Origin: Actinomycetes bacterium
GTDB lineage: Bacteria > Actinomycetota > Acidimicrobiia > Acidimicrobiales > Bog-793
Direction of reading: 5' to 3'
Length of the DNA: 64,000 nt
Assembly: GCA_021829645.1 (NCBI GenBank)
Contig: JAKBPI010000003.1
Span: 1-64,000, forward strand
Each line of letters starts with the position of its first letter. The stretch's first letter is position 1. A model generated the notes under the pieces. It was given only the letters and a program-made list of their open reading frames with translations. It was not told the DNA's origin and did not search any database. The position numbers and the translations under genes were made by a program. This document shows, one piece after another, positions 1-64,000 of the stretch.

Positions 1-165
1 TCGCTCTATGAAAGCGCAAAAGGAAGAGGCCAGAAAGGTGGATTTCAGGCAGTAGCCGTGACTGGACGCCAACAACCCAGACCCGGATCACACCGCCATC
101 TTTGGAACAAACAGAAAGGAGAAACACGCCCTAACTTTTCCAGCTATATGCGTCAACTGGCTTGA
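1..165 (+). CDS. 3' end of an unrecognised ORF cut by the window edge
   Basis: Frame 1 is open from the first base for 54 codons and stops with TGA at 163-165. The predicted tail is basic and polar, with several Arg, Lys and Gln residues, and I recognise no family. GC content here is higher than in the AT-rich stretch that follows, which suits the end of a gene running in from the left. It could equally be a chance open frame in decayed DNA. Confidence 0.3.
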   Translation, partial: SLYESAKGRGQKGGFQAVAVTGRQQPRPGSHRHLWNKQKGETRPNFSSYMRQLA

Positions 166-688
166 TAATTACCGCATACGAACCTAAGCTGTGTATTTTC
201 ACGTACGACTAGTTCAATAGGCTTTTTCTGGGCCTTGGTGATATTTACCTGTTATAAGGAGTCTATGTAACCTGTTCATTAGAGATGAGCTAATTCCGCT
301 TCTTCTTAGATACCTCCACATGACCCATCTTCTATAGGATTCATAGTAAGTAACAGTTCAACGTCTAAAGTCCTCAAAGGAACTTCGCTTCCTTTTAGGT
401 TCTAGCAGTAGATCTCTGGTTCAAGTAGCGATGTCACGGTTATTTCGTTGTTGTCTGTCCTATATTATCCTTGTCCTTTATCGCATCATCTTCTGATATT
501 TCTAATTAGGAACTGTCCTAATCAGAATTGACAGGGAGGGGTACGCACTGCATTGCGAGACAATTTATTAACTTGCTATGTAGTTTCCTTGGCTTATAAA
601 ACTCTTATTGCAGGTACATATATATAATCTACATATTAAAACAGTATATGTGGTAATATGTACATATTAAGCTAACAAAACTAAAAAT
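166..688. other. AT-rich intergenic stretch, no gene seen
   Basis: I find no long open frame, no tRNA and no strong stem-loop here. The last 70 bases before the DUF3800 gene are very AT-rich and carry two copies of the nonamer tacatatta. They may hold the promoter of that gene, but I cannot assign clear -35 and -10 boxes. Confidence 0.4.
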
Positions 689-1477
689 ATGCATATAGTT
701 TATTTCGATGAGACAGGAGATGACGGCTATCCCGGTATGACAAATTTGTTTGTTTTAGCATCGTGTACCATTAATGCCGCAAACTGGTTATCCGTGGAAA
801 AACAGATTGATCAGTTCAGAGATCAGCTGAATAATCAATATGGATTTTTACCAAAGTTAGAGATGCATACTAAGCATTTTATGTTAAACAAAAAACCTTA
901 TAGAGAGTATAATTTCGATCAAACAAAACGCTTAGAAATAGTTAAAAGCTATGCTAGTTTTATTTCTACTTTAAAGATAAGTTTTATCAACACTATTATT
1001 AATAAGCAAAAAATAAAAAATGGAGCTTGGGGCAAAAATATTCTTGATAATGCTTTTAAGTATAATGTACAAAGAGTTTATACTACCCTCTGTAAAACAG
1101 AAGACAATAATTTTATAATTATAAGTGATGTCGGTCGTATTGGGGCAATGTGTAATACGACACGGAGAATGAAGAAGGAAAATATAGTTCCTTCTAAATA
1201 TAGTCTAGGTAGCTACCAGCGAAATCTCGATTCTTTGATCGAAGGTCCACTACAAAAAGATTCTAAAGAATCCCATTTCATCCAGCTCTGTGATTTTGTT
1301 TCATACTTTACTGATCTCAAATTGGTTAAACAATTGACTGAAGGCAATTGGCACGCTCGTCTAAACTGGCTTACGGAAGATGATGTTGAAACTATTCTTG
1401 ATACACTAGTTCCTGTTTTTAATAGAGACGCAAACAGTAATCAAGATCAATACGGTTTTGTTGTTTACCCAAAATAA
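689..1477 (+). CDS. DUF3800 domain-containing protein
   Basis: The 262-residue product opens with YFDETGDDG (residues 5-13), the acidic Asp-Glu motif that starts DUF3800 proteins, and has the matching C-terminal motif IQLCDFVSYF near residue 200. Length fits the family. DUF3800 proteins are thought to have an RNase H-like fold and are common on mobile and defence-associated DNA; the cellular role is unknown. The ATG has no convincing Shine-Dalgarno sequence. The gene stands alone in more than 2.5 kb of non-coding, AT-rich DNA, is itself AT-rich compared with genes after 3 kb, and has a tRNA-like remnant 1.2 kb downstream. Together these features suggest acquired DNA. Confidence 0.85.
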   Translation: MHIVYFDETGDDGYPGMTNLFVLASCTINAANWLSVEKQIDQFRDQLNNQYGFLPKLEMHTKHFMLNKKPYREYNFDQTKRLEIVKSYASFISTLKISFINTIINKQKIKNGAWGKNILDNAFKYNVQRVYTTLCKTEDNNFIIISDVGRIGAMCNTTRRMKKENIVPSKYSLGSYQRNLDSLIEGPLQKDSKESHFIQLCDFVSYFTDLKLVKQLTEGNWHARLNWLTEDDVETILDTLVPVFNRDANSNQDQYGFVVYPK

Positions 1478-1480
1478 AAC

Positions 1481-1511
1481 ACCTCCTACGTGCGAAAAGC
1501 ATTTCGGAGGT
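1481..1511 (+). terminator. Stem-loop just after the DUF3800 gene
   Basis: The arms acctcc and ggaggt pair, followed inward by tgc/gca around a gaaaa loop, with a small internal loop between them. It starts four bases after the stop codon. No T-run follows, so intrinsic termination is only possible, not clear. Confidence 0.35.
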
Positions 1512-3040
1512 TCGTATACAACTATATCATGAATATGTGTCATATTGTCAGCGAGGACTAATACTTTTTATCTCATAGCCAGTTACTAACGACTTATAGT
1601 ACGAGAGTAACGGTCGTCATTGATGATATATCGCGGACGGAGATATCCTAACTTTGGTACCTAAATATTGAAATGTAGCTTATTATTCTATTGCATAGAA
1701 CTGAGTTGATATCTGCTTGTAGCCGCTAACGATAATTGTGAAAGCTTACTCTTTGTCTTTATATCTCAAGTGTCAAATGGTCCTTATCAAAGCTTTTGGG
1801 TCCTAGCGTAGCTGATTGCGATTTATTCCACTTAGATAGCCTGCGATCTTATGGTGTTTAGGATAACCAAGCTGTTCATTTTTTCTTATGACATTTCTTC
1901 GATAACAGGTTTATCACCTAGGCATTAGTCCGTCTTTACCGACTAGATCACAAAATTTTTTAGTACCGGATTATTTCAGTAAGACTAGAGCCTGGAGTAT
2001 AGCAATTATGGCTTTTGCTAAATCAGATGCTCGGTATTTCCCCTAGTGTGTTTTGTTTGATCTTTTTACTGTATAACTCATTTTGTTCCTTTCATTTTAG
2101 GTAATGGAGTTTACGCATAAAGTTTTATTGGTCCTAGAAAAATACCGGCTTTGAAATATAGATGGCCCAGAGCCAATATAGCTTTTTACTTCCCTAAAAT
2201 ACTAGTGCTTTATGCAATGTTTCCTTATAGACAAATATCTGTGATACCAAGACAACACATCAGGAAACAATTAGTTAGATTGTATAAAACTAAAATATAT
2301 AAACCTGGTTGTTTCGCTTAGAAACGGACTAATTGGAACAGTCAGCGATTTGGAAATTGCATTACCTAAAATAGATTTATCTAGATCACAACGATGTACT
2401 CATACATAGACTTTAGACTTATTTGTCGGGTCAAAGAGATGCCATTTACTACAAGAGCTATACGAAAAACTCATAATGACAACATCACAATGCACGGTAA
2501 ATGAACTGTTGCATTAAATACGGGTTGATTCTATTCCCTCTGCTATGAGAACCCTTATAGCTAAGCTCACGACACTTACCGACTGACCTGAGCGGATCAT
2601 CCCGAAGCCGACTAGGCTAAGTCTTGCGGGTGATTTGGTTTGAAACAGGAAAAGCTGGCGGGGGAGGTGGGATTCGGACCTAGGGCCCCCTGCGAGACAC
2701 ACGATTTCCAACTGTCTGAGCGCGTACTCAGATGCAACATTGTGGCTATGTTGCAGACAGTGATATCAATCTGCACAAAGCGTTTTGAAACGTGCATTAG
2801 CCTGGCGTTTCAACTTGGCTTGACTCAAGCCTTCAGAACGTAACGCAGGGGGTTCGTCATGCGTGTCTTGAGAACTCCCTGTTTTCAGGTATGGAGAGTG
2901 GCCACTTAAAAATTTTCAGGAAAGCGTGTACAAAAATATCAGAGCGTTGTTATTTGAGATACAAACATAAAAGCTATTAAGATTATTAGGCTACTATGTG
3001 TTTGTAATAACATTTTGTAGTAGCATTTCTTGCGGGATTT
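1512..3040. other. Long gene-free stretch with decayed sequence
   Basis: About 1.5 kb with no credible coding frame. The short ORFs near 2.5-2.85 kb overlap a tRNA-like remnant on both strands and look accidental. The sequence is AT-rich and has the texture of decayed DNA. I could not identify the ancestor of any part except the tRNA-Ser-like piece. Confidence 0.5.
2656..2741 (-). pseudogene. Degenerate tRNA-Ser-like sequence (anticodon GGA), possible attachment-site remnant
   Basis: Read on the minus strand there is a perfect D-arm (ctgag/ctcag), an anticodon loop ttGGAaa, a long variable region, a T-arm-like gtccgaatccc and a 3' end ctcccccGCCA with discriminator G, all in tRNA-Ser order. 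The anticodon stem has a mismatch, the T stem is weak, and the expected 5' acceptor strand (gggggag) is absent. This is what remains when integration or deletion replaces the 5' half of a tRNA gene. It could also be a badly decayed tRNA copy. It is not a functional tRNA by eye. Confidence 0.5.
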
Positions 3041-3061
3041 TCTAAGGAGGCAAGTACCGCT

Positions 3062-3748
3062 GTGGCGATAAAAAACGCCGGTACTCAGGGATCGGGTAAC
3101 ACAGGAGCCAAGGGAAAGTTCAAAAAAGACAAAGATTTCGACTTGGCCGTTACGGCTGAAATTCCCCAAGTCCAGCCCAAAGAAGTTTATTCGCTTCAAC
3201 TTCCTCTGTCACCGGGGGCTCGTAGACATCAAAAACGTAAGCCCGCCCCCTTTGCCGTGAGGGCGCTGGTCTGGTTTCTTGTATTTTTGGTACTTTTAGG
3301 ATTGGGTGGAATTTGGATTGAGCACGTGCATTCCGGCTGGTTTGCCTCCCTGCGAAACACCGTATCCGGTACCGGTACTACTCAGTCTCGTTCCACCGGA
3401 AGACAAACCACGGGAAGTCAAGTAAAGCAAAAAATAGCGTACGGCACTGTCGCCTATGGCAAAAACGAAGAAACGATCGCCGTTCCCATATCGGGGTACG
3501 ATATCAATATAGTAGTGGATAAGCCCTGCTGGGTAAAAATTTATTCACCGGCTGGTTCATCAAATATTTTATTTGAACAGGTGTTACCTGCTTCCCAAGG
3601 TACGAAAACTTTACAAATTACGGGCAGTTCAAGGGTAACTTTTGGAGCGGTGCCGGTTTCTTTTTCGATAACAAGCGGCAGTACTACGGTATTTAAATTA
3701 AGCAGTCCAAAAGTGCTGCCTTTCCAATATATTTTCTCAACTAAGTAA
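3062..3748 (+). CDS. RodZ C-terminal-like (DUF4115-type) single-pass membrane protein
   Basis: A GTG start follows a strong ribosome site (aaggagg, 3043-3049). The 228-residue product has a charged cytoplasmic part (1-68), one hydrophobic segment (about 69-87), a Ser/Thr/Gly-rich linker and a beta-rich external domain with the CWVKI motif and later GSSRVTFG, which resemble the C-terminal DUF4115 domain of RodZ-like proteins. The N-terminal helix-turn-helix of full RodZ is missing, so a direct role in binding MreB is unlikely. It heads a tight run with the methyltransferase and MFS genes (8-base gap to the next). Function is unknown beyond cell-envelope association. Confidence 0.6.
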   Translation: MAIKNAGTQGSGNTGAKGKFKKDKDFDLAVTAEIPQVQPKEVYSLQLPLSPGARRHQKRKPAPFAVRALVWFLVFLVLLGLGGIWIEHVHSGWFASLRNTVSGTGTTQSRSTGRQTTGSQVKQKIAYGTVAYGKNEETIAVPISGYDINIVVDKPCWVKIYSPAGSSNILFEQVLPASQGTKTLQITGSSRVTFGAVPVSFSITSGSTTVFKLSSPKVLPFQYIFSTK

Positions 3749-3755
3749 GGTAAAA

Positions 3756-4466
3756 ATGCAAGCAAAAACCGCGAATATCTTAAGACAGGAACGCTTTTGG
3801 GGCAGTAGAGCCAGATCATGGGATCACGGAGCCGACAACAATCCCGGTTTGGTCAAAGTCGTGGAGAAAGTGATCTCTTCTTCTAAGTTGGAAACAGACT
3901 TTACGGTACTTGACTTGGGATGCGGATCCGGCCAGCTGGCAATTAGAATTGCCCCCTTTGTCAAAAAAGTGATTGCGGTGGACATAAGCCAAAATATGAT
4001 TAACTTATTGCAGGAAAACGCCGCCGCTAAGGGTATAGAAAATATCGAGACGATCGTGGTACCGGTAGAACATCTCATATTGGACGATGCCTCAATTGAC
4101 GCGGTGGTTTCCAATTATGCACTGCATCACCTCAAAGATGACGACAAAGCTCTGATAGTGCAAAAGTCATTTTTATGGTTGCGAGCAGGCGGGCAACTAA
4201 CGATAGGCGATATGATGTTCGGTAGGGGCATGGATGCCCGAGACAGACAGATTATAGGTTCCAAACTGGCTCTAATGGTAAAGCGCGGACCGGGGGGCTG
4301 GTGGCGTATTTGTAAAAACGCCTTTAGGTATTTGCTGCGCTTACACGAGAGACCCGTTTCCGTGGCCGCTTGGAAATCCATGCTGCAAAAAGCGGGATTT
4401 ACGGGAATTGAGGCATCGGAAGTGGTGAACGAGGCAGCCGTAGTATTTGGGTTCAAGGAACAATAA
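3756..4466 (+). CDS. Class I SAM-dependent methyltransferase
   Basis: The 236-residue protein carries the Rossmann-type motif I VLDLGCGSGQLA (about residues 49-60), motif II IAVDIS and a downstream DAVVSNYALHHL stretch typical of class I methyltransferases of the UbiE/Methyltransf_11 type. The substrate cannot be deduced. It follows the RodZ-like gene by 8 bases and its end overlaps the longest reading of the MFS gene, so the three are probably co-transcribed. Confidence 0.8.
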   Translation: MQAKTANILRQERFWGSRARSWDHGADNNPGLVKVVEKVISSSKLETDFTVLDLGCGSGQLAIRIAPFVKKVIAVDISQNMINLLQENAAAKGIENIETIVVPVEHLILDDASIDAVVSNYALHHLKDDDKALIVQKSFLWLRAGGQLTIGDMMFGRGMDARDRQIIGSKLALMVKRGPGGWWRICKNAFRYLLRLHERPVSVAAWKSMLQKAGFTGIEASEVVNEAAVVFGFKEQ

Positions 4467-5850
4467 CCGGGAAGCAGTTTATATATTGGCATCATCAGGA
4501 CAATACGTTGGCTTTATTGGGGATAGGTTTGATTTAGGGACTAAAGCGAAAAACAAGGACTTTGCCATACTCCTTCTGGCAAGAGCCCTGATGAGTGGAG
4601 CCAGGGCGCTCTCAGGCGTGATAGCGGCCATTTACTTATCGATAATAGGCTTTAATGCTTTTGAGATCGGTATGGTATTTCTGGCCATAGGAATTTTTTC
4701 CGCCGTTTTGTCTTCTTTGATAGGTTTGGTATCCGATCAGTTCGGCACCAAACCTTTTTTGGTAGTCATTCCCCTGTTTGCCTGTCTGGCGGGTGCCAGC
4801 TTTGCTTTTTCAGACAATCACGTTTTACTCATCCTGATGGCAACACTGGGCACTTTTGGCAGGGGTGCCGGAGCGGGTGCCGGAGCAGTGGGCCCGTATC
4901 AGCCCGCCGAATCGTCTTTACTGTTACAAATTTCCGGTCACAAGAAAAGGAATAAAGCTTTTGCCATGATGGCCAGTGCTTCGGCTTTTGGAGCCGTAGT
5001 AGGCGGCATTTTGTCGGCGGTGATGACCCCTGGTACACATGTCGTTCATTCGGCACTGGCAGCGTACAGGGATGCGTTTTTAGCCACTGCTGTTCTGGCC
5101 GGACTGGCCGGAGCGGTGGCTATAGCGCTAAATCCGGACTCTGGACGATTGGAAGAATCCGATGTCGTCGACGACTTGGATGCAGGTCGGGAAGAGACAG
5201 AAAGTGCCGCTGCAGTCAAAGTCAAACGCAGCATCAAATTTCCTCACAAGAGCAAGCCTCTTTTGTACCGGCTCTGGCTGACTAACGGAATTAATGGACT
5301 TGGTGTCGGATTTTTTGGTCCCTTTGTCTCTTATTGGTTTTATAAGAGGTTTAATTTATCCACTGCCGAAATAGGCTATCTGTTCGTTATATTGAACGCA
5401 GTTACCATGTTTTCCACCTTGTCGGCTAGCCGCGTGGCAAAGTACTTTGGAATTATCAAGGCAACTGTTTACTTACGCACCGTGCAAGGCATATTGCTAA
5501 TTCCACTGGCGCTATCGCCCAATGTATACGTTGCTGGAGCAGTTTTTCTCGTTCGCTCTTTGGTGCAGAGGATGAGTGTACCTTTGCGACAGTCTTACGT
5601 CTTAGCCATGGCGGATGAAACCGAACGGGCAAGTGTGGCGGCTCTATCTAATTTTCCGTCTCAAGTGGCCATGTCGGCAAGTCCTGTTTTAGCGGGGTAT
5701 ATTTATGACGAAATTAGTTTGGCCATTCCTTTTGAGATAGCCGGTGTCTTACAACTGATCAATTCGATTGTATATTGGGAGTTTTTTAAGAATACTCCTC
5801 CGGAAGACGAAGTGAGAAAATCAGTGCAGCCCAGTATATCCGGCAATTAG
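4447..5850 (+). CDS. Major facilitator superfamily transporter
   Basis: About twelve hydrophobic segments in two halves, with a charged cytoplasmic loop (about residues 233-262) between them, and a typical GLVSDQFGTKP loop between helices 2 and 3. Length (467 residues as tracked) suits an MFS drug or metabolite permease. The tracked TTG start overlaps the methyltransferase by 20 bases and has no clear ribosome site; an in-frame TTG at 4486 is an alternative, so the N-terminus is uncertain. Substrate is unknown. The gene converges on regX3 with only 7 bases between. Confidence 0.8.
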   Translation: MGSRNNNREAVYILASSGQYVGFIGDRFDLGTKAKNKDFAILLLARALMSGARALSGVIAAIYLSIIGFNAFEIGMVFLAIGIFSAVLSSLIGLVSDQFGTKPFLVVIPLFACLAGASFAFSDNHVLLILMATLGTFGRGAGAGAGAVGPYQPAESSLLLQISGHKKRNKAFAMMASASAFGAVVGGILSAVMTPGTHVVHSALAAYRDAFLATAVLAGLAGAVAIALNPDSGRLEESDVVDDLDAGREETESAAAVKVKRSIKFPHKSKPLLYRLWLTNGINGLGVGFFGPFVSYWFYKRFNLSTAEIGYLFVILNAVTMFSTLSASRVAKYFGIIKATVYLRTVQGILLIPLALSPNVYVAGAVFLVRSLVQRMSVPLRQSYVLAMADETERASVAALSNFPSQVAMSASPVLAGYIYDEISLAIPFEIAGVLQLINSIVYWEFFKNTPPEDEVRKSVQPSISGN

Positions 5851-5857
5851 AAAATCT

Positions 5858-6634
5858 CTATTTGGTTTTTTTCGGCAGTTCGAATTTGTAACCAAGACCT
5901 CTTATGGTAATGATGAGATGAGGATTAGCCGGGTCCTCCTCTATCCTGGACCGCAACCTCTTGACATGTACGTCAAGTGTTTTTGTATCCCCTACGTAAT
6001 CATATCCCCAGATCCGCTCTATGAGTACTTCTCTGGTCACAACTTTGCCGGCGTGTAACATCAGCTGTTCTAAGAGCTCAAACTCTTTACGGGGTAGCAT
6101 AACTTCAGATTCGCGTACTATACACTCATGACGGTCCGGATCCAAGACCAGTTCACCTATTTGCAGTACCCCTTCACTCATCGATCTATTATAGGTAGTG
6201 CCTGCATCGGCGGTTTGTATAAGTTGAGTCGAGTTAGTTTCGCCTTTTTCCTGTGCGGAACGCCTGATGACCGCTCGCATGCGTGAGATTAATTCATGTA
6301 TTCTGAATGGCTTTGTCACGTAGTCGTCGGCACCGATTTCGAGTCCGACAACGGTATCTATTTCTGTAGACTTGGCGGTCAGCATAATAATAGGAACCCC
6401 GGAGAACATTCTGATTTGTCTGCACACGTCCAAACCGCTCATTTTGGGCAACATGATATCCAGCAGAACAATATCAGACGGCTGCTCTTTGAAGCTTTCC
6501 AGTGCTTCCATACCGTCTCTGGCAATCCTGACCACAAAGCCTTCACGCGTCAAATTTAGTTCCAAGGCTTCGATAAAGGACTCTTCGTCCTCTGCAATCA
6601 ATACCTCTGTTTGTTTTTCAGGCGATTTTGGCAA
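5858..6634 (-). CDS. regX3: OmpR/PhoB-family response regulator, RegX3-like
   Basis: The receiver domain (about 9-125) has the acidic pair at D15/E16, the phospho-acceptor D59 in IVLLDIM and the conserved Lys108 in YVTKPF. The C-terminal winged helix (about 160-256) contains LPRKEFELLEQLM and the recognition region DVHVKRLRSRIE. Its partner kinase lies 51 bases upstream on the same strand. RegX3 of actinobacteria controls phosphate-starvation genes; that role is inferred from family and pairing. A linker of about 30 residues between the domains (after RRSAQEKGE) is longer than in typical PhoB proteins. Confidence 0.85.
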   Translation of the reverse strand: MPKSPEKQTEVLIAEDEESFIEALELNLTREGFVVRIARDGMEALESFKEQPSDIVLLDIMLPKMSGLDVCRQIRMFSGVPIIMLTAKSTEIDTVVGLEIGADDYVTKPFRIHELISRMRAVIRRSAQEKGETNSTQLIQTADAGTTYNRSMSEGVLQIGELVLDPDRHECIVRESEVMLPRKEFELLEQLMLHAGKVVTREVLIERIWGYDYVGDTKTLDVHVKRLRSRIEEDPANPHLIITIRGLGYKFELPKKTK

Positions 6635-6685
6635 AGTATCTCATCCTCTGACCGGCATTATAGTAATAAGGTGTCATAACAACAA

Positions 6686-7987
6686 CTAATCGTCACCATT
6701 TTTAATAGTAGTGAATAAATTCTTATCGGCCACTCCGTGCAGTGGAATTCTGATGGTAAAGACGGACCCCTCACCTTCTCTTGAATCCACCTCGATCGTA
6801 CCTCCATGGTTTTGTGTGACGTGTCTTACGATGGCAAGTCCAAGACCGGTCCCACCTGTCTGTCTGCTTCTTCCGTGGTCTACGCGGTAAAATCTTTCAA
6901 AAATTCTTGTCAAGTCCCTGGTCGGAATCCCGATTCCGCTGTCTTGTATGGAGACGGAAACTTCATCTTGGTCAACTTTGCCCAAGCAAATAACGGTACT
7001 CCCTTCGTAGGAGAATTTGACGGCATTTTCTAAAAGATTGTAAATGGCAGAAGTCAATTGCCTTCTGTCACCCAGCACACTGACCGGCGGGGAAGGTTCG
7101 ATGAGTTGGATATCGACTTTTCTTTGTTCTGCTGAAGCCCATACCCGCTCGGCAGCCTCGGCCATACATAAGTTCACCAGTACGGGTTCTCTGGGGGGCG
7201 ATTCTTCGCTTTCGATTCTGGTCAAGTCGAGTAAATCATCAATGACCCTGCTGATACGGAAGGCCTCCATGTGGATTCTTTCAGCAAGCCGTTTTTGAAT
7301 ATCTGGTTCCGTTTCCGTTAATAAAGTTTCGGCTAACAACCCCAAAGCACCCATAGGCGTTTTTAACTCGTGGCTGACGTTGGCGACAAAGTCTCTGCGT
7401 ATTTCCTCAAGACGTTTCTTTTCTGAAATATCCTCAATAACTGCCAAAACTCCGAGGGCCCTTTGACCGTTATCCAAGGCTCTTGTCTTAACGCTCAAGG
7501 TTCTCCTGGGCGGACCGTATAGCTCGAGAATACGTTCCTCTTCACCGCCTATAGCGGTTTCTTTGATCAGGTCGTCAACGGCCTGTGTGGTAATAGGGTC
7601 ACCTGAAGAGTCTCTGACAATTTCAATAGCCCTGATGTTGTGGAAAACGGGTTCTCCGTGTTCGTCGCATACGATGATTGCCTGAGGCAGGGAATCAAGG
7701 GACTTTCTGAGTCTAATGGCTTCCGAACTGGCTTCCGTCACGGCTTCAGTTGCCAAGTCGGTAGCTTTTTCAACAAGCGTTATGGAGTCATCCAGAGATT
7801 TGGGATCCTGTTCGATGTGACCTATACCAAGTCTGGTGGCCAACGATGTTAAACGCAAGTTGAGCGAATTGCTTATTTTCTTCTTGGTAATCACAGAGGT
7901 TAGCAAAATAACCAAAAGTACAGCCAAGACGGCTACACCTATGGTAATACCCAGTGAGGAACCGTTGATATTGATATTCGCCAGCAC
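6686..7987 (-). CDS. senX3: Sensor histidine kinase, SenX3-like
   Basis: The 433-residue protein begins with one N-terminal membrane segment (about 12-33) and little extracytoplasmic sequence. A PAS-like region follows (about 93-188), then HisKA with VSHELKTPMG (phospho-acceptor His206), and an HATPase domain with an N-box (YNLLENAVKF), G1 DSGIGIP and G2 GGTGLGLAI. This is the SenX3/PhoR layout. It precedes regX3 in one transcription unit. In mycobacteria SenX3-RegX3 responds to phosphate limitation, usually with PstSCAB and PhoU; none of those genes is in this window. Confidence 0.85.
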   Translation of the reverse strand: MLANININGSSLGITIGVAVLAVLLVILLTSVITKKKISNSLNLRLTSLATRLGIGHIEQDPKSLDDSITLVEKATDLATEAVTEASSEAIRLRKSLDSLPQAIIVCDEHGEPVFHNIRAIEIVRDSSGDPITTQAVDDLIKETAIGGEEERILELYGPPRRTLSVKTRALDNGQRALGVLAVIEDISEKKRLEEIRRDFVANVSHELKTPMGALGLLAETLLTETEPDIQKRLAERIHMEAFRISRVIDDLLDLTRIESEESPPREPVLVNLCMAEAAERVWASAEQRKVDIQLIEPSPPVSVLGDRRQLTSAIYNLLENAVKFSYEGSTVICLGKVDQDEVSVSIQDSGIGIPTRDLTRIFERFYRVDHGRSRQTGGTGLGLAIVRHVTQNHGGTIEVDSREGEGSVFTIRIPLHGVADKNLFTTIKNGDD

Positions 7988-8084
7988 TATAGCTCCCTGC
8001 GGTCAGAATTTAAGCAGCTGATATGATGCCATATTGCCATAATAGTTTATTTAGATGGCCGGATATAACTCCTAACGGATAATG

Positions 8085-8099
8085 CTGCCAAATTGGCAG
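8085..8099. promoter_or_regulatory. Perfect 15-base dyad, candidate operator
   Basis: ctgccaaattggcag is a perfect inverted repeat of 7-base arms around one central base. The core TGCCA-N3-TGGCA is repeated 91 bases downstream. Short, symmetric and repeated between divergent genes, it looks more like a protein-binding site than a terminator. The binding protein is unknown. Confidence 0.45.
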
Positions 8100-8123
8100 T
8101 TTTTCGATCACTTGGCAAGAGAG

Positions 8124-8153
8124 TTGGAAACCCTCTGTCCGTAGAGGGTCCAA
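8124..8153. other. Stem-loop in the divergent control region
   Basis: The arms ccctct and agaggg pair around a 6-base loop and are extended outward by ttgga/tccaa past a two-base bulge. It lies between the two TGCCA-N3-TGGCA dyads. It could be a leader-RNA hairpin of either operon or a weak terminator; no T-run is seen. Confidence 0.35.
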
Positions 8154-8176
8154 GTCTACTTTTATTTCCGGCACTC

Positions 8177-8189
8177 TGCCAACCTGGCA
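8177..8189. promoter_or_regulatory. Second TGCCA-N3-TGGCA dyad
   Basis: Tgccaacctggca has the same arms and spacer length as the dyad at 8086-8098. Having two copies strengthens the view that they are binding sites for one symmetric regulator. Confidence 0.4.
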
Positions 8190-8362
8190 AAAGATACCCA
8201 TTTTTTAATTTTCTGTCGCTTATTTTTCCTAAAGTCCGGAAATTTTTAGAGCGGTAAAGTCCCAGTAGCTTGCGATGTTAGACAGGCTGTGTACCAATTG
8301 CAATCCTTGAAATATGTTTGCATTTGGTATCAATAAAAGTTGGCATATAAAAAGGAGTATAA

Positions 8363-8659
8363 ATGCTGTCTTCATTTATTTTAGAAGGTGTCGTCAATCT
8401 TAACCCTACCCAATCAGGACTGCCGGGGACCTCTCAATTACAAAGTCTAATCAACGGAGTTGCCTTTTGGGGACTTTTGGCTGCTCTGGCTGGACTTGTC
8501 ATTGGGGCAGGTACTTGGGCGCTGGGGGCCCATTCCAACAACTATCAGCACTCGGCTACCGGACGAAGAGCTGTTCTGATTTCTATAGCGGCTGTTTTGA
8601 TCATAGGTGCCGCACCCGCCATTCTGAACTTCTTCTTTAAAACCGGAGAAGGTTTTTAG
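8363..8659 (+). CDS. Small two-helix membrane protein, pilin/TrbC-like position in a type IV secretion-like cluster
   Basis: The 98-residue protein has two hydrophobic segments (about 32-55 and 69-92) separated by a short polar loop, the layout of VirB2/TrbC-type subunits and of the small membrane protein (DUF6112-like) that precedes the channel gene in actinobacterial clusters of the SCO6880 type. Ribosome site aaaggag sits 6 bases before the ATG. The next gene starts 2 bases after the stop. The assignment rests on size, topology and position more than on sequence motifs. Confidence 0.55.
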   Translation: MLSSFILEGVVNLNPTQSGLPGTSQLQSLINGVAFWGLLAALAGLVIGAGTWALGAHSNNYQHSATGRRAVLISIAAVLIIGAAPAILNFFFKTGEGF

Positions 8660-8661
8660 TC

Positions 8662-9963
8662 ATGCTCATTGCTCCGGGGATTATAGCCCACATCGTCAGC
8701 TCTGTTTTTGGTCTTCTGGTGAGCTGGGTCGGTCATGGAGCCGCCACTGTGGTGACAGAAGTCGGGAAAGCCATGGCCACTACCACCAGTCCTATCCTAA
8801 ATGCCGGTTTTTTGACCGAGTACAAAGCCATGGGTGCAATAGGGGCAGTTATGTGTTTACCGATAGTCATTTTTGCGGTGATACAGGCTATCGTGCATCA
8901 AGATTTGGGTACTCTCGTCAGGGTTATCTTGATTAGGCTTCCCGCTTCGATTCTTTTGGCCGCTGCCGCCGTGAGTATAGTGCAACTGGGACTGAGCGCA
9001 ACCGACGGATTTTGTAATTATCTGTTACAAGCTACACAGAGCCAAACCGATTCTGTCTTTGGCGTGGTGACCACACTTCTGCTTGGTATCAGCGGAGTCG
9101 GAAAGCCTTTACTTCCTTTCACGGGTTTTGCTGCGTTACTCTTTGCGATTCTTGCAGCGATTCTCGCCATTCTGCTGTGGTTGGAGTTGGCTCTCAGGTC
9201 AGCTGCGGTAGCCATAACTACTCTCTTTTTACCTCTGGCACTGGCCGGTTCTACATGGAGTGCGACGTCTCATTGGGCCAAACGCCTCGGGGAAACAATA
9301 TTTGCACTTATTATATCCAAATTAGTCATCGTGGCGATTTTGGATTTAGCAACCGTTACTTTAGCCAGTGTAGGTTCAGACGGTATTTCAGCAGGGGTGA
9401 CCGGAATGGCAATTCTATTTTTGGCGGCTTTGGCCCCTTATGTAGTTCTAAAACTCATACCGATGTTTGAGCAAGGCGCGCTCTCGCACTTGGAAGGAGT
9501 GGCCAGACGGCCTCTGCATTTGATGGATACCCAGAGTTTTACCCGCAGGATGGCCATCGAGGGTTCTGACTTTTTCAACAGATGGGGAGGGGGAAACGGT
9601 GACAATGACGATCCGGCTGATTTTGTGGGCGGAGGAGTTCCCGGCGGCGGTTCTGACGGAGGCGGCGTGTCTTTCTACCCAACGGGAACCAAAAGTGTCG
9701 TCAGCACCCCAGAGGTCAAAGACACTCAGTATGAAGTAGGAGAAAACAATGTTTTTAGGGGCCAAAAGATAACCCCCGAACAGCAACTTTTGTCGGAAAA
9801 AATGTATAATGACCTCCTTCGTCACGGCAATTTGCATAATTTCGATGTCACAACCGAAGTGGCTAAGCTGAGCGAATCAACTCTTTTACCGACAGAAACC
9901 AAAGTAGTCAACAGTGGCGATGAAGCTCGTTTTAAGGAACATAACGACGTCGATTCGAAATGA
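8662..9963 (+). CDS. TrbL/VirB6-like polytopic membrane protein
   Basis: This 433-residue protein has about seven hydrophobic segments over the first 290 residues, then a soluble Gly/Asp-rich tail (GGGNGDNDD, GGGVPGGGSDGGG). The central region, with WLELALRSAAVAITTLFLPLALAG, matches the conserved core of TrbL/VirB6-type inner-membrane channel components. Its end overlaps the next gene by 4 bases (ATGA). It is expected to form the membrane pore of the machine. Confidence 0.7.
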   Translation: MLIAPGIIAHIVSSVFGLLVSWVGHGAATVVTEVGKAMATTTSPILNAGFLTEYKAMGAIGAVMCLPIVIFAVIQAIVHQDLGTLVRVILIRLPASILLAAAAVSIVQLGLSATDGFCNYLLQATQSQTDSVFGVVTTLLLGISGVGKPLLPFTGFAALLFAILAAILAILLWLELALRSAAVAITTLFLPLALAGSTWSATSHWAKRLGETIFALIISKLVIVAILDLATVTLASVGSDGISAGVTGMAILFLAALAPYVVLKLIPMFEQGALSHLEGVARRPLHLMDTQSFTRRMAIEGSDFFNRWGGGNGDNDDPADFVGGGVPGGGSDGGGVSFYPTGTKSVVSTPEVKDTQYEVGENNVFRGQKITPEQQLLSEKMYNDLLRHGNLHNFDVTTEVAKLSESTLLPTETKVVNSGDEARFKEHNDVDSK

Positions 9964-11384
9964 GCCGTGTGGGAGTAGACATGGTATCCGAACAAGATAC
10001 AAGTAACAAGTATAGATTTGGTCCCCGGGATAAAAGAGGCTTGATTTTGGGAGTTTCTGTCTCGCAAGCAGTGATCCTCTCACTGCTTCTATTGGGAATG
10101 GTGCTTCTAATAAGGGCAGGTGTCGGTCTCTTGCAAATGCTCATCGGCACGATAGTGTTTGCGGCAGCGGGTGCCGCAATATTCGTCAATTTCAAAGGTA
10201 AGCCTCCTCACTCTTGGTTGCCGATAATTGCCAAGTTGCGAAAAGAAAAAGTTATTGCAGATTTTGAGCATAAAAACTCAAGATTGATGGTCGATGGCAA
10301 AAGAACTTTACCTAAAGAGCTGGCACATCTAAAAGTAGTGTCTGCCGCCTGTGAAAAGCCGGCTTTAGGACTCATAAAAGATCGTAAGCGTTCCAGCACA
10401 ACTGTGGTTATTGGGATGAGTTCCTTACCTTTTGCCCTACTCGGTGAAAAAGAACGTGACAGGCAAATCAGGGGATGGTCGCAGATACTCTCGGCTGTTG
10501 CGTATGAGACGACGAGTATTAAGAGAATTCAATGGGTTGAGAGGACTTTGCCCGATCAAGGCGAATATTTGGCAGGCTATTTAAAGCTAGGCTCACCTAC
10601 TTCTGCTCCGATGGAGGTAAGCGATACAGTAAGCAGCTCTTATCGTAAGCTGCTTTCGGAGCAGACCAATATCGTTCATAAACATGACGTTGTCTTATCG
10701 TGTACGTTCGGCGCGAAAATTGACCAAAGTGCCATACTCACTGAAGTAAGTAATTTGTTATTGCGTTGTCAAGAAATTGGTTTTGATGAAATTTCTTTAC
10801 TTTCTGCAGGGGATTTAAATATTTACCTGAGGCAAATATTTGACGTCATCCCCAATTCAAAAAGCGTTACTTGGCCTTGGCCGCAAAGTATAAAAGAGAA
10901 TTGGTCTTATTTGCAGGCAGACGGGATGTATGTCGCAAGTTACAGTGTTGTCGAGTGGCCGAGAATGGAAGTCAAAGCCGGGTTCTTTTTACCGCTGGTC
11001 ATCGGATGTAATGTGAGGCGAAGCGTTTCACTGGTTATGCAACCCGTTACTACGGGACGCGCTGTCAAGCAAGTTGAACAAGCCAGAACAGAACATGCTG
11101 CTGACAGCGCAATAAAAAATCGTTACGGCTTTTCCCTGACGGCTCGCGCCAAAAAGGAAGCAGAGGCTATAGAGCGCAGAGAACAGGAATTGGCAGCCGG
11201 GTTTGCAGACTATAGGTTTGCAGGTTATATTTCGGTTTTTGCCCGGAATATTCCTGAGTTAAATGCTGCCTGTAAGCAGGTGGAGCAACTGGCTTCTCTC
11301 TCACTTTTGGATATCAGAAGAGCATACGGTGAGCAAAGAGAAGCTTTTTTATGCACGCTTCCGATAGGCAGAGGATGTGACTGA
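9960..11384 (+). CDS. SCO6880-family protein of the type IV secretion-like cluster
   Basis: The 474-residue protein has two N-terminal membrane segments (about 23-62, PrgI-like) and a long cytoplasmic part without a Walker motif. In actinobacteria this family sits directly before a short VirB4-like ATPase and appears to supply the PrgI-like and VirB4 N-terminal parts as a separate polypeptide. That matches the order here. The tail is tightly packed but does not overlap the ATPase gene (33-base gap). Confidence 0.65.
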   Translation: MSRVGVDMVSEQDTSNKYRFGPRDKRGLILGVSVSQAVILSLLLLGMVLLIRAGVGLLQMLIGTIVFAAAGAAIFVNFKGKPPHSWLPIIAKLRKEKVIADFEHKNSRLMVDGKRTLPKELAHLKVVSAACEKPALGLIKDRKRSSTTVVIGMSSLPFALLGEKERDRQIRGWSQILSAVAYETTSIKRIQWVERTLPDQGEYLAGYLKLGSPTSAPMEVSDTVSSSYRKLLSEQTNIVHKHDVVLSCTFGAKIDQSAILTEVSNLLLRCQEIGFDEISLLSAGDLNIYLRQIFDVIPNSKSVTWPWPQSIKENWSYLQADGMYVASYSVVEWPRMEVKAGFFLPLVIGCNVRRSVSLVMQPVTTGRAVKQVEQARTEHAADSAIKNRYGFSLTARAKKEAEAIERREQELAAGFADYRFAGYISVFARNIPELNAACKQVEQLASLSLLDIRRAYGEQREAFLCTLPIGRGCD

Positions 11385-11417
11385 ATATTTTGATTCTGAT
11401 AAATCTGGAGAAAAAAT

Positions 11418-12677
11418 GTGAGTAAGTATATACATGAAGCAACTACTATTCAAATAGGGTCTATATTTCCCTTTGTAGCCAGTAAGCCTTTGGGAATAGA
11501 TAAAATTTTAATAGGCAGAGACTTATTGGGAGGACTTTTTCTCCACGATCCGTTTGAACTCTATAAAGCAGGCGTCATTACAAGTCCCAACATGGTTATT
11601 GTCGGACAAATTGGAAGAGGTAAAAGTTCTTTAGTCAAGACTTATCTCTACAGACAAGCAGCTTTTGGACGGCAGGTAGTCGTTTTGGATCCAAAAGGCG
11701 AATACGGACCTCTGGCAACTTGCCTTGGGGCAGAGCCGATTTACCTATATCCAGGAGGTCCTTACAGACTCAATCCGCTGGACATGATGAGCGCTGAGAG
11801 CAGAAGCGCGTCTGAGGACAGAGCCGGCGGGGAAAGACATTTATTCAAAAGACGCCTGGAGCTCTTAACAGCCATATCGGCTGCCTGTGTGCAGAGAAAT
11901 CTTAAACCCATTGAATATACGGCTTTGGAATATGCCCTTACCGCCGCTTCGGGCAGGCATACGACCGTCTTGCTGGGGCATATCATAGAGGAGCTTTTGT
12001 ATCCTTTTGCTGACTCTTATAACCAAATCGGGGTAGGCCATGAAGAGTTGACACTGGGAGCCCGTGATGTAGCGTTAGAGCTACGGCGACTTGTCTATGG
12101 GGAGTTAGCCGGTATGTTTGACGGCGCCACGAGTCCCGAGTTAAAGCTCAACAGAAAGGTTTTTGTTCTGGACCTTTCCGCTCTTTATTCTTCTCCCGCC
12201 TTGGGAATTATGATGGCGTGTGCCACGTCTTTTATACAGTCGATCTATACGGGTATCACTAAGGGTAAAACCCTTTTAGTAGTAGACGAAGCGTGGGCAG
12301 TATTGCAAAACGCAGGAGTAGCCAGATTTTTACAGGCCTCATGGAAGCTGGCGCGTAGCCGGGGTATAGCCAATATCGCAGTGCTGCACAGAATAAGCGA
12401 TTTGGAAACCTCCGGAGAAGATAGCAGCGTACAAAATAAAATCAGCACAGGGTTGCTGAGTGATTCCGAAACCGTCATTTGCTATGCACAACCTCATCAG
12501 GAGTTGAGCTTGGCGGCCAAAAGTTTGGGCATCACAAATGAAGAGGCAGCACTGCTGCCCACTTTACGAAAAGGGGTGGGGTTATGGAAAGTAGGATCCA
12601 GAACTTATCTTGTGGAGCACAAACTGACATCTGCAGAAAAAGCAATTATCGACACGGACCAGTCGCTCATCGGTTAG
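11418..12677 (+). CDS. VirB4-like ATPase of the type IV secretion-like system
   Basis: Walker A is GQIGRGKSSLVKT (about residues 62-74) and Walker B is KTLLVVDEAWAVL. The sequence also has the VLDPKGEYGPL stretch typical of VirB4/TraC ATPases and ends with a SLGITNEEAALL region. At 419 residues it is about half the length of a classical VirB4 because the N-terminal part is missing, consistent with the preceding SCO6880-type protein taking that role. It powers assembly or substrate transfer at the inner membrane. The start is GTG with an upstream tggagaaaaa. Confidence 0.8.
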   Translation: MSKYIHEATTIQIGSIFPFVASKPLGIDKILIGRDLLGGLFLHDPFELYKAGVITSPNMVIVGQIGRGKSSLVKTYLYRQAAFGRQVVVLDPKGEYGPLATCLGAEPIYLYPGGPYRLNPLDMMSAESRSASEDRAGGERHLFKRRLELLTAISAACVQRNLKPIEYTALEYALTAASGRHTTVLLGHIIEELLYPFADSYNQIGVGHEELTLGARDVALELRRLVYGELAGMFDGATSPELKLNRKVFVLDLSALYSSPALGIMMACATSFIQSIYTGITKGKTLLVVDEAWAVLQNAGVARFLQASWKLARSRGIANIAVLHRISDLETSGEDSSVQNKISTGLLSDSETVICYAQPHQELSLAAKSLGITNEEAALLPTLRKGVGLWKVGSRTYLVEHKLTSAEKAIIDTDQSLIG

Positions 12678-12718
12678 TTACTGCATTCTAAGCGTAGTAA
12701 TTGGTATCGGTATATAAA

Positions 12719-14422
12719 ATGAATACTAAATCAGTTAATAAAAATGAATCCCTATTATTACTATTATTTGTGATTTGTGCCATTGCGGTATTTTCCGTCT
12801 GGCTAGCAGGCGGCATTGCCATGCTGATTACAGGACATGGCTGGCAAGAAGTCACTATCGCGTCGGCGCCCCGCCTTGTACTTGGCGTGGCCGAGCACCC
12901 AAAGAACGTTACGCTTGCTTGGCCCAAAGGAAAACGCAGTTTGCTTGGCCCAAAGTTCATCATATACCTCGTTATGCTTTTTGTCCTTTTCTCTGTCTTG
13001 GGGGTATTCGTAGCGATCAAGTTTATGCTTGGTAAAGAAAATATCAAGTCGCTGTTTCCCAAAAATAAGCTTTTCTACGGCACTTTGCGACCCGTAGCCA
13101 ATGAGGGGGCAGGATGGGCCGCAAAGCGAGATATGAAAGTACTCCTGACGTCAACAACTGCTTCTCAAAGACTGGTGATTGGTAAATTTCACTCAAAACT
13201 CTTGGCTGTAGAGACCAATCACTCTGTTTTGGTTGTGGGGCCTTCGCAATCCGGGAAAACAAGCGGTTTAGCCATACCGGCTATTTTGGAATGGGAAGGA
13301 CCGATCATTGCGACAAGTGTCAAAACAGATTTGATCAGAGACACCCACTTTATGCGTGCCGGCAAAGGTAAAACTTTTGTTTATGACCCTATGGGAATAA
13401 GCGGTTTGAAACGCTCTTCTTGGTCTCCTCTCACTTTTTCTCGTACTTGGGAAGGAGCTTTATCTACAGCCGCCGGTTTTTGCCAGCAGGCCAGAAATAG
13501 CAGCGGGGGCATGGAAGACGCAGGTTTTTGGTATGCCACGGCTGAAAAATTGATTGCCCCTTTACTCTATGCAGCCGCCAACGGAGGCTGCTCTATGGAT
13601 GACGTACTTGCCTGGATTGACACAGCCGAAGAAGAAGCACCTTTTAAGATTTTAGAGTCGCTGGGCAACAACGCGGCCATCCGTGCCGCCGTGGCCAGTT
13701 TTTCCAGGGAAGATAGACAAAAAAGTTCGGTGTATACGACGGCTGAAACCGTTTTGGCAGCCTTTGCCGATCCCGTGGTAGCCAATGTATCGGGCTCCAG
13801 TGATTTCATGCCTGCCGATTTTACTTCCGGCCAGCCAAATACTTTATACTTAGTTTCACCGGGTCATTTTCAACAGCGTTTGCAGTCTGTTTTTACTGCC
13901 ATCATTAAAACTATCCTGAATCATGCTTTGGAAGAGTCCTGTGTCAGGGGTAAGGCGCTCGATCCGGCTCTACTCATCGTGTTGGATGAAGCCGCCAATA
14001 TAGCCCCTCTGGACAACCTGGACACCATGGCTTCAATTGCGGCCGGTCACGGTATTCAGTTGTTGACAGTTTTTCAGGACGTATCGCAAATAGAGGCACG
14101 TTATGGGACTCGTTGGGCGACTGTTGTCAATAACCACCGTGCCAAAGTATTGTGCTCTTCCATAGCCGACCCCAAGACTTTGGAACATTTTTCTACGGTA
14201 ATGGGCGATACCGACAGGGATGTGGCTTCCCATTCCTATGATAAATCAGGCAATTGGACAAAAAGTGTCTCTTCTCAGCAGAAGCGACTTGCCCCGGCGG
14301 ACTATCTGAGGCGTATTCAACCCGATCATGCCGTTCTGCTTTACGGACATCTGCCTCCCGTACTTATGGAGTTGCGACCTTTTTACAAAGATCGACAACT
14401 GCAGGCTTTCGTAAAACCCTAA
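12719..14422 (+). CDS. VirD4/TraG-type coupling ATPase
   Basis: Two N-terminal membrane segments are followed by Walker A GPSQSGKTSG, the SVKTDLI stretch typical of TraG/VirD4 proteins, and Walker B LLIVLDEAANIAPL; a TraM-recognition-like C-terminal half follows. I choose the ATG at 12719 rather than the upstream TTG at 12701; neither has a good ribosome site. Coupling proteins feed DNA or protein substrates into the channel. No relaxase or oriT-like site is visible here, so the substrate is open. Confidence 0.8.
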   Translation: MNTKSVNKNESLLLLLFVICAIAVFSVWLAGGIAMLITGHGWQEVTIASAPRLVLGVAEHPKNVTLAWPKGKRSLLGPKFIIYLVMLFVLFSVLGVFVAIKFMLGKENIKSLFPKNKLFYGTLRPVANEGAGWAAKRDMKVLLTSTTASQRLVIGKFHSKLLAVETNHSVLVVGPSQSGKTSGLAIPAILEWEGPIIATSVKTDLIRDTHFMRAGKGKTFVYDPMGISGLKRSSWSPLTFSRTWEGALSTAAGFCQQARNSSGGMEDAGFWYATAEKLIAPLLYAAANGGCSMDDVLAWIDTAEEEAPFKILESLGNNAAIRAAVASFSREDRQKSSVYTTAETVLAAFADPVVANVSGSSDFMPADFTSGQPNTLYLVSPGHFQQRLQSVFTAIIKTILNHALEESCVRGKALDPALLIVLDEAANIAPLDNLDTMASIAAGHGIQLLTVFQDVSQIEARYGTRWATVVNNHRAKVLCSSIADPKTLEHFSTVMGDTDRDVASHSYDKSGNWTKSVSSQQKRLAPADYLRRIQPDHAVLLYGHLPPVLMELRPFYKDRQLQAFVKP

Positions 14423-14434
14423 GGTCTCATTGCC

Positions 14435-14935
14435 CTACTTGTCGACGGCGGAGAGATAGATTCCCGTGGCACAAGCCGATACGGTCAGAGCCAGTACTCC
14501 GTAGGCATAAGGCTTGGGCAGTTTTTTGAAATCGATGACAGTGGCGATCGTATCTCCCAAGTCCGCAACAGCTCCTGCCAACAACCACTTTCTAGTGTCT
14601 TCGCTGTTTATTAAAGAATAAAGATGGCCCAGTCCCAGAGCGAAGTCTCTGGCGCCAAGAGTTCTGGCGAACAGATGGACGGCATGTGTGGAGGCTTCTT
14701 TTTTGCCAACCCAGGGCACGCTCGGTATGGTAGGGGCCAGATAGGCAACTGCGCCTAGGGAAGTTCTGGCCAACGCAAGACCATAGGAAAGATAAGAGTT
14801 TATTTGGGGAGTTTGATTGTTCTTGTTGGAGTTCTGTAACAACGGTTGTATTGGGATAAATCCGGAGAGAAGTGTACTTCCGGGGCGCCGATATAAGCCG
14901 GCCTTTTTACCGAACAGAGCTTTTGTTCTAGACAT
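14435..14935 (-). CDS. Small polytopic membrane protein (DUF4267-like), function unknown
   Basis: The 166-residue protein has about four hydrophobic segments with the pattern ARTSLGAVAYLAP and LFARTLGARDFALGLGHL, which resembles small DUF4267-type membrane proteins. It converges on the coupling-protein gene with 12 bases between them. I see no link to either neighbour, and no substrate or partner can be inferred. Confidence 0.55.
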   Translation of the reverse strand: MSRTKALFGKKAGLYRRPGSTLLSGFIPIQPLLQNSNKNNQTPQINSYLSYGLALARTSLGAVAYLAPTIPSVPWVGKKEASTHAVHLFARTLGARDFALGLGHLYSLINSEDTRKWLLAGAVADLGDTIATVIDFKKLPKPYAYGVLALTVSACATGIYLSAVDK

Positions 14936-15201
14936 AGAAGCATCCTATCTTTGTATGTTCAAGTTATCTTTACCCTATCAACAGGATAGGTCTTAAATAA
15001 TGCCAAGCGACGTTTCCGGCTCAAAAAACGTTACTTTGCGCCAGACAAGTTCATCGCTAAGTCCGGGTATCCTAATATTTCACCGGGAGACAGGGGATAA
15101 CGGGGAAATGGTGGTAAATTGGTAGCCAGTAATGACTGTAATGGCGTTTATAGCCATGGCCAAGTGCAGTACTGCCAGTATGTCGATTAAGGAGGCGCGT
15201 T

Positions 15202-15411
15202 ATGCTTGGAGTCATATTTGCCGATATTTTTGGAGTAGACGGCATCATAGTTTTAGTAGTCTTGGTGCTGGTTTTGTTTTTCGGTGCGGACAAGCTTCCT
15301 AAACTTGCCAGAGGACTTGGCACGGCTTCTCATGAGTTCAAAAAAGGAATAAGCGAAGGGGAATCTAAAACCAAAGACCAATCCGGTGAAGAGGGCAAAG
15401 ACCAAAATTAA
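15202..15411 (+). CDS. tatA: Twin-arginine translocase subunit TatA/TatE
   Basis: The 69-residue protein has one N-terminal membrane helix (about 11-28), the FGADKLPKLARGLG hinge and amphipathic helix, and a charged tail, as in TatA/E. A near-perfect ribosome site (aaggagg) lies 6 bases before the ATG. TatA forms the pore for folded proteins with Arg-Arg signals. No tatB or tatC is next to it. The Rieske protein later in the window is a likely Tat substrate, which is inference from family knowledge. Confidence 0.85.
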   Translation: MLGVIFADIFGVDGIIVLVVLVLVLFFGADKLPKLARGLGTASHEFKKGISEGESKTKDQSGEEGKDQN

Positions 15412-15448
15412 GAGAAAATGCCGCTTTTGGACCGCCGTAAAGTAGTTT

Positions 15449-15478
15449 TTTCAAAAAAAATATTAATTTTTTTTGAAA
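15449..15478. terminator. AT-only perfect stem-loop after tatA
   Basis: A 12-base perfect stem (tttcaaaaaaaa pairing with ttttttttgaaa) surrounds a 6-base loop. The long A and T runs would make an intrinsic terminator in either direction between tatA and ctaC. Confidence 0.5.
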
Positions 15479-15529
15479 TTTGTCAATTACGATTGGATGA
15501 CCTTCGACTCTACCTGTAATCTCTAGCAA

Positions 15530-16330
15530 GTGATAAAATCATCGAAATCTATTAAAGTCATAATAGGGCTTCTTGGAGGAGCCGTTATCTTGGGCGGTTG
15601 TAACGCGCCCACTTTCGGTGCTTTCAGAGGGGCGACGACGCAGGGACATGATGAGTTCAAGCTCTGGGTCGGGTTTGCAATAGCCGGTATAGCCGTTGCA
15701 GCCATCGTTTGGGGGCTCATCTTTTGGGCGATAGCCAGGTATCGCCGCAAAGGAGACGAAATCCCCCGTCAATTTCACGAACATATTCCCTTGGAAATTA
15801 TCTATACTACGCTCCCCATCATCATCATCGGCGTGCTGTTTTACTTCACAGTGGTAACGGAAAACGAAGTAGATGCCGTTTCGAGCCACCCCAATGAAAT
15901 AGTTCATGTCTTGGCCTACAGGTGGGGATGGCGTTTTAGCTATTACGGTCAGAATAACAAGTCCCAGGGAGTCATGATCCAAACGGCGGCCGAACCCAAG
16001 TTATTGGCGCAACCGGCTACTTCCAGTCAGTATCCGCAGTTGGTTATACCTGAAGGCGAAACAGTCAGAATCGTTCTCAATTCGGCCGACGTCGTACACG
16101 GTTTCTATATACCGGCTTTCAATTTCAGCCGCTATGCGCTGCCCGGTGTAACAAATGTGTTTGATTTTACACCTACACAAATTGGTGTATTCAGAGGGCA
16201 ATGCAGCCAGTATTGTGGTTTATATCACTCAGAAATGTTGTTTAGTGTCAAGGTGGTATCACCCGGTGCCTTTACAAAATGGGTTAGTAGCCAGCAAATT
16301 ACCCAGAACCAGCCAGGAGGATCCAGATGA
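15530..16330 (+). CDS. ctaC: Cytochrome c oxidase subunit II
   Basis: The 266-residue protein starts at GTG and has a lipoprotein-type signal (LGGC, Cys24), two membrane segments (about 46-68 and 92-110) and a cupredoxin domain. The CuA ligands are His190, Cys225, Cys229, His233 and Met236. The residue between the two cysteines that is normally Glu (CxExC) is Gln227; in known structures that residue binds copper through its main-chain carbonyl, so function may be kept. It receives electrons from the bc1 complex and passes them to subunit I. The end overlaps ctaD by 4 bases (ATGA). Confidence 0.92.
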
Positions 16331-18060
16331 CTTTGCTTGCAGGAAGACCAGCCGTCGCTGCGGCGGGTGCTCACGGTGAAGAAGAGCACGGCCCCAGCGG
16401 CATATTAAAATGGATAACCTCTACAGACCACAAAGTCATAGGTAAAAGTTACCTGATTACGTCATTTTTGTTTTTCTGCGCGGCCGGTTTGATGGCTGTT
16501 ATCATGAGAACCCAGTTGGCATCTCCTGACGCAACTGTGGTATCTCAGCACGCCTACAATGAGCTTTTCACGATGCATGGGAGTCTCATGCTCTATCTTT
16601 TTGCCGGTCCTTTTGCTTTCGGCGGATTGGCAAACTACATCGTTCCGCTGCAAGTGGGCGCACCGGATATGGCTTTTCCTAGGCTAAATGCCCTTAGTTA
16701 CTGGCTCTATTTGAGTGGCGGATTAATTATGCTCGGGGGCTTCCTGACTGTCGGGGGAGCCGCCGACTTCGGTTGGGTGGCTTACGCACCTTTGTCAAAT
16801 GCCGTCAACTCACCGGGGGCCGGGCCGGATATGTGGATCGTGGCTTTAGTACTGACAGGTTTCTCGGCCATATTTACCGGTGTTAACTTAGTGGCGACGA
16901 TATTTTATTTGCGTGCACCGGGTCTCACTATGTTCAGGCTACCTATTTTTACCTGGAACATGTTGGTTACGGCCATTTTAATTCTGATAGCTTTCCCTGT
17001 TTTGACTGCCGCTCTGGTTATGCTCTGGGCGGACCGACATTTGGGAACGCATATCTTTGAAGTGGCCGGCGGCGGAGTTCCGGTGCTCTGGCAGAACCTG
17101 TTTTGGTTTTTCGGTCATCCGGAGGTCTATATTTTGGCTCTGCCCTACTTTGGTGTGGTGACGGAAATCATACCGGTTTTTTCCAGAAAGCCGACTTTTG
17201 GTTACAGAGGGATGATTTTTGCCACCATCTCCATTGCCGCTCTTTCTACAAGTGTGTGGGCGCACCACATGTTCACCACGGGTGTGGTTTTGTTGCCGTT
17301 CTTCAGTTTGATGTCTTATCTGATAGCCGTGCCCACCGGTATCAAATTTTTCAACTGGATAGGTACGATGTGGCGCGGTTCGGTGCGTTATGACACCCCG
17401 ATGTTGTTTGCCACAGGCTTTTTGATAGTATTCCTATTCGGCGGAGTAACGGGTATTTTCTTGGCTTCGCCACCCATTGACTTTGCCACTCACGACACTT
17501 ATTTTGTTGTGGCTCACTTCCACGAGGTCCTCTTTGGTTCCGCTGTGTTCGCTGGTTTTGCCGGTATCTATTACTGGTATCCGAAGATTACCGGCAGAAT
17601 GTTGAATGAAAAGTTGGGCAAAACGAGTTTTTGGTTGATGTTCATAGGTTTTTGGGTGACATTCATACCGCAGTATCTACTTGGGTTGCACGGCATGCCG
17701 CGAAGAATAGCCGAATATTCAGCAAGCACCGGATGGACTACGCTCAACAGAGTATCAACCGGCGGAGCTTATATACTGTTTTTGTCGGTGGCCGTTATGC
17801 TGGTGAATTTTTGGGTGGCGTGGCGAAAGCCGGTTCCGGCTATCGGAAACCCTTGGGATGGCCATACGCTGGAGTGGGCTACCACTTCTCCTCCGCCGTC
17901 ACATAATTTCTATGCACTGCCGCCCGTTAGATCCGAGCGGCCGGTATGGGATTTGAATCATCCCAATCATCCCACAATATCTCACGAAGATAAAAAGCAA
18001 GTTTCAGAAAAAGAGCTGGCAGGAGTGATCGCTGGATCCGATAAAGGAGAAGATCGGTGA
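16327..18060 (+). CDS. ctaD: Cytochrome c oxidase subunit I, aa3-type
   Basis: The 577-residue polytopic protein contains [11 protein letters not shown] (CuB His and the cross-linked Tyr), the HHMF pair, and [16 protein letters not shown] with the two heme ligands, and an early HGSLMLYLF heme a site. It is the proton-pumping catalytic subunit. Overlaps of 4 bases on both sides (ctaC and the subunit IV gene) indicate translational coupling. A C-terminal soluble tail of about 60 residues is typical of actinobacterial CtaD. Confidence 0.95.
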
Positions 18061-18449
18061 AAGACGAAGGCAGACTTTTACTTGTCATAGCAGTGTTTGG
18101 AGCGATCATAGCAACCGTCTATTGGTTCACCGGCTACGAAGACGGTGGAACCGTCATGCTGGTCGGGACTTCTTTACTGGGTTTGATGCCAGCCAGTTAT
18201 TATCTCTGGTGGTCAAGACAAATGAAGCCCAGACCAGAAGACGACCCCAATGCCTCTCCGGCAGAGGGAAGCGGTGTGATCGGCGCCTTCCCCCATTCGA
18301 GTATCTGGCCTTTTGTCTTCGGATTGGGAGCAGCCATGGTAGGGTTGGCCCTGGTATTTGGTGTCTGGACTGCAATCTTCGGAATCGTTCTCGGTATCAC
18401 CGCCGTACTGGGTATTATTTCGGAAAGCAGACGCGGCGGTAATATTTAG
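18057..18449 (+). CDS. ctaF: Cytochrome c oxidase subunit IV (actinobacterial type)
   Basis: This 130-residue protein has four hydrophobic segments in two pairs, separated by a polar loop with PRPEDDPNA. Size, topology and placement directly after ctaD match the actinobacterial subunit IV (CtaF). Its GTG start overlaps the ctaD stop by 4 bases. It stabilises the oxidase; it has no redox cofactor. Confidence 0.85.
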
Positions 18450-18462
18450 CTGCCGCTAAATA
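18443..18462 (+). terminator. Short stem-loop at the end of ctaF
   Basis: tatttag and ctaaata form a perfect 7-base stem around ctgccg, and the ctaF stop codon lies within the first arm. A short gatttt follows. It may end the ctaCDF transcript, but the stem is weak. Confidence 0.3.
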
Positions 18463-18519
18463 AGGATTTTATCTGACCCTGGCTTTAATTAGTCCGACTC
18501 GTCATGTATCATATTTAAT

Positions 18520-19032
18520 GTGGAAAACCCCGATAGATCACTGATTTCTAAAATAAAAAATATTTCCCATACTGATATGTTTGGAAAAGTGTGGAAGTAC
18601 GCAAGCGTTTCCGTGTTTTCTACCGTGCTTACCGCCGCGCTGGTGGCTATCTTTTTTGATGCGCTGAAATTGAGTGCCATTGCCGCCACCTTGTGGGCAA
18701 ACGTGCTTTCTACTATTCCGGCCTATTTCCTCACCAGGAATTGGGCCTGGGGTAAATCAGGTCGCTCGCATTTTTGGCAAGAAGTGGTCCCTTTTTGGGC
18801 TATTGCCGGTGTCAGTGCGGTCTTGGCTGCTGTGGTATCGGCCGCGGCAGATGCCGAAGTCAAGCACTTTACTCACTCCCACTCTTTGGAAACCATTGTG
18901 GTAACGGGAACAGATCTTTTCGTCTACGGTGTCATATGGGTGATCAAGTTCTTTTTATTCAATAACATTCTGTTTGCTACTCCCAAACCGGCTGAAAGCG
19001 AAAAGCCTGTATCTGAAACAGCCGACGTCTGA
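18520..19032 (+). CDS. GtrA-like four-helix membrane protein
   Basis: The 170-residue protein has four hydrophobic segments and the FGKVWKYASVS start and FLTRNWAWGK motif between helices 2 and 3 that mark the GtrA family. GtrA proteins are thought to help move polyprenyl-linked sugars across the membrane or to act with glycosyltransferases. No glycosyltransferase is adjacent. It starts at GTG and converges on the potassium-channel gene. Confidence 0.75.
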   Translation: MENPDRSLISKIKNISHTDMFGKVWKYASVSVFSTVLTAALVAIFFDALKLSAIAATLWANVLSTIPAYFLTRNWAWGKSGRSHFWQEVVPFWAIAGVSAVLAAVVSAAADAEVKHFTHSHSLETIVVTGTDLFVYGVIWVIKFFLFNNILFATPKPAESEKPVSETADV

Positions 19033-19078
19033 GCGCTCCGATATTTACGTCAGGGTAAGGGATTTTCATCCCGCTTGA

Positions 19079-20104
19079 TCATGTAGCTATACTCCGCAGC
19101 GAGTTAAGTTGATTTTGATTGCCTATTACCACCAAAACGTCTCCTTGGGCGATCTCTGCTTCCGGAGGAGGGTTGGTGATAAATTCTCCGCCCTGGTGTC
19201 GCAGACCCAGTACCAAAGTTCCCGTCAGGGCATGAATTCTGGCACTCCGCAGGCTTTCGCCGATGAGGTTAGAGTCGTGTGGGATCTCTATTTGTTCCAA
19301 GCGAAATTCCAAACTGCCATCGTGCATTACAAAATCAAGGAATTCGGCAACCTGTGGCTGCAAAGCCAGTGATGCCATTTTTGTACCGCCGAGATTTTGC
19401 GGGTTCACTATCCGGTCTGCTCCGGCTTGGCGCAGTTTACTTACAGCGTTCTCACTTCCGGTGCGAGATACTATAAAAATATCGGGACTGAGCGAACGCG
19501 CCGTCAATGTGACGTATAGATTTTCAGCGTCGCCGTGAAGGGCTGTGATTAGGGCTTTGGCCCGCATAATTCCCGCATCCAGCAGTACGTCTTCTTCTGT
19601 GGCATCTCCGCATATAGAAATGCATTTGCATGTCTCGATGCGTTCTTCTGAGCTGTCTATGACCACGAACCGGATTCCGCCCTGTTTGAGCTGGTTGGCG
19701 ATAGAATTGCCGACTCTGCCCCATCCGCACAGGATAACGTGGTCTTCCATGTTATGAATTTGGCGTTCCATTTTTCTCTTTCCCAATTGCTTTGTGAGGT
19801 AACCCTCAAACAGCGTTTCGATAAGAATGCTAAAGGTGTAGGCGGCCGTACCGACTCCGGCAAAGATAAGAAGTATCGTAAAAACCTTTTCCCCTGCGGT
19901 AAAAGAATGAACTTCGCCAAACCCGACGGTAGAGATGGTGATGACGGTTTGGAACAAGGCATCAAGAGGTGTGTAGCCGAATGCGATATACCCCAATTCC
20001 CCGGTGACTATGACCACCAATAAACTGAAAAGAGCAAAGATAAGTCTTTTGGCAAAGCGCGGTATGATGAGTGCCGGCGACTTGAGGATCTGTTTTATCT
20101 TCAT
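19079..20104 (-). CDS. Two-helix potassium channel with TrkA-N and TrkA-C domains
   Basis: The 341-residue protein has a first membrane helix (about 22-43), a pore loop with the selectivity filter TVGFG (residues 59-63), a second helix (about 72-95), then an RCK/TrkA-N Rossmann domain beginning HVILCGWGRVG and a TrkA-C domain over the last 80 residues (LIGESLRSA, LVVIGNQNQL). This is the MthK-like or KtrA-fused layout of ligand-gated K+ channels. It is a single gene. The ligand is probably a nucleotide or divalent cation, by family. Confidence 0.88.
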   Translation of the reverse strand: MKIKQILKSPALIIPRFAKRLIFALFSLLVVIVTGELGYIAFGYTPLDALFQTVITISTVGFGEVHSFTAGEKVFTILLIFAGVGTAAYTFSILIETLFEGYLTKQLGKRKMERQIHNMEDHVILCGWGRVGNSIANQLKQGGIRFVVIDSSEERIETCKCISICGDATEEDVLLDAGIMRAKALITALHGDAENLYVTLTARSLSPDIFIVSRTGSENAVSKLRQAGADRIVNPQNLGGTKMASLALQPQVAEFLDFVMHDGSLEFRLEQIEIPHDSNLIGESLRSARIHALTGTLVLGLRHQGGEFITNPPPEAEIAQGDVLVVIGNQNQLNSLRSIAT

Positions 20105-20306
20105 TATTTAAATCCACTCTGTAGTTTAATGAGATTTGTCGACCAACAAATCCTCTTTACTGTCGACTGATGGTATATCAAACGGATGAAAGGTATGAAT
20201 TTTGATAGTACGACATGATAAAACGGAGTTTTCTGGCAGGGATGTCCGGATTTTTGTAAGCGCTATTTAGAACGGCAGTAGCTCGCTATTTAGATAATCA
20301 TTACGA

Positions 20307-20424
20307 TTGAACTCTTTATCAAAACGTCTCCGAGTCCTTGGCTTGTTGTTGTTATGCAATTCGTCCATAGTGATATTCTCCTTCTTCTAGGAGATAACCG
20401 TGTCCAAATTCGTGAGTATCTTCA
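20307..20424 (-). repeat. Copy A of a 118-base direct repeat (5' end of IS3 orfA)
   Basis: This copy differs from copy B at about six of 118 positions and lies exactly 500 bases from it. On the minus strand it contains an ATG followed by MDELHNNNKPRTRRRFDKEF, the start of an IS3-type OrfA. After that the frame runs into unrelated sequence. Confidence 0.7.
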
Positions 20425-20678
20425 GTCGCGCATTCGTTAGAACTTCTTCCCATGCTGTCCCAGTAGTAATACGATGACTGAGAGACCTTACATACTTTAC
20501 AAAGTGCTTTGACTAAGAAATTCGGTCTTTTAGTATCGATAAAGCGATAAATCATTTCTCGCCTGTCTCCTTTACAAGTAAGGCCGAAAAAGAGTTTTAG
20601 GATTTCCTTCTCCATTTTCAGCTGTTCGTTTTCTTTACGAAGACGTCGGTTTTTTAGCAATGAGATCTGTTTTATCAT
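20352..20678 (-). pseudogene. IS3-family transposase fragment (end of OrfA joined to start of OrfB)
   Basis: The 108-codon frame begins with the coiled-coil end of OrfA (RRLRKENEQLKMEKEILK). It then runs into the N-terminal helix-turn-helix of OrfB (FLVKALCKVCKVSQSSYYYW). After SYYYW the frame enters repeat copy A, so the catalytic core is lost. The end of the frame, after about residue 80, is translation of the repeat and has no meaning as protein. Confidence 0.7.
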
Positions 20679-20712
20679 TACTTAGGGCTTGGCTCTTTTT
20701 CTCTTCTCTGAC

Positions 20713-20868
20713 TTAGATGAAAAGATTTCTATCCGAAATACCTAGTTCGCTTCCAACTTGTTTTAGTGATGCGGTACTCAGATAATAAAGCCTGACTGCG
20801 TCTCGTTTGAACTCTTTATCAAAATGTCTCCGAGTCTTTGGCTTGTTGTTGTTATGCAATTCGTCCAT
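20713..20868 (-). pseudogene. IS3-family OrfA N-terminal fragment
   Basis: Fifty-one codons are open from an ATG at 20868, starting with MDELHNNNKPKTRRHFDKEF and continuing through a helix-turn-helix (ASLKQVGSELGISDRNL) to an early stop. This ORF is too short to appear in the ORF track. A full OrfA is about 90-100 residues; the missing half is found, out of frame, in the fragment at 20352-20678, so one or more frame-disrupting changes split the gene. Confidence 0.65.
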
Positions 20869-20924
20869 GGTTATATTCTCCTTCTTCTAAGAGATAACCG
20901 TGTCCAAATTGGTGAGTATCTTCA
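20807..20924 (-). repeat. Copy B of the 118-base direct repeat
   Basis: Copy B covers the upstream region and first codons of the longer OrfA fragment and includes a plausible ribosome site (aagaaggag) before its ATG. It pairs with copy A at 20307-20424. Confidence 0.7.
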
Positions 20925-20943
20925 ATCTGCTAAGTCTAGTTCT

Positions 20944-21291
20944 TTATTCTGTACGACTTGGAGGGCGATTGGCTATTCTTCGTACGTCTTCGGCAATACG
21001 GAAGAGAACTATCAGAATTTCAAAGGAAACTCTGGCAAATGCCAAGTAGATAATGTATAGCAGAGGTATCACAATGATACCTACGATAATCCCTTTGGAT
21101 AGAAGGATTACGAAGAATGCTAATGCCCCTATGCTATACAAAACAGTTACCAGTGCATAAAGTACCTTTATAATCTTAGTAGTGATCAGAGAATTGAACT
21201 TAAAATCGTAGAGAGAGCGAAAGAAGCCCTTGTAGTCCAAATAGTCTCTAGGTATTTCACCAGATGAAGAAGAGTTAGGCAGATATGACAT
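20944..21291 (-). CDS. DUF4282 membrane protein
   Basis: The product carries the DUF4282 pattern: GFFRSLYDFKFNSLITTKIIKVLY, two membrane helices and ARVSFEILIVLFRIAEDVRRIA at the end. I prefer the internal ATG at 21291 (start MSYLPNSS, 115 residues) because aagggga sits just before it. The longer 126-residue reading starts upstream at 21324. Function is unknown. It lies between IS remnants and may be the only intact gene of this 3-kb stretch. Confidence 0.75.
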   Translation of the reverse strand: MSYLPNSSSSGEIPRDYLDYKGFFRSLYDFKFNSLITTKIIKVLYALVTVLYSIGALAFFVILLSKGIIVGIIVIPLLYIIYLAFARVSFEILIVLFRIAEDVRRIANRPPSRTE

Positions 21292-22310
21292 TACAATTCC
21301 CCTTTGTTTGTCAAATAAATACAATTAGCACTGAACGAAACTTTGTAACAAAGCACTCTTAGCTAGTTTTCAAAGATATCATTAAACAAAATTTGTGTCA
21401 ACTGATTCTGTCTATTTTGCTGTATGTATTTTAATTACGGTTAGGATGTTTGGAAATGTTACTCTTCTGTCGTCGCAACTCTAACTGTGCCTCACCCGGT
21501 TCATAATTTTTTAATAATGTTTACTCTGTGTAAAATCGCTTTCAATAACTATTTATTCCGGTAAGAAGAGACAGCTATCTACAAGAGAGCCGGTTTGTTT
21601 GTGTCAAATCCTTGTCGTCACTTATAAATTGTTTTGAGCAGCTTTCTTATTTGTTTATGCAATCAATAGGGAAGGTTGTATGGCTGATCTCTGGAAAAAC
21701 AGAGTTTTGAAATGTTTATAGGAGTGTTTTTCTCCTTTGATATTATACAACTGAGTCGGTTGTAAAAATATTCTTAAAGAGCAAGTGATTTTCCTGCAAA
21801 ATACGGTCTACGTTTTGAAGACGTATATTTACAAACCGGTCAAACATTTGTGGAAGTAAAAGGGATATCAACCGCATTCATCTTTTGTTCAAAGACAGAT
21901 ATACGAGGATCAATATATCCTGGGACAAGGTGCAAATAATTTTGATACCGGCGGGGCGGGACAGCCAATCTTACGAGGGGTATGGGTCTTTTTACCCAAC
22001 CGGTTTGGTGTCACGTATACCACTAAACCATTATTGACCGTCTTGTTGCTGTCAGGTATTCATGTGTAGTCCTTTACTATGGAGAAGAACTTTCAGGTAA
22101 TTCGGGCACAGAATTGAACCCCAATTATGTCTTCGGTTAGGATTCTGCAACAGAGCGGGCATAGGCAATAAGTAGTGTTCCTAATTTACACAGAATGGAT
22201 GAATCCTTTATACCCAAAAAGACCAGAATACTTTTTCGACATTTTACTAACATGTGGTGCACCTTTTGAAGGATTGCCCAAGACAGTGAAATCTAAGAGA
22301 CCGTAGACAA
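21292..22310. other. Gene-free AT-rich stretch
   Basis: About 1 kb without a credible gene. It lies upstream of a transposase pseudogene and may include its decayed 5' part, but frames are broken too often for me to trace it. Confidence 0.4.
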
Positions 22311-22339
22311 GTTACTATCCGGCTAAGCCGGATAGTAAC
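22311..22339. repeat. Perfect 13-base inverted repeat with 3-base loop
   Basis: gttactatccggc and its exact reverse complement flank taa. Such a perfect GC-containing hairpin in otherwise decayed DNA is striking. It lies at the upstream edge of the recognisable transposase pseudogene. No T-run follows. Confidence 0.75.
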
Positions 22340-22970
22340 CAACAAGCCCTTGTGGTTTGGTCGTGAGATATTTAGAAAGCAAAAGAACCAAAACAAGGCT
22401 CATACTATGATCCCTATGTGGTACTTGACATCTCTAGCCGTTACCTCGTGGTTTGGCGCAGTTCCAAGAGAAGATGAAGAGCTTACAGCAGAACTCATAG
22501 CTGACGCTATAGCTTCTATAAGGTTCTAACTGATCCCGGCTCTTCTATAAATTTAGCCCGGTGACAGAGCTACTCACATTCTAGGTATTGGCCGCAGTCA
22601 CAACCGTAAGAACGATAACCCTTACCTCAAAACACGGTTCAAGACCCTCAAATACTGCCCAGTATTCCCGGAACGCTTTGGCTGCGTTCAAGATGTCCAA
22701 GCATTTTGTCAGGAGTTCTTTACCTACTAAAACGATGAATATGCCACTCAGATACCTGTTACAGTCCCGGGGCACGGCTAAAGAAGTGTACGAAACAGGG
22801 GAAAACCCTACAGAGCGCTTAGGAAGCTAATCCGGCTTGCTTTCGCTCTCAAAACCCCAAAACTCCCAAACATCGCCCGGATCAATGAGTCAGTTGCAAG
22901 TGAGAAGGTTTTACAGAAGACATCTACAAAAAGTTTCCGAAAGGACATGACAGAGTCCGAATTGTAAATG
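22337..22970 (+). pseudogene. Transposase pseudogene with IS3/IS481-type integrase core
   Basis: Translation with stops and frame changes recovers an integrase core in order. VWS-stop-DI appears first (first Asp), then YYDPYVVLDISSRYLVVW, then in another frame EDEELTAELIADAIAS. RKNDNPYLKTRFKTLKYCPVFPERFG (the DNPY-containing region) follows, and then QAFCQEFF and a C-terminal ALKTPKLPNIARINE. This matches rve-core transposases of IS3/IS481-like elements. At least two in-frame stops and two frameshifts make it non-functional. The ORF at 22588-22830 in the track is part of it in a different frame. Confidence 0.7.
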
Positions 22971-23110
22971 AATTTACCAAATATAGAACTCGCTGCAGTT
23001 ATTCCGGGAAACCGGACAAGGAGAACTGGTATATAAAAAATACCAGTTCAAAAGGAAAATACAGTAACAACAAGCTTACCGGTGTGCTCGGCACAGTTGC
23101 GATTTCGTAA
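22904..23110 (+). pseudogene. Unrecognised 68-codon open frame after the transposase remnant
   Basis: An open frame without a start codon follows a stop at 22901 and ends with TAA at 23108-23110. It partly overlaps the transposase tail in another frame. The translation (DIYKKFPKGHDRVRIVNEF, later RCSYSGKPDKENW) looks protein-like, with balanced charged and aromatic residues, but I do not recognise it. It may be the 3' end of a lost gene. Confidence 0.3.
23023..23049. repeat. Perfect 10-base stem-loop
   Basis: gaactggtat and its reverse complement flank an A-rich 7-base loop. It sits inside the unrecognised open frame and could mark an insertion-sequence end or an old terminator. Confidence 0.5.
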
Positions 23111-23486
23111 TTGCAATAGTTTACCAAATGTTAGCCTACAGTTATCAAGCCGTATTGTATTTAAAACCTTTACTGTCTAATGTATGACTATTGATGACTC
23201 AAAATAAAGGGAATACCAATGTTGTTATTAGATAGTAAAGGAGTTCAAGTAGCTTTTTTGAGCAAAATCTGTTATAGGTAAAAAAGGGTTATTACTCAAT
23301 ATAATTGTGCTTCCAAATCTCAAATAAGAAATTTTAATATTCTTGATACCTCATGTAATTATATTTAGCAAAGCTAATAATAAAGTGTAGCCCGCTATAG
23401 CAATATTTATCTTTTCTGCAGATAACGAAATCCAAATTGCAAGTTCCTTAAATTTTGAAAATCATCGGAGTAGGTAAAGGAAAAAT
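23111..23486. other. Leader region of the ABC importer operon
   Basis: This AT-rich gap of about 375 bases has no ORF. It must contain the promoter of the ABC importer operon. A ribosome site (taaagga) precedes the ATG at 23487. I see no clear operator. Confidence 0.35.
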
Positions 23487-24632
23487 ATGGCATCAATAGT
23501 AATGAAAAATATAGAGAAAAAGTACAGTAAAAAAGATTCGACTATCGCTGTAGAAAACGTATCGCTCTCTATAAATGAAGGGGAATTCATTGTACTGCTC
23601 GGTCCTTCCGGATGCGGAAAGACAACCATTTTAAGAATGCTGGCAGGATTAGAAGAGCTCACTTCGGGTGAGATCTGGTTTGGAGACCAACTCATGAACC
23701 ATGAGCCTCCAGAAGCGCGCAGCGTCGGTATGGTCTTTCAAAGCTATGCCCTCTATCCTCATATGACTGTATTCGATAATCTTGCATTTGGCTTAAAAGC
23801 ACGTGGTATGTCAAAACCTCTGATTAAACAGAGTGTACATGAGATGGTCGAACTCTTGGGCCTTTCAAGCGTAATTAACCATAGGCCAAAAGAACTTTCC
23901 GGCGGTCAGCGTCAGCGAGTCGCACTTGGCAGGGCTTTGGTACGCGATCCGGCTGTCTTTCTTATGGATGAACCCCTGTCCAATCTGGATGCAAACTTGC
24001 GCGAACAGATGAGGCTGGAGCTGGCCCGTATACATAAGCGCGTAAAGGTGACAACCGTCTATGTCACACATGATCAAAACGAAGCACTGACACTAGCCGA
24101 TCGCGTGGTGGTGATGGAAGGCGGACGTGTCAGGCAGGTAGGTACTCCCGAGGAAATATACGGGAGTCCCGCCAATACCTTTATTGCCGGTTTTGTCGGA
24201 TCACCGGGGATGAATCTATGGACACTGGAGTGGAAACTCGTCGGCGACAGTATATTGATGGGTGAAGGAGCCATTGAATTGCCGCGTTCTTTCCTGCCCG
24301 TATTGGAATCGGCCGGAAGCAAAGTGACAGTGGGTATTCGCCCCGAGTACTTGGGCCTGTCGCTCGTACACGCCGACGTGAAGGTCAAGTGCAAGGTAGA
24401 GTTACTGGAAAACCTCGGAAGCCACTCACAGTTGCACGCCCACTTAATTAACGAAACCCCGGTCAGCCTGATAGCCCGTTTGGAGCCCAATACTTACGTG
24501 GATCCTGACGAAGAGATAGTGCTTACTACTTCGACCGGTGCCGTTCATTTATTCGATGCCGTAACCGGCGAACGTATAGACCTTTTAGGTGAAGATTACA
24601 TCGAGAACGAAAATAGGTTCACACTGTCATGA
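23487..24632 (+). CDS. ABC importer ATPase, MalK/UgpC/MsmK type
   Basis: Walker A is GPSGCGKTT (about 40-48), the Q-loop follows in VGMVFQSYALYPHM, the signature is LSGGQRQRVALGRAL, and Walker B plus D-loop is VFLMDEPLSNLDAN; the H-loop is VTHDQ. A C-terminal TOBE-like domain (about 280-365) is typical of the carbohydrate-uptake CUT1 family. At 381 residues it has full length. Its stop overlaps the first permease gene (ATGA). It energises uptake by the two permeases that follow. Confidence 0.9.
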   Translation: MASIVMKNIEKKYSKKDSTIAVENVSLSINEGEFIVLLGPSGCGKTTILRMLAGLEELTSGEIWFGDQLMNHEPPEARSVGMVFQSYALYPHMTVFDNLAFGLKARGMSKPLIKQSVHEMVELLGLSSVINHRPKELSGGQRQRVALGRALVRDPAVFLMDEPLSNLDANLREQMRLELARIHKRVKVTTVYVTHDQNEALTLADRVVVMEGGRVRQVGTPEEIYGSPANTFIAGFVGSPGMNLWTLEWKLVGDSILMGEGAIELPRSFLPVLESAGSKVTVGIRPEYLGLSLVHADVKVKCKVELLENLGSHSQLHAHLINETPVSLIARLEPNTYVDPDEEIVLTTSTGAVHLFDAVTGERIDLLGEDYIENENRFTLS

Positions 24633-25633
24633 TATCTCCCAAAGCCAATACGATAATCGAAACGCCGGACAGGACTGCTGACAAGTCTTACTCTGTACCC
24701 AAACAGCAGCGGCAGAGGCCACGGCGTCTTCATTACTTCAAAAACCAGCTGGTTGCTTACGGGTTAATGTTCCCGTCTATGGCGGTATTTGTGATGTTCT
24801 TCTATATTCCGGCGTTTTACCTCTTGTATATTTCTTTTTTTCACTGGGGAATTCTTTCCTCGGCAACTAACTTTGTCGGTCTTGCCAACTTTCGTACTCT
24901 TTTACAGCAGCCGTTGTTTTTCCATTCTCTGGTGACGTCTGTTTATTACACATTGGTGATGATTCCGGCAACGGTTCTGCTTTCTCTCGGCGTAGCTCTT
25001 TTACTGAGAGAGGCGGTTACCGGTCGCAAACGGGGATCGGGGATTTGGCGAGGAGCCGTATTCTTACCCCATGTAACCCCGATAGTTGCTACGTCTATTA
25101 TCTGGGTTTGGATCTTCAATCCGCAATTCGGACTGGCAAATTTTGTGCTCACTCATTTAGGCCTTCCCGCTCTGGGCTGGCTGGAAAGTGCGACCTGGGC
25201 CCTTCCGGCCGTGATGATAGACAGCTTATGGCATTCTCTCGGATTATACGTCATTATTTTTCTCGGCGGTCTTTCTATGGTTCCCCGTGAATTAATTGAA
25301 GTTGCCCGGCTCGACGGGGCCAAGAAGTACCAAATCTTCCGCCGAATTATTTGGCCGCTCATATCCCCTACGACATTTTTTGTTGTGGTGCTGTCTACAA
25401 TCAACAGCTGGCAGGCGTTTTCTCAAATCTTTGCAATGACGGGAGGACCACACGGAGGTGCAGGCGGGCCCGCATTTTCCACGACTACGGACGCCGTTCT
25501 TGTCTTTCAGACCGCATTTGTTTACTACCACTTCTCCCTTGCCGCAGCAATGAGCTTAGTCTTATTCTGCATCATCATGGTGCTCACACTTATACAGAAA
25601 TGGATATCGGACCGTGTCGTCTTCTACCGCTAG
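24629..25633 (+). CDS. ABC importer permease, MalF/UgpA type
   Basis: The 334-residue protein has six membrane segments after a basic N-terminal tail of about 40 residues, and the EAA loop EVARLDGAKKYQIFRRIIWPLISP that contacts the ATPase. The family is the first permease of CUT1 sugar or glycerol-phosphate importers. It overlaps the ATPase gene by 4 bases and the second permease gene by 20 bases. Confidence 0.88.
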   Translation: MISPKANTIIETPDRTADKSYSVPKQQRQRPRRLHYFKNQLVAYGLMFPSMAVFVMFFYIPAFYLLYISFFHWGILSSATNFVGLANFRTLLQQPLFFHSLVTSVYYTLVMIPATVLLSLGVALLLREAVTGRKRGSGIWRGAVFLPHVTPIVATSIIWVWIFNPQFGLANFVLTHLGLPALGWLESATWALPAVMIDSLWHSLGLYVIIFLGGLSMVPRELIEVARLDGAKKYQIFRRIIWPLISPTTFFVVVLSTINSWQAFSQIFAMTGGPHGGAGGPAFSTTTDAVLVFQTAFVYYHFSLAAAMSLVLFCIIMVLTLIQKWISDRVVFYR

Positions 25634-26531
25634 AAAAACCAGTACGGGTGACAAAATGACAGTACATAAAAATCACATCAAGCGCAGGACGCGCATGGGA
25701 GCCAGAAGTGCAAACCGCATGGGCAGACTGATTCATCAAGTTGCGATGGTTTTCGTGGCCGTACTCTTTGCCTTCCCGCTCTATTGGGTAGTCGTTACTG
25801 CTTTCAACAGCCACGGAGGGGTATTTTCGATTCCGCCGAATTTCCTCCCGGCTTTCCATACCGGAGCATTTACTTATGTACTTATCCATACCCACTGGCT
25901 CCGTTATATGCTCAATACGGTCTTTATTGCGGCTGCCACTGTACTGCTGGTTATCCTGACCTCCGCCATGGCCGGTTACGCCCTTGCCGAGTTGAAGTTC
26001 AAGGGTTCGGGATTTTTGTTTCTAATGATCATCGGGGTAATGATGCTACCCACTCAAGCGCTGCTGGTGCCCCAATATGCAATAGCTATTCATCTGCATC
26101 TCTTGAACACTTATGCCATAGAAATTCTACCTTTTGGAGCCAGCACGTTTGGCGTATTTCTTTTCAGGCAGTATTTCAAGGGACTACCGCGCGAATACTG
26201 GGAGGCCGCCCGTCTTGACGGCGTGGGGCACTTTACTTATATCCGACGAGTTGCCCTGCCGTTGGCAAAACCTGCCGTAGCCACTACGGCTCTACTCACC
26301 TTTATTGCATCTTGGAATCAGTTCCAATGGCCGCTCATTATGACCCAGTCTCATTCTATTCAGCCAATCGAGGTAGCACTTTCTCACTATATGCAGACTT
26401 TTGAGGCAAATTGGCGCAAGCTGACATCCGCTGTAGTTATTGCGCTTGCCCCCATAGTCATACTCTTTATGTTTCTCCAGCGCTACATAGTAGCCGGCGT
26501 AGCCGGTCGTGATAGCGGGGTTAACAAATGA
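25614..26531 (+). CDS. ABC importer permease, MalG/UgpE type
   Basis: Six membrane segments and an EAA loop EAARLDGVGHFTYIRRVALPLAKP mark the second CUT1 permease. The tracked GTG start overlaps the first permease by 20 bases; an ATG at 25656 (start MTVHKNHIKRR) is an equally good choice. The protein pairs with the upstream permease to form the channel. Confidence 0.86.
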   Translation: MSSSTARKTSTGDKMTVHKNHIKRRTRMGARSANRMGRLIHQVAMVFVAVLFAFPLYWVVVTAFNSHGGVFSIPPNFLPAFHTGAFTYVLIHTHWLRYMLNTVFIAAATVLLVILTSAMAGYALAELKFKGSGFLFLMIIGVMMLPTQALLVPQYAIAIHLHLLNTYAIEILPFGASTFGVFLFRQYFKGLPREYWEAARLDGVGHFTYIRRVALPLAKPAVATTALLTFIASWNQFQWPLIMTQSHSIQPIEVALSHYMQTFEANWRKLTSAVVIALAPIVILFMFLQRYIVAGVAGRDSGVNK

Positions 26532-26659
26532 CCAGTTTCCTAAAGGAGGTGAAGTTACTGACAGTAGTTATATGAAATATATAGGCATATTTATACAGTG
26601 AAATTAAAATGTGACAGTTGATAACGAGAAGACAATAGCAGAAAAAAAGGAGACAAAAA

Positions 26660-28060
26660 ATGGGTATATTTTCCAGAGGAAATAACCTAGTAAATAACAA
26701 AAGCAATAAAGTCAGTGGAGCTTCAGCTCTGTCGACGAACAAGACCATTGGGCGTTACAGAGAAGGACAAAAGCACAGAAGCGCTAAATTGCTGGTGATG
26801 CTGGCCGGTAGCGGTTCTCTCTTCCTGACGGCAAGTAATGCAGCATCTGTTGCTTCAAGCACTACCGCAAGTACGGTACAGCAGGTGTCGTTGTGGGAAT
26901 CCCACAACGGTCCTCCTGTAGGCACGGAGGAGAGTAGTTTGATTGCAAAGTTTAATGCCACACACAAAAATATCCACATAAACCTGTTTGTCACAAAGGC
27001 ATCATCCAAGCTCCAAGATGCTATTGCCGCAGGGGACCCTCCGGTTTTGGCTGAGATAAGCCACTATGACGGAGTCTATGTACAGGCAAACGCGCTCGTC
27101 TCTTGGAACAAGTTTTTCAAAGGCAGCTCCGTGATCAATCAAAAAAATATTATACCCAGCGTATGGGCCAACGGAGAAGTCAACGGACAGCATTACCGTA
27201 TTCAAGCTGACGCCAAGTTTTCAATCATCGAATACAATAAGAACTTGTTTGCCAAAGCACACATTTCTTCTCCGCCTAAGACTTGGGGTGAACTTGCAAC
27301 AGACGCAGCCAAAATTAAGGCACTGGGCCACGGAATCATACCAATCGGATGGAAGGATTCGTCAGCGCACATTCTTCCGGCTTTTGCAAGCAACGGAGGT
27401 TCCTGGTTAAAAGGCAGTATGAGCGTCGGCAATGCTGTTGACTTCAATACTCCCGCCGGAGTAAGAACGTTTTCTTACTTCCGTAACCTCTACGCTAAGG
27501 GCGAGTTGATCATAGATCACGGCACCGCCTTGAGAGAAGACCTTGCCGCTGGACACTTGGCCATGATTGACGCTACTTCCGCTGGCTACCAAAAAACTCT
27601 CATTGCTGTGGCAGGAAAGTTCCCCGTCGGAGCGTTTGTAGAGCCGGGAGGGACCACGGGACACGCATACAACTTGGATCAAGGTCTTGGTTTTGTCCTT
27701 CCCAAGGGAGCCACTCACGCTCAGGACGAAGCGGCATGGACGTTTGTACAATGGTGGTTTGAGCCGGCACAGCAAATCTCATGGGCCGAGGCAACCGGTT
27801 ACCCGCCTGAAACACACGCCGCCATCGCTGCCATGCCATCCTCATTTTTGGCAAAGCACCCCGGTGAAGTTGCCACAATCCAGGCGGCTGAGTCTCCGTA
27901 TTCTTACCCCAGGCCAGTGAACGATAACTACTCTGAGGTACAGGCGGCTCTCGATACGGCATTTTATAACGCCATTACCGGCAAACAATCCGTATCATCA
28001 GCGCTTGCACAATTAGATCAGTCAGGAACCTCCTACATGCACGGTACAAGTAAACTGTAA
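26660..28060 (+). CDS. Extracellular solute-binding protein of the CUT1 importer
   Basis: The 466-residue protein fits family 1 solute-binding proteins: beta strand VSLWESHNGPP, EESSLIAKFNATHKNI, and a late FVQWWFEPAQQISWAEATGYPP helix typical of UgpB/MalE-like proteins. The signal segment (LLVMLAGSGSLFLTASNAAS) starts only at about residue 48, after an unusually long basic leader with no lipobox Cys. An internal start would shorten it, but the best ribosome site (aaaggag) is before the tracked ATG. Ligand is a sugar, sugar alcohol or glycerol-phosphate by family; I cannot narrow it. Confidence 0.82.
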   Translation: MGIFSRGNNLVNNKSNKVSGASALSTNKTIGRYREGQKHRSAKLLVMLAGSGSLFLTASNAASVASSTTASTVQQVSLWESHNGPPVGTEESSLIAKFNATHKNIHINLFVTKASSKLQDAIAAGDPPVLAEISHYDGVYVQANALVSWNKFFKGSSVINQKNIIPSVWANGEVNGQHYRIQADAKFSIIEYNKNLFAKAHISSPPKTWGELATDAAKIKALGHGIIPIGWKDSSAHILPAFASNGGSWLKGSMSVGNAVDFNTPAGVRTFSYFRNLYAKGELIIDHGTALREDLAAGHLAMIDATSAGYQKTLIAVAGKFPVGAFVEPGGTTGHAYNLDQGLGFVLPKGATHAQDEAAWTFVQWWFEPAQQISWAEATGYPPETHAAIAAMPSSFLAKHPGEVATIQAAESPYSYPRPVNDNYSEVQAALDTAFYNAITGKQSVSSALAQLDQSGTSYMHGTSKL

Positions 28061-28085
28061 GATCTGAAAAGTTATAAACTGCACA

Positions 28086-28125
28086 GAGCAGGGTCACTCC
28101 GTGAAGCGGATAAGTGATCCTGCTC
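28086..28125 (+). terminator. Stem-loop after the ABC importer operon
   Basis: A 13-base stem with one G-T pair (gagcagggtcact against agtgatcctgctc) surrounds a 14-base loop, 25 bases past the stop codon. It lacks a long T-run but is in the right place to end the operon. Confidence 0.55.
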
Positions 28126-28240
28126 CGATGCTGTTACCGTAACTAACAGTCAAAACCACAATAAACTTGAACAAAATTAATTTGTTTACATCAATTACAC
28201 ACATAAAGCAATAAGCTTTAATCAACTTTTAAGGATTACA

Positions 28241-28714
28241 ATGGAAAACAACGATTTCACATCAACATCTTACGACGATAGCCACAGCCATAAATTGTCA
28301 AACGGTAAAACTGAATTAACATTGAATCAACTGGGTGAAGTACAACCAGGCATGGCGCGTTTGATGATTGAATTATCTACAAGAATGTCAACATGCTGGT
28401 GGGCAGCTAAGTATGAAAATTTTGATTTAGCGAGATACCAAATGAGCGAGAGTATTAAATTACTAAAGACGTCTGTCATCTTAAGACCAAAATATGGAGC
28501 AGACGTAATAGAATTTATTGAATCGTATTGCATAAAGTTGCGAGACTCACTTGTGAATCGCGACTTGGTACTGTTCACCGAATTGTTCAACGAAATGGTT
28601 ACGGTAGCGAACGAGCTTCATGAAAAATATGGTAAAGGGTATTTGATCTGGAAAGTTCCATCCACTCCTCCGGGAGATCTGGATCTTCGACCCCGTCAGA
28701 CCGTGGAAGACTAG
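28241..28714 (+). CDS. Conserved helical protein of unknown function
   Basis: The 157-residue protein has LGEVQPGMARLMIELSTRM, WWAAKYENFDLARYQMSE and a C-terminal YLIWKVPSTPPGDLDLRP. I recall a family of small, mostly helical proteins with the same pattern (PGMARLM, YYAAKxGNWxLA, VWKLPxxPPxDLDL) in varied bacteria and archaea, with no known function. No signal peptide or membrane segment is visible. It stands alone with a ribosome site ttaagga upstream. Confidence 0.65.
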   Translation: MENNDFTSTSYDDSHSHKLSNGKTELTLNQLGEVQPGMARLMIELSTRMSTCWWAAKYENFDLARYQMSESIKLLKTSVILRPKYGADVIEFIESYCIKLRDSLVNRDLVLFTELFNEMVTVANELHEKYGKGYLIWKVPSTPPGDLDLRPRQTVED

Positions 28715-28772
28715 CGGGTAGTTCTCTTTTGGAATAGAGGGAAATATCAGCGAAAACGGAGGAAAGAAAATC

Positions 28773-28826
28773 AGAGATTTGCAGTGAGGAGCTACTTCGA
28801 TCGCTACGGAGTCACTGCAAATCTCT
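28773..28826. terminator. Perfect 15-base stem-loop after the helical protein
   Basis: agagatttgcagtga and its exact reverse complement are separated by 24 bases, about 60 bases beyond the stop codon at 28714. A short ct-rich run follows. The length of the stem suggests a terminator or processing hairpin, or the footprint of a small inserted element. Confidence 0.5.
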
Positions 28827-29338
28827 CTTGATTTATGTCGGGGAAAAGGTACTAAATAATTTTTCTCTCGCTCTGCCGGGTGCCTTTGCCTTAACTGTAC
28901 ATGTTGCGCACTCGGTTTTATCGCTCGGCCGTCTCTCTTGTGTCAGTAGGTTCTATTTCGCCAGTCGGAGAACTTCTTCACCTATGCTTGGAGTGTATCT
29001 ATCGTGACGGCTGTTATAACCGCCGATCAGACGGCCGGCAAGGCAGGTGGCAGCCTCAGACAGTCTTGTGTGTCGCCGGGTTTCTTGCGGTGAAACATCA
29101 TGACTTGTAGATCAAGCTGCCACAGATGCCCGGGAGGGTGACAACTTCGCATCAGCCGCGGAGATGGTGCCTAGGATACAAAACAACCGGGAAAGTGTTT
29201 AAATAACTTGAAACATCCAAATACACATCGCCATAGTGTGGCAGTAATATGATCGATATAATTATCAAATAATACCTCTTAGGGGCAAAAGAGGTAAATA
29301 TTGGGAAATCAAGGTGTCAAAGTCGGGAAAATTCCCTT
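28827..29338. other. Gene-free stretch between the helical protein and lnt
   Basis: About 500 bases. The 69-codon ORF at 28901-29110 has no recognisable family and poor context. I see no RNA gene or strong hairpin here. Confidence 0.4.
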
Positions 29339-30877
29339 TTAACCAACCCAGGATACTAAAGTTCGTTTCTTTTTATAAGAAAATAATATGCCTAAGGACG
29401 CCATGACGATTGCAATGATTACGGTAGGAGCGCTGCCGGTGTCATCGTATAAAGTGTACTGCGTTCTATAGCCAAGACGTGCGTAAATAACTGTCTGTCG
29501 CCCCAATTGGCTGAGTTCTGTTACGGAGCCACGCGGCGTGACGGCAGCAGAATAACCCGTAGTGGCCGCCTGTAGTAAAGAACGTCCTTCCGATACCGCC
29601 TGGATTTTTGAGGCTGAAAGTTCTTGGGAGGGCACTTGGGCAGAGGCATATGATGCGGTATTAGTGGCGACAAAAAGTATTTGGCCGCCGGCCATCACTC
29701 CTGACCTACCCCTGTGTGTAAAAAATGTTTCGTAGGAGATCAATAAGGCAAGCTTACCAAAAGGGGTTTTGATCATTCCGCTGCCGTGTCCGCTGACGGC
29801 ATCTTTGGGCACGGCGGAGAGGTTGGCAAATTTTGCAAAAAAACTTCTGTCCGGAATATATTCTCCAAAGGGGACCAAATGTACTTTTTCAAATTCGGCT
29901 ACAATTTTTCCCTGTGGCGAAAAAGCTACTAATTTATTGTAAAAATGCTTAGGTCCGTCGGGGGCGACAAATCCCGCAATGAGCACGGCATGGAGTCGCA
30001 ATGCTTGTCCGCTGACTTCCGGGGTCAATGAAGACGTATCAATGCCGGAGTTGACCGATACGGTATCTTCCGGCCATAGGAGTATGCGTACGGCAGAAGA
30101 TAGCGGTACTTTTTTTGTCTCCGCTAAGGTAACGTCAAAAACACGCTTTTTGGCGAGATTGGTGGGCGTGTTGCCAAGTCCTCTTGCTCCTCCGCCTTGA
30201 ATGGCAGCAACTTTTATGTAGTGCGTAGGTTTTCCGCCGTCCGGTGCGAAAATGGAAAAAGTGATAACTCCCGTCAAGGTAGCTAAAAACAATAGTGAGA
30301 GAAGCAGTTGTCGCGGCTCTGTTTTGGAGTTTGCTCTGTGTAAAAGTAAAGTTTTGCAGAGAAAAGCTGCATATGATGCAACAAGGTAAACAAAAAAGAC
30401 AATTAGGATGGGTCCCCCAAGACGCGCCAAATTAATGAGCCAGTCGTTGGTTTGACCGAGTGCCAAAGAGCCTATGGGGAGACCTCCGAAAGGCCAATGA
30501 TCTCTGGCATATTCGGCAAGACAAAAAAAAGCCGGGAGGGTGAGAGACCTGTATTTTCCGGGCACTGTTGCCAGCCAACCGGCAACGCCGAAAAATAAGG
30601 ATTCTACGACGACTAAGACTAAGTATCCTACGGCAGTAAAGTAATTTGCCCAAAGTAGCCCCAAAATGAACTGTCCGACGGCAAAAGAAAAACCTATAAA
30701 AAAAGCCCGGTTTTTGCTCATTGATGAATAAGACAAAATAAAAAATAAGATCGCAACGGAAATAAAGGGCATGATCCATAAATTGATCGGGGGTAGGGAC
30801 AAAGCAGCCAGCACTCCGCATAAAAGTGCGATCAAGCACAGTAGAACTGACTTCTTAAAGGACCCCTTTTCTTTCAC
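29339..30877 (-). CDS. lnt: Apolipoprotein N-acyltransferase homologue with Ser at the nucleophile position
   Basis: The 512-residue protein has several N-terminal membrane segments followed by a nitrilase-type domain (about 220-490). Family catalytic residues align as Glu270 in LLWPEDTV and Lys331 in FEKVHLVPFGEYIP, but the ICYE motif that holds the nucleophilic Cys reads ISYE, giving Ser381. Lnt transfers a third acyl chain to lipoproteins. With Ser instead of Cys the normal thioester intermediate cannot form, so it may use an oxyester, act on another substrate, or be inactive. It is the last gene of a hem cluster and overlaps hemY by 4 bases. Confidence 0.82.
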   Translation of the reverse strand: MKEKGSFKKSVLLCLIALLCGVLAALSLPPINLWIMPFISVAILFFILSYSSMSKNRAFFIGFSFAVGQFILGLLWANYFTAVGYLVLVVVESLFFGVAGWLATVPGKYRSLTLPAFFCLAEYARDHWPFGGLPIGSLALGQTNDWLINLARLGGPILIVFFVYLVASYAAFLCKTLLLHRANSKTEPRQLLLSLLFLATLTGVITFSIFAPDGGKPTHYIKVAAIQGGGARGLGNTPTNLAKKRVFDVTLAETKKVPLSSAVRILLWPEDTVSVNSGIDTSSLTPEVSGQALRLHAVLIAGFVAPDGPKHFYNKLVAFSPQGKIVAEFEKVHLVPFGEYIPDRSFFAKFANLSAVPKDAVSGHGSGMIKTPFGKLALLISYETFFTHRGRSGVMAGGQILFVATNTASYASAQVPSQELSASKIQAVSEGRSLLQAATTGYSAAVTPRGSVTELSQLGRQTVIYARLGYRTQYTLYDDTGSAPTVIIAIVMASLGILFSYKKKRTLVSWVG

Positions 30878-32361
30878 TGAAGGGCGCTACTCAGTTTATC
30901 GGCTGCAGCAATTCCATCGCTGATGCAGGCCGGTATGCCTATACCGTGATAGGAAGCTCCGGCAAGGGAGAGAGTGGGTATAGCTGCCGTCATGGAGTCA
31001 ATTTTCATAATTCTTTCGATGTGACCCGTATTGTATTGCGGAAAAGCATTTTCCCAGCGAAACAGCAAATTCTCAATTGGATCTTTGGCGATACCGAGTA
31101 TGGATTTGGTGTCTTTGATCATGGCGGAAGTAAGAGTTTCATCATCGAGTGTCGTGACACGGTCATCTGAGTAGTGACCGGCTGATATTTTTAACCATAC
31201 TTCGCCCGTATCTGAGAGGTGTGTCCATTTAGAGCTTAGAGTTGTCACTCCGGTGATGAGTTTTTTGGGCTTGCGGGCAACTAAAAATCCTGTGCCGTAA
31301 ATCGGAGGCATCTCATCAGCATTCCAGGCCGCCAGCAAAGTAGCTACGCTGGAAAAAGGTATTTCTTGGCACAGAGAAGCTATTTCCGGGAGCGCTTTTG
31401 CCAGCAAGTCAGCCGTAGCAAAAGCGGGCAGGGCCAGGATGAGGCCGTCAAAGTAAACTTTTTCTTCAGACATGTTATTTTGGCGGATAGAGACCTCCCA
31501 GTGTTTGGTGTCGCGTGGCAGCAAGGCTATCTCGGTTGCCTGTACTCCAAGTGAGATGTTGACACCGGCAGCAAGCAGATTTTCGGTGAGACTTTCCGTG
31601 AGGGAGGCCAGAGAAGTGTTCAAACCCAAGAAAGGTGGCGTAGTAGTTTTTAACTTTCCGCCGGGGGATGCCTGTCGCTTGTAGTTCCTTAGAGATAAGA
31701 CGATGCTTCTTTTTTCAGAAACTGCTCTGGCCAGTTCCGGTGTGGTCGCGGCAAAGGACAGGTGATTGATGTCTCCGGCGTTGATACCGGCAATCAAAGG
31801 CGCTATGAGGCGCTCAACCGTTTCTTTGCCAAGTCTTTTATTGAGTAGCCGGCCGATGCTTGGATCGGGATATCCGACCGGAGGAAGCGACGCCTCGGTG
31901 TTCTCCGCCGCATCGAGAAGAGCGGTAAAGCTCGGCAGCTTTGCCGGCCAAAAAAAGTCCGTTGCCGATCTCAGGGCCGATAGGGGGGAAACGATTTGGG
32001 AAGAAAGTACCGAGATAAGGTTTGTGGGAATTCCCAGTGCCAAATCTATGGGCAGTTTGCGAAGTTGTCCTCGCGAGTAAAGAGAAGCACCTTGTCGGGC
32101 AGGTGCTACCAAGTGTTCAGACAAATTGAGTTTTGAAGCGAGATCGACTGCCGAAGTGTTTCTCGTCAAAAAAGAATCCGGTCCTACGTCGACTTTTTTA
32201 CCCCTGAAGTCAACGGAATGTAATTTGCCACCGGTTCTGGAGGAAGTTTCAAGGAGGGTCACATTAAAAAGACCGTGTAGTTTATAAGCGGCACTTAGCC
32301 CAGTGATACCGGCTCCGATAATCAAAATGTCTTTTTTGTTTTGTCCTGTCTGACTCGGCAT
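30874..32361 (-). CDS. hemY: Protoporphyrinogen/coproporphyrinogen III oxidase, HemY type
   Basis: The 495-residue flavoprotein begins with a dinucleotide-binding motif IIGAGITGLSAAY (Gly16, Gly18, Gly21), continues with an HSVDFRGKKVDVGPDSFL stretch typical of HemY, and ends with the FAD-contact motif LAGASYHGIGIPACISDG. In actinobacteria this family usually works in the coproporphyrin-dependent branch, oxidising coproporphyrinogen III (name cgoX). It lies between hemH and lnt; the overlap with lnt suggests one mRNA. Confidence 0.88.
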   Translation of the reverse strand: MPSQTGQNKKDILIIGAGITGLSAAYKLHGLFNVTLLETSSRTGGKLHSVDFRGKKVDVGPDSFLTRNTSAVDLASKLNLSEHLVAPARQGASLYSRGQLRKLPIDLALGIPTNLISVLSSQIVSPLSALRSATDFFWPAKLPSFTALLDAAENTEASLPPVGYPDPSIGRLLNKRLGKETVERLIAPLIAGINAGDINHLSFAATTPELARAVSEKRSIVLSLRNYKRQASPGGKLKTTTPPFLGLNTSLASLTESLTENLLAAGVNISLGVQATEIALLPRDTKHWEVSIRQNNMSEEKVYFDGLILALPAFATADLLAKALPEIASLCQEIPFSSVATLLAAWNADEMPPIYGTGFLVARKPKKLITGVTTLSSKWTHLSDTGEVWLKISAGHYSDDRVTTLDDETLTSAMIKDTKSILGIAKDPIENLLFRWENAFPQYNTGHIERIMKIDSMTAAIPTLSLAGASYHGIGIPACISDGIAAADKLSSALQ

Positions 32362-32436
32362 ACCTCTCCCGGCTGGCTAAAGTTCATTTTAGTGTCAGTT
32401 GTATTTTTGCATGAAACGGCGCCAAGAATAGGCAAC

Positions 32437-33519
32437 CTACTCCTTTTCCGTCAGTGAAGTGTCATGAATTAATTGAGCTAACGAGTTCATGACAGAGATG
32501 TCGTCGTTGACGGACCGTGTCCTGGAAAGCGATACCGAAATTTTACCCGCTAAGTCTTGAGCGGCTATGTCTATGTCGTAAAGCACTTCCAGGTGATCAG
32601 ACATGAAACCAGCCGGGCAGATAATAATATTTCTTATGCCCCGTTCTCCCATGTCGCTTAGCACCTCCAAGATGTCAGGACCCAACCAAATTTGTGAAGT
32701 CCTTCCGGCACTCTGCCAGGCAATTTGCCATCCAATTTCTATGTCGGACTCTTCTGTATATGCGTAGAACCCTTTACGGAGTGCGGTGACATTATTTGTC
32801 ATCCTGTCAGCCATTTCGAAAAGCGGTATGAATTCATATTCAGAGCCCAGTCCGATTTGGCGGGCAATCTTTTCCGCCGTTGACCTGAGTTGTTCCGGAT
32901 AGGGATCCCCCATCGAAATAACTGTGGCGGGAAGGCTGTGGGCAGTAATTAAGACGACCATGCGCGACGGCTTTTTAGAGGCAGACGTATCATTTTCCGC
33001 TTTTCTGATGTCGGTAGCGTGAATGAGCACTTGAGACAGTATTTGGTTCGAGAGGAACTCTATGAGTGCTTCGTCCAAAGCAAAAGACTTGATAAATTGA
33101 CACTCAATTCCATGTCGGGAAGCTGCCTCTTGTGCTTTTGTCATGTATTCGCCTATGCTCAGCTGCGAGTAGTGAGGAGCAAAAACCATGCCTATAAAGG
33201 CTGTTATTCCTTCATCGGCAAAACCTTTGACCGCTTCTTCTATGGCGGGTTTTGAGTGTTTGGTTGCATAGAGGACAAAGTATTTTTCAGTATAGAGTTC
33301 TTCCAGGCGATCAGTAATTTTCTTAACCTGTGCCAATGTCCTTTCGGTCAATGGCGAGAGGCCACCTATCATCGCATATCTGTCGGAAAGCTCCGTCAAT
33401 TGTTCAGGGGTCGGAGGCCTACCTCGCCTTACGTCCGTATAAAACGGCAAGATATCATCTTGGGAGACGGGTGTGCCGTAAGACATGAGTAATACGCCTA
33501 TACGTTGATTTGTGTCCAT
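32437..33519 (-). CDS. hemH: Ferrochelatase, probably coproporphyrin type
   Basis: The 360-residue protein opens with GVLLMSYGTP, and contains YATKHSKPAIEEA, the active-site ITAHSLPATV His and the CPAGFMSDHLEVLYDID motif, all of the ferrochelatase family. It inserts Fe2+ into the porphyrin; in actinobacteria the usual substrate is coproporphyrin III (CpfC). The order hemE-hemH-hemY matches common Gram-positive clusters. A ChdC/HemQ gene, needed for the last step of that branch, is not in the window. Confidence 0.9.
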   Translation of the reverse strand: MDTNQRIGVLLMSYGTPVSQDDILPFYTDVRRGRPPTPEQLTELSDRYAMIGGLSPLTERTLAQVKKITDRLEELYTEKYFVLYATKHSKPAIEEAVKGFADEGITAFIGMVFAPHYSQLSIGEYMTKAQEAASRHGIECQFIKSFALDEALIEFLSNQILSQVLIHATDIRKAENDTSASKKPSRMVVLITAHSLPATVISMGDPYPEQLRSTAEKIARQIGLGSEYEFIPLFEMADRMTNNVTALRKGFYAYTEESDIEIGWQIAWQSAGRTSQIWLGPDILEVLSDMGERGIRNIIICPAGFMSDHLEVLYDIDIAAQDLAGKISVSLSRTRSVNDDISVMNSLAQLIHDTSLTEKE

Positions 33520-33560
33520 TTTTAAACCTTTTGGTATCTGAGTTTTCCTTATGTTCTATA

Positions 33561-34661
33561 TTACGGTTGGACGTCATCGGAAGTCGAATCATAATTCCTG
33601 ACGAAATCTACCAATCGCGTCAAGGTATCGGGATCGGTTTCGGGTAACACCCCGTGTCCCAAGTTGAAGATATGACCGCGGTGAAAAGAAGGAGAGACGC
33701 TTTTCTCATGCGGTGCACTTCGGCGTTTTGCATCTCGTAAAATTCTGCCGGCTTCTCTGGCTACCGTATCAAAAGAGGTCAGACAGATAGCGGGGTCTAA
33801 ATTTCCCTGAATGGCTTGATTTTCGCTGAGCAAGGGCGAGACTTTATCTAAGGGGATGCGCCAGTCAACAGAGAGGACATCGGGACCTGTCGATGCCATG
33901 AGATCCAAGATAGCGCTGGTGCCTACGCCAAAGTGAATTTTAGGCAAGGAAGTGCCGAAATTTTTTGTCAATGCGTCAAAGATTTTTTTTGAAAACGGCC
34001 ATACGTATTCCTGGTAATCATATCTGGAAAGAGATCCGGCCCAGGAATCAAACAGCTGTATAGCATGGACACCTGCCGTGATCTGAGCCGAAAGACTGGC
34101 AATAATAAGGTCGGACAGCTTATCCATCAATGGCGACCAAAACTCCGGGAGCGTATGCATAAGCGTTTTTGTTTTGATGAAATTTCTGGACGGCTTACCT
34201 TCTACTAAGTAAGAGGCTATCGTGAAAGGTGCTCCGGCAAATCCTATTATCGGAACGCGGCAGTCTTTTTTCAGTAAAGCTATTGTTTCTTGAACGTAAG
34301 GGGCATCCTCTTCCGGCTCATATTTTCTGATGCGATCGAGATCGGACACCTTGGCAAAAGGTTTTTCTATCACCGGCCCCACATTCGGTAAAATATCCAG
34401 TTCTAGGCCTATTGCCTTCAGAGGAACCATGATGTCTGAGAATAAGACTGCGGCATCTACGTCATATCTTTTGACCGGTTGCAGAGTGAGTTCTGCTGCC
34501 AACTCCGGATTTTTGACGGTTTCTAAGATGGATAGAGTTCCGCGTGCCAGGCGGTATTCCGGCAATGACCGGCCGGCTTGGCGCATGAACCAAACGGGAG
34601 TGCGGTCCACCGGTTGATTCAGGCATGCTTTGATAAAACGTGAGTTGTCGGGTGAGTCCAT
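33561..34661 (-). CDS. hemE: Uroporphyrinogen III decarboxylase
   Basis: The 366-residue protein has the N-terminal signature PVWFMRQAGRSLPEYR, AAVLFSDIMVP with the catalytic Asp, GFAGAPFTIASYL and the C-terminal FNLGHGVLPETDP motif. It removes four carboxyl groups from uroporphyrinogen III. It is the first gene of the minus-strand hem cluster, 41 bases ahead of hemH. The 289-base gap to ctaE is a divergent promoter region linking heme supply and respiratory chain genes. Confidence 0.93.
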   Translation of the reverse strand: MDSPDNSRFIKACLNQPVDRTPVWFMRQAGRSLPEYRLARGTLSILETVKNPELAAELTLQPVKRYDVDAAVLFSDIMVPLKAIGLELDILPNVGPVIEKPFAKVSDLDRIRKYEPEEDAPYVQETIALLKKDCRVPIIGFAGAPFTIASYLVEGKPSRNFIKTKTLMHTLPEFWSPLMDKLSDLIIASLSAQITAGVHAIQLFDSWAGSLSRYDYQEYVWPFSKKIFDALTKNFGTSLPKIHFGVGTSAILDLMASTGPDVLSVDWRIPLDKVSPLLSENQAIQGNLDPAICLTSFDTVAREAGRILRDAKRRSAPHEKSVSPSFHRGHIFNLGHGVLPETDPDTLTRLVDFVRNYDSTSDDVQP

Positions 34662-34950
34662 TGAGCGTCCTTATTTTTAGTACAAAAGTCTTCTTTGAAA
34701 GAATTGATTCCAAGGGCAACTTTTAGCAGAAGTATCCAAAACGGCAGTATCGTTGTGGTTCGTTTGTGTCGTATAAATATTATTTAAAAATTTTATCGAA
34801 TTTTTTCCAATTTGTTTTGTCTTAGTTTGCATAAGTGTCATAAATCAGGCTACTCTTTTTGGATATTGCCCATTAGTTCATCATGGTACAAAATCATGGT
34901 GGTTATAATGACAAATAAGCAAATGTAAGAACTCAGAAAGCGAAACAGTT

Positions 34951-35562
34951 GTGACAGACATAGTTGTGCCCGGTCAAGGACAACCCAGTGTAGCACCTGC
35001 GGCTAGTCATGCCAAGCAGGAAAGACCGCAACTCCTGGCGGTAGGCGTAATTATTTGGCTCGGCTCGGAATTTATGTTCTTTAGTGGTCTTTTTGCGGCG
35101 TTCTTTACCATAAGAGCTCACGCTACGGTCTGGCCGCCTCCCGGGACAAAGCTCGATACTTATCAGGCTCTCGCCTTTACCTTTGTGCTCTTGGCTTCCT
35201 CTCCGACAATGCAGCTGGGAGTTTGGGCACAGGAACGCGGTGAGCGCGCTAAAGCAAGAGCCTGGATTGTGATCAGTTTTTTGCTTGGAGCGGCATTTGT
35301 CGCCAATCAGGCATATGAATGGAAGACACTGCCTTTCAGACCCAGCACAAACGCTTATGGATCGCTCTTTTACCTCATGAGCGGTTTGCACGGTTTGCAC
35401 GTTATTTTGGGCCTCGTGGCGATGATATTTTTGCTGATACGTTTGTCTGGTCCAAAAGGTGATCCGGGAGAGACACCGGTATTTCAAGCCGTGAGTTACT
35501 ATTGGCACTTTGTGGACATAGTCTGGATAGCGCTTTTCAGTTGTCTGTTTTTACTTTCGTAG
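34951..35562 (+). CDS. ctaE: Cytochrome c oxidase subunit III
   Basis: The 203-residue protein has five hydrophobic segments and the family motif LHGLHVILGL, with the C-terminal VSYYWHFVDIVWIALF stretch. It starts at GTG with aagcgaaacag upstream and no strong ribosome site. It is the five-helix form seen in actinobacteria, lacking the two extra N-terminal helices of mitochondrial COX3. It heads the qcrCAB cluster, as usual in actinobacteria. Confidence 0.9.
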   Translation: MTDIVVPGQGQPSVAPAASHAKQERPQLLAVGVIIWLGSEFMFFSGLFAAFFTIRAHATVWPPPGTKLDTYQALAFTFVLLASSPTMQLGVWAQERGERAKARAWIVISFLLGAAFVANQAYEWKTLPFRPSTNAYGSLFYLMSGLHGLHVILGLVAMIFLLIRLSGPKGDPGETPVFQAVSYYWHFVDIVWIALFSCLFLLS

Positions 35563-35652
35563 GCGATGACGTATACGTCTGCCAAGCGTTGATTTTTGCC
35601 CTATTGGGAAAAGGTTTCTGAAGTATTTTGTGGTATATGGATTGGAGTCGCA

Positions 35653-36579
35653 TTGATTGAGGCCATAAAGAAAAGGATAAAAATCCATTTCAAGGCTATA
35701 GTAAAATATAATAAGGTCGCCGGATTGCTGGTTTTTGCTCTGGCTCCTGTTTTGCTTACCCAATTTTTAGTCGCACTTCCGGCCGTGGCTTCCGTCGGCT
35801 CACACCTGAGCCGTCATGAGTCCCAAAGACAGAGCAACATGAGCCAAGCCACAGCCGCAGCGGCAGCGGGAGCCAAGACCCCGCAGTTGCAAGAGGGTCG
35901 AACGCTTTTTGACGAAAATTGTTCCAGCTGCCACGGGGTTGATGCCGCCGGATCTAAGCTCGCTCCCGGTTTGCATGGCTTGGGTGCCGGAGTAGTGAAT
36001 CTGTGGGTATCGTCGGGTTGGATGCCTCTTGCCAATCCCGGAGCCGAACCGGCCAGAAAACCGGCCCTTTTTGATCTACAGCAGACCAATGCCATAAGTG
36101 ACTATGTGGCAAGTCTCTCTCGTGGCGGTATTCCTATACTCTATCCGAACCTCAAAGGAGCCAGTGTCACGGAAGGTTTTTCAATTTTTGCGTTGAACTG
36201 TGCACCCTGTCACACCATTACGGGCGCCGGTGACGCTCTTTCCAATGGTCTTTACGCACCACCTCTGCACGGTCTTACTTCTACTCAGGTGGCAGAAGCC
36301 GTCAGATCCGGTCCCAACAATATGCCGGTCTTTTCTACCGGGGTCATATCAAAAAGCCAGTTGAAAGATCTTGTGGCATACGTAACCAAGTACATAGAAC
36401 ACCCGGACAATCCGGGCGGCGTAGGTCTTGGCGGCGTAGGTCCGGTGGCTGAAGGATTTATAGGTCTTTTTGTCGGAGTCGGTCTTTGTCTGCTGGTAGC
36501 TTTTTGGATAGGCGACAGAACGGAAAAAGAAGAAGATAAAGGTCACAAGAAGTCAGAAACAGGAGTACAACATGCCTGA
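35653..36579 (+). CDS. qcrC: Cytochrome bc1 complex diheme cytochrome c subunit
   Basis: Two CxxCH heme c sites (CSSCH and CAPCH) lie in successive c-type domains, flanked by an N-terminal membrane segment (VAGLLVFALAPVLL) and a C-terminal one (FIGLFVGVGLCLLVAFWIG). The tracked TTG at 35596 gives a long leader; I prefer the in-frame TTG at 35653, with ggag 6 bases before it, giving 308 residues. Diheme QcrC replaces a soluble cytochrome c and passes electrons directly to CuA of the oxidase. It overlaps qcrA by 8 bases. Confidence 0.9.
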   Translation: MIEAIKKRIKIHFKAIVKYNKVAGLLVFALAPVLLTQFLVALPAVASVGSHLSRHESQRQSNMSQATAAAAAGAKTPQLQEGRTLFDENCSSCHGVDAAGSKLAPGLHGLGAGVVNLWVSSGWMPLANPGAEPARKPALFDLQQTNAISDYVASLSRGGIPILYPNLKGASVTEGFSIFALNCAPCHTITGAGDALSNGLYAPPLHGLTSTQVAEAVRSGPNNMPVFSTGVISKSQLKDLVAYVTKYIEHPDNPGGVGLGGVGPVAEGFIGLFVGVGLCLLVAFWIGDRTEKEEDKGHKKSETGVQHA

Positions 36580-37504
36580 TGTAACCGAGGAGCATCCCAA
36601 TCTGGAGTCAGTTTCTCTCGATGCCCCCCAATTCGAAGTAGCGGCAAAAAACGTTAAGCGAACGGAATACGTTACTTTTGGGGCTTTTATTCTGGGCTTT
36701 ATTGGATTTGCTGCTTTTGGAGCGGCTTACACCCAAAACGCACCCACTTATATGCTGGGTCTTACTATAGGACTGGGTCTGTTTTTCTTTGGATTCGGTT
36801 TAGTGAGTTGGGGTAAGTATTTGATGCCGCAAGGTCCTTTTTCCGAGCCACGACCTTTGATGGAAACGACGGAGCAGGAAAGAGAACTGCTCAAAGCCGA
36901 TTTTACTTCCAGAGGTAAAGTTGCCATAAAAAGACGCAGTTTTCTGGTCAAGGCGATGGCAGCAGCCGGCGGCGTTTTTGGGATTGTGGCGGCATTCCCT
37001 CTTATCAGATCTCTCGGGCCTTTGCCAAAGAATTCCCTGATGACCACCAAATGGCGGAAAGGCTCTTATCTCACGACAATCTACGGGGACAAGGTACGCC
37101 CGTCCGATCTGGAAGTCGGCGGGATAGTAACAGTATTCCCGGAAGATGATTTAGGGTCGGCTATTTCGCAGACTATCCTGCTGAGAGTCAAAGAGAGCGG
37201 TCCTATTGTAACGATGCCGGGAAGAGAAAATTGGGCCCCCGATGGCTTCGTGGCTTATTCAAAAGTCTGCACCCATGCCGGATGCCCGGTAGGTCTTTAC
37301 GAACACTTGGAGCAGCTACTGGTCTGCCCGTGTCACCAGTCTATGTTTAACGTAAAAGACGGAGCCATGCCGGTTTTCGGTCCGGCACCCAGACCTCTTC
37401 CGCAGTTGCCCATCTATATCGATTCCGACGGATACTTTAGGGCCAGAGCCGGTTATGACGAACCCATCGGTCCGGGCTTTTGGACAAGAGGCGGTACGGC
37501 ATGA
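36572..37504 (+). CDS. qcrA: Rieske iron-sulfur subunit of the bc1 complex
   Basis: The 310-residue protein has three membrane segments (about 31-50, 55-76, and one after the RRSFL-type motif near 123) and a C-terminal Rieske fold with CTHAGC and CPCHQS for the [2Fe-2S] cluster. The KRRSFLVKAMAAAGG stretch ahead of the last helix resembles a Tat signal, in line with actinobacterial QcrA assembly. The end overlaps qcrB by 4 bases. Confidence 0.92.
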   Translation: MPDVTEEHPNLESVSLDAPQFEVAAKNVKRTEYVTFGAFILGFIGFAAFGAAYTQNAPTYMLGLTIGLGLFFFGFGLVSWGKYLMPQGPFSEPRPLMETTEQERELLKADFTSRGKVAIKRRSFLVKAMAAAGGVFGIVAAFPLIRSLGPLPKNSLMTTKWRKGSYLTTIYGDKVRPSDLEVGGIVTVFPEDDLGSAISQTILLRVKESGPIVTMPGRENWAPDGFVAYSKVCTHAGCPVGLYEHLEQLLVCPCHQSMFNVKDGAMPVFGPAPRPLPQLPIYIDSDGYFRARAGYDEPIGPGFWTRGGTA

Positions 37505-39003
37505 TTGATGCCATATATAACTGGATAGATAATCGTCTTGCCCTTTCAAAATCAGGCAGACATCTTCTCAATAAAATTTTCCCCGACCACTGGTCTTTTA
37601 TGATAGGTGAGATTGCACTCTATTCCTTTATCGTGCTGCTCATCTCGGGTGTTTTTCTGACCCTTTACTTCGTGCCTTCAGAGGCCATGACGATTTATCA
37701 CGGTGCCTACAAGCCTTTGGACGGCATGCGTGTTTCCCAAGCATACGCTTCAACCATCAACATATCTTTTGGGGTACGCGGCGGTCTGTTCATGCGCCAG
37801 TTGCACCACTGGGCAGCCAACATATTTGTCGGTTCTATTGTGGTACACATGCTGAGGGTATTCTTCACGGGAGCTTTCCGTCGTCCCAGGGAAGCTAACT
37901 GGATGATAGGTGCCACTCTGCTTATCTTAGCTATTTTCAACGGATTCTTGGGCTATTCAATTCCGGACGACTTAGTGTCCGGTACCGGTATCAGAATTGC
38001 CTTTTCCATTCTGGAATCAATACCTTTTGTCGGTACCAACTTAGCGTTCTTCCTTTTCGGCGGGAATTATCCGGGGACAGACATCATTCCCAGATTCTTT
38101 ATCCTGCACGTTCTGATACTGCCTCTCGTCATCCTGGGACTTCTGGCAGCTCACTTGGGCATGCTAGTTAAGCATAAGCACACCCAGTTCAAAGGACGCG
38201 GTGCTCGTAACGATAACGTGGTGGGCTCTCCCCTATGGCCAAACTATGCCGCCAAAGCGGGAGGATTCTTCTTCCTGACCACCGGTGTAACAGCCATATT
38301 GGCGGCCCTTGTTCAGATCAACCCTATCTGGCAATACGGTCCCTATGTGCCCTACAAAGTGAGCTATGCCGTGCAGCCGGACTGGTATATGGGTTGGCTG
38401 GACGGAGCCTTACGTGTCATGCCTTCCTGGGAAATACACTTACCCGGACACATGATACCGAACGTATTCTTCCCCGGCATCTTGCTGCCCGGTGTCACAT
38501 TTACCCTCATCTACTTATGGCCTTTTATTGAGTCCAAATTTATTACCCACGACTATGCCGAGCATCATCTCTTGGATAAACCCAGAGATAATCCGATGCG
38601 CACGGCGATAGGTGCGGCAGTGTTCGCTTTCTACTTCGTGCTCTTCGGAGCAAGCTCTACCGACGTACTGGCTAATTACCTTCAGGTGTCACTAAATGTA
38701 GTGCTTTGGGCGTTCAGAATTGCCTGTATCGTAGTTCCGATTGTGGTATTCCCGGTAGCATACAAAATATGCCTTGAATTACAGCATCTGCCGGAAGCCG
38801 GCAAGAGAAAGCGTCATATGATCATCGTCCGTGACGAAGAGGGAGCTTACCATTCCGTGGATTCAGAAGAATACCCCGGATACGTCACCCCGGAGCTAGC
38901 GCCGGTTCAAATAGAAGAAGTGGACTTGAGTCCGGAGATAAGTGCCCTCAATGCTACGGCAACTCCCAAAGATACGGGTGTGTATAAAATTCCGAGAGAC
39001 TAG
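37501..39003 (+). CDS. qcrB: Cytochrome b subunit of the bc1 complex
   Basis: I place the start at ATG 37501 (ATGA overlap with qcrA) rather than the tracked TTG at 37480, giving 500 residues. The protein has the multi-helix cytochrome b core with QLHHWAANIFVGSIVVHMLRVF (heme b ligands), the helix with ILHVLILPLVILGLLAAHLGMLVKHKHTQ, and PDWYMGWLDGALR in place of the mitochondrial PEWY motif, which is typical of actinobacterial QcrB. A soluble C-terminal extension is present. It ends at a strong terminator. Confidence 0.92.
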   Translation: MIDAIYNWIDNRLALSKSGRHLLNKIFPDHWSFMIGEIALYSFIVLLISGVFLTLYFVPSEAMTIYHGAYKPLDGMRVSQAYASTINISFGVRGGLFMRQLHHWAANIFVGSIVVHMLRVFFTGAFRRPREANWMIGATLLILAIFNGFLGYSIPDDLVSGTGIRIAFSILESIPFVGTNLAFFLFGGNYPGTDIIPRFFILHVLILPLVILGLLAAHLGMLVKHKHTQFKGRGARNDNVVGSPLWPNYAAKAGGFFFLTTGVTAILAALVQINPIWQYGPYVPYKVSYAVQPDWYMGWLDGALRVMPSWEIHLPGHMIPNVFFPGILLPGVTFTLIYLWPFIESKFITHDYAEHHLLDKPRDNPMRTAIGAAVFAFYFVLFGASSTDVLANYLQVSLNVVLWAFRIACIVVPIVVFPVAYKICLELQHLPEAGKRKRHMIIVRDEEGAYHSVDSEEYPGYVTPELAPVQIEEVDLSPEISALNATATPKDTGVYKIPRD

Positions 39004-39033
39004 AGATCTGACTTTGTCTTGAGCTAAAACTTT

Positions 39034-39064
39034 GAAAGGGTCTTAGGACCCTTTCATTTTTTTT
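39034..39064 (+). terminator. Intrinsic terminator after qcrB
   Basis: A perfect 9-base stem (gaaagggtc/gaccctttc) with a 4-base loop is followed by attttttttga. It lies 31 bases past the qcrB stop and separates the respiratory operon from hypC. Confidence 0.92.
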
Positions 39065-39086
39065 GACCCCTATGTACGATAGGGCA

Positions 39087-39380
39087 ATGTGTTTAGGTAT
39101 CCCGGGTCAAATAACAGATGTGCTAGACGAGCACTACGCAATTGTCGACGTTGGCGGGGCCAAACGTAAAATCAATACGGACTTGGCGGGCAACGGCACT
39201 CTAAAGAGCGGAGAGTGGTTGCTCATCCACGTGGGCTTTGCCTTAGCCGTTATCGATGAAGCAGAAGCCAAGGCAACGCTTGCCTTACTTGAAGAAATGG
39301 AAGATGTCTACACTCAAGAACTACAGGCGCTCGCTGAATCACAGGTTCATCAGGCATCCGATGCAGAGGATACGCCGTGA
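39087..39380 (+). CDS. hypC: Hydrogenase maturation chaperone HypC
   Basis: The ATG at 39087 gives a product beginning MCLGIPGQI, the invariant HypC start whose Cys2 is needed for Fe(CN)2CO transfer. The tracked TTG at 39063 would bury that Cys and is inside the terminator, so I reject it. The 97-residue protein has the usual length with a slightly longer acidic tail. It overlaps hypD by 4 bases (GTGA). Confidence 0.92.
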   Translation: MCLGIPGQITDVLDEHYAIVDVGGAKRKINTDLAGNGTLKSGEWLLIHVGFALAVIDEAEAKATLALLEEMEDVYTQELQALAESQVHQASDAEDTP

Positions 39381-40504
39381 AGTACGTTGATGAGTACAGA
39401 GAACAGACTAAAGCGGCGGCACTGTCCGAAAAGATCAGGGAAATAACTCCTCTGGATTCCCACTATAAAATTATGGAAATTTGCGGTGGGCATACGCATA
39501 CCATTTATAAATACGGAATCGAGAGCTATCTCCCGGACAATATTCACTTAGTTCACGGCCCGGGCTGTCCTGTTTGCGTGATACCACTGGGGCGAGTGGA
39601 TGATGCCATTGCAATTAGTTTGCAGGACGTCATTTTCACCTGTTTTGGAGACATGATAAGAGTTCCCGGCAATAAGCGTTCCCTGGGGGATGCCAAAGCA
39701 CAGGGCGCCGATGTTCGTATAGTGTATTCACCTCTCGATGCTTTGCATATCGCAGAACAAAACCCATCCAGGCAAGTAGTCTTTTTAGCTATAGGATTTG
39801 AAACCACTGCTCCCGCTACGGCAATAGCACTTAAGCGTGCCAAAGCAATGCGGATCTCCAATTTTTCAGTCTTTTGTAACCACGTGACGATCATACCTCC
39901 TCTTGTGGCGATATTGGACAGTGAAAATGTTGAGATAGATGCTTTTATAGGTCCCGGACACGTGGCAGCCGTCACCGGCAGTCGCATATTTGCACAGATC
40001 ACCGAGACGTATGCCACTCCCGTGGTTGTCTCAGGTTTTGAGCCTCTCGACGTTTTGCAGTCAGTTTATATGCTTGTCAAGCAATTTCACGAGGGGGTAA
40101 GAAAAGTGGAAAACCAATACAGCAGAGTTGTGAGTTATGGCGGTAATCCAGTAGCACTGCGTGTGATGGAAGAGACCATGGAAGTCCGTCCGTATTTTGA
40201 ATGGCGCGGACTCGGTACAATTTCCAATTCCGGCTTAAAAATCAACAGTGAATACGCTGACTTTGATGCCGAAAATAGATTTAGTATTCCAGGCACCGAA
40301 GTCAAAGAGCCGCGTGCATGTCAGTGTGGTCAGGTTTTACAAGGCAAAATTAAACCATATGAATGTAAAGTGTTTGGAAAAGCTTGTACTCCAGAGAAAC
40401 CTATAGGGACCTGCATGGTTTCCGCAGAAGGGGCATGCGCTGCTTATTATAACTATGGGAGATTCATGGAGATTAATGCAAAATTAGTTAAGTCCACAAA
40501 GTAA
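39377..40504 (+). CDS. hypD: Hydrogenase maturation protein HypD
   Basis: The 375-residue protein has MEICGGHTHTIYKYGI, HGPGCPVCVIP, the FETTAPATA stretch and a C-terminal cysteine-rich [4Fe-4S] region (CQCG, CKVFGKAC, GTCMVS). It holds the iron as cyanide and CO are added, with HypC. The start codon is GTG. Confidence 0.93.
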   Translation: MKYVDEYREQTKAAALSEKIREITPLDSHYKIMEICGGHTHTIYKYGIESYLPDNIHLVHGPGCPVCVIPLGRVDDAIAISLQDVIFTCFGDMIRVPGNKRSLGDAKAQGADVRIVYSPLDALHIAEQNPSRQVVFLAIGFETTAPATAIALKRAKAMRISNFSVFCNHVTIIPPLVAILDSENVEIDAFIGPGHVAAVTGSRIFAQITETYATPVVVSGFEPLDVLQSVYMLVKQFHEGVRKVENQYSRVVSYGGNPVALRVMEETMEVRPYFEWRGLGTISNSGLKINSEYADFDAENRFSIPGTEVKEPRACQCGQVLQGKIKPYECKVFGKACTPEKPIGTCMVSAEGACAAYYNYGRFMEINAKLVKSTK

Positions 40505-40519
40505 ATGGAAGGTATATAG

Positions 40520-41563
40520 ATGCCTCTTGCAAAGCAAATAAGTGACACGAAAAAAAAATTCATTACTATGCCTGTGGGTTCGGGCGGAAAAGCCACAAAA
40601 ACATTTATCAATACTCTGCTTTTGCCGAGATTTGCCAATGCCCGGCTCAACGTCTTAGGTGACGGAGCGCTGCTGGATACTTCGGGAGACAGGCTTGCGT
40701 TTACGACAGATTCTTTTGTGGTCTCGCCGCTCATTTTTCCAGGCGGTTCTATAGGAGATTTAGCCGTCAATGGCACATTAAATGACCTGGCCGCTTGCGG
40801 TGCTAAACCTCTTGCTTTGTCACTGTCGCTAATTTTGGAAGAAGGCCTGTCTCTTGTGGTATTGGAAGAGGTTTTGGATTCGATCCAAGCTGCACTAAAC
40901 AAAGCCGGTGTGGAGATTGTCACGGGGGATACCAAAGTTGTGGAGAAGGGAAAAGCCGATGGATGCTATATCAATACTTCCGGTATAGGTATTGTGCATC
41001 AAAATTCACGCAATTTGGGTCCGAAGAATATTTCCGTAGGGGACGACATCATCGTTACCGGACCGATCGGAGATCACGGAACGGCAATTATGCTGGAGCG
41101 TGGCAATCTGGGTATAGAGGCCGACGTAAAATCGGATACGGTAGCTCTGGCGGAGCCGTTGGGCGCCCTGATGGATCAATACGGCTTGTCGCTGCACGCG
41201 ATGCGAGATCCCACCAGAGGAGGACTGGCCACCGTACTCAACGAAATGGCTGAAAGTTCAAACGTGGGTATCGAAATAGATGAGTCACAAGTGCCTGTGC
41301 GCGATGAGGTGCGAGCTGTGGCTGATTTATTGGGGATAGACCCTCTTTATATAGCTTCGGAAGGTCGAATGGTAATTTTTGTGAATCCGGAAGAGACGGA
41401 AAATATTGTAAAAATCTTAAAAAGCTATCCGGAATCTGAAAACATGGCAGTGATTGGGAAGGCTGTAGCAGAGCACCCCGGTTTTGTTTTGCAAAATACT
41501 TCTTTCGGAGGTCAACGGATAATAGATTTATTGACAGGTGATCCGCTGCCAAGAATTTGTTGA
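40520..41563 (+). CDS. hypE: Hydrogenase maturation protein HypE
   Basis: The 347-residue AIR-synthase-like protein contains GDGALLD, FTTDSFVVSP, and MRDPTRGGLATVLNEMA, and ends in PRIC, whose terminal Cys is carbamoylated by HypF and dehydrated to thiocyanate. All parts needed for CN- formation are present. It lies 15 bases after hypD. Confidence 0.94.
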   Translation: MPLAKQISDTKKKFITMPVGSGGKATKTFINTLLLPRFANARLNVLGDGALLDTSGDRLAFTTDSFVVSPLIFPGGSIGDLAVNGTLNDLAACGAKPLALSLSLILEEGLSLVVLEEVLDSIQAALNKAGVEIVTGDTKVVEKGKADGCYINTSGIGIVHQNSRNLGPKNISVGDDIIVTGPIGDHGTAIMLERGNLGIEADVKSDTVALAEPLGALMDQYGLSLHAMRDPTRGGLATVLNEMAESSNVGIEIDESQVPVRDEVRAVADLLGIDPLYIASEGRMVIFVNPEETENIVKILKSYPESENMAVIGKAVAEHPGFVLQNTSFGGQRIIDLLTGDPLPRIC

Positions 41564-41606
41564 AAAAATCGATATGGTGAAGAATATAAGGGATTCTGGG
41601 TTAAAC

Positions 41607-43994
41607 ATGCCTATCGATGTCGTTGAATGCCGGGGCTCTGTCCGTTTTCGGATCTATATTACCGGGATTGTACAGGGGGTAGGGTTTCGACCTTTTGTTT
41701 ACAATACTGCAATCTTATACGGTATAAAAGGTTGGGTAATGAATGATACCAACGGAGTTTTAATAGAAGCAGAAAGCTCCATGGATAAAATGGCAATTTT
41801 CTTGGCCGCCATAGAGAACAACCCTTTACCTCTGGCACATATCGATGCCATCAAAATTGAGACCTTAGATCCTTTGGGCGAAGAGACGTTTAGCATCAAA
41901 ACGAGCAATTATGCACGACATAAAGATACTCTCATCAGCCCGGATATAGCTACATGTGAGGACTGTCTGAAGGAACTTTTTGACGAAAACGACAGAAGGT
42001 ATCGTTACCCTTTTATCAATTGCATAAATTGCGGACCAAGATTTTCAATCACCACGGACATCCCCTATGACAGGGAAAATACCACCATGCGCGAATTTGA
42101 AATGTGTGCTGAGTGTAAAAGAGAATATGAAGATTATACAAATAGGCGCTTTCATGCGCAGCCGATAGCTTGTCCCAAGTGCGGTCCCAGTCTCAAGTTG
42201 TATGATTTTAGGTCTGAGTGTGAAGTCAAGACAAGTAACATATATACTTTTATTGCAAATGAAATACAAAAAAATAAAATTATTGCCATCAAAGGTATCG
42301 GCGGGTATCATCTCTGTTTATCTGCCGTCAGTGAAAAGGCCTGTACCGAACTAAGGACGCGAAAGCGTCGTTATGCCAAACCGTTAGCTGTAATGGTAAA
42401 GGATATAGAGACAGTAAAGCAAATATGTGACCTATCAGAGGAGGAGGAAGCAGTTTTGCTTTCTCCCGAACACCCCATAGTGCTGCTAAGAAAAAAAGAG
42501 GACTCTTTGATTAAAATAGCTTTTGGGGTGGCTTTTGGCAGCCAATATTTAGGTGTCATGTTGCCCTATACTCCGTTGCATCATCTACTTCTTTCAGAAG
42601 TCGAGATGCCCCTTGTCATGACAAGCGGCAATTTATCTGACGAGCCCATCGAATATCTAGACGATGAAGCCAAAGAACACTTGTGTAATATAGCCGATTT
42701 TATGCTGTCGCATGACAGAGGCATAGCTATTCGCGTGGACGACTCAGTGACCCATGTTATCGATCACAAACCTTACTTCATAAGGCGTTCCCGGGGCTTT
42801 GCACCAAGACCTATTAAACTGCCTTTTAGTGTTCCGCAAGCAATTCTTGCTTGTGGTGCTGAATTGAAAAGTACTTTTTGCCTGGCAAAAGGTGAGTACG
42901 CATTTTTATCACACCACTTGGGAGACTTAGAAAATTATAAAACATACGTTAGTTTTAGTGACGCTATAAAGTATTACGAATACATATTTGACGTAGATCC
43001 AAAAATTATTACATATGATCTGCATCCTGAATATCTTTCGACAAAATTTGCCTATGAAAAAGCCGGAGTCGACCCCGATCCTTTCAGCTCTTCTTTACCC
43101 GAACAAGAAAGCTATATGCGTACAACATATCCGGAACAAAAAGGAAATGGGCTATTGGGCGTATACCACCACCACGCCCATGTGGCGTCCTGCATGGTGG
43201 ATAACAACCGCTTTGACAAAGTAATAGGTTTTGCCTTTGACGGCTCCGGTTATGGAACCGACGGGAGTCTATGGGGCTCAGAAGTTTTCATAGCCGACTT
43301 TAAGAGTTTTCAAAGACTTGCTTCTTTGGCTCCGATTCCACTTTTAGGTGGCTCGCAGGCCGTAAAGGAGCCGTGGAGGATAGCAGCTTATCATATTCAT
43401 GCTCTTTATGGCGACGATGCCATACCGCAACAGTTATCCGAGATGGAAGTATATAAAAATAATGAATTAGTCTGGCCGGATGTGCTTTCTTTGACGGGGA
43501 GTTTACATAAAGTCACCATGACGACCGGCATGGGAAGACTTTTTGACGCCGTTTCATCTTTGCTATGCGGAGTAGATAAAATTGACTATGAAGGACAGGC
43601 GGCAATTGAGCTGGAGTCGATCATTTCGACAAACGAAAAAAGCTCCTATCCTTTGCCGGCAATTACGGATTTGCCTGTAAAGCTTGACCCCACCGCTATA
43701 TTTGCCTGTGTTTTAGATGATATTTTTGCAAAAACTGATCAAAGTGTAATCTCTGCTAGATTTCATAATACGATAGTCCAATTTATTCTAAATATGTGTA
43801 TATACATAAGACAAAAATATAATTTGGATACGGTAGCTCTTTCCGGTGGCGTATTTCAAAACAGGTATCTATTGGATCATACGTTAAATAAGCTCAAGCA
43901 AAATTCTTTTAAGTTACTCATCCATAACAAAGTACCCGCAAACGACGCAGGTATTTCTCTGGGACAGGTAGCTATTGCTGCTCATGTAATTTAG
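41607..43994 (+). CDS. hypF: Carbamoyltransferase HypF
   Basis: The order of domains is acylphosphatase (IYITGIVQGVGFRPFVY), two zinc-finger units (CEDC...CINC and CAEC...CPKC), a YrdC-like domain (KGIGGYHLCLSA) and a Kae1-like carbamoyltransferase domain (VYHHHAHVASCM). The tracked GTG at 41538 lies within hypE; I prefer ATG 41607 (start MPIDVVECRG, 795 residues), with ATG 41574 as an alternative. It makes the carbamoyl group moved to the HypE C-terminus. Genes hypA and hypB for nickel insertion are not seen in this window. Confidence 0.92.
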   Translation: MPIDVVECRGSVRFRIYITGIVQGVGFRPFVYNTAILYGIKGWVMNDTNGVLIEAESSMDKMAIFLAAIENNPLPLAHIDAIKIETLDPLGEETFSIKTSNYARHKDTLISPDIATCEDCLKELFDENDRRYRYPFINCINCGPRFSITTDIPYDRENTTMREFEMCAECKREYEDYTNRRFHAQPIACPKCGPSLKLYDFRSECEVKTSNIYTFIANEIQKNKIIAIKGIGGYHLCLSAVSEKACTELRTRKRRYAKPLAVMVKDIETVKQICDLSEEEEAVLLSPEHPIVLLRKKEDSLIKIAFGVAFGSQYLGVMLPYTPLHHLLLSEVEMPLVMTSGNLSDEPIEYLDDEAKEHLCNIADFMLSHDRGIAIRVDDSVTHVIDHKPYFIRRSRGFAPRPIKLPFSVPQAILACGAELKSTFCLAKGEYAFLSHHLGDLENYKTYVSFSDAIKYYEYIFDVDPKIITYDLHPEYLSTKFAYEKAGVDPDPFSSSLPEQESYMRTTYPEQKGNGLLGVYHHHAHVASCMVDNNRFDKVIGFAFDGSGYGTDGSLWGSEVFIADFKSFQRLASLAPIPLLGGSQAVKEPWRIAAYHIHALYGDDAIPQQLSEMEVYKNNELVWPDVLSLTGSLHKVTMTTGMGRLFDAVSSLLCGVDKIDYEGQAAIELESIISTNEKSSYPLPAITDLPVKLDPTAIFACVLDDIFAKTDQSVISARFHNTIVQFILNMCIYIRQKYNLDTVALSGGVFQNRYLLDHTLNKLKQNSFKLLIHNKVPANDAGISLGQVAIAAHVI

Positions 43995-44121
43995 GTTATA
44001 ACCAATGTCGCCTATCTTTTATCAGTCAACCAATTATCCAAATGAATGATAGGTAACTTTGGTGTCTGAAGGTGACATTATACCCTATAGATCCTGATAC
44101 CTTCTGTAATACAATGCTGGC

Positions 44122-45240
44122 ATGGAAAACATACTAGCTGGAGTAGCCACTACACAAGGTATTGATGAGCTTATAAAACTTTTACTCGGCGACGGGTATC
44201 AAGTAATAGGTCCGAGTGCAGAAAATAATGTAATCCAGAAAAAAGAAATTACTTCGGTGGAGGATCTCCCCAAGGGCTATACAGACTCACAAGCGCCCGG
44301 ACACTATGCTCTCAAAAGAGATTCATCTTCACCGGAGCTATTTTCTTGGGCAGTCGGCCCGGCGTCATTTAAAGATAATTTATTCCCCTCTAAGAGCACT
44401 TTATTTGAAGGCAAGATTACAAAAAGTGACGTCAGCATATCCCAAAAAGAACCTTTCTCGCAAAAGGTTTGCTTTTTTGGCATAAGACCGTGTGAAGTCG
44501 CCGCCATGGCTGTATTAGGCAGAGTTATGGCCGGCGGACCCTATCAAGACCCTCAGGCAAAGTCGGTACGCGAGAACTCCTTAGTCATAGCAGTGGAGTG
44601 TGGTTATCCGGCGGAGAATTGTTTCTGTACCTCTTTTGATACCGGTCCGATGGCCGACGAGGGGTGCGACATTATCATCACCGAAATTACAGAAGGTGAG
44701 CACCGATTTCTCCTCAGATCGGGAAGCGATACCGGGCATCACATTCTGAACAGGCTAAATTACAAATCTGCCTTACCGGAAGATGTATCGGCAAGGGATA
44801 GGGTGATTGCAAAATCCATTTCTCAAATTGGGAAATCAATAGACGCTGAGAATACTCCCTCGATGTTAGCGAGAAATCTGAGCAGTCATGTATGGTCCGA
44901 CATTGCCCGGAGGTGTTTGTCCTGTGGCAATTGCACCATGGTCTGTCCTACCTGTTTTTGCGCTTCTTTTGAACACTCCAATGGCTTGGAAAATGATTTC
45001 TCGGTTACCAGAAGATGGGACTCCTGTTTTGACACCGCCCATTCTTATATACACGGGGGTTCCGTTAGGACATCCACCGCTTCTAAGTACCGACAGTGGA
45101 TGACCCATAAGCTTTCAACTTGGGTGGATCAATTTAATGAAATCGGCTGCGTGGGTTGTGGGCGTTGCATTACTTGGTGTCCTGTCGGAATTGACATAAC
45201 CGAGGAAGTGGCAAAAATTGCAGAAAGTGAGTCAAAGTAA
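44122..45240 (+). CDS. hyhB: Group 3b hydrogenase Fe-S subunit (sulfhydrogenase beta-like)
   Basis: The 372-residue protein carries two C-terminal [4Fe-4S] motifs, CLSCGNCTMVCPTCFC and CVGCGRCITWCPVGI, with the N-terminal FFGIRPCEVAAM region shared by the anaerobic sulfite reductase A/HydB family. In group 3b enzymes this subunit links the flavin and hydrogenase parts. It is the first gene of the structural operon, 127 bases after hypF. Start is ATG. Confidence 0.85.
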   Translation: MENILAGVATTQGIDELIKLLLGDGYQVIGPSAENNVIQKKEITSVEDLPKGYTDSQAPGHYALKRDSSSPELFSWAVGPASFKDNLFPSKSTLFEGKITKSDVSISQKEPFSQKVCFFGIRPCEVAAMAVLGRVMAGGPYQDPQAKSVRENSLVIAVECGYPAENCFCTSFDTGPMADEGCDIIITEITEGEHRFLLRSGSDTGHHILNRLNYKSALPEDVSARDRVIAKSISQIGKSIDAENTPSMLARNLSSHVWSDIARRCLSCGNCTMVCPTCFCASFEHSNGLENDFSVTRRWDSCFDTAHSYIHGGSVRTSTASKYRQWMTHKLSTWVDQFNEIGCVGCGRCITWCPVGIDITEEVAKIAESESK

Positions 45241-45287
45241 TTCTTACTTATAGCATGTAAAAAATATATTAACAACAAAGGAGCATT

Positions 45288-45767
45288 ATGTCAGATATTA
45301 AAGCCATTTTGTCAAAAGTGCCGCTTTTCAAGCAGCTTCCGGATGAAGCCGTCACGTTACTTAGTGAATGTGCGGAAGAAGTTTCTTTTGAGGCTGAGAC
45401 ACAAATATTGACTGAGGGGGCGATGGCCTCCACTTTTTATGTCGTCAAGTCAGGCGAAGTATCCTTACAGGTGCAGCAACCGCAATCTATCCCCTTGGTG
45501 ATACAGACGATCAACGGCAATTCTCTGTTGGGTCTTTCGTGGATCAGTCCTCCCTACCAGTGGTCATTTGACGCAATTGCCCTAGATAAAGTGGAAGCCG
45601 TCGAGTTTCATGCTGCCTGCGTAAGAGAAAAGCTGCAAGCTCATCCCGAATACGGCTTTTTAATTATGCAATCTATCTTGGGGGTCTTCTTGGAGCGTTT
45701 ACAGGCTACGAGGACAAGGATGCTTGATATCTATGGCGTGACAAAAGAGGTGATACCCGGTGATTAG
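45288..45767 (+). CDS. Cyclic-nucleotide-binding-domain protein in the hydrogenase operon
   Basis: The 159-residue protein is one Crp-like sensory domain: VPLFKQLPDEAVTLLSECAEEVSF, then GAMASTFYVVKSGEVSLQV, and a dimer-type helix at the end. The DNA-binding helix-turn-helix of Crp is absent. The usual phosphate-binding cassette Arg/Ser residues are not obvious (the sequence there reads SWISPPYQW), so nucleotide binding is doubtful. It has a good ribosome site (aaaggag) and overlaps the flavin-subunit gene by 8 bases, suggesting it is part of, or controls, the hydrogenase complex. Such genes recur in group 3b operons. Confidence 0.8.
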   Translation: MSDIKAILSKVPLFKQLPDEAVTLLSECAEEVSFEAETQILTEGAMASTFYVVKSGEVSLQVQQPQSIPLVIQTINGNSLLGLSWISPPYQWSFDAIALDKVEAVEFHAACVREKLQAHPEYGFLIMQSILGVFLERLQATRTRMLDIYGVTKEVIPGD

Positions 45768-46638
45768 CGCCAATCAGACTTCAGCAACCATAGCTGATTC
45801 CATAAATGAGCCGGAAGCGTCACCTTTTGTGCCGCTACCTTACAAAATAGTCAATAAGCACCACGATACTCAAGATATCGCCACGATCACTATTGAGCCT
45901 GTTGACAAGGCAATACCTCCTTATAAGAGCGGACAATTTAATATGTTGACTGTGTATAGGGTTGGCGAAATTGCCATTTCGATAAGTTCGCCTCCTACCT
46001 CCGGAAAGAGAATCGTCCATACGATACGAGATGTCGGAGCGGTGAGTCACGCTTTGTTTAATCTGGAAATAGGAGACGTCATAGGGGTAAGGGGGGCGTT
46101 CGGGACAGATTGGCAGACCGATGAACCTGGAGATGCCGACTATCTGGTTGTGGCCGGAGGTATAGGTTTGGCACCTTTACGGGGAGCCGTTGTTGAGCTA
46201 GCGGAAAAGGTAGCCGCTAGGCACAATGTCAATCTGTTAATAGGTGCAAGAGAACCGGCTCAAATGATTTATGAAACTGACATGAAGCGATTGGAGCAGA
46301 TGGGTGTCAAAGTGTACAAAACGGTTGATATGGCCGACTCGGGTTGGAAGGGTTCCGTCGGATTGGTAACGGAACTCATTGAAAAAGCCGTATTCGATCC
46401 CAAAAATACGAAAGCCCTGATATGCGGACCTGAAGTTATGATCCGCTTTACTGCCAGAAAGCTTATCGAATTCGGTATTGCCGCAGAATCCATACTTGTT
46501 TCCCTGGAAAGAAATATGCAGTGTGGGGTAGGGCTATGCGGACATTGCCAACTCGGTCCCTATCTGATCTGTAGGGATGGTCCTGTGTTCCCGTGGGCAC
46601 CGCCAGTCAAAGATTTATTATCACAGAAGGAGAGATAA
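45760..46638 (+). CDS. hyhG: Group 3b hydrogenase FAD/NAD(P)-binding subunit
   Basis: The 292-residue protein has a ferredoxin-reductase fold: flavin-binding region with [12 protein letters not shown] and ISISSPP, NAD(P) site [13 protein letters not shown] and [11 protein letters not shown], and a C-terminal [2Fe-2S]-type cluster motif [19 protein letters not shown]. It exchanges electrons between NAD(P)H and the iron-sulfur chain. The start is GTG within the end of the upstream gene. Its stop overlaps the small-subunit ATG (TAATG). Confidence 0.88.
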
Positions 46639-47393
46639 TGGGTAAAGCCAAGTTAGCGGTTTGGAAATTTGCTTCATGTGACGGGTGCCAGTTGTCAATT
46701 CTGGATTGTGAAGACGAGCTTTTGGCAATAGCGGACGCCGTAGAAATAGCTAATTTTACCGAGATGACCAGAAAGGTTATAGACGGACCTTATGACATAT
46801 CTCTGGTTGAAGGCTCTATTACAACAGCTGATGACGCACAGAGGATAGTCGAAATAAGAAAGAACTCCGCTGTAATTGTTGCCATAGGTGCCTGTGCAAC
46901 GGCTGGCGGTATACAGGCGCTCAGAAACTATGCCGATATCGATGAGTACGTCAGTGCGGTTTATGCCCATCCGGAATACATATCAACTTTAGCCACGAGT
47001 AGGTCGATCAGTGATTTTATTAAAGTCGATTTAGAATTGCACGGGTGTCCGGTTAATAAAGAACACCTCATAGAATTGGTGGCTGCTTCTTTAGCGGGAC
47101 GTAAGCCGCGTATACCTCAATACAGCGTCTGTGAAGAGTGCAAACTAAGAGGAAACGTCTGCGTTGTCGTAGCGGAAAATATGCCGTGCTTGGGTCCCGT
47201 CACAAGTGCGGGTTGCGGAGCGCTTTGCCCGGCCGTCAAGCGGGGATGCTACGGCTGTTTCGGTCCGATGCAAAAAGCAAATACAACATCGCTGGCAATT
47301 CGTCTCAAAGAAAATGGCGCGGATGAAGACAAACTTCACAGGATGTTTAAGACGTTTAATGCCACGAAATTTGAAAAGGAGTTTTCGTCATAA
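46638..47393 (+). CDS. hyhS: Group 3b [NiFe] hydrogenase small subunit
   Basis: I set the start at ATG 46638, after aggagag, not the upstream frame start at 46593. The 251-residue protein lacks a Tat signal, as expected for a cytoplasmic enzyme. Fe-S cluster cysteines appear in [34 protein letters not shown] and [15 protein letters not shown]. It carries electrons from the active site to the Fe-S subunit. Confidence 0.9.
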
Positions 47394-48697
47394 TGGAAAA
47401 GAAAAAAATGGCTACCTCATGTGATATCGATGTACATGGCATTGCTAGGATTGAGGGGGAAGGTGCCCTTCATGTCCATATTGACGACGGCGAGTTGAAA
47501 AACGTAGAGTTGGAGATTTTTGAACCGCCCAGGTTCTTTGAAGCGTTTTTACGGGGTCGCGGATTCGAAGAGCCTCCGGACATTACGGCGCGTATCTGTG
47601 GAATATGCCCAGTGGCCTATCAAATGTCGGCGTGTCTAGCTATCGAAGATGCCTGTTCTGTCCAAGTCAGGGATGAAATACAGACTTTGCGCAGACTTCT
47701 CTATTGCGGGGAGTGGATTCAAAGTCACGTACTGCACGTCTTTTTACTCCACGCCCCTGACTTCTTTGGGTTAGAAGATGCAGTTGAACTGGCAAAAATA
47801 AACAAAAGCGCCGTAGAGCGCGGCTTGTTTATGAAAAAAATGGGTAATAAGCTTATGGAAGTAGTGGGTGGCCGGGCAATCCATCCCGTCAACGTCAGGG
47901 TTGGCGGTTTTTACAGTGCTCCCTCAAAAGGCGATCTGCAAGATCTCGTAGAGGATTTAAAGAAAGCTTTGGACTATGCGATTTGGGCAGTGGAATGGGT
48001 AGCTGCGTTTGACTTTCCGGACATCAATACCTCTTATCCTCTCGTCTCTCTGGTGCACGATACGCTATATCCAATAGATTACGGCACCGTAGCATCTACG
48101 GAGGGATTCAACGTTTCACCAAAAGAGTTCCTTGATCGTATCGTCGAAGAACACGTTGCCAGATCGAGTGCGCTTCATGCCAAACTGGACGGTGAAACCC
48201 CTTATCTCACTGGTCCAATGGCCAGATTCAACTTAAATTATGACCGCCTTACTCCCATCGCCAAGCAATGTGCCGAGGCAAGCGGTATAGAAAGGGATTG
48301 CAGAAATCCGTTCAAGACCATTATTATGCGATCTTTGGAGGTCGTTGTAGCGTTTGAGGAGGCATTGCGGATCATAGATAATTATGTGGCACCGGACCCC
48401 AGTTATGAGCAAGTCCTCCCTCGTTCCGGCATCGGTTATGGCGCCACTGAAGCTCCTAGAGGCACTATCGTACATCGTTATGAGTTAGGTAAAGACGGTC
48501 TTATCAAGGAGGCCCAGATCGTACCGCCTACTTCACAGAACCAAGCGGCTATCGAAGAAGATTTGAAAAATGTTATAGCAAATAATATGGATTTGGATCA
48601 GGAGCAACTGACCAATTACTGTGAAACGGCGGTGAGAAATCATGATCCATGCATATCGTGCTCGGCTCACTTCTTGGATGTCGACATCAAGCGATAG
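47393..48697 (+). CDS. hyhL: Group 3b [NiFe] hydrogenase large subunit
   Basis: The 434-residue protein has the N-terminal nickel motif RICGICPVAYQ and the C-terminal one DPCISCSAHFLDV. Only eight residues follow the last metal-site His, a short cleavable tail like those of archaeal group 3b enzymes. The Ni-Fe site is bound by the four cysteines. The ATG overlaps the end of the small-subunit gene by one base, and the true protease start lies after the stop. Confidence 0.93.
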   Translation: MEKKKMATSCDIDVHGIARIEGEGALHVHIDDGELKNVELEIFEPPRFFEAFLRGRGFEEPPDITARICGICPVAYQMSACLAIEDACSVQVRDEIQTLRRLLYCGEWIQSHVLHVFLLHAPDFFGLEDAVELAKINKSAVERGLFMKKMGNKLMEVVGGRAIHPVNVRVGGFYSAPSKGDLQDLVEDLKKALDYAIWAVEWVAAFDFPDINTSYPLVSLVHDTLYPIDYGTVASTEGFNVSPKEFLDRIVEEHVARSSALHAKLDGETPYLTGPMARFNLNYDRLTPIAKQCAEASGIERDCRNPFKTIIMRSLEVVVAFEEALRIIDNYVAPDPSYEQVLPRSGIGYGATEAPRGTIVHRYELGKDGLIKEAQIVPPTSQNQAAIEEDLKNVIANNMDLDQEQLTNYCETAVRNHDPCISCSAHFLDVDIKR

Positions 48698-48711
48698 TCG
48701 TCGGTACTGAT

Positions 48712-49173
48712 ATGGACGCTTTAAAAAGTACAAAGATAGTGATAGCAGGTATAGGAAATTACTATCGCTGTGACGATGGAGCGGGTCCGCAAATTGCCGA
48801 CGAAGTGGCAGAAATTACCAATATCGATAACATAGGTCCCATATCGGAACCATTGGATTTGATAGAGCAATTCGAAGGAGTAAAGCTGGCAATTCTGATT
48901 GATGCCATGAAATCAGGCGAGCCTCCGGGTACAATCAGGATTTTTGACGTTGACTTACTATCCGATACCAAGCAACTGACCAGTACGCACGGTATAGGAC
49001 TGGGGAGAACGTTACAGTTGGCCGACGCTTTGGGTAAGAGTCCAGAAAAAGTGATAGTGGTCGGTATAGAAGGCAAAGTCTTTGGCGATGGAAATCAATT
49101 GTCACCGGAAGTCAGAGAAGCCATACCGGACGCGGTAAAAATTATTGACCAATTCATTTTATCGCAATCTTGA
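48712..49173 (+). CDS. Hydrogenase maturation protease, HycI/HyaD family
   Basis: The 153-residue protein starts at ATG 48712 with the motif GIGNYYRCDDGAG, and has later STHGIGLGRTL and VIVVGIEG, as in [NiFe]-hydrogenase C-terminal endopeptidases. It would cut the large-subunit tail once nickel is in place. The ORF-track start at 48649 would overlap the large-subunit gene and is unlikely. It closes the operon. Confidence 0.88.
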   Translation: MDALKSTKIVIAGIGNYYRCDDGAGPQIADEVAEITNIDNIGPISEPLDLIEQFEGVKLAILIDAMKSGEPPGTIRIFDVDLLSDTKQLTSTHGIGLGRTLQLADALGKSPEKVIVVGIEGKVFGDGNQLSPEVREAIPDAVKIIDQFILSQS

Positions 49174-49416
49174 TATCTAAGCATACGGTAGTAAACGGCA
49201 AGGCTATAAGTAAGTCCTTTTTTGGTGCAACCTTTGTTTAATTCCATTTCAGATCAGTTTGGGTTGCTTCAGGAATAAGCCGCAGACCAATCATTGAGAC
49301 GATGCGCATACCGGACAAAGGCAGGTTTATTATTGTCAATAAAAGCTATTTTCCGGATTCTAATATTTATAAATATGTCATAATACACTAAATCAGTAGT
49401 TGCAAACTATGATCCT

Positions 49417-49489
49417 GCCGGTGTGGCGCAGTTGGTAGCGCAGGCGATTTGTAATCGTCAGGTCGTGGGTTCGAGTCCCTCCACCGGCT
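49417..49489 (+). tRNA. tRNA-Thr (anticodon TGT)
   Basis: Acceptor gccggtg/caccggc, D-arm gcgc/gcgc, anticodon stem ggcga/tcgtc with loop ttTGTaa, and T-arm around ggttcgagtcc all pair. Discriminator is T. The 3' CCA is not encoded; the sequence continues with C. Confidence 0.95.
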
Positions 49490-49689
49490 CGGTGTTTGCT
49501 GTGAACAAACTGTTTGAAATGTTATGGGTTTGTTACAATCACTGAGATAAAAACACTTTCGCACGGGCTATTTTGCTATGGTTAGAATGCCCAGTGTGTC
49601 ATTGTGGCTAAAATGAAATAATTTTTTAATTGGTGAATTATGTGCGCTATAGTTTATACGCTAAGCAGTGATCACATACTTCAGGATGA

Positions 49690-50904
<1,215 letters not shown>

Positions 50905-50930
50905 CTACCTAATCTTTACCGGCGGAGCGA

Positions 50931-52226
50931 ATGCATAAATTACGCAAAAAACTTACTGTAAAGAAGCTGTCAGGAACCACTAAAAAGCAGTCGGCAAAAA
51001 AAATATTGCTACTGCTTTTAGTGGTTCTTATTTTCGCTCTTTTGGTCGGTGAAATTACCAACGATACCCTCAAATCTTCCAATTCCTACTATAAGATCAA
51101 CTCGAAAAGTTACTTTGCCGCCGCAATTCCTATTTTGGAGGATTCCAATGTGGTAGGACAAGAAGTAACCTCTCTGCGCTCGAGCGATCTGGGACACACT
51201 TCTCTGACGGTTTTTGCAGCAGAACTCACCAGTCTGAAGACTCAGGGGCACTCGGATATCTCCCAACTCGACACTCTTGGCATTGGCGCACCTGACACCA
51301 AAGTCGCCGCCATGCTCTCCTCACTGATAAACCTGCGATATAGCGCTCTTTTGAATATGTCGCAAGCCATTAAAGTATTGTCGGATGCTACCGGTTCTAT
51401 ACCCGTACCGACAATTGACGATCTTGTGGAAGCGGGTAAAGATATCAGGAATTCCAATCGCGTCTTGGCGGATTTAAATAAATACATTAGGAAACAGCAT
51501 TTATCTCATTATTCCCTTCCCCTTACCGCATGGGAGGCTCCCCTTGGCGTCTGGGATGCTTCCCCCATTCGCCATTGGCTCCGGGGGCTGTCTGCCGTAG
51601 CGTCAGGTAGCAGTGGTCTGGTGATATCGGATATTTCTACCTCGCCATTGGCCGTTAAAATCGTTGGTTTGCCACAAATCACCGCAACGACTTCCCTGCC
51701 CACTTCCTCTACGACGACTTCCTCTACGACGACATCGGTAACTACTACAACTCTTGCCACTTCGGCATCCTCCACGACCACTACGAAGCTTTCCGGGAAG
51801 CGGAAAAAAAAGACCTCTAAGACGAACAAGCAACACAGCCAGGTAACCGGCACGACTTTTATAGCTATCACATCTTCAACGTTGCAAATTCCACCACTAC
51901 AGTCAACTTCTGTTTTAGCCCCTACCTCGTCGCTGGTGGTGAAAGTGGTTGTGACTGATCAGAGCGTCAGAGAAGCCAACGGAGCGACATTATCTGTAAA
52001 CATTCAGGGGCAAAGTCCCGGTAAGACGAGTAAATCTGCTCCTGTTACGCTCAACTCTACACAAATCGTTCATCTACCGCCCCTTGGCTCTTCGGCCAGT
52101 TTGTATATAAGTCGTCGTTTCAAGCATCTGCATTTGGGAGGTCTGTACAAACTGAGCGTTAAATTGAGCGCCCCCGGTTTCCAAAGTTCTTCTGGTCAAG
52201 TTAAGCTACAGATAGCGTCTTCTTGA
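50931..52226 (+). CDS. Secreted or membrane-anchored protein with a Ser/Thr-rich linker
   Basis: The 431-residue protein has a basic N-terminus and one membrane segment (about 25-43, ILLLLLVVLIFALLVG), then a large external part. Residues about 255-290 form a Thr/Ser-rich linker (TTSSTTTSVTTTT), followed by a basic KRKKKTSK patch and a beta-rich tail that looks like an Ig-like or DUF11-type domain. I recognise no enzyme motif. It follows the sqdB-like gene by 26 bases and may be co-transcribed, but a shared role is not evident. The linker suggests a surface-exposed, possibly glycosylated protein. Confidence 0.65.
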   Translation: MHKLRKKLTVKKLSGTTKKQSAKKILLLLLVVLIFALLVGEITNDTLKSSNSYYKINSKSYFAAAIPILEDSNVVGQEVTSLRSSDLGHTSLTVFAAELTSLKTQGHSDISQLDTLGIGAPDTKVAAMLSSLINLRYSALLNMSQAIKVLSDATGSIPVPTIDDLVEAGKDIRNSNRVLADLNKYIRKQHLSHYSLPLTAWEAPLGVWDASPIRHWLRGLSAVASGSSGLVISDISTSPLAVKIVGLPQITATTSLPTSSTTTSSTTTSVTTTTLATSASSTTTTKLSGKRKKKTSKTNKQHSQVTGTTFIAITSSTLQIPPLQSTSVLAPTSSLVVKVVVTDQSVREANGATLSVNIQGQSPGKTSKSAPVTLNSTQIVHLPPLGSSASLYISRRFKHLHLGGLYKLSVKLSAPGFQSSSGQVKLQIASS

Positions 52227-52250
52227 GAAGCTATAAATAAGACCGCCTTG

Positions 52251-53483
52251 TCATGATCCATGCGTATCATGCCAAGCGGATTCTGCCAGTCTGATCACTT
52301 CCCGCGGAGGCTTCTTGAGTTTTGCTGATACCACTTTGACGTCGTCAAATTCAATTTTGATTCTGTTTTGTGAAGTCTTTACTTTGAGCTCGTAGCCCTC
52401 TACGAAAACCGTATCGAAATGGCGCTGCAATTCATAGCGACCTACCTCTCTGACCCTTACTCCAAATGTTCCCGTTAAATGAAAAAGCAGCCCCATAAGT
52501 TTTTCTAAGTTTTCTCTCCCAGTCAGACAGGAAAAGACATTGCCGGGGCGTCCTTTTTTCATAACAGTGGGAGTTATCCAGGCATCCAAGGCGCCGGTTT
52601 CCAGACAACTCTGCAGACAAAAAGATAAATTTTCACCCGTGATATCATCCAAATTGGTTTCGAGTAAGAGGAGCTGCGAGTACAGGAGATCATCGTCATG
52701 GGCTGGGGCAACATGGGATTGGCCTATGATAACTTGTGCCAAGTTGGCAATCCCGGGAATAATGCGGGAACCCGCCCCGTAGCCTACCTGTTCTATCGAT
52801 ACTGGCGGGATCGGGCCGAACGTTTGGACCGTGGTAGCGAGTAAAACCGCTCCCGTGGGGGTAATAATTTCATTGTCAGTATCCGTGCCCTTGAGCGGAA
52901 TACCTTTGAGGATCTCCAAAACAGCCGGTCCCGGATTGGTAATGGTGCCGTGTTCAGTGTAGATGGTGCCGTATCCGGTGGCAACGGGACTCGCATACAC
53001 ACCGGCTATGCCTAAAATTTCCAGTGCCGCCAGAGTACCAACTATGTCAATAATGGTGTCCTGTGCTCCGAGTTCGTGAAAGTGAATGTCGTATTTATCT
53101 CTGTTATGTACTTTCCCTTCTGCTTCGGCAAGTTTGTGAAAAGCAGCAGCAGCAGTGACGGCTATCTTGCCGGGCAGTTTTGCGGTTTCCAAGATAGCCA
53201 ATATGTCTTTCAGTTTCCGCGCGGCAGAAGTTTTCTCGTAGTCAATTTGTACTTTGGTGGCCGCTATGGAGTTGCGCTCCGTGAGCTCTGTGTTCAAAGA
53301 CCACTTACCTATTTCCAAACCGGACAAGAGCCTGCGTATTTCATCAGGATCAGCACCTGCGTCGATCAGACATCCAAGAGCCATATCTCCGGAAAAACCG
53401 GAACAACAGTTAAACCAAGCCACTTTAGAGGCATTTTGGCCTAAAAGTTTTTCTTCTTGTGTCGTGTAGTTTGAAGAACACAT
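52251..53483 (-). CDS. larC: Nickel-pincer cofactor cyclometallase LarC
   Basis: The 410-residue protein begins WFNCCSGFSGDMALGCLIDAG, then DIHFHELGAQDTIIDIVGT and a C-terminal ETNLDDITGE stretch, all typical of LarC. It inserts nickel into the pincer mononucleotide made by LarB and LarE. In Lactobacillus plantarum larC is split and read by a programmed frameshift; here it is one frame. It follows larB by 33 bases. Confidence 0.88.
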   Translation of the reverse strand: MCSSNYTTQEEKLLGQNASKVAWFNCCSGFSGDMALGCLIDAGADPDEIRRLLSGLEIGKWSLNTELTERNSIAATKVQIDYEKTSAARKLKDILAILETAKLPGKIAVTAAAAFHKLAEAEGKVHNRDKYDIHFHELGAQDTIIDIVGTLAALEILGIAGVYASPVATGYGTIYTEHGTITNPGPAVLEILKGIPLKGTDTDNEIITPTGAVLLATTVQTFGPIPPVSIEQVGYGAGSRIIPGIANLAQVIIGQSHVAPAHDDDLLYSQLLLLETNLDDITGENLSFCLQSCLETGALDAWITPTVMKKGRPGNVFSCLTGRENLEKLMGLLFHLTGTFGVRVREVGRYELQRHFDTVFVEGYELKVKTSQNRIKIEFDDVKVVSAKLKKPPREVIRLAESAWHDTHGS

Positions 53484-53516
53484 ATCCGGTGCCTCGTGTC
53501 GCTAAAGCCATAGACC

Positions 53517-54299
53517 TTAGTCAGCTTTGTTGTAGGGGATGCCCTGTAAGATTCTCATTGTAGCATAAGCCGCACCAAAGCCATTATCTATACCCATGAC
53601 GGTTATACCGGCAGCACATGAGGATGTCATCGCCAGAAGAGCGGTAATTCCTTCGAATCCGGATCCGTATCCGGTACTGGTGGGTACGGCTATCACCGGC
53701 ACGGCTACGAGACCTCCCACTACCGAAGGGAGGGCTCCTTCCATGCCGGCAGCTACAACGACAATGTCTGCATCAAATAGTTCGTCTAAATGGGAAAAGA
53801 GCCTGTGGATGCCGGCTACACCGCAGTCGCGCAAGTAAGCGGGCTCTAGTCCGTAAGCTTGCAAAACGGCACCGCACTCGTCAGCTGCGGGCTGATCAGA
53901 GGTACCGGCAGTGATGATAATGACTTTGTGGTCCTGTTTTGGATTCTGCCGCCAGGATACTAAATAGAGTGTTTGGCGGGAGTTTTGTATGGGGGTGGCC
54001 TTACCCCCCGGGTGATGTCTGAGAACTTCGTCTGTCTGTTCTCGGGTCGCTCTGGTGAGTAAAACCGGCGAGGAAGATTTTTCCAATAGACTGCCGACGA
54101 TGAGAGTGCATTGCTCACTTGTTTTGCCTGGGGCATATACGGCTTCCGGAAGTCCTTGCCTGAGTAATCTGTGGTGGTCAACTTTGGCAAAATCCAGATC
54201 GTCAAATGGTATGAGCTGCAAGTGTCTAAAGAATTCATCAGGAGTAATTTCTTGTTTGCTGAGCTGATTCGCTAAATCGAGAACGGTTTGTTTATTCAT
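53517..54299 (-). CDS. larB: Nickel-pincer cofactor carboxylase LarB
   Basis: The 260-residue protein has an N-terminal helical part and a PurE-like domain with ITAGTSDQPAADECG and AGMEGALPSVVGGLV, as in LarB. It carboxylates nicotinic acid adenine dinucleotide and starts cofactor synthesis. With larC it forms a two-gene unit; larE and a LarA-type racemase are not in the window. Confidence 0.9.
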   Translation of the reverse strand: MNKQTVLDLANQLSKQEITPDEFFRHLQLIPFDDLDFAKVDHHRLLRQGLPEAVYAPGKTSEQCTLIVGSLLEKSSSPVLLTRATREQTDEVLRHHPGGKATPIQNSRQTLYLVSWRQNPKQDHKVIIITAGTSDQPAADECGAVLQAYGLEPAYLRDCGVAGIHRLFSHLDELFDADIVVVAAGMEGALPSVVGGLVAVPVIAVPTSTGYGSGFEGITALLAMTSSCAAGITVMGIDNGFGAAYATMRILQGIPYNKAD

Positions 54300-54379
54300 C
54301 TTTAACGGTCTTTTGTTATGCGGCGTAATGTTGTACTGCCATTACGGCTCGGCTGCTTCATCCAGTATTTCTGAATGCG

Positions 54380-54429
54380 TCTGTTGTAACGGTAAATTCT
54401 ATAATCTGTTGTAACGGTAAATTCTATAA
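54380..54429. repeat. Perfect tandem duplication of a 25-base unit in the larB-pheA gap
   Basis: Two exact copies of a 25-base unit beginning tctgttgtaacgg and ending ctataa lie back to back, followed by T so that each ends close to TATAAT. The duplicated unit contains a -10-like hexamer, so the promoter of one of the divergent genes may be doubled. Confidence 0.85.
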
Positions 54430-54574
54430 TAGAGAGAAGAAGCTGTTGGATGCTTGGACATAAAAATCCTCACTTCTCGTCGGTATCCACTTTTCAAGAG
54501 ACTGTTTTCCCTAATTACAGGTGCTACCATACTCATTGTAGTCAAGAGCTGTTTCGAGGAGTCAAGAGATTTTT

Positions 54575-55555
54575 ATGGCAGAACACACTAAGCATAAACA
54601 AACAGCTGCCAAAGGCACACACCCGTTGAGAGTTGCTTATCTCGGTCCGGCCGGTTCCTTTAGCGAAGAAGCTTTATTGGGCTCTTCATTAGAAGGAATT
54701 GAGCCTCTGGCGACAGATACGATACCTGATGCCATCAAAATGGCTGACGCTTTAGAAGCGGATGCAGCTTTTGTCCCTTTGGAGAATTCGATTGAAGGAT
54801 CGGTAAATGCCACTCTGGACGAGTTGATTTTTACTTCTGATCTCTTTATTACGGCAGAGGTGGTCTTCAATGTGCATTTACAGCTTTTGGCCAAAGAAAA
54901 AATGGCATTAAGGGATATCAAAGAAGTGATCTCTTACCCCGTGGCTGCCGCGCAGTGTCGTGAATTCTTGTATGCAAAATTACCCCAGGCTGAGCTAAGA
55001 GCCGTATCTTCCACTTCCGAAGCAGCGCGCATAGTAAGTCAAAGTCAGGAAAAGGCTATTGCCGCTGTGGCTCCGCTATTGTCGGCAGAACTCTACGGCC
55101 TGCAGGTTATCCAACACAATATCGAAGACTATCATGGCAATCAGACCAGGTTTGTGCTGGTGCAAAAAAGAAAAATACCCAAGCGCAGCGATTCGGATAA
55201 AACAACGATAGTTTGTTTTCAAAAAAAAGACAAGCCGGGTAATCTCCATGCCATTGTCGGACAATTTGCAGCACGCAGTATTAATTTGGCGCGCATCGAG
55301 TCCAGACCGACTAAAAAAGCTTTGGGCGATTATTGCTTTGTAATCGACCTGGAAGGTCATGTAAGCGATGAGGTCGTGAGCGATTGTCTTGCTGAACTGT
55401 ATGCCGAACTTGGGCACATTAAATTTTTGGGTTCTTATCCCGCTCACAACAGAGCTAACAGAAATTTGGCTGAGATCAAAGAGACAAGGCATCAGGCTAT
55501 CAAGTGGCTGGGTGACTTAAAAAGTTGTTTGGAAGAGGAAAAAAAGCAGAAGTAG
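54575..55555 (+). CDS. pheA: Prephenate dehydratase
   Basis: The 326-residue protein starts its domain at RVAYLGPAGSFSEEAL, has ENSIEGSVNATLDEL and NQTRFVLV (the TRF motif at the active site), then a C-terminal ACT domain with KPGNLHAIVGQF and RIESRP for phenylalanine feedback. It turns prephenate into phenylpyruvate. No chorismate mutase domain is fused. It is a single gene divergent from larB. Confidence 0.92.
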   Translation: MAEHTKHKQTAAKGTHPLRVAYLGPAGSFSEEALLGSSLEGIEPLATDTIPDAIKMADALEADAAFVPLENSIEGSVNATLDELIFTSDLFITAEVVFNVHLQLLAKEKMALRDIKEVISYPVAAAQCREFLYAKLPQAELRAVSSTSEAARIVSQSQEKAIAAVAPLLSAELYGLQVIQHNIEDYHGNQTRFVLVQKRKIPKRSDSDKTTIVCFQKKDKPGNLHAIVGQFAARSINLARIESRPTKKALGDYCFVIDLEGHVSDEVVSDCLAELYAELGHIKFLGSYPAHNRANRNLAEIKETRHQAIKWLGDLKSCLEEEKKQK

Positions 55556-55597
55556 TCACAGCTTTATTCGACATTTGGTGACAGAAGACTGTATAAA

Positions 55598-55613
55598 TTG
55601 GCAACTTTGCCAA
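55598..55613. promoter_or_regulatory. Short inverted repeat upstream of tRNA-Ser
   Basis: ttggcaa and ttgccaa flank ct, 43 bases downstream of the pheA stop and about 40 before tRNA-Ser. The arms resemble those of the dyads at 8.1 kb but in the opposite order. It may be part of the tRNA promoter or a weak operator. Confidence 0.3.
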
Positions 55614-55655
55614 ATGTTTCATATTGCCCCCGAAAATTCATATATTGTAGATTCC

Positions 55656-55742
55656 GGAGGGATGGCAGAGCGGACGAATGCGACGGTCTTGAAAACCGTT
55701 GGGTGACGAGCCCCGGGGGTTCGAATCCCCCTCCCTCCGCCA
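55656..55742 (+). tRNA. tRNA-Ser (anticodon TGA)
   Basis: Acceptor ggaggga/tccctcc, anticodon stem acggt/accgt around ctTGAaa, the long variable arm of class II tRNAs, T-loop ggttcgaatcc and an encoded GCCA end are all present. It is intact, unlike the tRNA-Ser-like remnant at 2.7 kb. Confidence 0.96.
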
Positions 55743-55822
55743 CTTTTTGTAAAAGTGTCTAGATCGCTTTTGAAGTATCTTTGCTGCTGTAAGGGTTGGG
55801 AATAATAAGCTGAGGTAGTTCT

Positions 55823-57049
55823 ATGTACGCTACAAATACGTTATGGGTCTTACTGGGCGCCGCCCTAGTGCTTTTCATGACACCAGGACTGGCGCTGTTT
55901 TACGGCGGTATGGTGCGTGTAAAAAATGTTCTTTCGGTCATAATACAGAATTTCTATGCCATGGGCATTGTCACGCTCATTTGGGCCGTATTCGGCTTTA
56001 GCCTCGTCTACGGTCCGAGCGTCGGTGGAGGCATCATAGGGAATTTGAAATATGTTGCTTTAGGGAAAATGTCTAACGGACTCGCAGGCTTTGCGCATCT
56101 GAATGTCTCGCCGTCTGCCGTGATGATTTTTCAATTGATGTTTGCCATTATCACTTTGGCGCTTATCTCCGGCGGTGTGGCTGAGCGCATGAAATTCAGC
56201 TCTTTTGTCGTCTTTGGTATTCTGTGGCTCTTACTGGTTTATATACCGATTGCGCACTGGGTTTTCTCTCCGGAAGGCTGGTTGGCGAAAAGGGGGGTAT
56301 TGGATTTTGCCGGCGGCACCGTGGTGGAAATGAATTCCGGTTTTTCCACGCTGGCCGTCGTGCTTGCTCTTGGAAAGAGACGCGGTTGGCCGCAGGAACC
56401 CATGCGACCGCATTCGATACCGTTTAGTGTTTTAGGAGGCGGAATCCTTTGGTTTGGGTGGTTTGGCTTCAATGCCGGTTCTGCATTGGGAGTCAACTCT
56501 GTGGCAGTAAATGCTTTTGTCAATACACAGCTGGCCGCCGCAGCCGGTCTGATTGCCTGGATGATTTATGAGAATTTGAAAGACAAAGTGGTGACCCCTT
56601 TGGGCGCCGTTTCTGGTGCTGTGGCTGGCATGGTGGCTATTACTCCGGCGGCAGGATTTGTGTCACCCATGTCTTCTATTTTGATAGGGCTGGCAGCGGG
56701 CTTTATCTGTGCCGCGGCTGTCAGGGTAAAGTACAAATTTAAATACGACGACTCATTAGATGTGGTAGCAGTACACGGCGTAGGAGGATTTTTGGGGATG
56801 TTGCTGCTGGGTTGCCTAGCGGAAAAAGTAGCGGATCCGGCAGGGGCAAACGGTTTGTTCTTTGGCGGAACACACTTTTTCTTGGTTGAGCTACTGGCTA
56901 TCGCAGTGACCCTTGTCTATGTCTTCGGAGTAACCTATATAATTTCGAAATTAGTCGACAAAACAATAGGTCTAAGGGTAAAAGAAACCGACGAAGACAG
57001 AGGCTTGGACATTGCCCTACATGGTGAAAGCGCATATACTACAAATTAA
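55823..57049 (+). CDS. amt: Ammonium transporter
   Basis: The 408-residue protein has about eleven membrane helices and the Amt signatures FYGGMVRVKNVLS near the N-terminus, and WFGWFGFNAGSAL and VHGVGGFLGMLLLG with the two pore His region. It conducts NH3/NH4+ into the cell. No glnK/glnB gene follows, though amt-glnK pairs are common. It lies between two tRNA genes. Confidence 0.92.
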   Translation: MYATNTLWVLLGAALVLFMTPGLALFYGGMVRVKNVLSVIIQNFYAMGIVTLIWAVFGFSLVYGPSVGGGIIGNLKYVALGKMSNGLAGFAHLNVSPSAVMIFQLMFAIITLALISGGVAERMKFSSFVVFGILWLLLVYIPIAHWVFSPEGWLAKRGVLDFAGGTVVEMNSGFSTLAVVLALGKRRGWPQEPMRPHSIPFSVLGGGILWFGWFGFNAGSALGVNSVAVNAFVNTQLAAAAGLIAWMIYENLKDKVVTPLGAVSGAVAGMVAITPAAGFVSPMSSILIGLAAGFICAAAVRVKYKFKYDDSLDVVAVHGVGGFLGMLLLGCLAEKVADPAGANGLFFGGTHFFLVELLAIAVTLVYVFGVTYIISKLVDKTIGLRVKETDEDRGLDIALHGESAYTTN

Positions 57050-57091
57050 AAGTTTGAGTGCATATTGATGGGTAAATCTTTGTGAAAGAAG

Positions 57092-57163
57092 AGCCCGAGG
57101 TGGGACTCGAACCCACGACCTGCGCATTACGAGGGCGCTGCTCTACCTCTGAGCTACCCGGGC
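57092..57163 (-). tRNA. tRNA-Thr (anticodon CGT)
   Basis: On the minus strand the acceptor gcccggg pairs with ctcgggc (one G-T), D-arm gctc/gagc, anticodon loop ctCGTaa and T-loop ggttcgagtcc are typical. The innermost anticodon-stem pair is a C-T mismatch. No CCA is encoded. It converges on amt. Confidence 0.9.
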
Positions 57164-57532
57164 ATGTACTTTTATAGCTTATGGCTAATAATACACAAAG
57201 GATATCGCTGATTTGCTAAAAACAATCGGATGGCTTTATTGATTTTGGTGAAGCTCTGTGGTGTGTCTCTGTTGGCAAGTTGATATCCTTTCCACCAACA
57301 TCTTAGGTTGGCTTAGTCGGTGTCCATTTTCCTTGAGTCACCTCAAATCAAAGTTTTTATCTATTAGTCACCTATTGCATTTAAAGCATCAACTGAGGCC
57401 AGACTGGCTTAGGAATTAGAGATCGACTGTCCAGATTCGTAGACAATTCTATTACTACATTACCGACATATGGAGTTGATCAGATTTTGTGGAGTCAGGC
57501 AATGTAAGCAATATTACCAAATATTGGTTTTC
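57164..57532. other. Gene-free stretch between tRNA-Thr and the LRV-repeat gene
   Basis: About 370 bases with no ORF or strong hairpin. As a tRNA-flanking segment next to unusual genes it could hold an island boundary, but I found no direct repeat of the tRNA 3' end. Confidence 0.4.
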
Positions 57533-59263
57533 TCATAAACTAGATTCATATGCAGGATTCATTGTAATTTGATTTCTTACCCGCCAGCATTTATCTTGAG
57601 ATAGGATGCTAAGAACTTCTTTTGAGATAGAGGGGTTTTCTGCTACATAATACCGTACATGTTCATCTTCGTCTCTAGCTAAGTTTTTCAGGATTTGATT
57701 CGAAACAGATGGATTACCGGCAACAGAAAATCTGACATAACGGTTTTGATCGATTAAAAGTCTTTCCAGGGTTTTTGTCGGTGCATCTGGATTCCCGGCT
57801 ACACTTTTTCGCACACGATAGTCCTCATCTCTGGACAATACTTCCAGTGCCTCCGGTGGTGTGTTGTGGTTTCTGGCAACACCTCTTCGTACACGATAAT
57901 TCTCATCTCTGAATAATACTTCCAGTGCGTACGGTGGTGTGTTGTGGTTTTCGGCAACACAATATCGTACAGTATAGTCCTCATCTCTAGCTAATCTTTC
58001 CAGGGTTTCTGTTGGTGTGTTGGGGTTTTCGGCAACACAATATCGTACAGTATAGTCCTCATCTCTAGCTAATCTTTCTAGGGTTTCTGTCGATGTGTTG
58101 TAGTTTTTGGCTACATCACTTCGTACAGAAGACTCCTTATCTCTAGCTAATCTTTCTAGGGTTTCTGGTGGTGTATTGTGGTTTCTGGCTACACCAAATC
58201 GCACATCATAGTCCTTATCTCTAGCTAATCTTTCTAGGGTTTCTGTCGGTGTGTTGTAGTTTTCGGCTACATCACTTCGTACAGTATAGTCCTTATCTCT
58301 AGCTAATCTTTCTAGGATTTCTGTCGGTGTGTTGTGGTTTTTGGCAACACAATATCGTACGGCATGGTTCTTATCCTTAGCTAATCTTTCTAGTGTTTCT
58401 GTCGGTGTGTTTGGATTCCCGGCTACACCTTCTCGTACATCAGAGTCCTCATCTCTAGCTAATCTTTCTAGGACTTTTGGTGGTGTGTTGTGGTTATAAC
58501 TAATTTGATTGCGTATGCTTGGACTTTTATCGTGAGACAACTGTTCTAAGATAGTAGCTGATACATCCGGACGTTGTGCTATGTAGAGTAGCATTTGCAC
58601 TTCATCACTGGGTATTGAAAAGCGGTTATACCCATCTGACACATAAAACCTATCGACATCTCGTATTTGCCCTTCGTCACTGAGTTTTGGCAAGGCATCC
58701 ATTGGGGTGTTTAGATGCATGGCAACACATTTTTTTACTTCTATGCTTTTATCATTTGAAAGAATTCTAAGTAAATCAGTTGTTGTTCGTGGATTCTTTG
58801 CCACACCGGCACGTACTGCGACATTTTCATCTGTGACCAATTGTTCTAAGATCTCTATTGGAGTATTGGGATATTCAGCTATAAAGATTTTGTCTCCGAT
58901 ATCTTTGCAATTGTAAAATTCTTCTATATTTGTTGTCAATGTAGGTTTTATGCTACGTGGGTAATTTCCTTCTTTTTTTGCTTCAGCGATTCTTTTGGCT
59001 AGTTCACTTAGTCGATAATTTGCCAAAGTTTCTGAGAATCCAGTTCTGGGATCAGGATAAATATCACAATCACTCGGACTACCCATACCTATCAGGTGAA
59101 CTTTTTGCTCGGCTATCTTTAGTTGCTCGGGTGTTTTAGCAGATTGAATTTCTTCCAGTCTTTCTTCAAGCCACTCTATAGTGTTACCGTTTTCCAGTGG
59201 ATCACATCTGATCAGATCGATGAACAAAATCAACATTTGTTCCACAGAAGCAGATTCTGTCAT
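57533..59263 (-). CDS. LRV (leucine-rich repeat variant) repeat protein
   Basis: The 576-residue protein has a unique N-terminal region (about 1-128) and then about 16 units of roughly 24 residues with consensus NTPxExLERLARDxDYxVRxxVAxNx, the LRV repeat. Units 5-13 are nearly identical even in DNA, which points to recent unit gain or gene conversion. LRV repeats form right-handed helical solenoids used for binding. The Azotobacter LRV protein has a cysteine-rich N-terminal Fe-S part; here only scattered Cys occur. It lies 128 bases downstream of an Rhs/toxin fragment on the same strand, so an immunity role is a possibility, not shown. Confidence 0.85.
   Translation of the reverse strand: MTESASVEQMLILFIDLIRCDPLENGNTIEWLEERLEEIQSAKTPEQLKIAEQKVHLIGMGSPSDCDIYPDPRTGFSETLANYRLSELAKRIAEAKKEGNYPRSIKPTLTTNIEEFYNCKDIGDKIFIAEYPNTPIEILEQLVTDENVAVRAGVAKNPRTTTDLLRILSNDKSIEVKKCVAMHLNTPMDALPKLSDEGQIRDVDRFYVSDGYNRFSIPSDEVQMLLYIAQRPDVSATILEQLSHDKSPSIRNQISYNHNTPPKVLERLARDEDSDVREGVAGNPNTPTETLERLAKDKNHAVRYCVAKNHNTPTEILERLARDKDYTVRSDVAENYNTPTETLERLARDKDYDVRFGVARNHNTPPETLERLARDKESSVRSDVAKNYNTSTETLERLARDEDYTVRYCVAENPNTPTETLERLARDEDYTVRYCVAENHNTPPYALEVLFRDENYRVRRGVARNHNTPPEALEVLSRDEDYRVRKSVAGNPDAPTKTLERLLIDQNRYVRFSVAGNPSVSNQILKNLARDEDEHVRYYVAENPSISKEVLSILSQDKCWRVRNQITMNPAYESSL
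57840..58500 (-). repeat. Tandem array of near-identical 72-base units inside the LRV gene
   Basis: The phrase tctagctaatctttctaggg with flanking sequence recurs every 72 bases, with few differences between neighbours. The reading frame is kept through the whole array, so the repeat is coding and under selection for frame. Confidence 0.85.
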
Positions 59264-59391
59264 GACAACTCCTTGTCTTGGTTATGTGACACAGTATCAG
59301 TGTACTATGGAGTAGAAAGTGTAAGTTTGACACGAGTTTCATATCTTCTAAATGACACTCCTCAAAACGGTGACGGTGAGCCGTGTGCAAT

Positions 59392-60039
59392 TCAATTTTC
59401 TGAATCTATATCAACGTTAATCCAGTAAATGTCCCACCACGGCTGGGTAACTCTATAAGGGACGCTGTTAGTATCCTGTGATGAACCTACTTGTGCAAGC
59501 ACCTCTGCTGGGGTTGTTCCTACTGGAAGCACAAATTGATATACGGTGCCACCCTCAACTTTCCCTACCCAAAAAGTAGTGTCTTTAGTGAGCTTATAAA
59601 CGGTAACGTATTTGCCGGTATTACCATATTTATTGATGTTCAGCATCCTCTCGGCATCGGCCATATTTGCTGGTTTTACAGGTGAAAAGAAGTTACCTAT
59701 AAGTGAAGGATTTTCATCTGATGAAAGTCTATATATACGAGTACCTTCCCGTAATGTAACTTCTTTAGCTTTAGCTTCGCCACCTTGAAATGTAGCAAAA
59801 CCTTCGGCAGGAGGTTTTGCTCCTGCACTACCAACCGCCACAATGCCATCTGAAAGAAATACTTGAGGTATAGAGACGGAAGTTATGCAGTTGATAAGCG
59901 ACGATCCTGAGTCTCCACTCGGATCTATCTCATTGACAGGGTCTCCTCCTGTGTAGGTATATGGTTGGTTTGTTTCATCCACCATAGGATCAACTGATAA
60001 GAACTGAGCCGTACTTGGGTCGTAGTAGCGGTGGATTGA
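59392..60039 (-). CDS. 3' end of an Rhs protein with a C-terminal toxin-like domain
   Basis: From about codon 151 of the tracked 365-codon frame the product reads RYYDPSTAQFLSVDP and NQPYTYTGGDPVNEIDPSG, the Rhs core terminus. A unique C-terminal domain of about 170 residues follows, with GTRIYRLSSDENPS, FFSPVKPANMADAE, KYVTVYKLTKDT and PYRVTQPWWDIYW. By polymorphic-toxin rules the region after the core is an effector; the IYRLSS and FFSP pattern faintly recalls ADP-ribosyltransferase-like toxins, but I do not claim it. The expected 1000-residue Rhs body is missing: upstream of 60040 the frame is high-GC, Arg-rich shadow. Confidence 0.72.
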   Translation of the reverse strand, partial: SIHRYYDPSTAQFLSVDPMVDETNQPYTYTGGDPVNEIDPSGDSGSSLINCITSVSIPQVFLSDGIVAVGSAGAKPPAEGFATFQGGEAKAKEVTLREGTRIYRLSSDENPSLIGNFFSPVKPANMADAERMLNINKYGNTGKYVTVYKLTKDTTFWVGKVEGGTVYQFVLPVGTTPAEVLAQVGSSQDTNSVPYRVTQPWWDIYWINVDIDSEN

Positions 60040-60212
60040 ACCGTCCGACGCATGTCGGCTTGCTCGTTCGTAGTCGATACCGGATGACGTGCAGAAACGT
60101 TCGCAGCCAGCGGCGTCCGCGGTTACGGATATCGAAAATAGCGCGGACGCGTGTTTGCGGCAGTACCCGATGTGGGAGCGAGGAGGGGCCGCTGTTGTCG
60201 GGGCGACGCCGG

Positions 60213-60627
60213 TCACAGGAGTAGCTCGAAGGCGGCGATGTGCGAAGGTCGGACGACGGTGAAATGGCGGTGGTCGAGCGTGGCGATCTGTGTCACACCG
60301 AGTCGCTCGGCGACGGCGACGACGGACGCGTCGACGACTCCGAGCCCGAGATCTGCGTAGCTGTCGACCAGCTTGCCGACCCGGCTGCAGTCCGCGTCGT
60401 CCATGTCGAGGCGCTCGATCTCTCCCAGCATCAGAGACTGGAGGAAGCGTGCCTCGGCGGCCGATCCCAGCCTGGACTCGATCAGCCACGACGATTCGAC
60501 GATGACCGGGACGGTGACCGCGAGCGGAGTGGAGGCCAAGGAATCAAGCAAGTCCGCGCAATCCTGATGCCGGGGGGTCGTCGAGGTCGGCCGCTCCGAA
60601 GATGACGCCGGTGTCGACGATGATCAC
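60213..60627 (-). pseudogene. VapC-like PIN-domain toxin with a frameshift
   Basis: From GTG at 60627 the translation is IIVDTGVIFGAADLDD, the PIN-domain start with first catalytic Asp. At a run of six C on this strand (six G at 60572-60577) the frame changes; dropping one base continues as RHQDCADLLDSLAST and then the ORF in the track, with DMDDADCSRVGKLVDSYADLGLGVVDASVVAVAERL carrying the further Asp residues. The whole PIN domain is thus present but split by one base. It starts 11 bases after its antitoxin gene. Homopolymer sequencing error is as likely as true inactivation. Confidence 0.75.
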
Positions 60628-60638
60628 CGTGGCGATCT

Positions 60639-60887
60639 TCAGACGTCTGCGGCGGTCTTGTCGGCGAAGTGATCGCGGATGATCTCTTCATGACGTTCCG
60701 CGATCGAGTCCCGGCTCCGGGATCGGCCGATCCCTATGAAGCTGAGGCGATGGCCACCAGTACGCGAAAGTGCGTGGGTACGCAGCACCTCGGCCGCCAC
60801 GTCCTCGGGGGACGTCCCCCGCTCGGCGGCCTCGGAGGCCAGGCGTTCGGCGATCTCGTCGGGGACCACCACCCGCAGCTCGGTCAT
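60639..60887 (-). CDS. Ribbon-helix-helix antitoxin, VapB type
   Basis: The 82-residue protein begins MTELRVVVPDEIAERLASEAAERG, a typical ribbon-helix-helix DNA-binding start, and ends with a polar tail (RSRSRDSIAERHEEII) that could wrap the toxin. The PIN-domain gene follows at once on the same strand, so this is a VapBC-type pair; the antitoxin should bind the toxin and repress its own promoter. Its GC content is far higher than that of genes before 59 kb. Confidence 0.75.
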   Translation of the reverse strand: MTELRVVVPDEIAERLASEAAERGTSPEDVAAEVLRTHALSRTGGHRLSFIGIGRSRSRDSIAERHEEIIRDHFADKTAADV

Positions 60888-60957
60888 GACACCAATGGTA
60901 CCTGGGGGCCGGAAGAACGGCCGTCCATCAGCCCTGGTGGAACCGTGATGGAGTGGT

Positions 60958-61075
60958 TCAGCTGGTCTGGTGGGTGCCGGCCACCGGCTGGAGCAGCCGC
61001 ACCTCGGCGCCGGCGGTGTCGTTGCCGGCGGGATGGGCGGCGGCGTGCACGGCCCGGAGCTTGGCGATCGAGGCT
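60958..61075 (-). pseudogene. 3' end of a tyrosine recombinase gene (copy 1)
   Basis: The tail [19 protein letters not shown] plus GAEVRLLQPVAG is a diverged repeat of the last 40 residues of the recombinase at 62159-63126 ([19 protein letters not shown]). Upstream of the SIAKLR codons the sequence is unrelated, so only the extreme end of the gene is left. Confidence 0.7.
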
Positions 61076-61179
61076 TGAATGGGGCAGTCAGTTATTGGAA
61101 CTGTAGGAGTAGCTGTGGGTGGGGGGTCCGGGGGGAGGGGTGGATAACTGTTGACTCTGTGGACGGTCAACCTGGCGCC

Positions 61180-61430
61180 GGCTGTAGTCGGCGGCGTAGG
61201 TCGTCCAATCGCCGCTGGCGATCTGCTGCCACTTGACGGCGACCGCGATGTGCACGCCGAGCATCTTGGCGATCACCGCCGCAGACGTGGGCCGGACGCC
61301 AGTTCCACGGGTAGTCGTTGGTGGTGGTCGCGAACCGGCGGACGAGTTGCTCACGCCCTTCGATCGTTTCCTCACGCAGCCCTCGGGCCAGCTGCTGGGC
61401 CCGCCAGCCGCGCAGCATCGCCTCGAGCAT
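61180..61430 (-). pseudogene. Integrase remnant: N-terminal and C-terminal pieces joined by internal deletion
   Basis: The first piece reads MLEAMLRGWRAQQLARGL, then FATTTNDYPWNWRPAHV, the SAM-like N-terminus seen in actinobacterial phage-type integrases. Near 61290 the frame changes and the sequence continues as SAAVIAKMLGVHIAVAVKWQ followed by IASGDWTTYAADYSRR, typical of the C-terminal end of similar recombinases. The whole catalytic core between them is missing. Confidence 0.6.
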
Positions 61431-61639
61431 CGCGTCTTCGGGGCGTAGCTGGGCTACCCCGGAGACGAGCTCAAGCTATACAGAACCTGCGAGATCCCCG
61501 CGCGCCAACCCTCCACCTCTCTCCCGTTTGGAGGTGGCATCCTGCATCAGATGGGCTTATGCCGCAAACGTGCAGGTGGGCCTTTGTGGACAGATGTCCG
61601 GCGTGTGGCATTGGCTGCGCTTTTTGACCAGCGATCCTC

Positions 61640-61724
61640 GCGTCAGGCGCAACTTCTGAGAGTTCCCGTAGAGGGCCGTCGTCTCGAGCGTGGCGTGGCC
61701 CAGCATCTCCGAGACGTGCTCTGA
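61640..61724 (-). pseudogene. Tyrosine recombinase box II fragment (copy 2)
   Basis: [19 protein letters not shown] followed by GNSQKLRLT matches the catalytic His-to-Tyr segment of the recombinase at 62.3 kb ([20 protein letters not shown]). It is a short isolated piece; the rest of the tracked ORF at 61557-61811 is not recombinase-like. Confidence 0.6.
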
Positions 61725-61823
61725 TCGCCGAACCACTTGCGATCTTGCGATGGCTCGCCACGACGATATGTCCGCTGATCGCCTTTCAGCCACGGTCGGC
61801 TCCTTACTCACGAATTGAGTCCT

Positions 61824-62132
61824 TCAGCCCAGCGCCGAGCTCGGCGGTGTCAGTGGCCTCCCCCTATCCGGATCCACGCCATGTCGTTGACACCATGATT
61901 GGAATTGGCCCTCGCGCAGAGACGGTGAATTGAGGAACCAGACCCGAGTTCCGAACCGCTCACTCATGAGCTTGTGAGCCCGCCCCATCATCACCATGCC
62001 GCAGACGAGCACGATGACATCGGCAACAACCAGTACAGAGGCAAGGGCGACTAAAACGACGATGCTATGGCCGACAACAAGTAGCACGGCCCAGCGAGCT
62101 GCGCACGCACCGCGTAGGCCTGGTTCCGCCAA
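61824..62132 (-). CDS. Unrecognised small ORF with two hydrophobic segments
   Basis: The 102-residue frame has a hydrophobic stretch AVLLVVGHSIVVLVALASVLVVADVIVLVCGMVMM, which would make two membrane helices, and a Ser/Arg-rich tail. It fills the gap between recombinase fragments. In such high-GC DNA, open frames occur by chance, and I recognise no family. Confidence 0.3.
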   Translation of the reverse strand: MAEPGLRGACAARWAVLLVVGHSIVVLVALASVLVVADVIVLVCGMVMMGRAHKLMSERFGTRVWFLNSPSLREGQFQSWCQRHGVDPDRGRPLTPPSSALG

Positions 62133-62158
62133 CCCTGTCGAAGAACGGACGGAGAGGT

Positions 62159-63126
62159 TCAGCTGGTCGGCTGGCCACCCGGAACCGCTCGAAGCAGTCG
62201 GATGTCAGCTTCGGTGATGTCGTTGCCGGCGGGGTGAGTGGCGGCGTGCACGGCCCGGAGCTTGGCGATCGAGACGCGGGTGTAGAGGGCAGTGGTCTCC
62301 AGCTTGGCGTGGCCGAGCATCTCCGATACGTAGCGGATGTCGGCGCCGCCCTCCAGCATCAGCGTGGCGCAGGTGTGGCGGAACAGATGGCAGCTACCGC
62401 GCTTCCCCGGAGCCCCCGCCGCGATATAGGCCTTGGTCGTGCGCGACAGCCAGTCGGCACACCCGAGGCAGAGAGGAACAGCACATCGGTTTCCTTGGTC
62501 ACCAACTTCGGCCGTACCAGGTCCCCATAGCGGGACACCCACAGCAGCGCCCGGGCGCCGATGGGGACGTGACGGTCCCGCGCACCCTTGCCTTGGCGGA
62601 CGAACGCGGTGCCGCGGGCGTGGTCGATGTCCCAGATCCGCAGGCCGATCAGCTCGGCCCGGCGTATCGCCGTCGAGTACAGCACCTCGAGGATGGCCCG
62701 ATCCCGTACGCCAAGGTGCGTGGTCACGTCGGGACCTTGGAGAACTGACTCTGCTTCCTCGGCGCTGAGGGTGGCTTCGGGGAGACGGTGCTCGGCCTTC
62801 GGAAGGACGAGACCGATGGCGGGGTCGAGAGGGATGCGCCCGTGGGCCGCCAGCCAGGCGAAGAAGGCCTTGACCGGGATAATGCGCTGTGCCTGAGTAC
62901 GGAACGAGAGTGGTGCGCCATTGGCCTTCTTGTGGTGGAAGAGGTGACGTTGGTAGGACTCGAGAGCGGCGAAGCTGACAGCGGAGGGCTCGATGATGTC
63001 GAGGGCGGCCAGGAACTCGACGAGATCGGACAGGTGGTGGGCACGGCCGGCGACGGTGGTCTTGGCGTAGCCGTGACTGGCTAGCCAGGACAGGTACTCC
63101 TCGGCGGCGAGCGCCAGCGGTTTCAT
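62159..63126 (-). pseudogene. Site-specific tyrosine recombinase (XerC/D-like) with one frameshift
   Basis: The 255-codon ORF carries the SAM-like N-terminal domain ([18 protein letters not shown]), the first catalytic Arg in [13 protein letters not shown] and the Lys region [14 protein letters not shown]. After DVLFLSASG near 62460 the frame breaks, and another frame continues [24 protein letters not shown] (His-x-x-Arg) and [12 protein letters not shown] (His and nucleophile Tyr). All catalytic residues are present, so a one-base error or a recent mutation splits the gene. The start overlaps the preceding gene's stop (ATGA). Confidence 0.78.
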
Positions 63127-64000
63127 TCCGGGCTTCCCGCTCTGGTACCCCGATATGGGTCTACCTTAGCACCTGTGACTACGCCTACGATTGCACGTTC
63201 GTCCTCACCGTACGCGTCGGTATCGACCGCGGGGTCGGCCGTTCTCCCAGCGTGGACGCCGCTTTCACCCCGCGAGTTGTTGTGGCGCACTGGTCGCGGG
63301 GTATCGCGGGGTTCGGTTTCCGGCGGGTCGGCCAACAGGTAACGGTGTTGGCGCCCTTGGCCACCCGGGAGGGCGATCAGGTACTCGAGGGCTACCAGGC
63401 GAGTCAGCCCAATGCGGACCTGATGCTCGGACCAGCCGAGCGTCTCTCGTAGCTCCCTCCGGGTGAAGCCGACCGACTCCGGGGCAACGCCGCCGGTCTC
63501 GGCAACGTCGGCGACATGGGCTTGGGCGGTTGCCAGGAGACGACGGGTCTGCGGGGCCAGGTTGTCACCGCCTCGGGTCAATACCTGCTCGGCCAGGCGC
63601 ACCCCCAGGGCGACATCGTCGGGAGATGCTTCGACGTAGCGGACAGTGCGGTCCCCGACCTCGATCGTGTCTTGGCAGCGCTGATGCTGGTGGAGCAGGG
63701 CCGAGGCGCAGATGAGGCTGAGCAGCTTCTGGTGATCGCGCCGATGCCGGGTGGCATGGTCGGGGAAGACGATCCCTCCGGCGTCGGGGATCACGACCGG
63801 CAAGGGTTCGATGAGGCGTTGGGCGTTGCGATGCCGGGCTACAATGCGCTCGCGTTGCAGGCGGGCGACCAGGCCGTCCAGGGTGACCGCTTGGCGCTGG
63901 GCCGCCTGGATGGCCCGGGTCTGCGCCCGGTCCTCGTCGACGCCGAGGACAACGAGACGGTTCTGGAGCTCGGGGTCGATGTCGGTCGCGGTCGTCGTGA
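63123..64000 (-). CDS. C-terminal part of an element-borne replication/ATPase-type protein, cut by the window edge
   Basis: The frame is open to the edge of the window; the tracked start at 63803 (TTG) is internal. The upstream codons read [21 protein letters not shown] and so on, then [23 protein letters not shown] and a winged-helix-like end with [23 protein letters not shown] recall this pattern from C-termini of large primase- or ATPase-like proteins that accompany recombinases on integrated elements, but I cannot name the family with certainty. It overlaps the recombinase gene by 4 bases. Confidence 0.55.

Follow-up and report, generated by a model that had tools for sequence, protein, structure and literature searches.

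The 64,000-nucleotide stretch of DNA analysed here, hereafter the window, carries on its minus strand, at positions 29339..30877, a gene of 512 codons with a GTG start for a homologue of apolipoprotein N-acyltransferase (Lnt), in which a serine, Ser381, occupies the place of the catalytic cysteine. Judged by its sequence and predicted fold, the protein is a serine-type member of the Lnt family, departing from the standard Cys-type enzyme. We consider it probable, at roughly two chances in three, that the gene encodes a functional Lnt in which Ser381 replaces cysteine as the nucleophile and carries the acyl chain as an oxyester intermediate. In this explanation the activity, the oxyester intermediate and the use of lipoproteins as acceptor are the parts that we infer, the activity from the fixation of serine, its repeated origin, an intact site, the lack of a thiol in the domain, purifying selection and the usual status of the Ser-type enzyme as the sole Lnt of its genome. 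Lnt attaches the third fatty acid of bacterial lipoproteins; its catalytic cysteine is regarded as indispensable, and a natural serine form has so far been taken as a sign of inactivity.

A sequence-only reading of the window had described this open reading frame, giving no strand, as an Lnt with ISYE in place of ICYE. The frame is real and the residue numbers given for it (Glu270, Lys331, Ser381) are exact; the exchange is borne out by a phmmer alignment, in which Ser381 (codon TCC, 29735..29737, minus strand) pairs gap-free with the catalytic Cys387 of E. coli Lnt. That reading had also held the remaining core to be intact, and indeed Glu270 (30068..30070), the equivalent of the E. coli general base Glu267, Lys331 (29885..29887; E. 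coli Lys335), Glu339 (29861..29863; Glu343), Tyr382 (Tyr388 in the alignment) and Glu383 (29729..29731; Glu389) are all present, while Glu419 (29621..29623) stands in the column of the E. coli active-site His425, all codons being on the minus strand. The protein scores 170.8 bits against TIGR00546 (curated cut-off 132.9) and joins an LNT_N membrane domain (PF20154, residues 21-168) to a CN_hydrolase (nitrilase) domain (PF00795, residues 287-468). Its AlphaFold2 model (pLDDT 94.4, pTM 0.94) places Ser381 at the nucleophile elbow, as the first helix residue after strand 374-380. A Foldseek search with this model returned Lnt structures as all of its top PDB matches, at a TM-score of about 0.8. 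The best PDB hit, 5vrh, is the E. coli C387S mutant, which likewise reads ISYE. Profile score, domain fusion, fold, the catalytic Glu and Lys, and the equivalents of the essential Glu343 and Glu389 therefore place the protein in the Lnt family. In contrast, the Cys387 on which that family forms its thioester acyl-enzyme, like the Cys nucleophile of the Glu-Lys-Cys nitrilase superfamily, is replaced by Ser381, and the nitrilase domain of the window Lnt holds no cysteine at all. Compared with the E. coli and P. aeruginosa enzymes (Glu267-Lys335-Cys387; PDB 5n6h, 5vrg, 6nwr and 8b0k-p), it thus has the same full-length fold (TM about 0.8), the same membrane and nitrilase domains and the equivalents of the Glu, the Lys, Glu343 and Glu389, but differs in its serine at the nucleophile position, in Glu419 for His425, and in an overall identity of only about 20%.

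The catalytic column was compared in 289 Lnts, nearly all of them actinobacterial, drawn from surveys of the class and the phylum together with 80 named loci of public genomes. Cysteine fills this column in 154 sequences and serine in 135, with no third residue; a cysteine emerging on realignment and random residues among homologues, the two outcomes that the sequence-only reading had set against its own claim, were both looked for and neither appeared. Homologue alignment, which that reading had proposed, showed the serine to be conserved across the order Acidimicrobiales, in 29 of the 29 same-order relatives first examined (30 of 30 loci with the window's own), and the Lnt was of Ser type in every sampled family of this order, named carriers including Acidimicrobiaceae, Ilumatobacteraceae and Candidatus Microthrix; it is from these named matches that the order is read as Acidimicrobiales and the class as Acidimicrobiia. 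No second Lnt, of Cys type or otherwise, was found in the window genome (94% complete), which has one Lnt in total. Among 195 surveyed genomes, some of the relatives having been searched by the window protein in place of the family model, 104 carry Ser-type Lnt only (one copy in 103, two copies in 1), and two mycobacteria each carry one Ser-type and one Cys-type Lnt. Both serine codon families, TCN and AGC, are present at the catalytic site within a lineage. Among the named matches, the non-actinobacterial Lnts have cysteine, with the exception of L195, from a metagenome-assembled genome labelled Acidobacteria (REEB451); its Lnt groups with the Acidimicrobiia Ser type and its hem cluster is Acidimicrobiales-like, and the genome is probably misnamed. 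In the open-access literature we found no report of a Ser-type Lnt outside mycobacteria, be it in Acidimicrobiia or in genomes where it is the sole Lnt.

The distribution of the two residues was set against a maximum-likelihood tree of 89 Lnt sequences, from which the catalytic column and the His425 column had been left out. This tree requires five changes between cysteine and serine (bootstrap range 5-5), and its Ser-type sequences comprise (1) the Acidimicrobiales, (2) other orders of Acidimicrobiia (families f24, f27, f29, f32, f35, f40, f43 and f44) together with f80 and some f87 genomes from another class, (3) the family f50 of another class, and (4) the second Lnt of mycobacteria (f72). 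A single origin of all Ser-type Lnts is ruled out (AU p 2.5e-45); at least three origins are needed and there were probably four, separate origins of groups (1) and (2) being weakly favoured (AU p 0.041, with the groups picked after the tree had been seen). The sequence-only reading had suggested a lineage-specific variant chemistry, of which the variant chemistry is well supported by the fixed serine, the otherwise intact site, the usual lack of any other Lnt and the missing thiol, whereas the restriction to one lineage does not hold, given several origins in the phylum. Nested inside group (2) are the Cys-type sequences of f38 (AU p 0.026, a weak result, again with groups picked after the tree had been seen), which retain the Phe of that group at the His425 column as well as its extra pair of cysteines (see below); f38 is probably a return from serine to cysteine. 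In the genus g75, one genome (G114) has a Cys-type Lnt, while another (G066) has, as its only Lnt, a Ser-type enzyme that groups inside Acidimicrobiales (L142 in L294, G066:C8). Contamination is an unlikely source of the latter, since a gene close by on its contig is 83% identical to a gene in a third g75 genome, and a horizontal replacement is likely. Both types are also present in f87. Going by f38, g75 and f87, the Ser and Cys enzymes appear interchangeable, and their exchange inside lineages supports an equal function of both types.

Several features of the sequences bear on activity. The equivalents of Glu267, Lys335, Glu343, Pro346 and Glu389 are invariant in 82 of 82 Ser-type and 88 of 88 Cys-type Lnts, and positions of the membrane domain, for example the Gly145 column, are retained in the Ser types. 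The nitrilase domain is free of cysteine in 74 of the 77 Lnts of the window's lineage, group (1), and in all 10 of the f50 Lnts, and has exactly one cysteine in 136 of 153 Cys-type Lnts. With a Cys-free domain in the window's lineage, an acyl-enzyme, if made, cannot be a thioester, and a neighbouring cysteine standing in as the nucleophile is excluded there. The dN/dS ratio of close pairs was 0.05-0.27 in 10 of 11 Ser-type pairs and 0.09-0.29 in three Cys-type pairs, and thus similar in the two types; the eleventh Ser-type pair, the diverged L161/L162 (52% identical), gave 0.76. The Ser-type lnt genes are under purifying selection. Loss of function should, moreover, admit other residues, so that a column occupied by cysteine or serine alone argues for retained function.

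In E. coli Lnt, Glu267 activates Cys387, whose thiolate is acylated with the sn-1 chain of a phospholipid, and this chain then passes to the amine of the apolipoprotein (PMC8048626, PMC6971011); His425 adjoins Cys387 (PMC5500888). In the window enzyme, Glu270 would deprotonate Ser381, ester exchange with a membrane phospholipid would leave the acyl chain on Ser381 as an oxyester, and the alpha-amine of the diacylglyceryl-cysteine of the apolipoprotein would then attack the Ser381 ester, with Lys331, Glu339 and the remainder of the site acting as in a Cys-type Lnt. The second step, aminolysis of an oxyester, is the chemically more demanding one. This fits the behaviour of the E. coli C387S mutant, which, according to the passage in PMC3850990 that cites the original work, forms the acyl-enzyme with undetectable Lnt function, and which is elsewhere termed 'low activity' (PMC10313180). 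The mutant (PDB 5vrh, 8b0m) has the same residue at the nucleophile position as the window Lnt, but is a laboratory mutation without compensating changes. Its lack of detectable function indicates that the chemistry would be no simple Cys-to-Ser swap, and that Ser lineages would need further changes to make up for it in the second step. That activity can be regained after a nucleophile exchange through other mutations is described for the Cys-to-Ser directed evolution of TEV protease (PMC4576821), a case which differs in its unrelated fold and reaction and in being laboratory evolution. From the alignment, the His425 column is one candidate region for a compensating change: in group (1) the residue there is Glu or Gln, in group (2) almost always Leu, Phe or Met, and in Cys-type Actinomycetia Gln, and the Ser-type f50 keeps His. 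Although most Ser types lack His425, its loss as the cause of the switch to serine was discarded, being neither necessary (f50 has His) nor sufficient (Cys-type Actinomycetia have Gln).

The sole published natural Ser-type Lnt that we found in the open-access literature is the mycobacterial BCG_2279c, a C387-to-S case published in 2013. It could not substitute for the Cys-type Lnt on four lipoproteins and was judged probably inactive, an N-acylating function being considered improbable (PMC3850990). BCG_2279c (and Rv2262c-Rv2261c) and the window protein are both Lnt homologues in which serine naturally replaces cysteine. However, BCG_2279c belongs to a separate Ser branch and accompanies a functional Cys-Lnt as an additional copy, whereas the Ser type is the sole Lnt of the window's order. 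L256 and L257, the second Lnts of mycobacteria in the present sample, likewise have serine, exact orthology to BCG_2279c not being implied. The missing N-acylation of four lipoproteins by BCG_2279c, together with an E. coli C387S acyl-enzyme that, in the same passage of PMC3850990, shows no detectable transfer, would also fit Ser-type enzymes that form the acyl-enzyme and pass the chain to a non-lipoprotein amine or hydroxyl, or to water, leaving lipoproteins diacylated. Such a different acceptor, the other option named in the sequence-only reading, which the divergent Lgt of the window's family could accommodate in that its lipoprotein pathway may be unusual, is a possibility that we take seriously and yet hold to be unlikely. 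The Acidimicrobiales families f7, f19 and f6 pair a Ser-type Lnt with a canonical-scoring Lgt, membrane positions of the Gly145-column type are kept in the Ser types, the two types appear to have replaced one another in f38, g75 and f87, which speaks for a shared task, and the window's lineage provides no positive evidence for another acceptor.

As regards the rest of the lipoprotein pathway, a search of 148 Acidimicrobiia genomes found Lgt in 143, and the window genome has both Lgt and LspA (the latter having been looked for in this genome alone); finding Lgt alongside the Ser-type Lnt is no proof that the latter acylates lipoproteins. A lipobox that had been noticed in subunit II is confirmed, as the cytochrome oxidase subunit II encoded at 15530..16330 (plus strand) carries ...AVILGGC, with the lipobox LGGC, and is a candidate lipoprotein substrate. 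An ABC-type solute-binding protein (PF13416; window 26660-28060, plus strand) has an N-terminal hydrophobic stretch without a lipobox cysteine, which is unusual for a monoderm sugar-binding protein. The only Lgt homologue of the window genome (L093 / L310, G000:C12:127081-127728, outside the window) is divergent and scores below the TIGR00544 cut-off; the columns of E. coli His103, Asn146 and Tyr235 hold Tyr, Pro and Trp, respectively, and the motif is GRLLGPQLMYSGGG. This divergent type is found throughout f1 and also in f9, f18, f20 and f21, while the Lgt of f7 and f19 scores higher. It is a speculative idea, and in our view a rather improbable one, that in Acidimicrobiaceae the divergent Lgt (Tyr/Phe at His103, Pro at Asn146) and the Ser-type Lnt jointly build a non-classical N-terminus, that is, one with a lipid or acyl acceptor other than the classical triacyl form. 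In some highly complete Acidimicrobiales genomes of the families f18 and f20 (G052, G093, G139 and most g46 genomes), there is no Lnt above the cut-off and a divergent Lgt is kept; the gene content of these Lnt-less genomes suggests that N-acylation has been lost.

The Ser-type proteins could, finally, be Lnt homologues that have lost catalysis and persist in some structural or regulatory function, in keeping with E. coli C387S being a very poor Lnt and with the merely contributory role that PMC3850990 favours for BCG_2279c. We find this hard to credit, since the catalytic Glu, Lys and Glu are still invariant, an inactive site would be expected to tolerate further residues besides serine (none among 135) and most genomes are without an active Cys paralogue. 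That the serine is an artefact of sequencing, assembly or alignment is refuted by its occurrence in well over 100 independent assemblies, by the two codon families and by the gap-free alignment.

If the Ser-type Lnts work, as in our preferred reading of Ser381 as an acylating nucleophile, the nucleophile of a membrane acyltransferase would have been swapped several times in nature, and apparently once reversed. The related enzyme sets would then lend themselves to finding what lets an oxyester pass its acyl chain to an amine, and inhibitors with thiol-reactive warheads, as well as annotation that requires the cysteine, would miss these enzymes.

The gene upstream of lnt, with a 4-base overlap at the lnt start, encodes a hemY/hemG-type protoporphyrinogen oxidase (30874..32361; TIGR00562), and is preceded by hemH for ferrochelatase (32437..33519; TIGR00109) and hemE for uroporphyrinogen decarboxylase (33561..34661; TIGR01464), all on the minus strand and all above the respective cut-offs, which gives the cluster order hemE-hemH-hemY-lnt. 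In most of the other Acidimicrobiales loci checked, hemY and lnt again stand together, frequently accompanied by hemH and hemE, and this recurrence supports the Lnts of this order as one orthologous gene. An open reading frame of 157 amino acids adjoining lnt (window 28241-28714, plus strand) had no match in Pfam or NCBIfam. With regard to the cysteines of group (2), an invariant pair, PC...C with a spacing of 3-7 residues, is carried by all 46 of its Ser-type Lnts (for example L118, L133, L138, L148 and L161) as well as by the two Cys-type Lnts of f38. It lies close to where E. coli has Trp237, in the loop that follows the first nitrilase-domain strand, and might form a disulfide that covers the active site.
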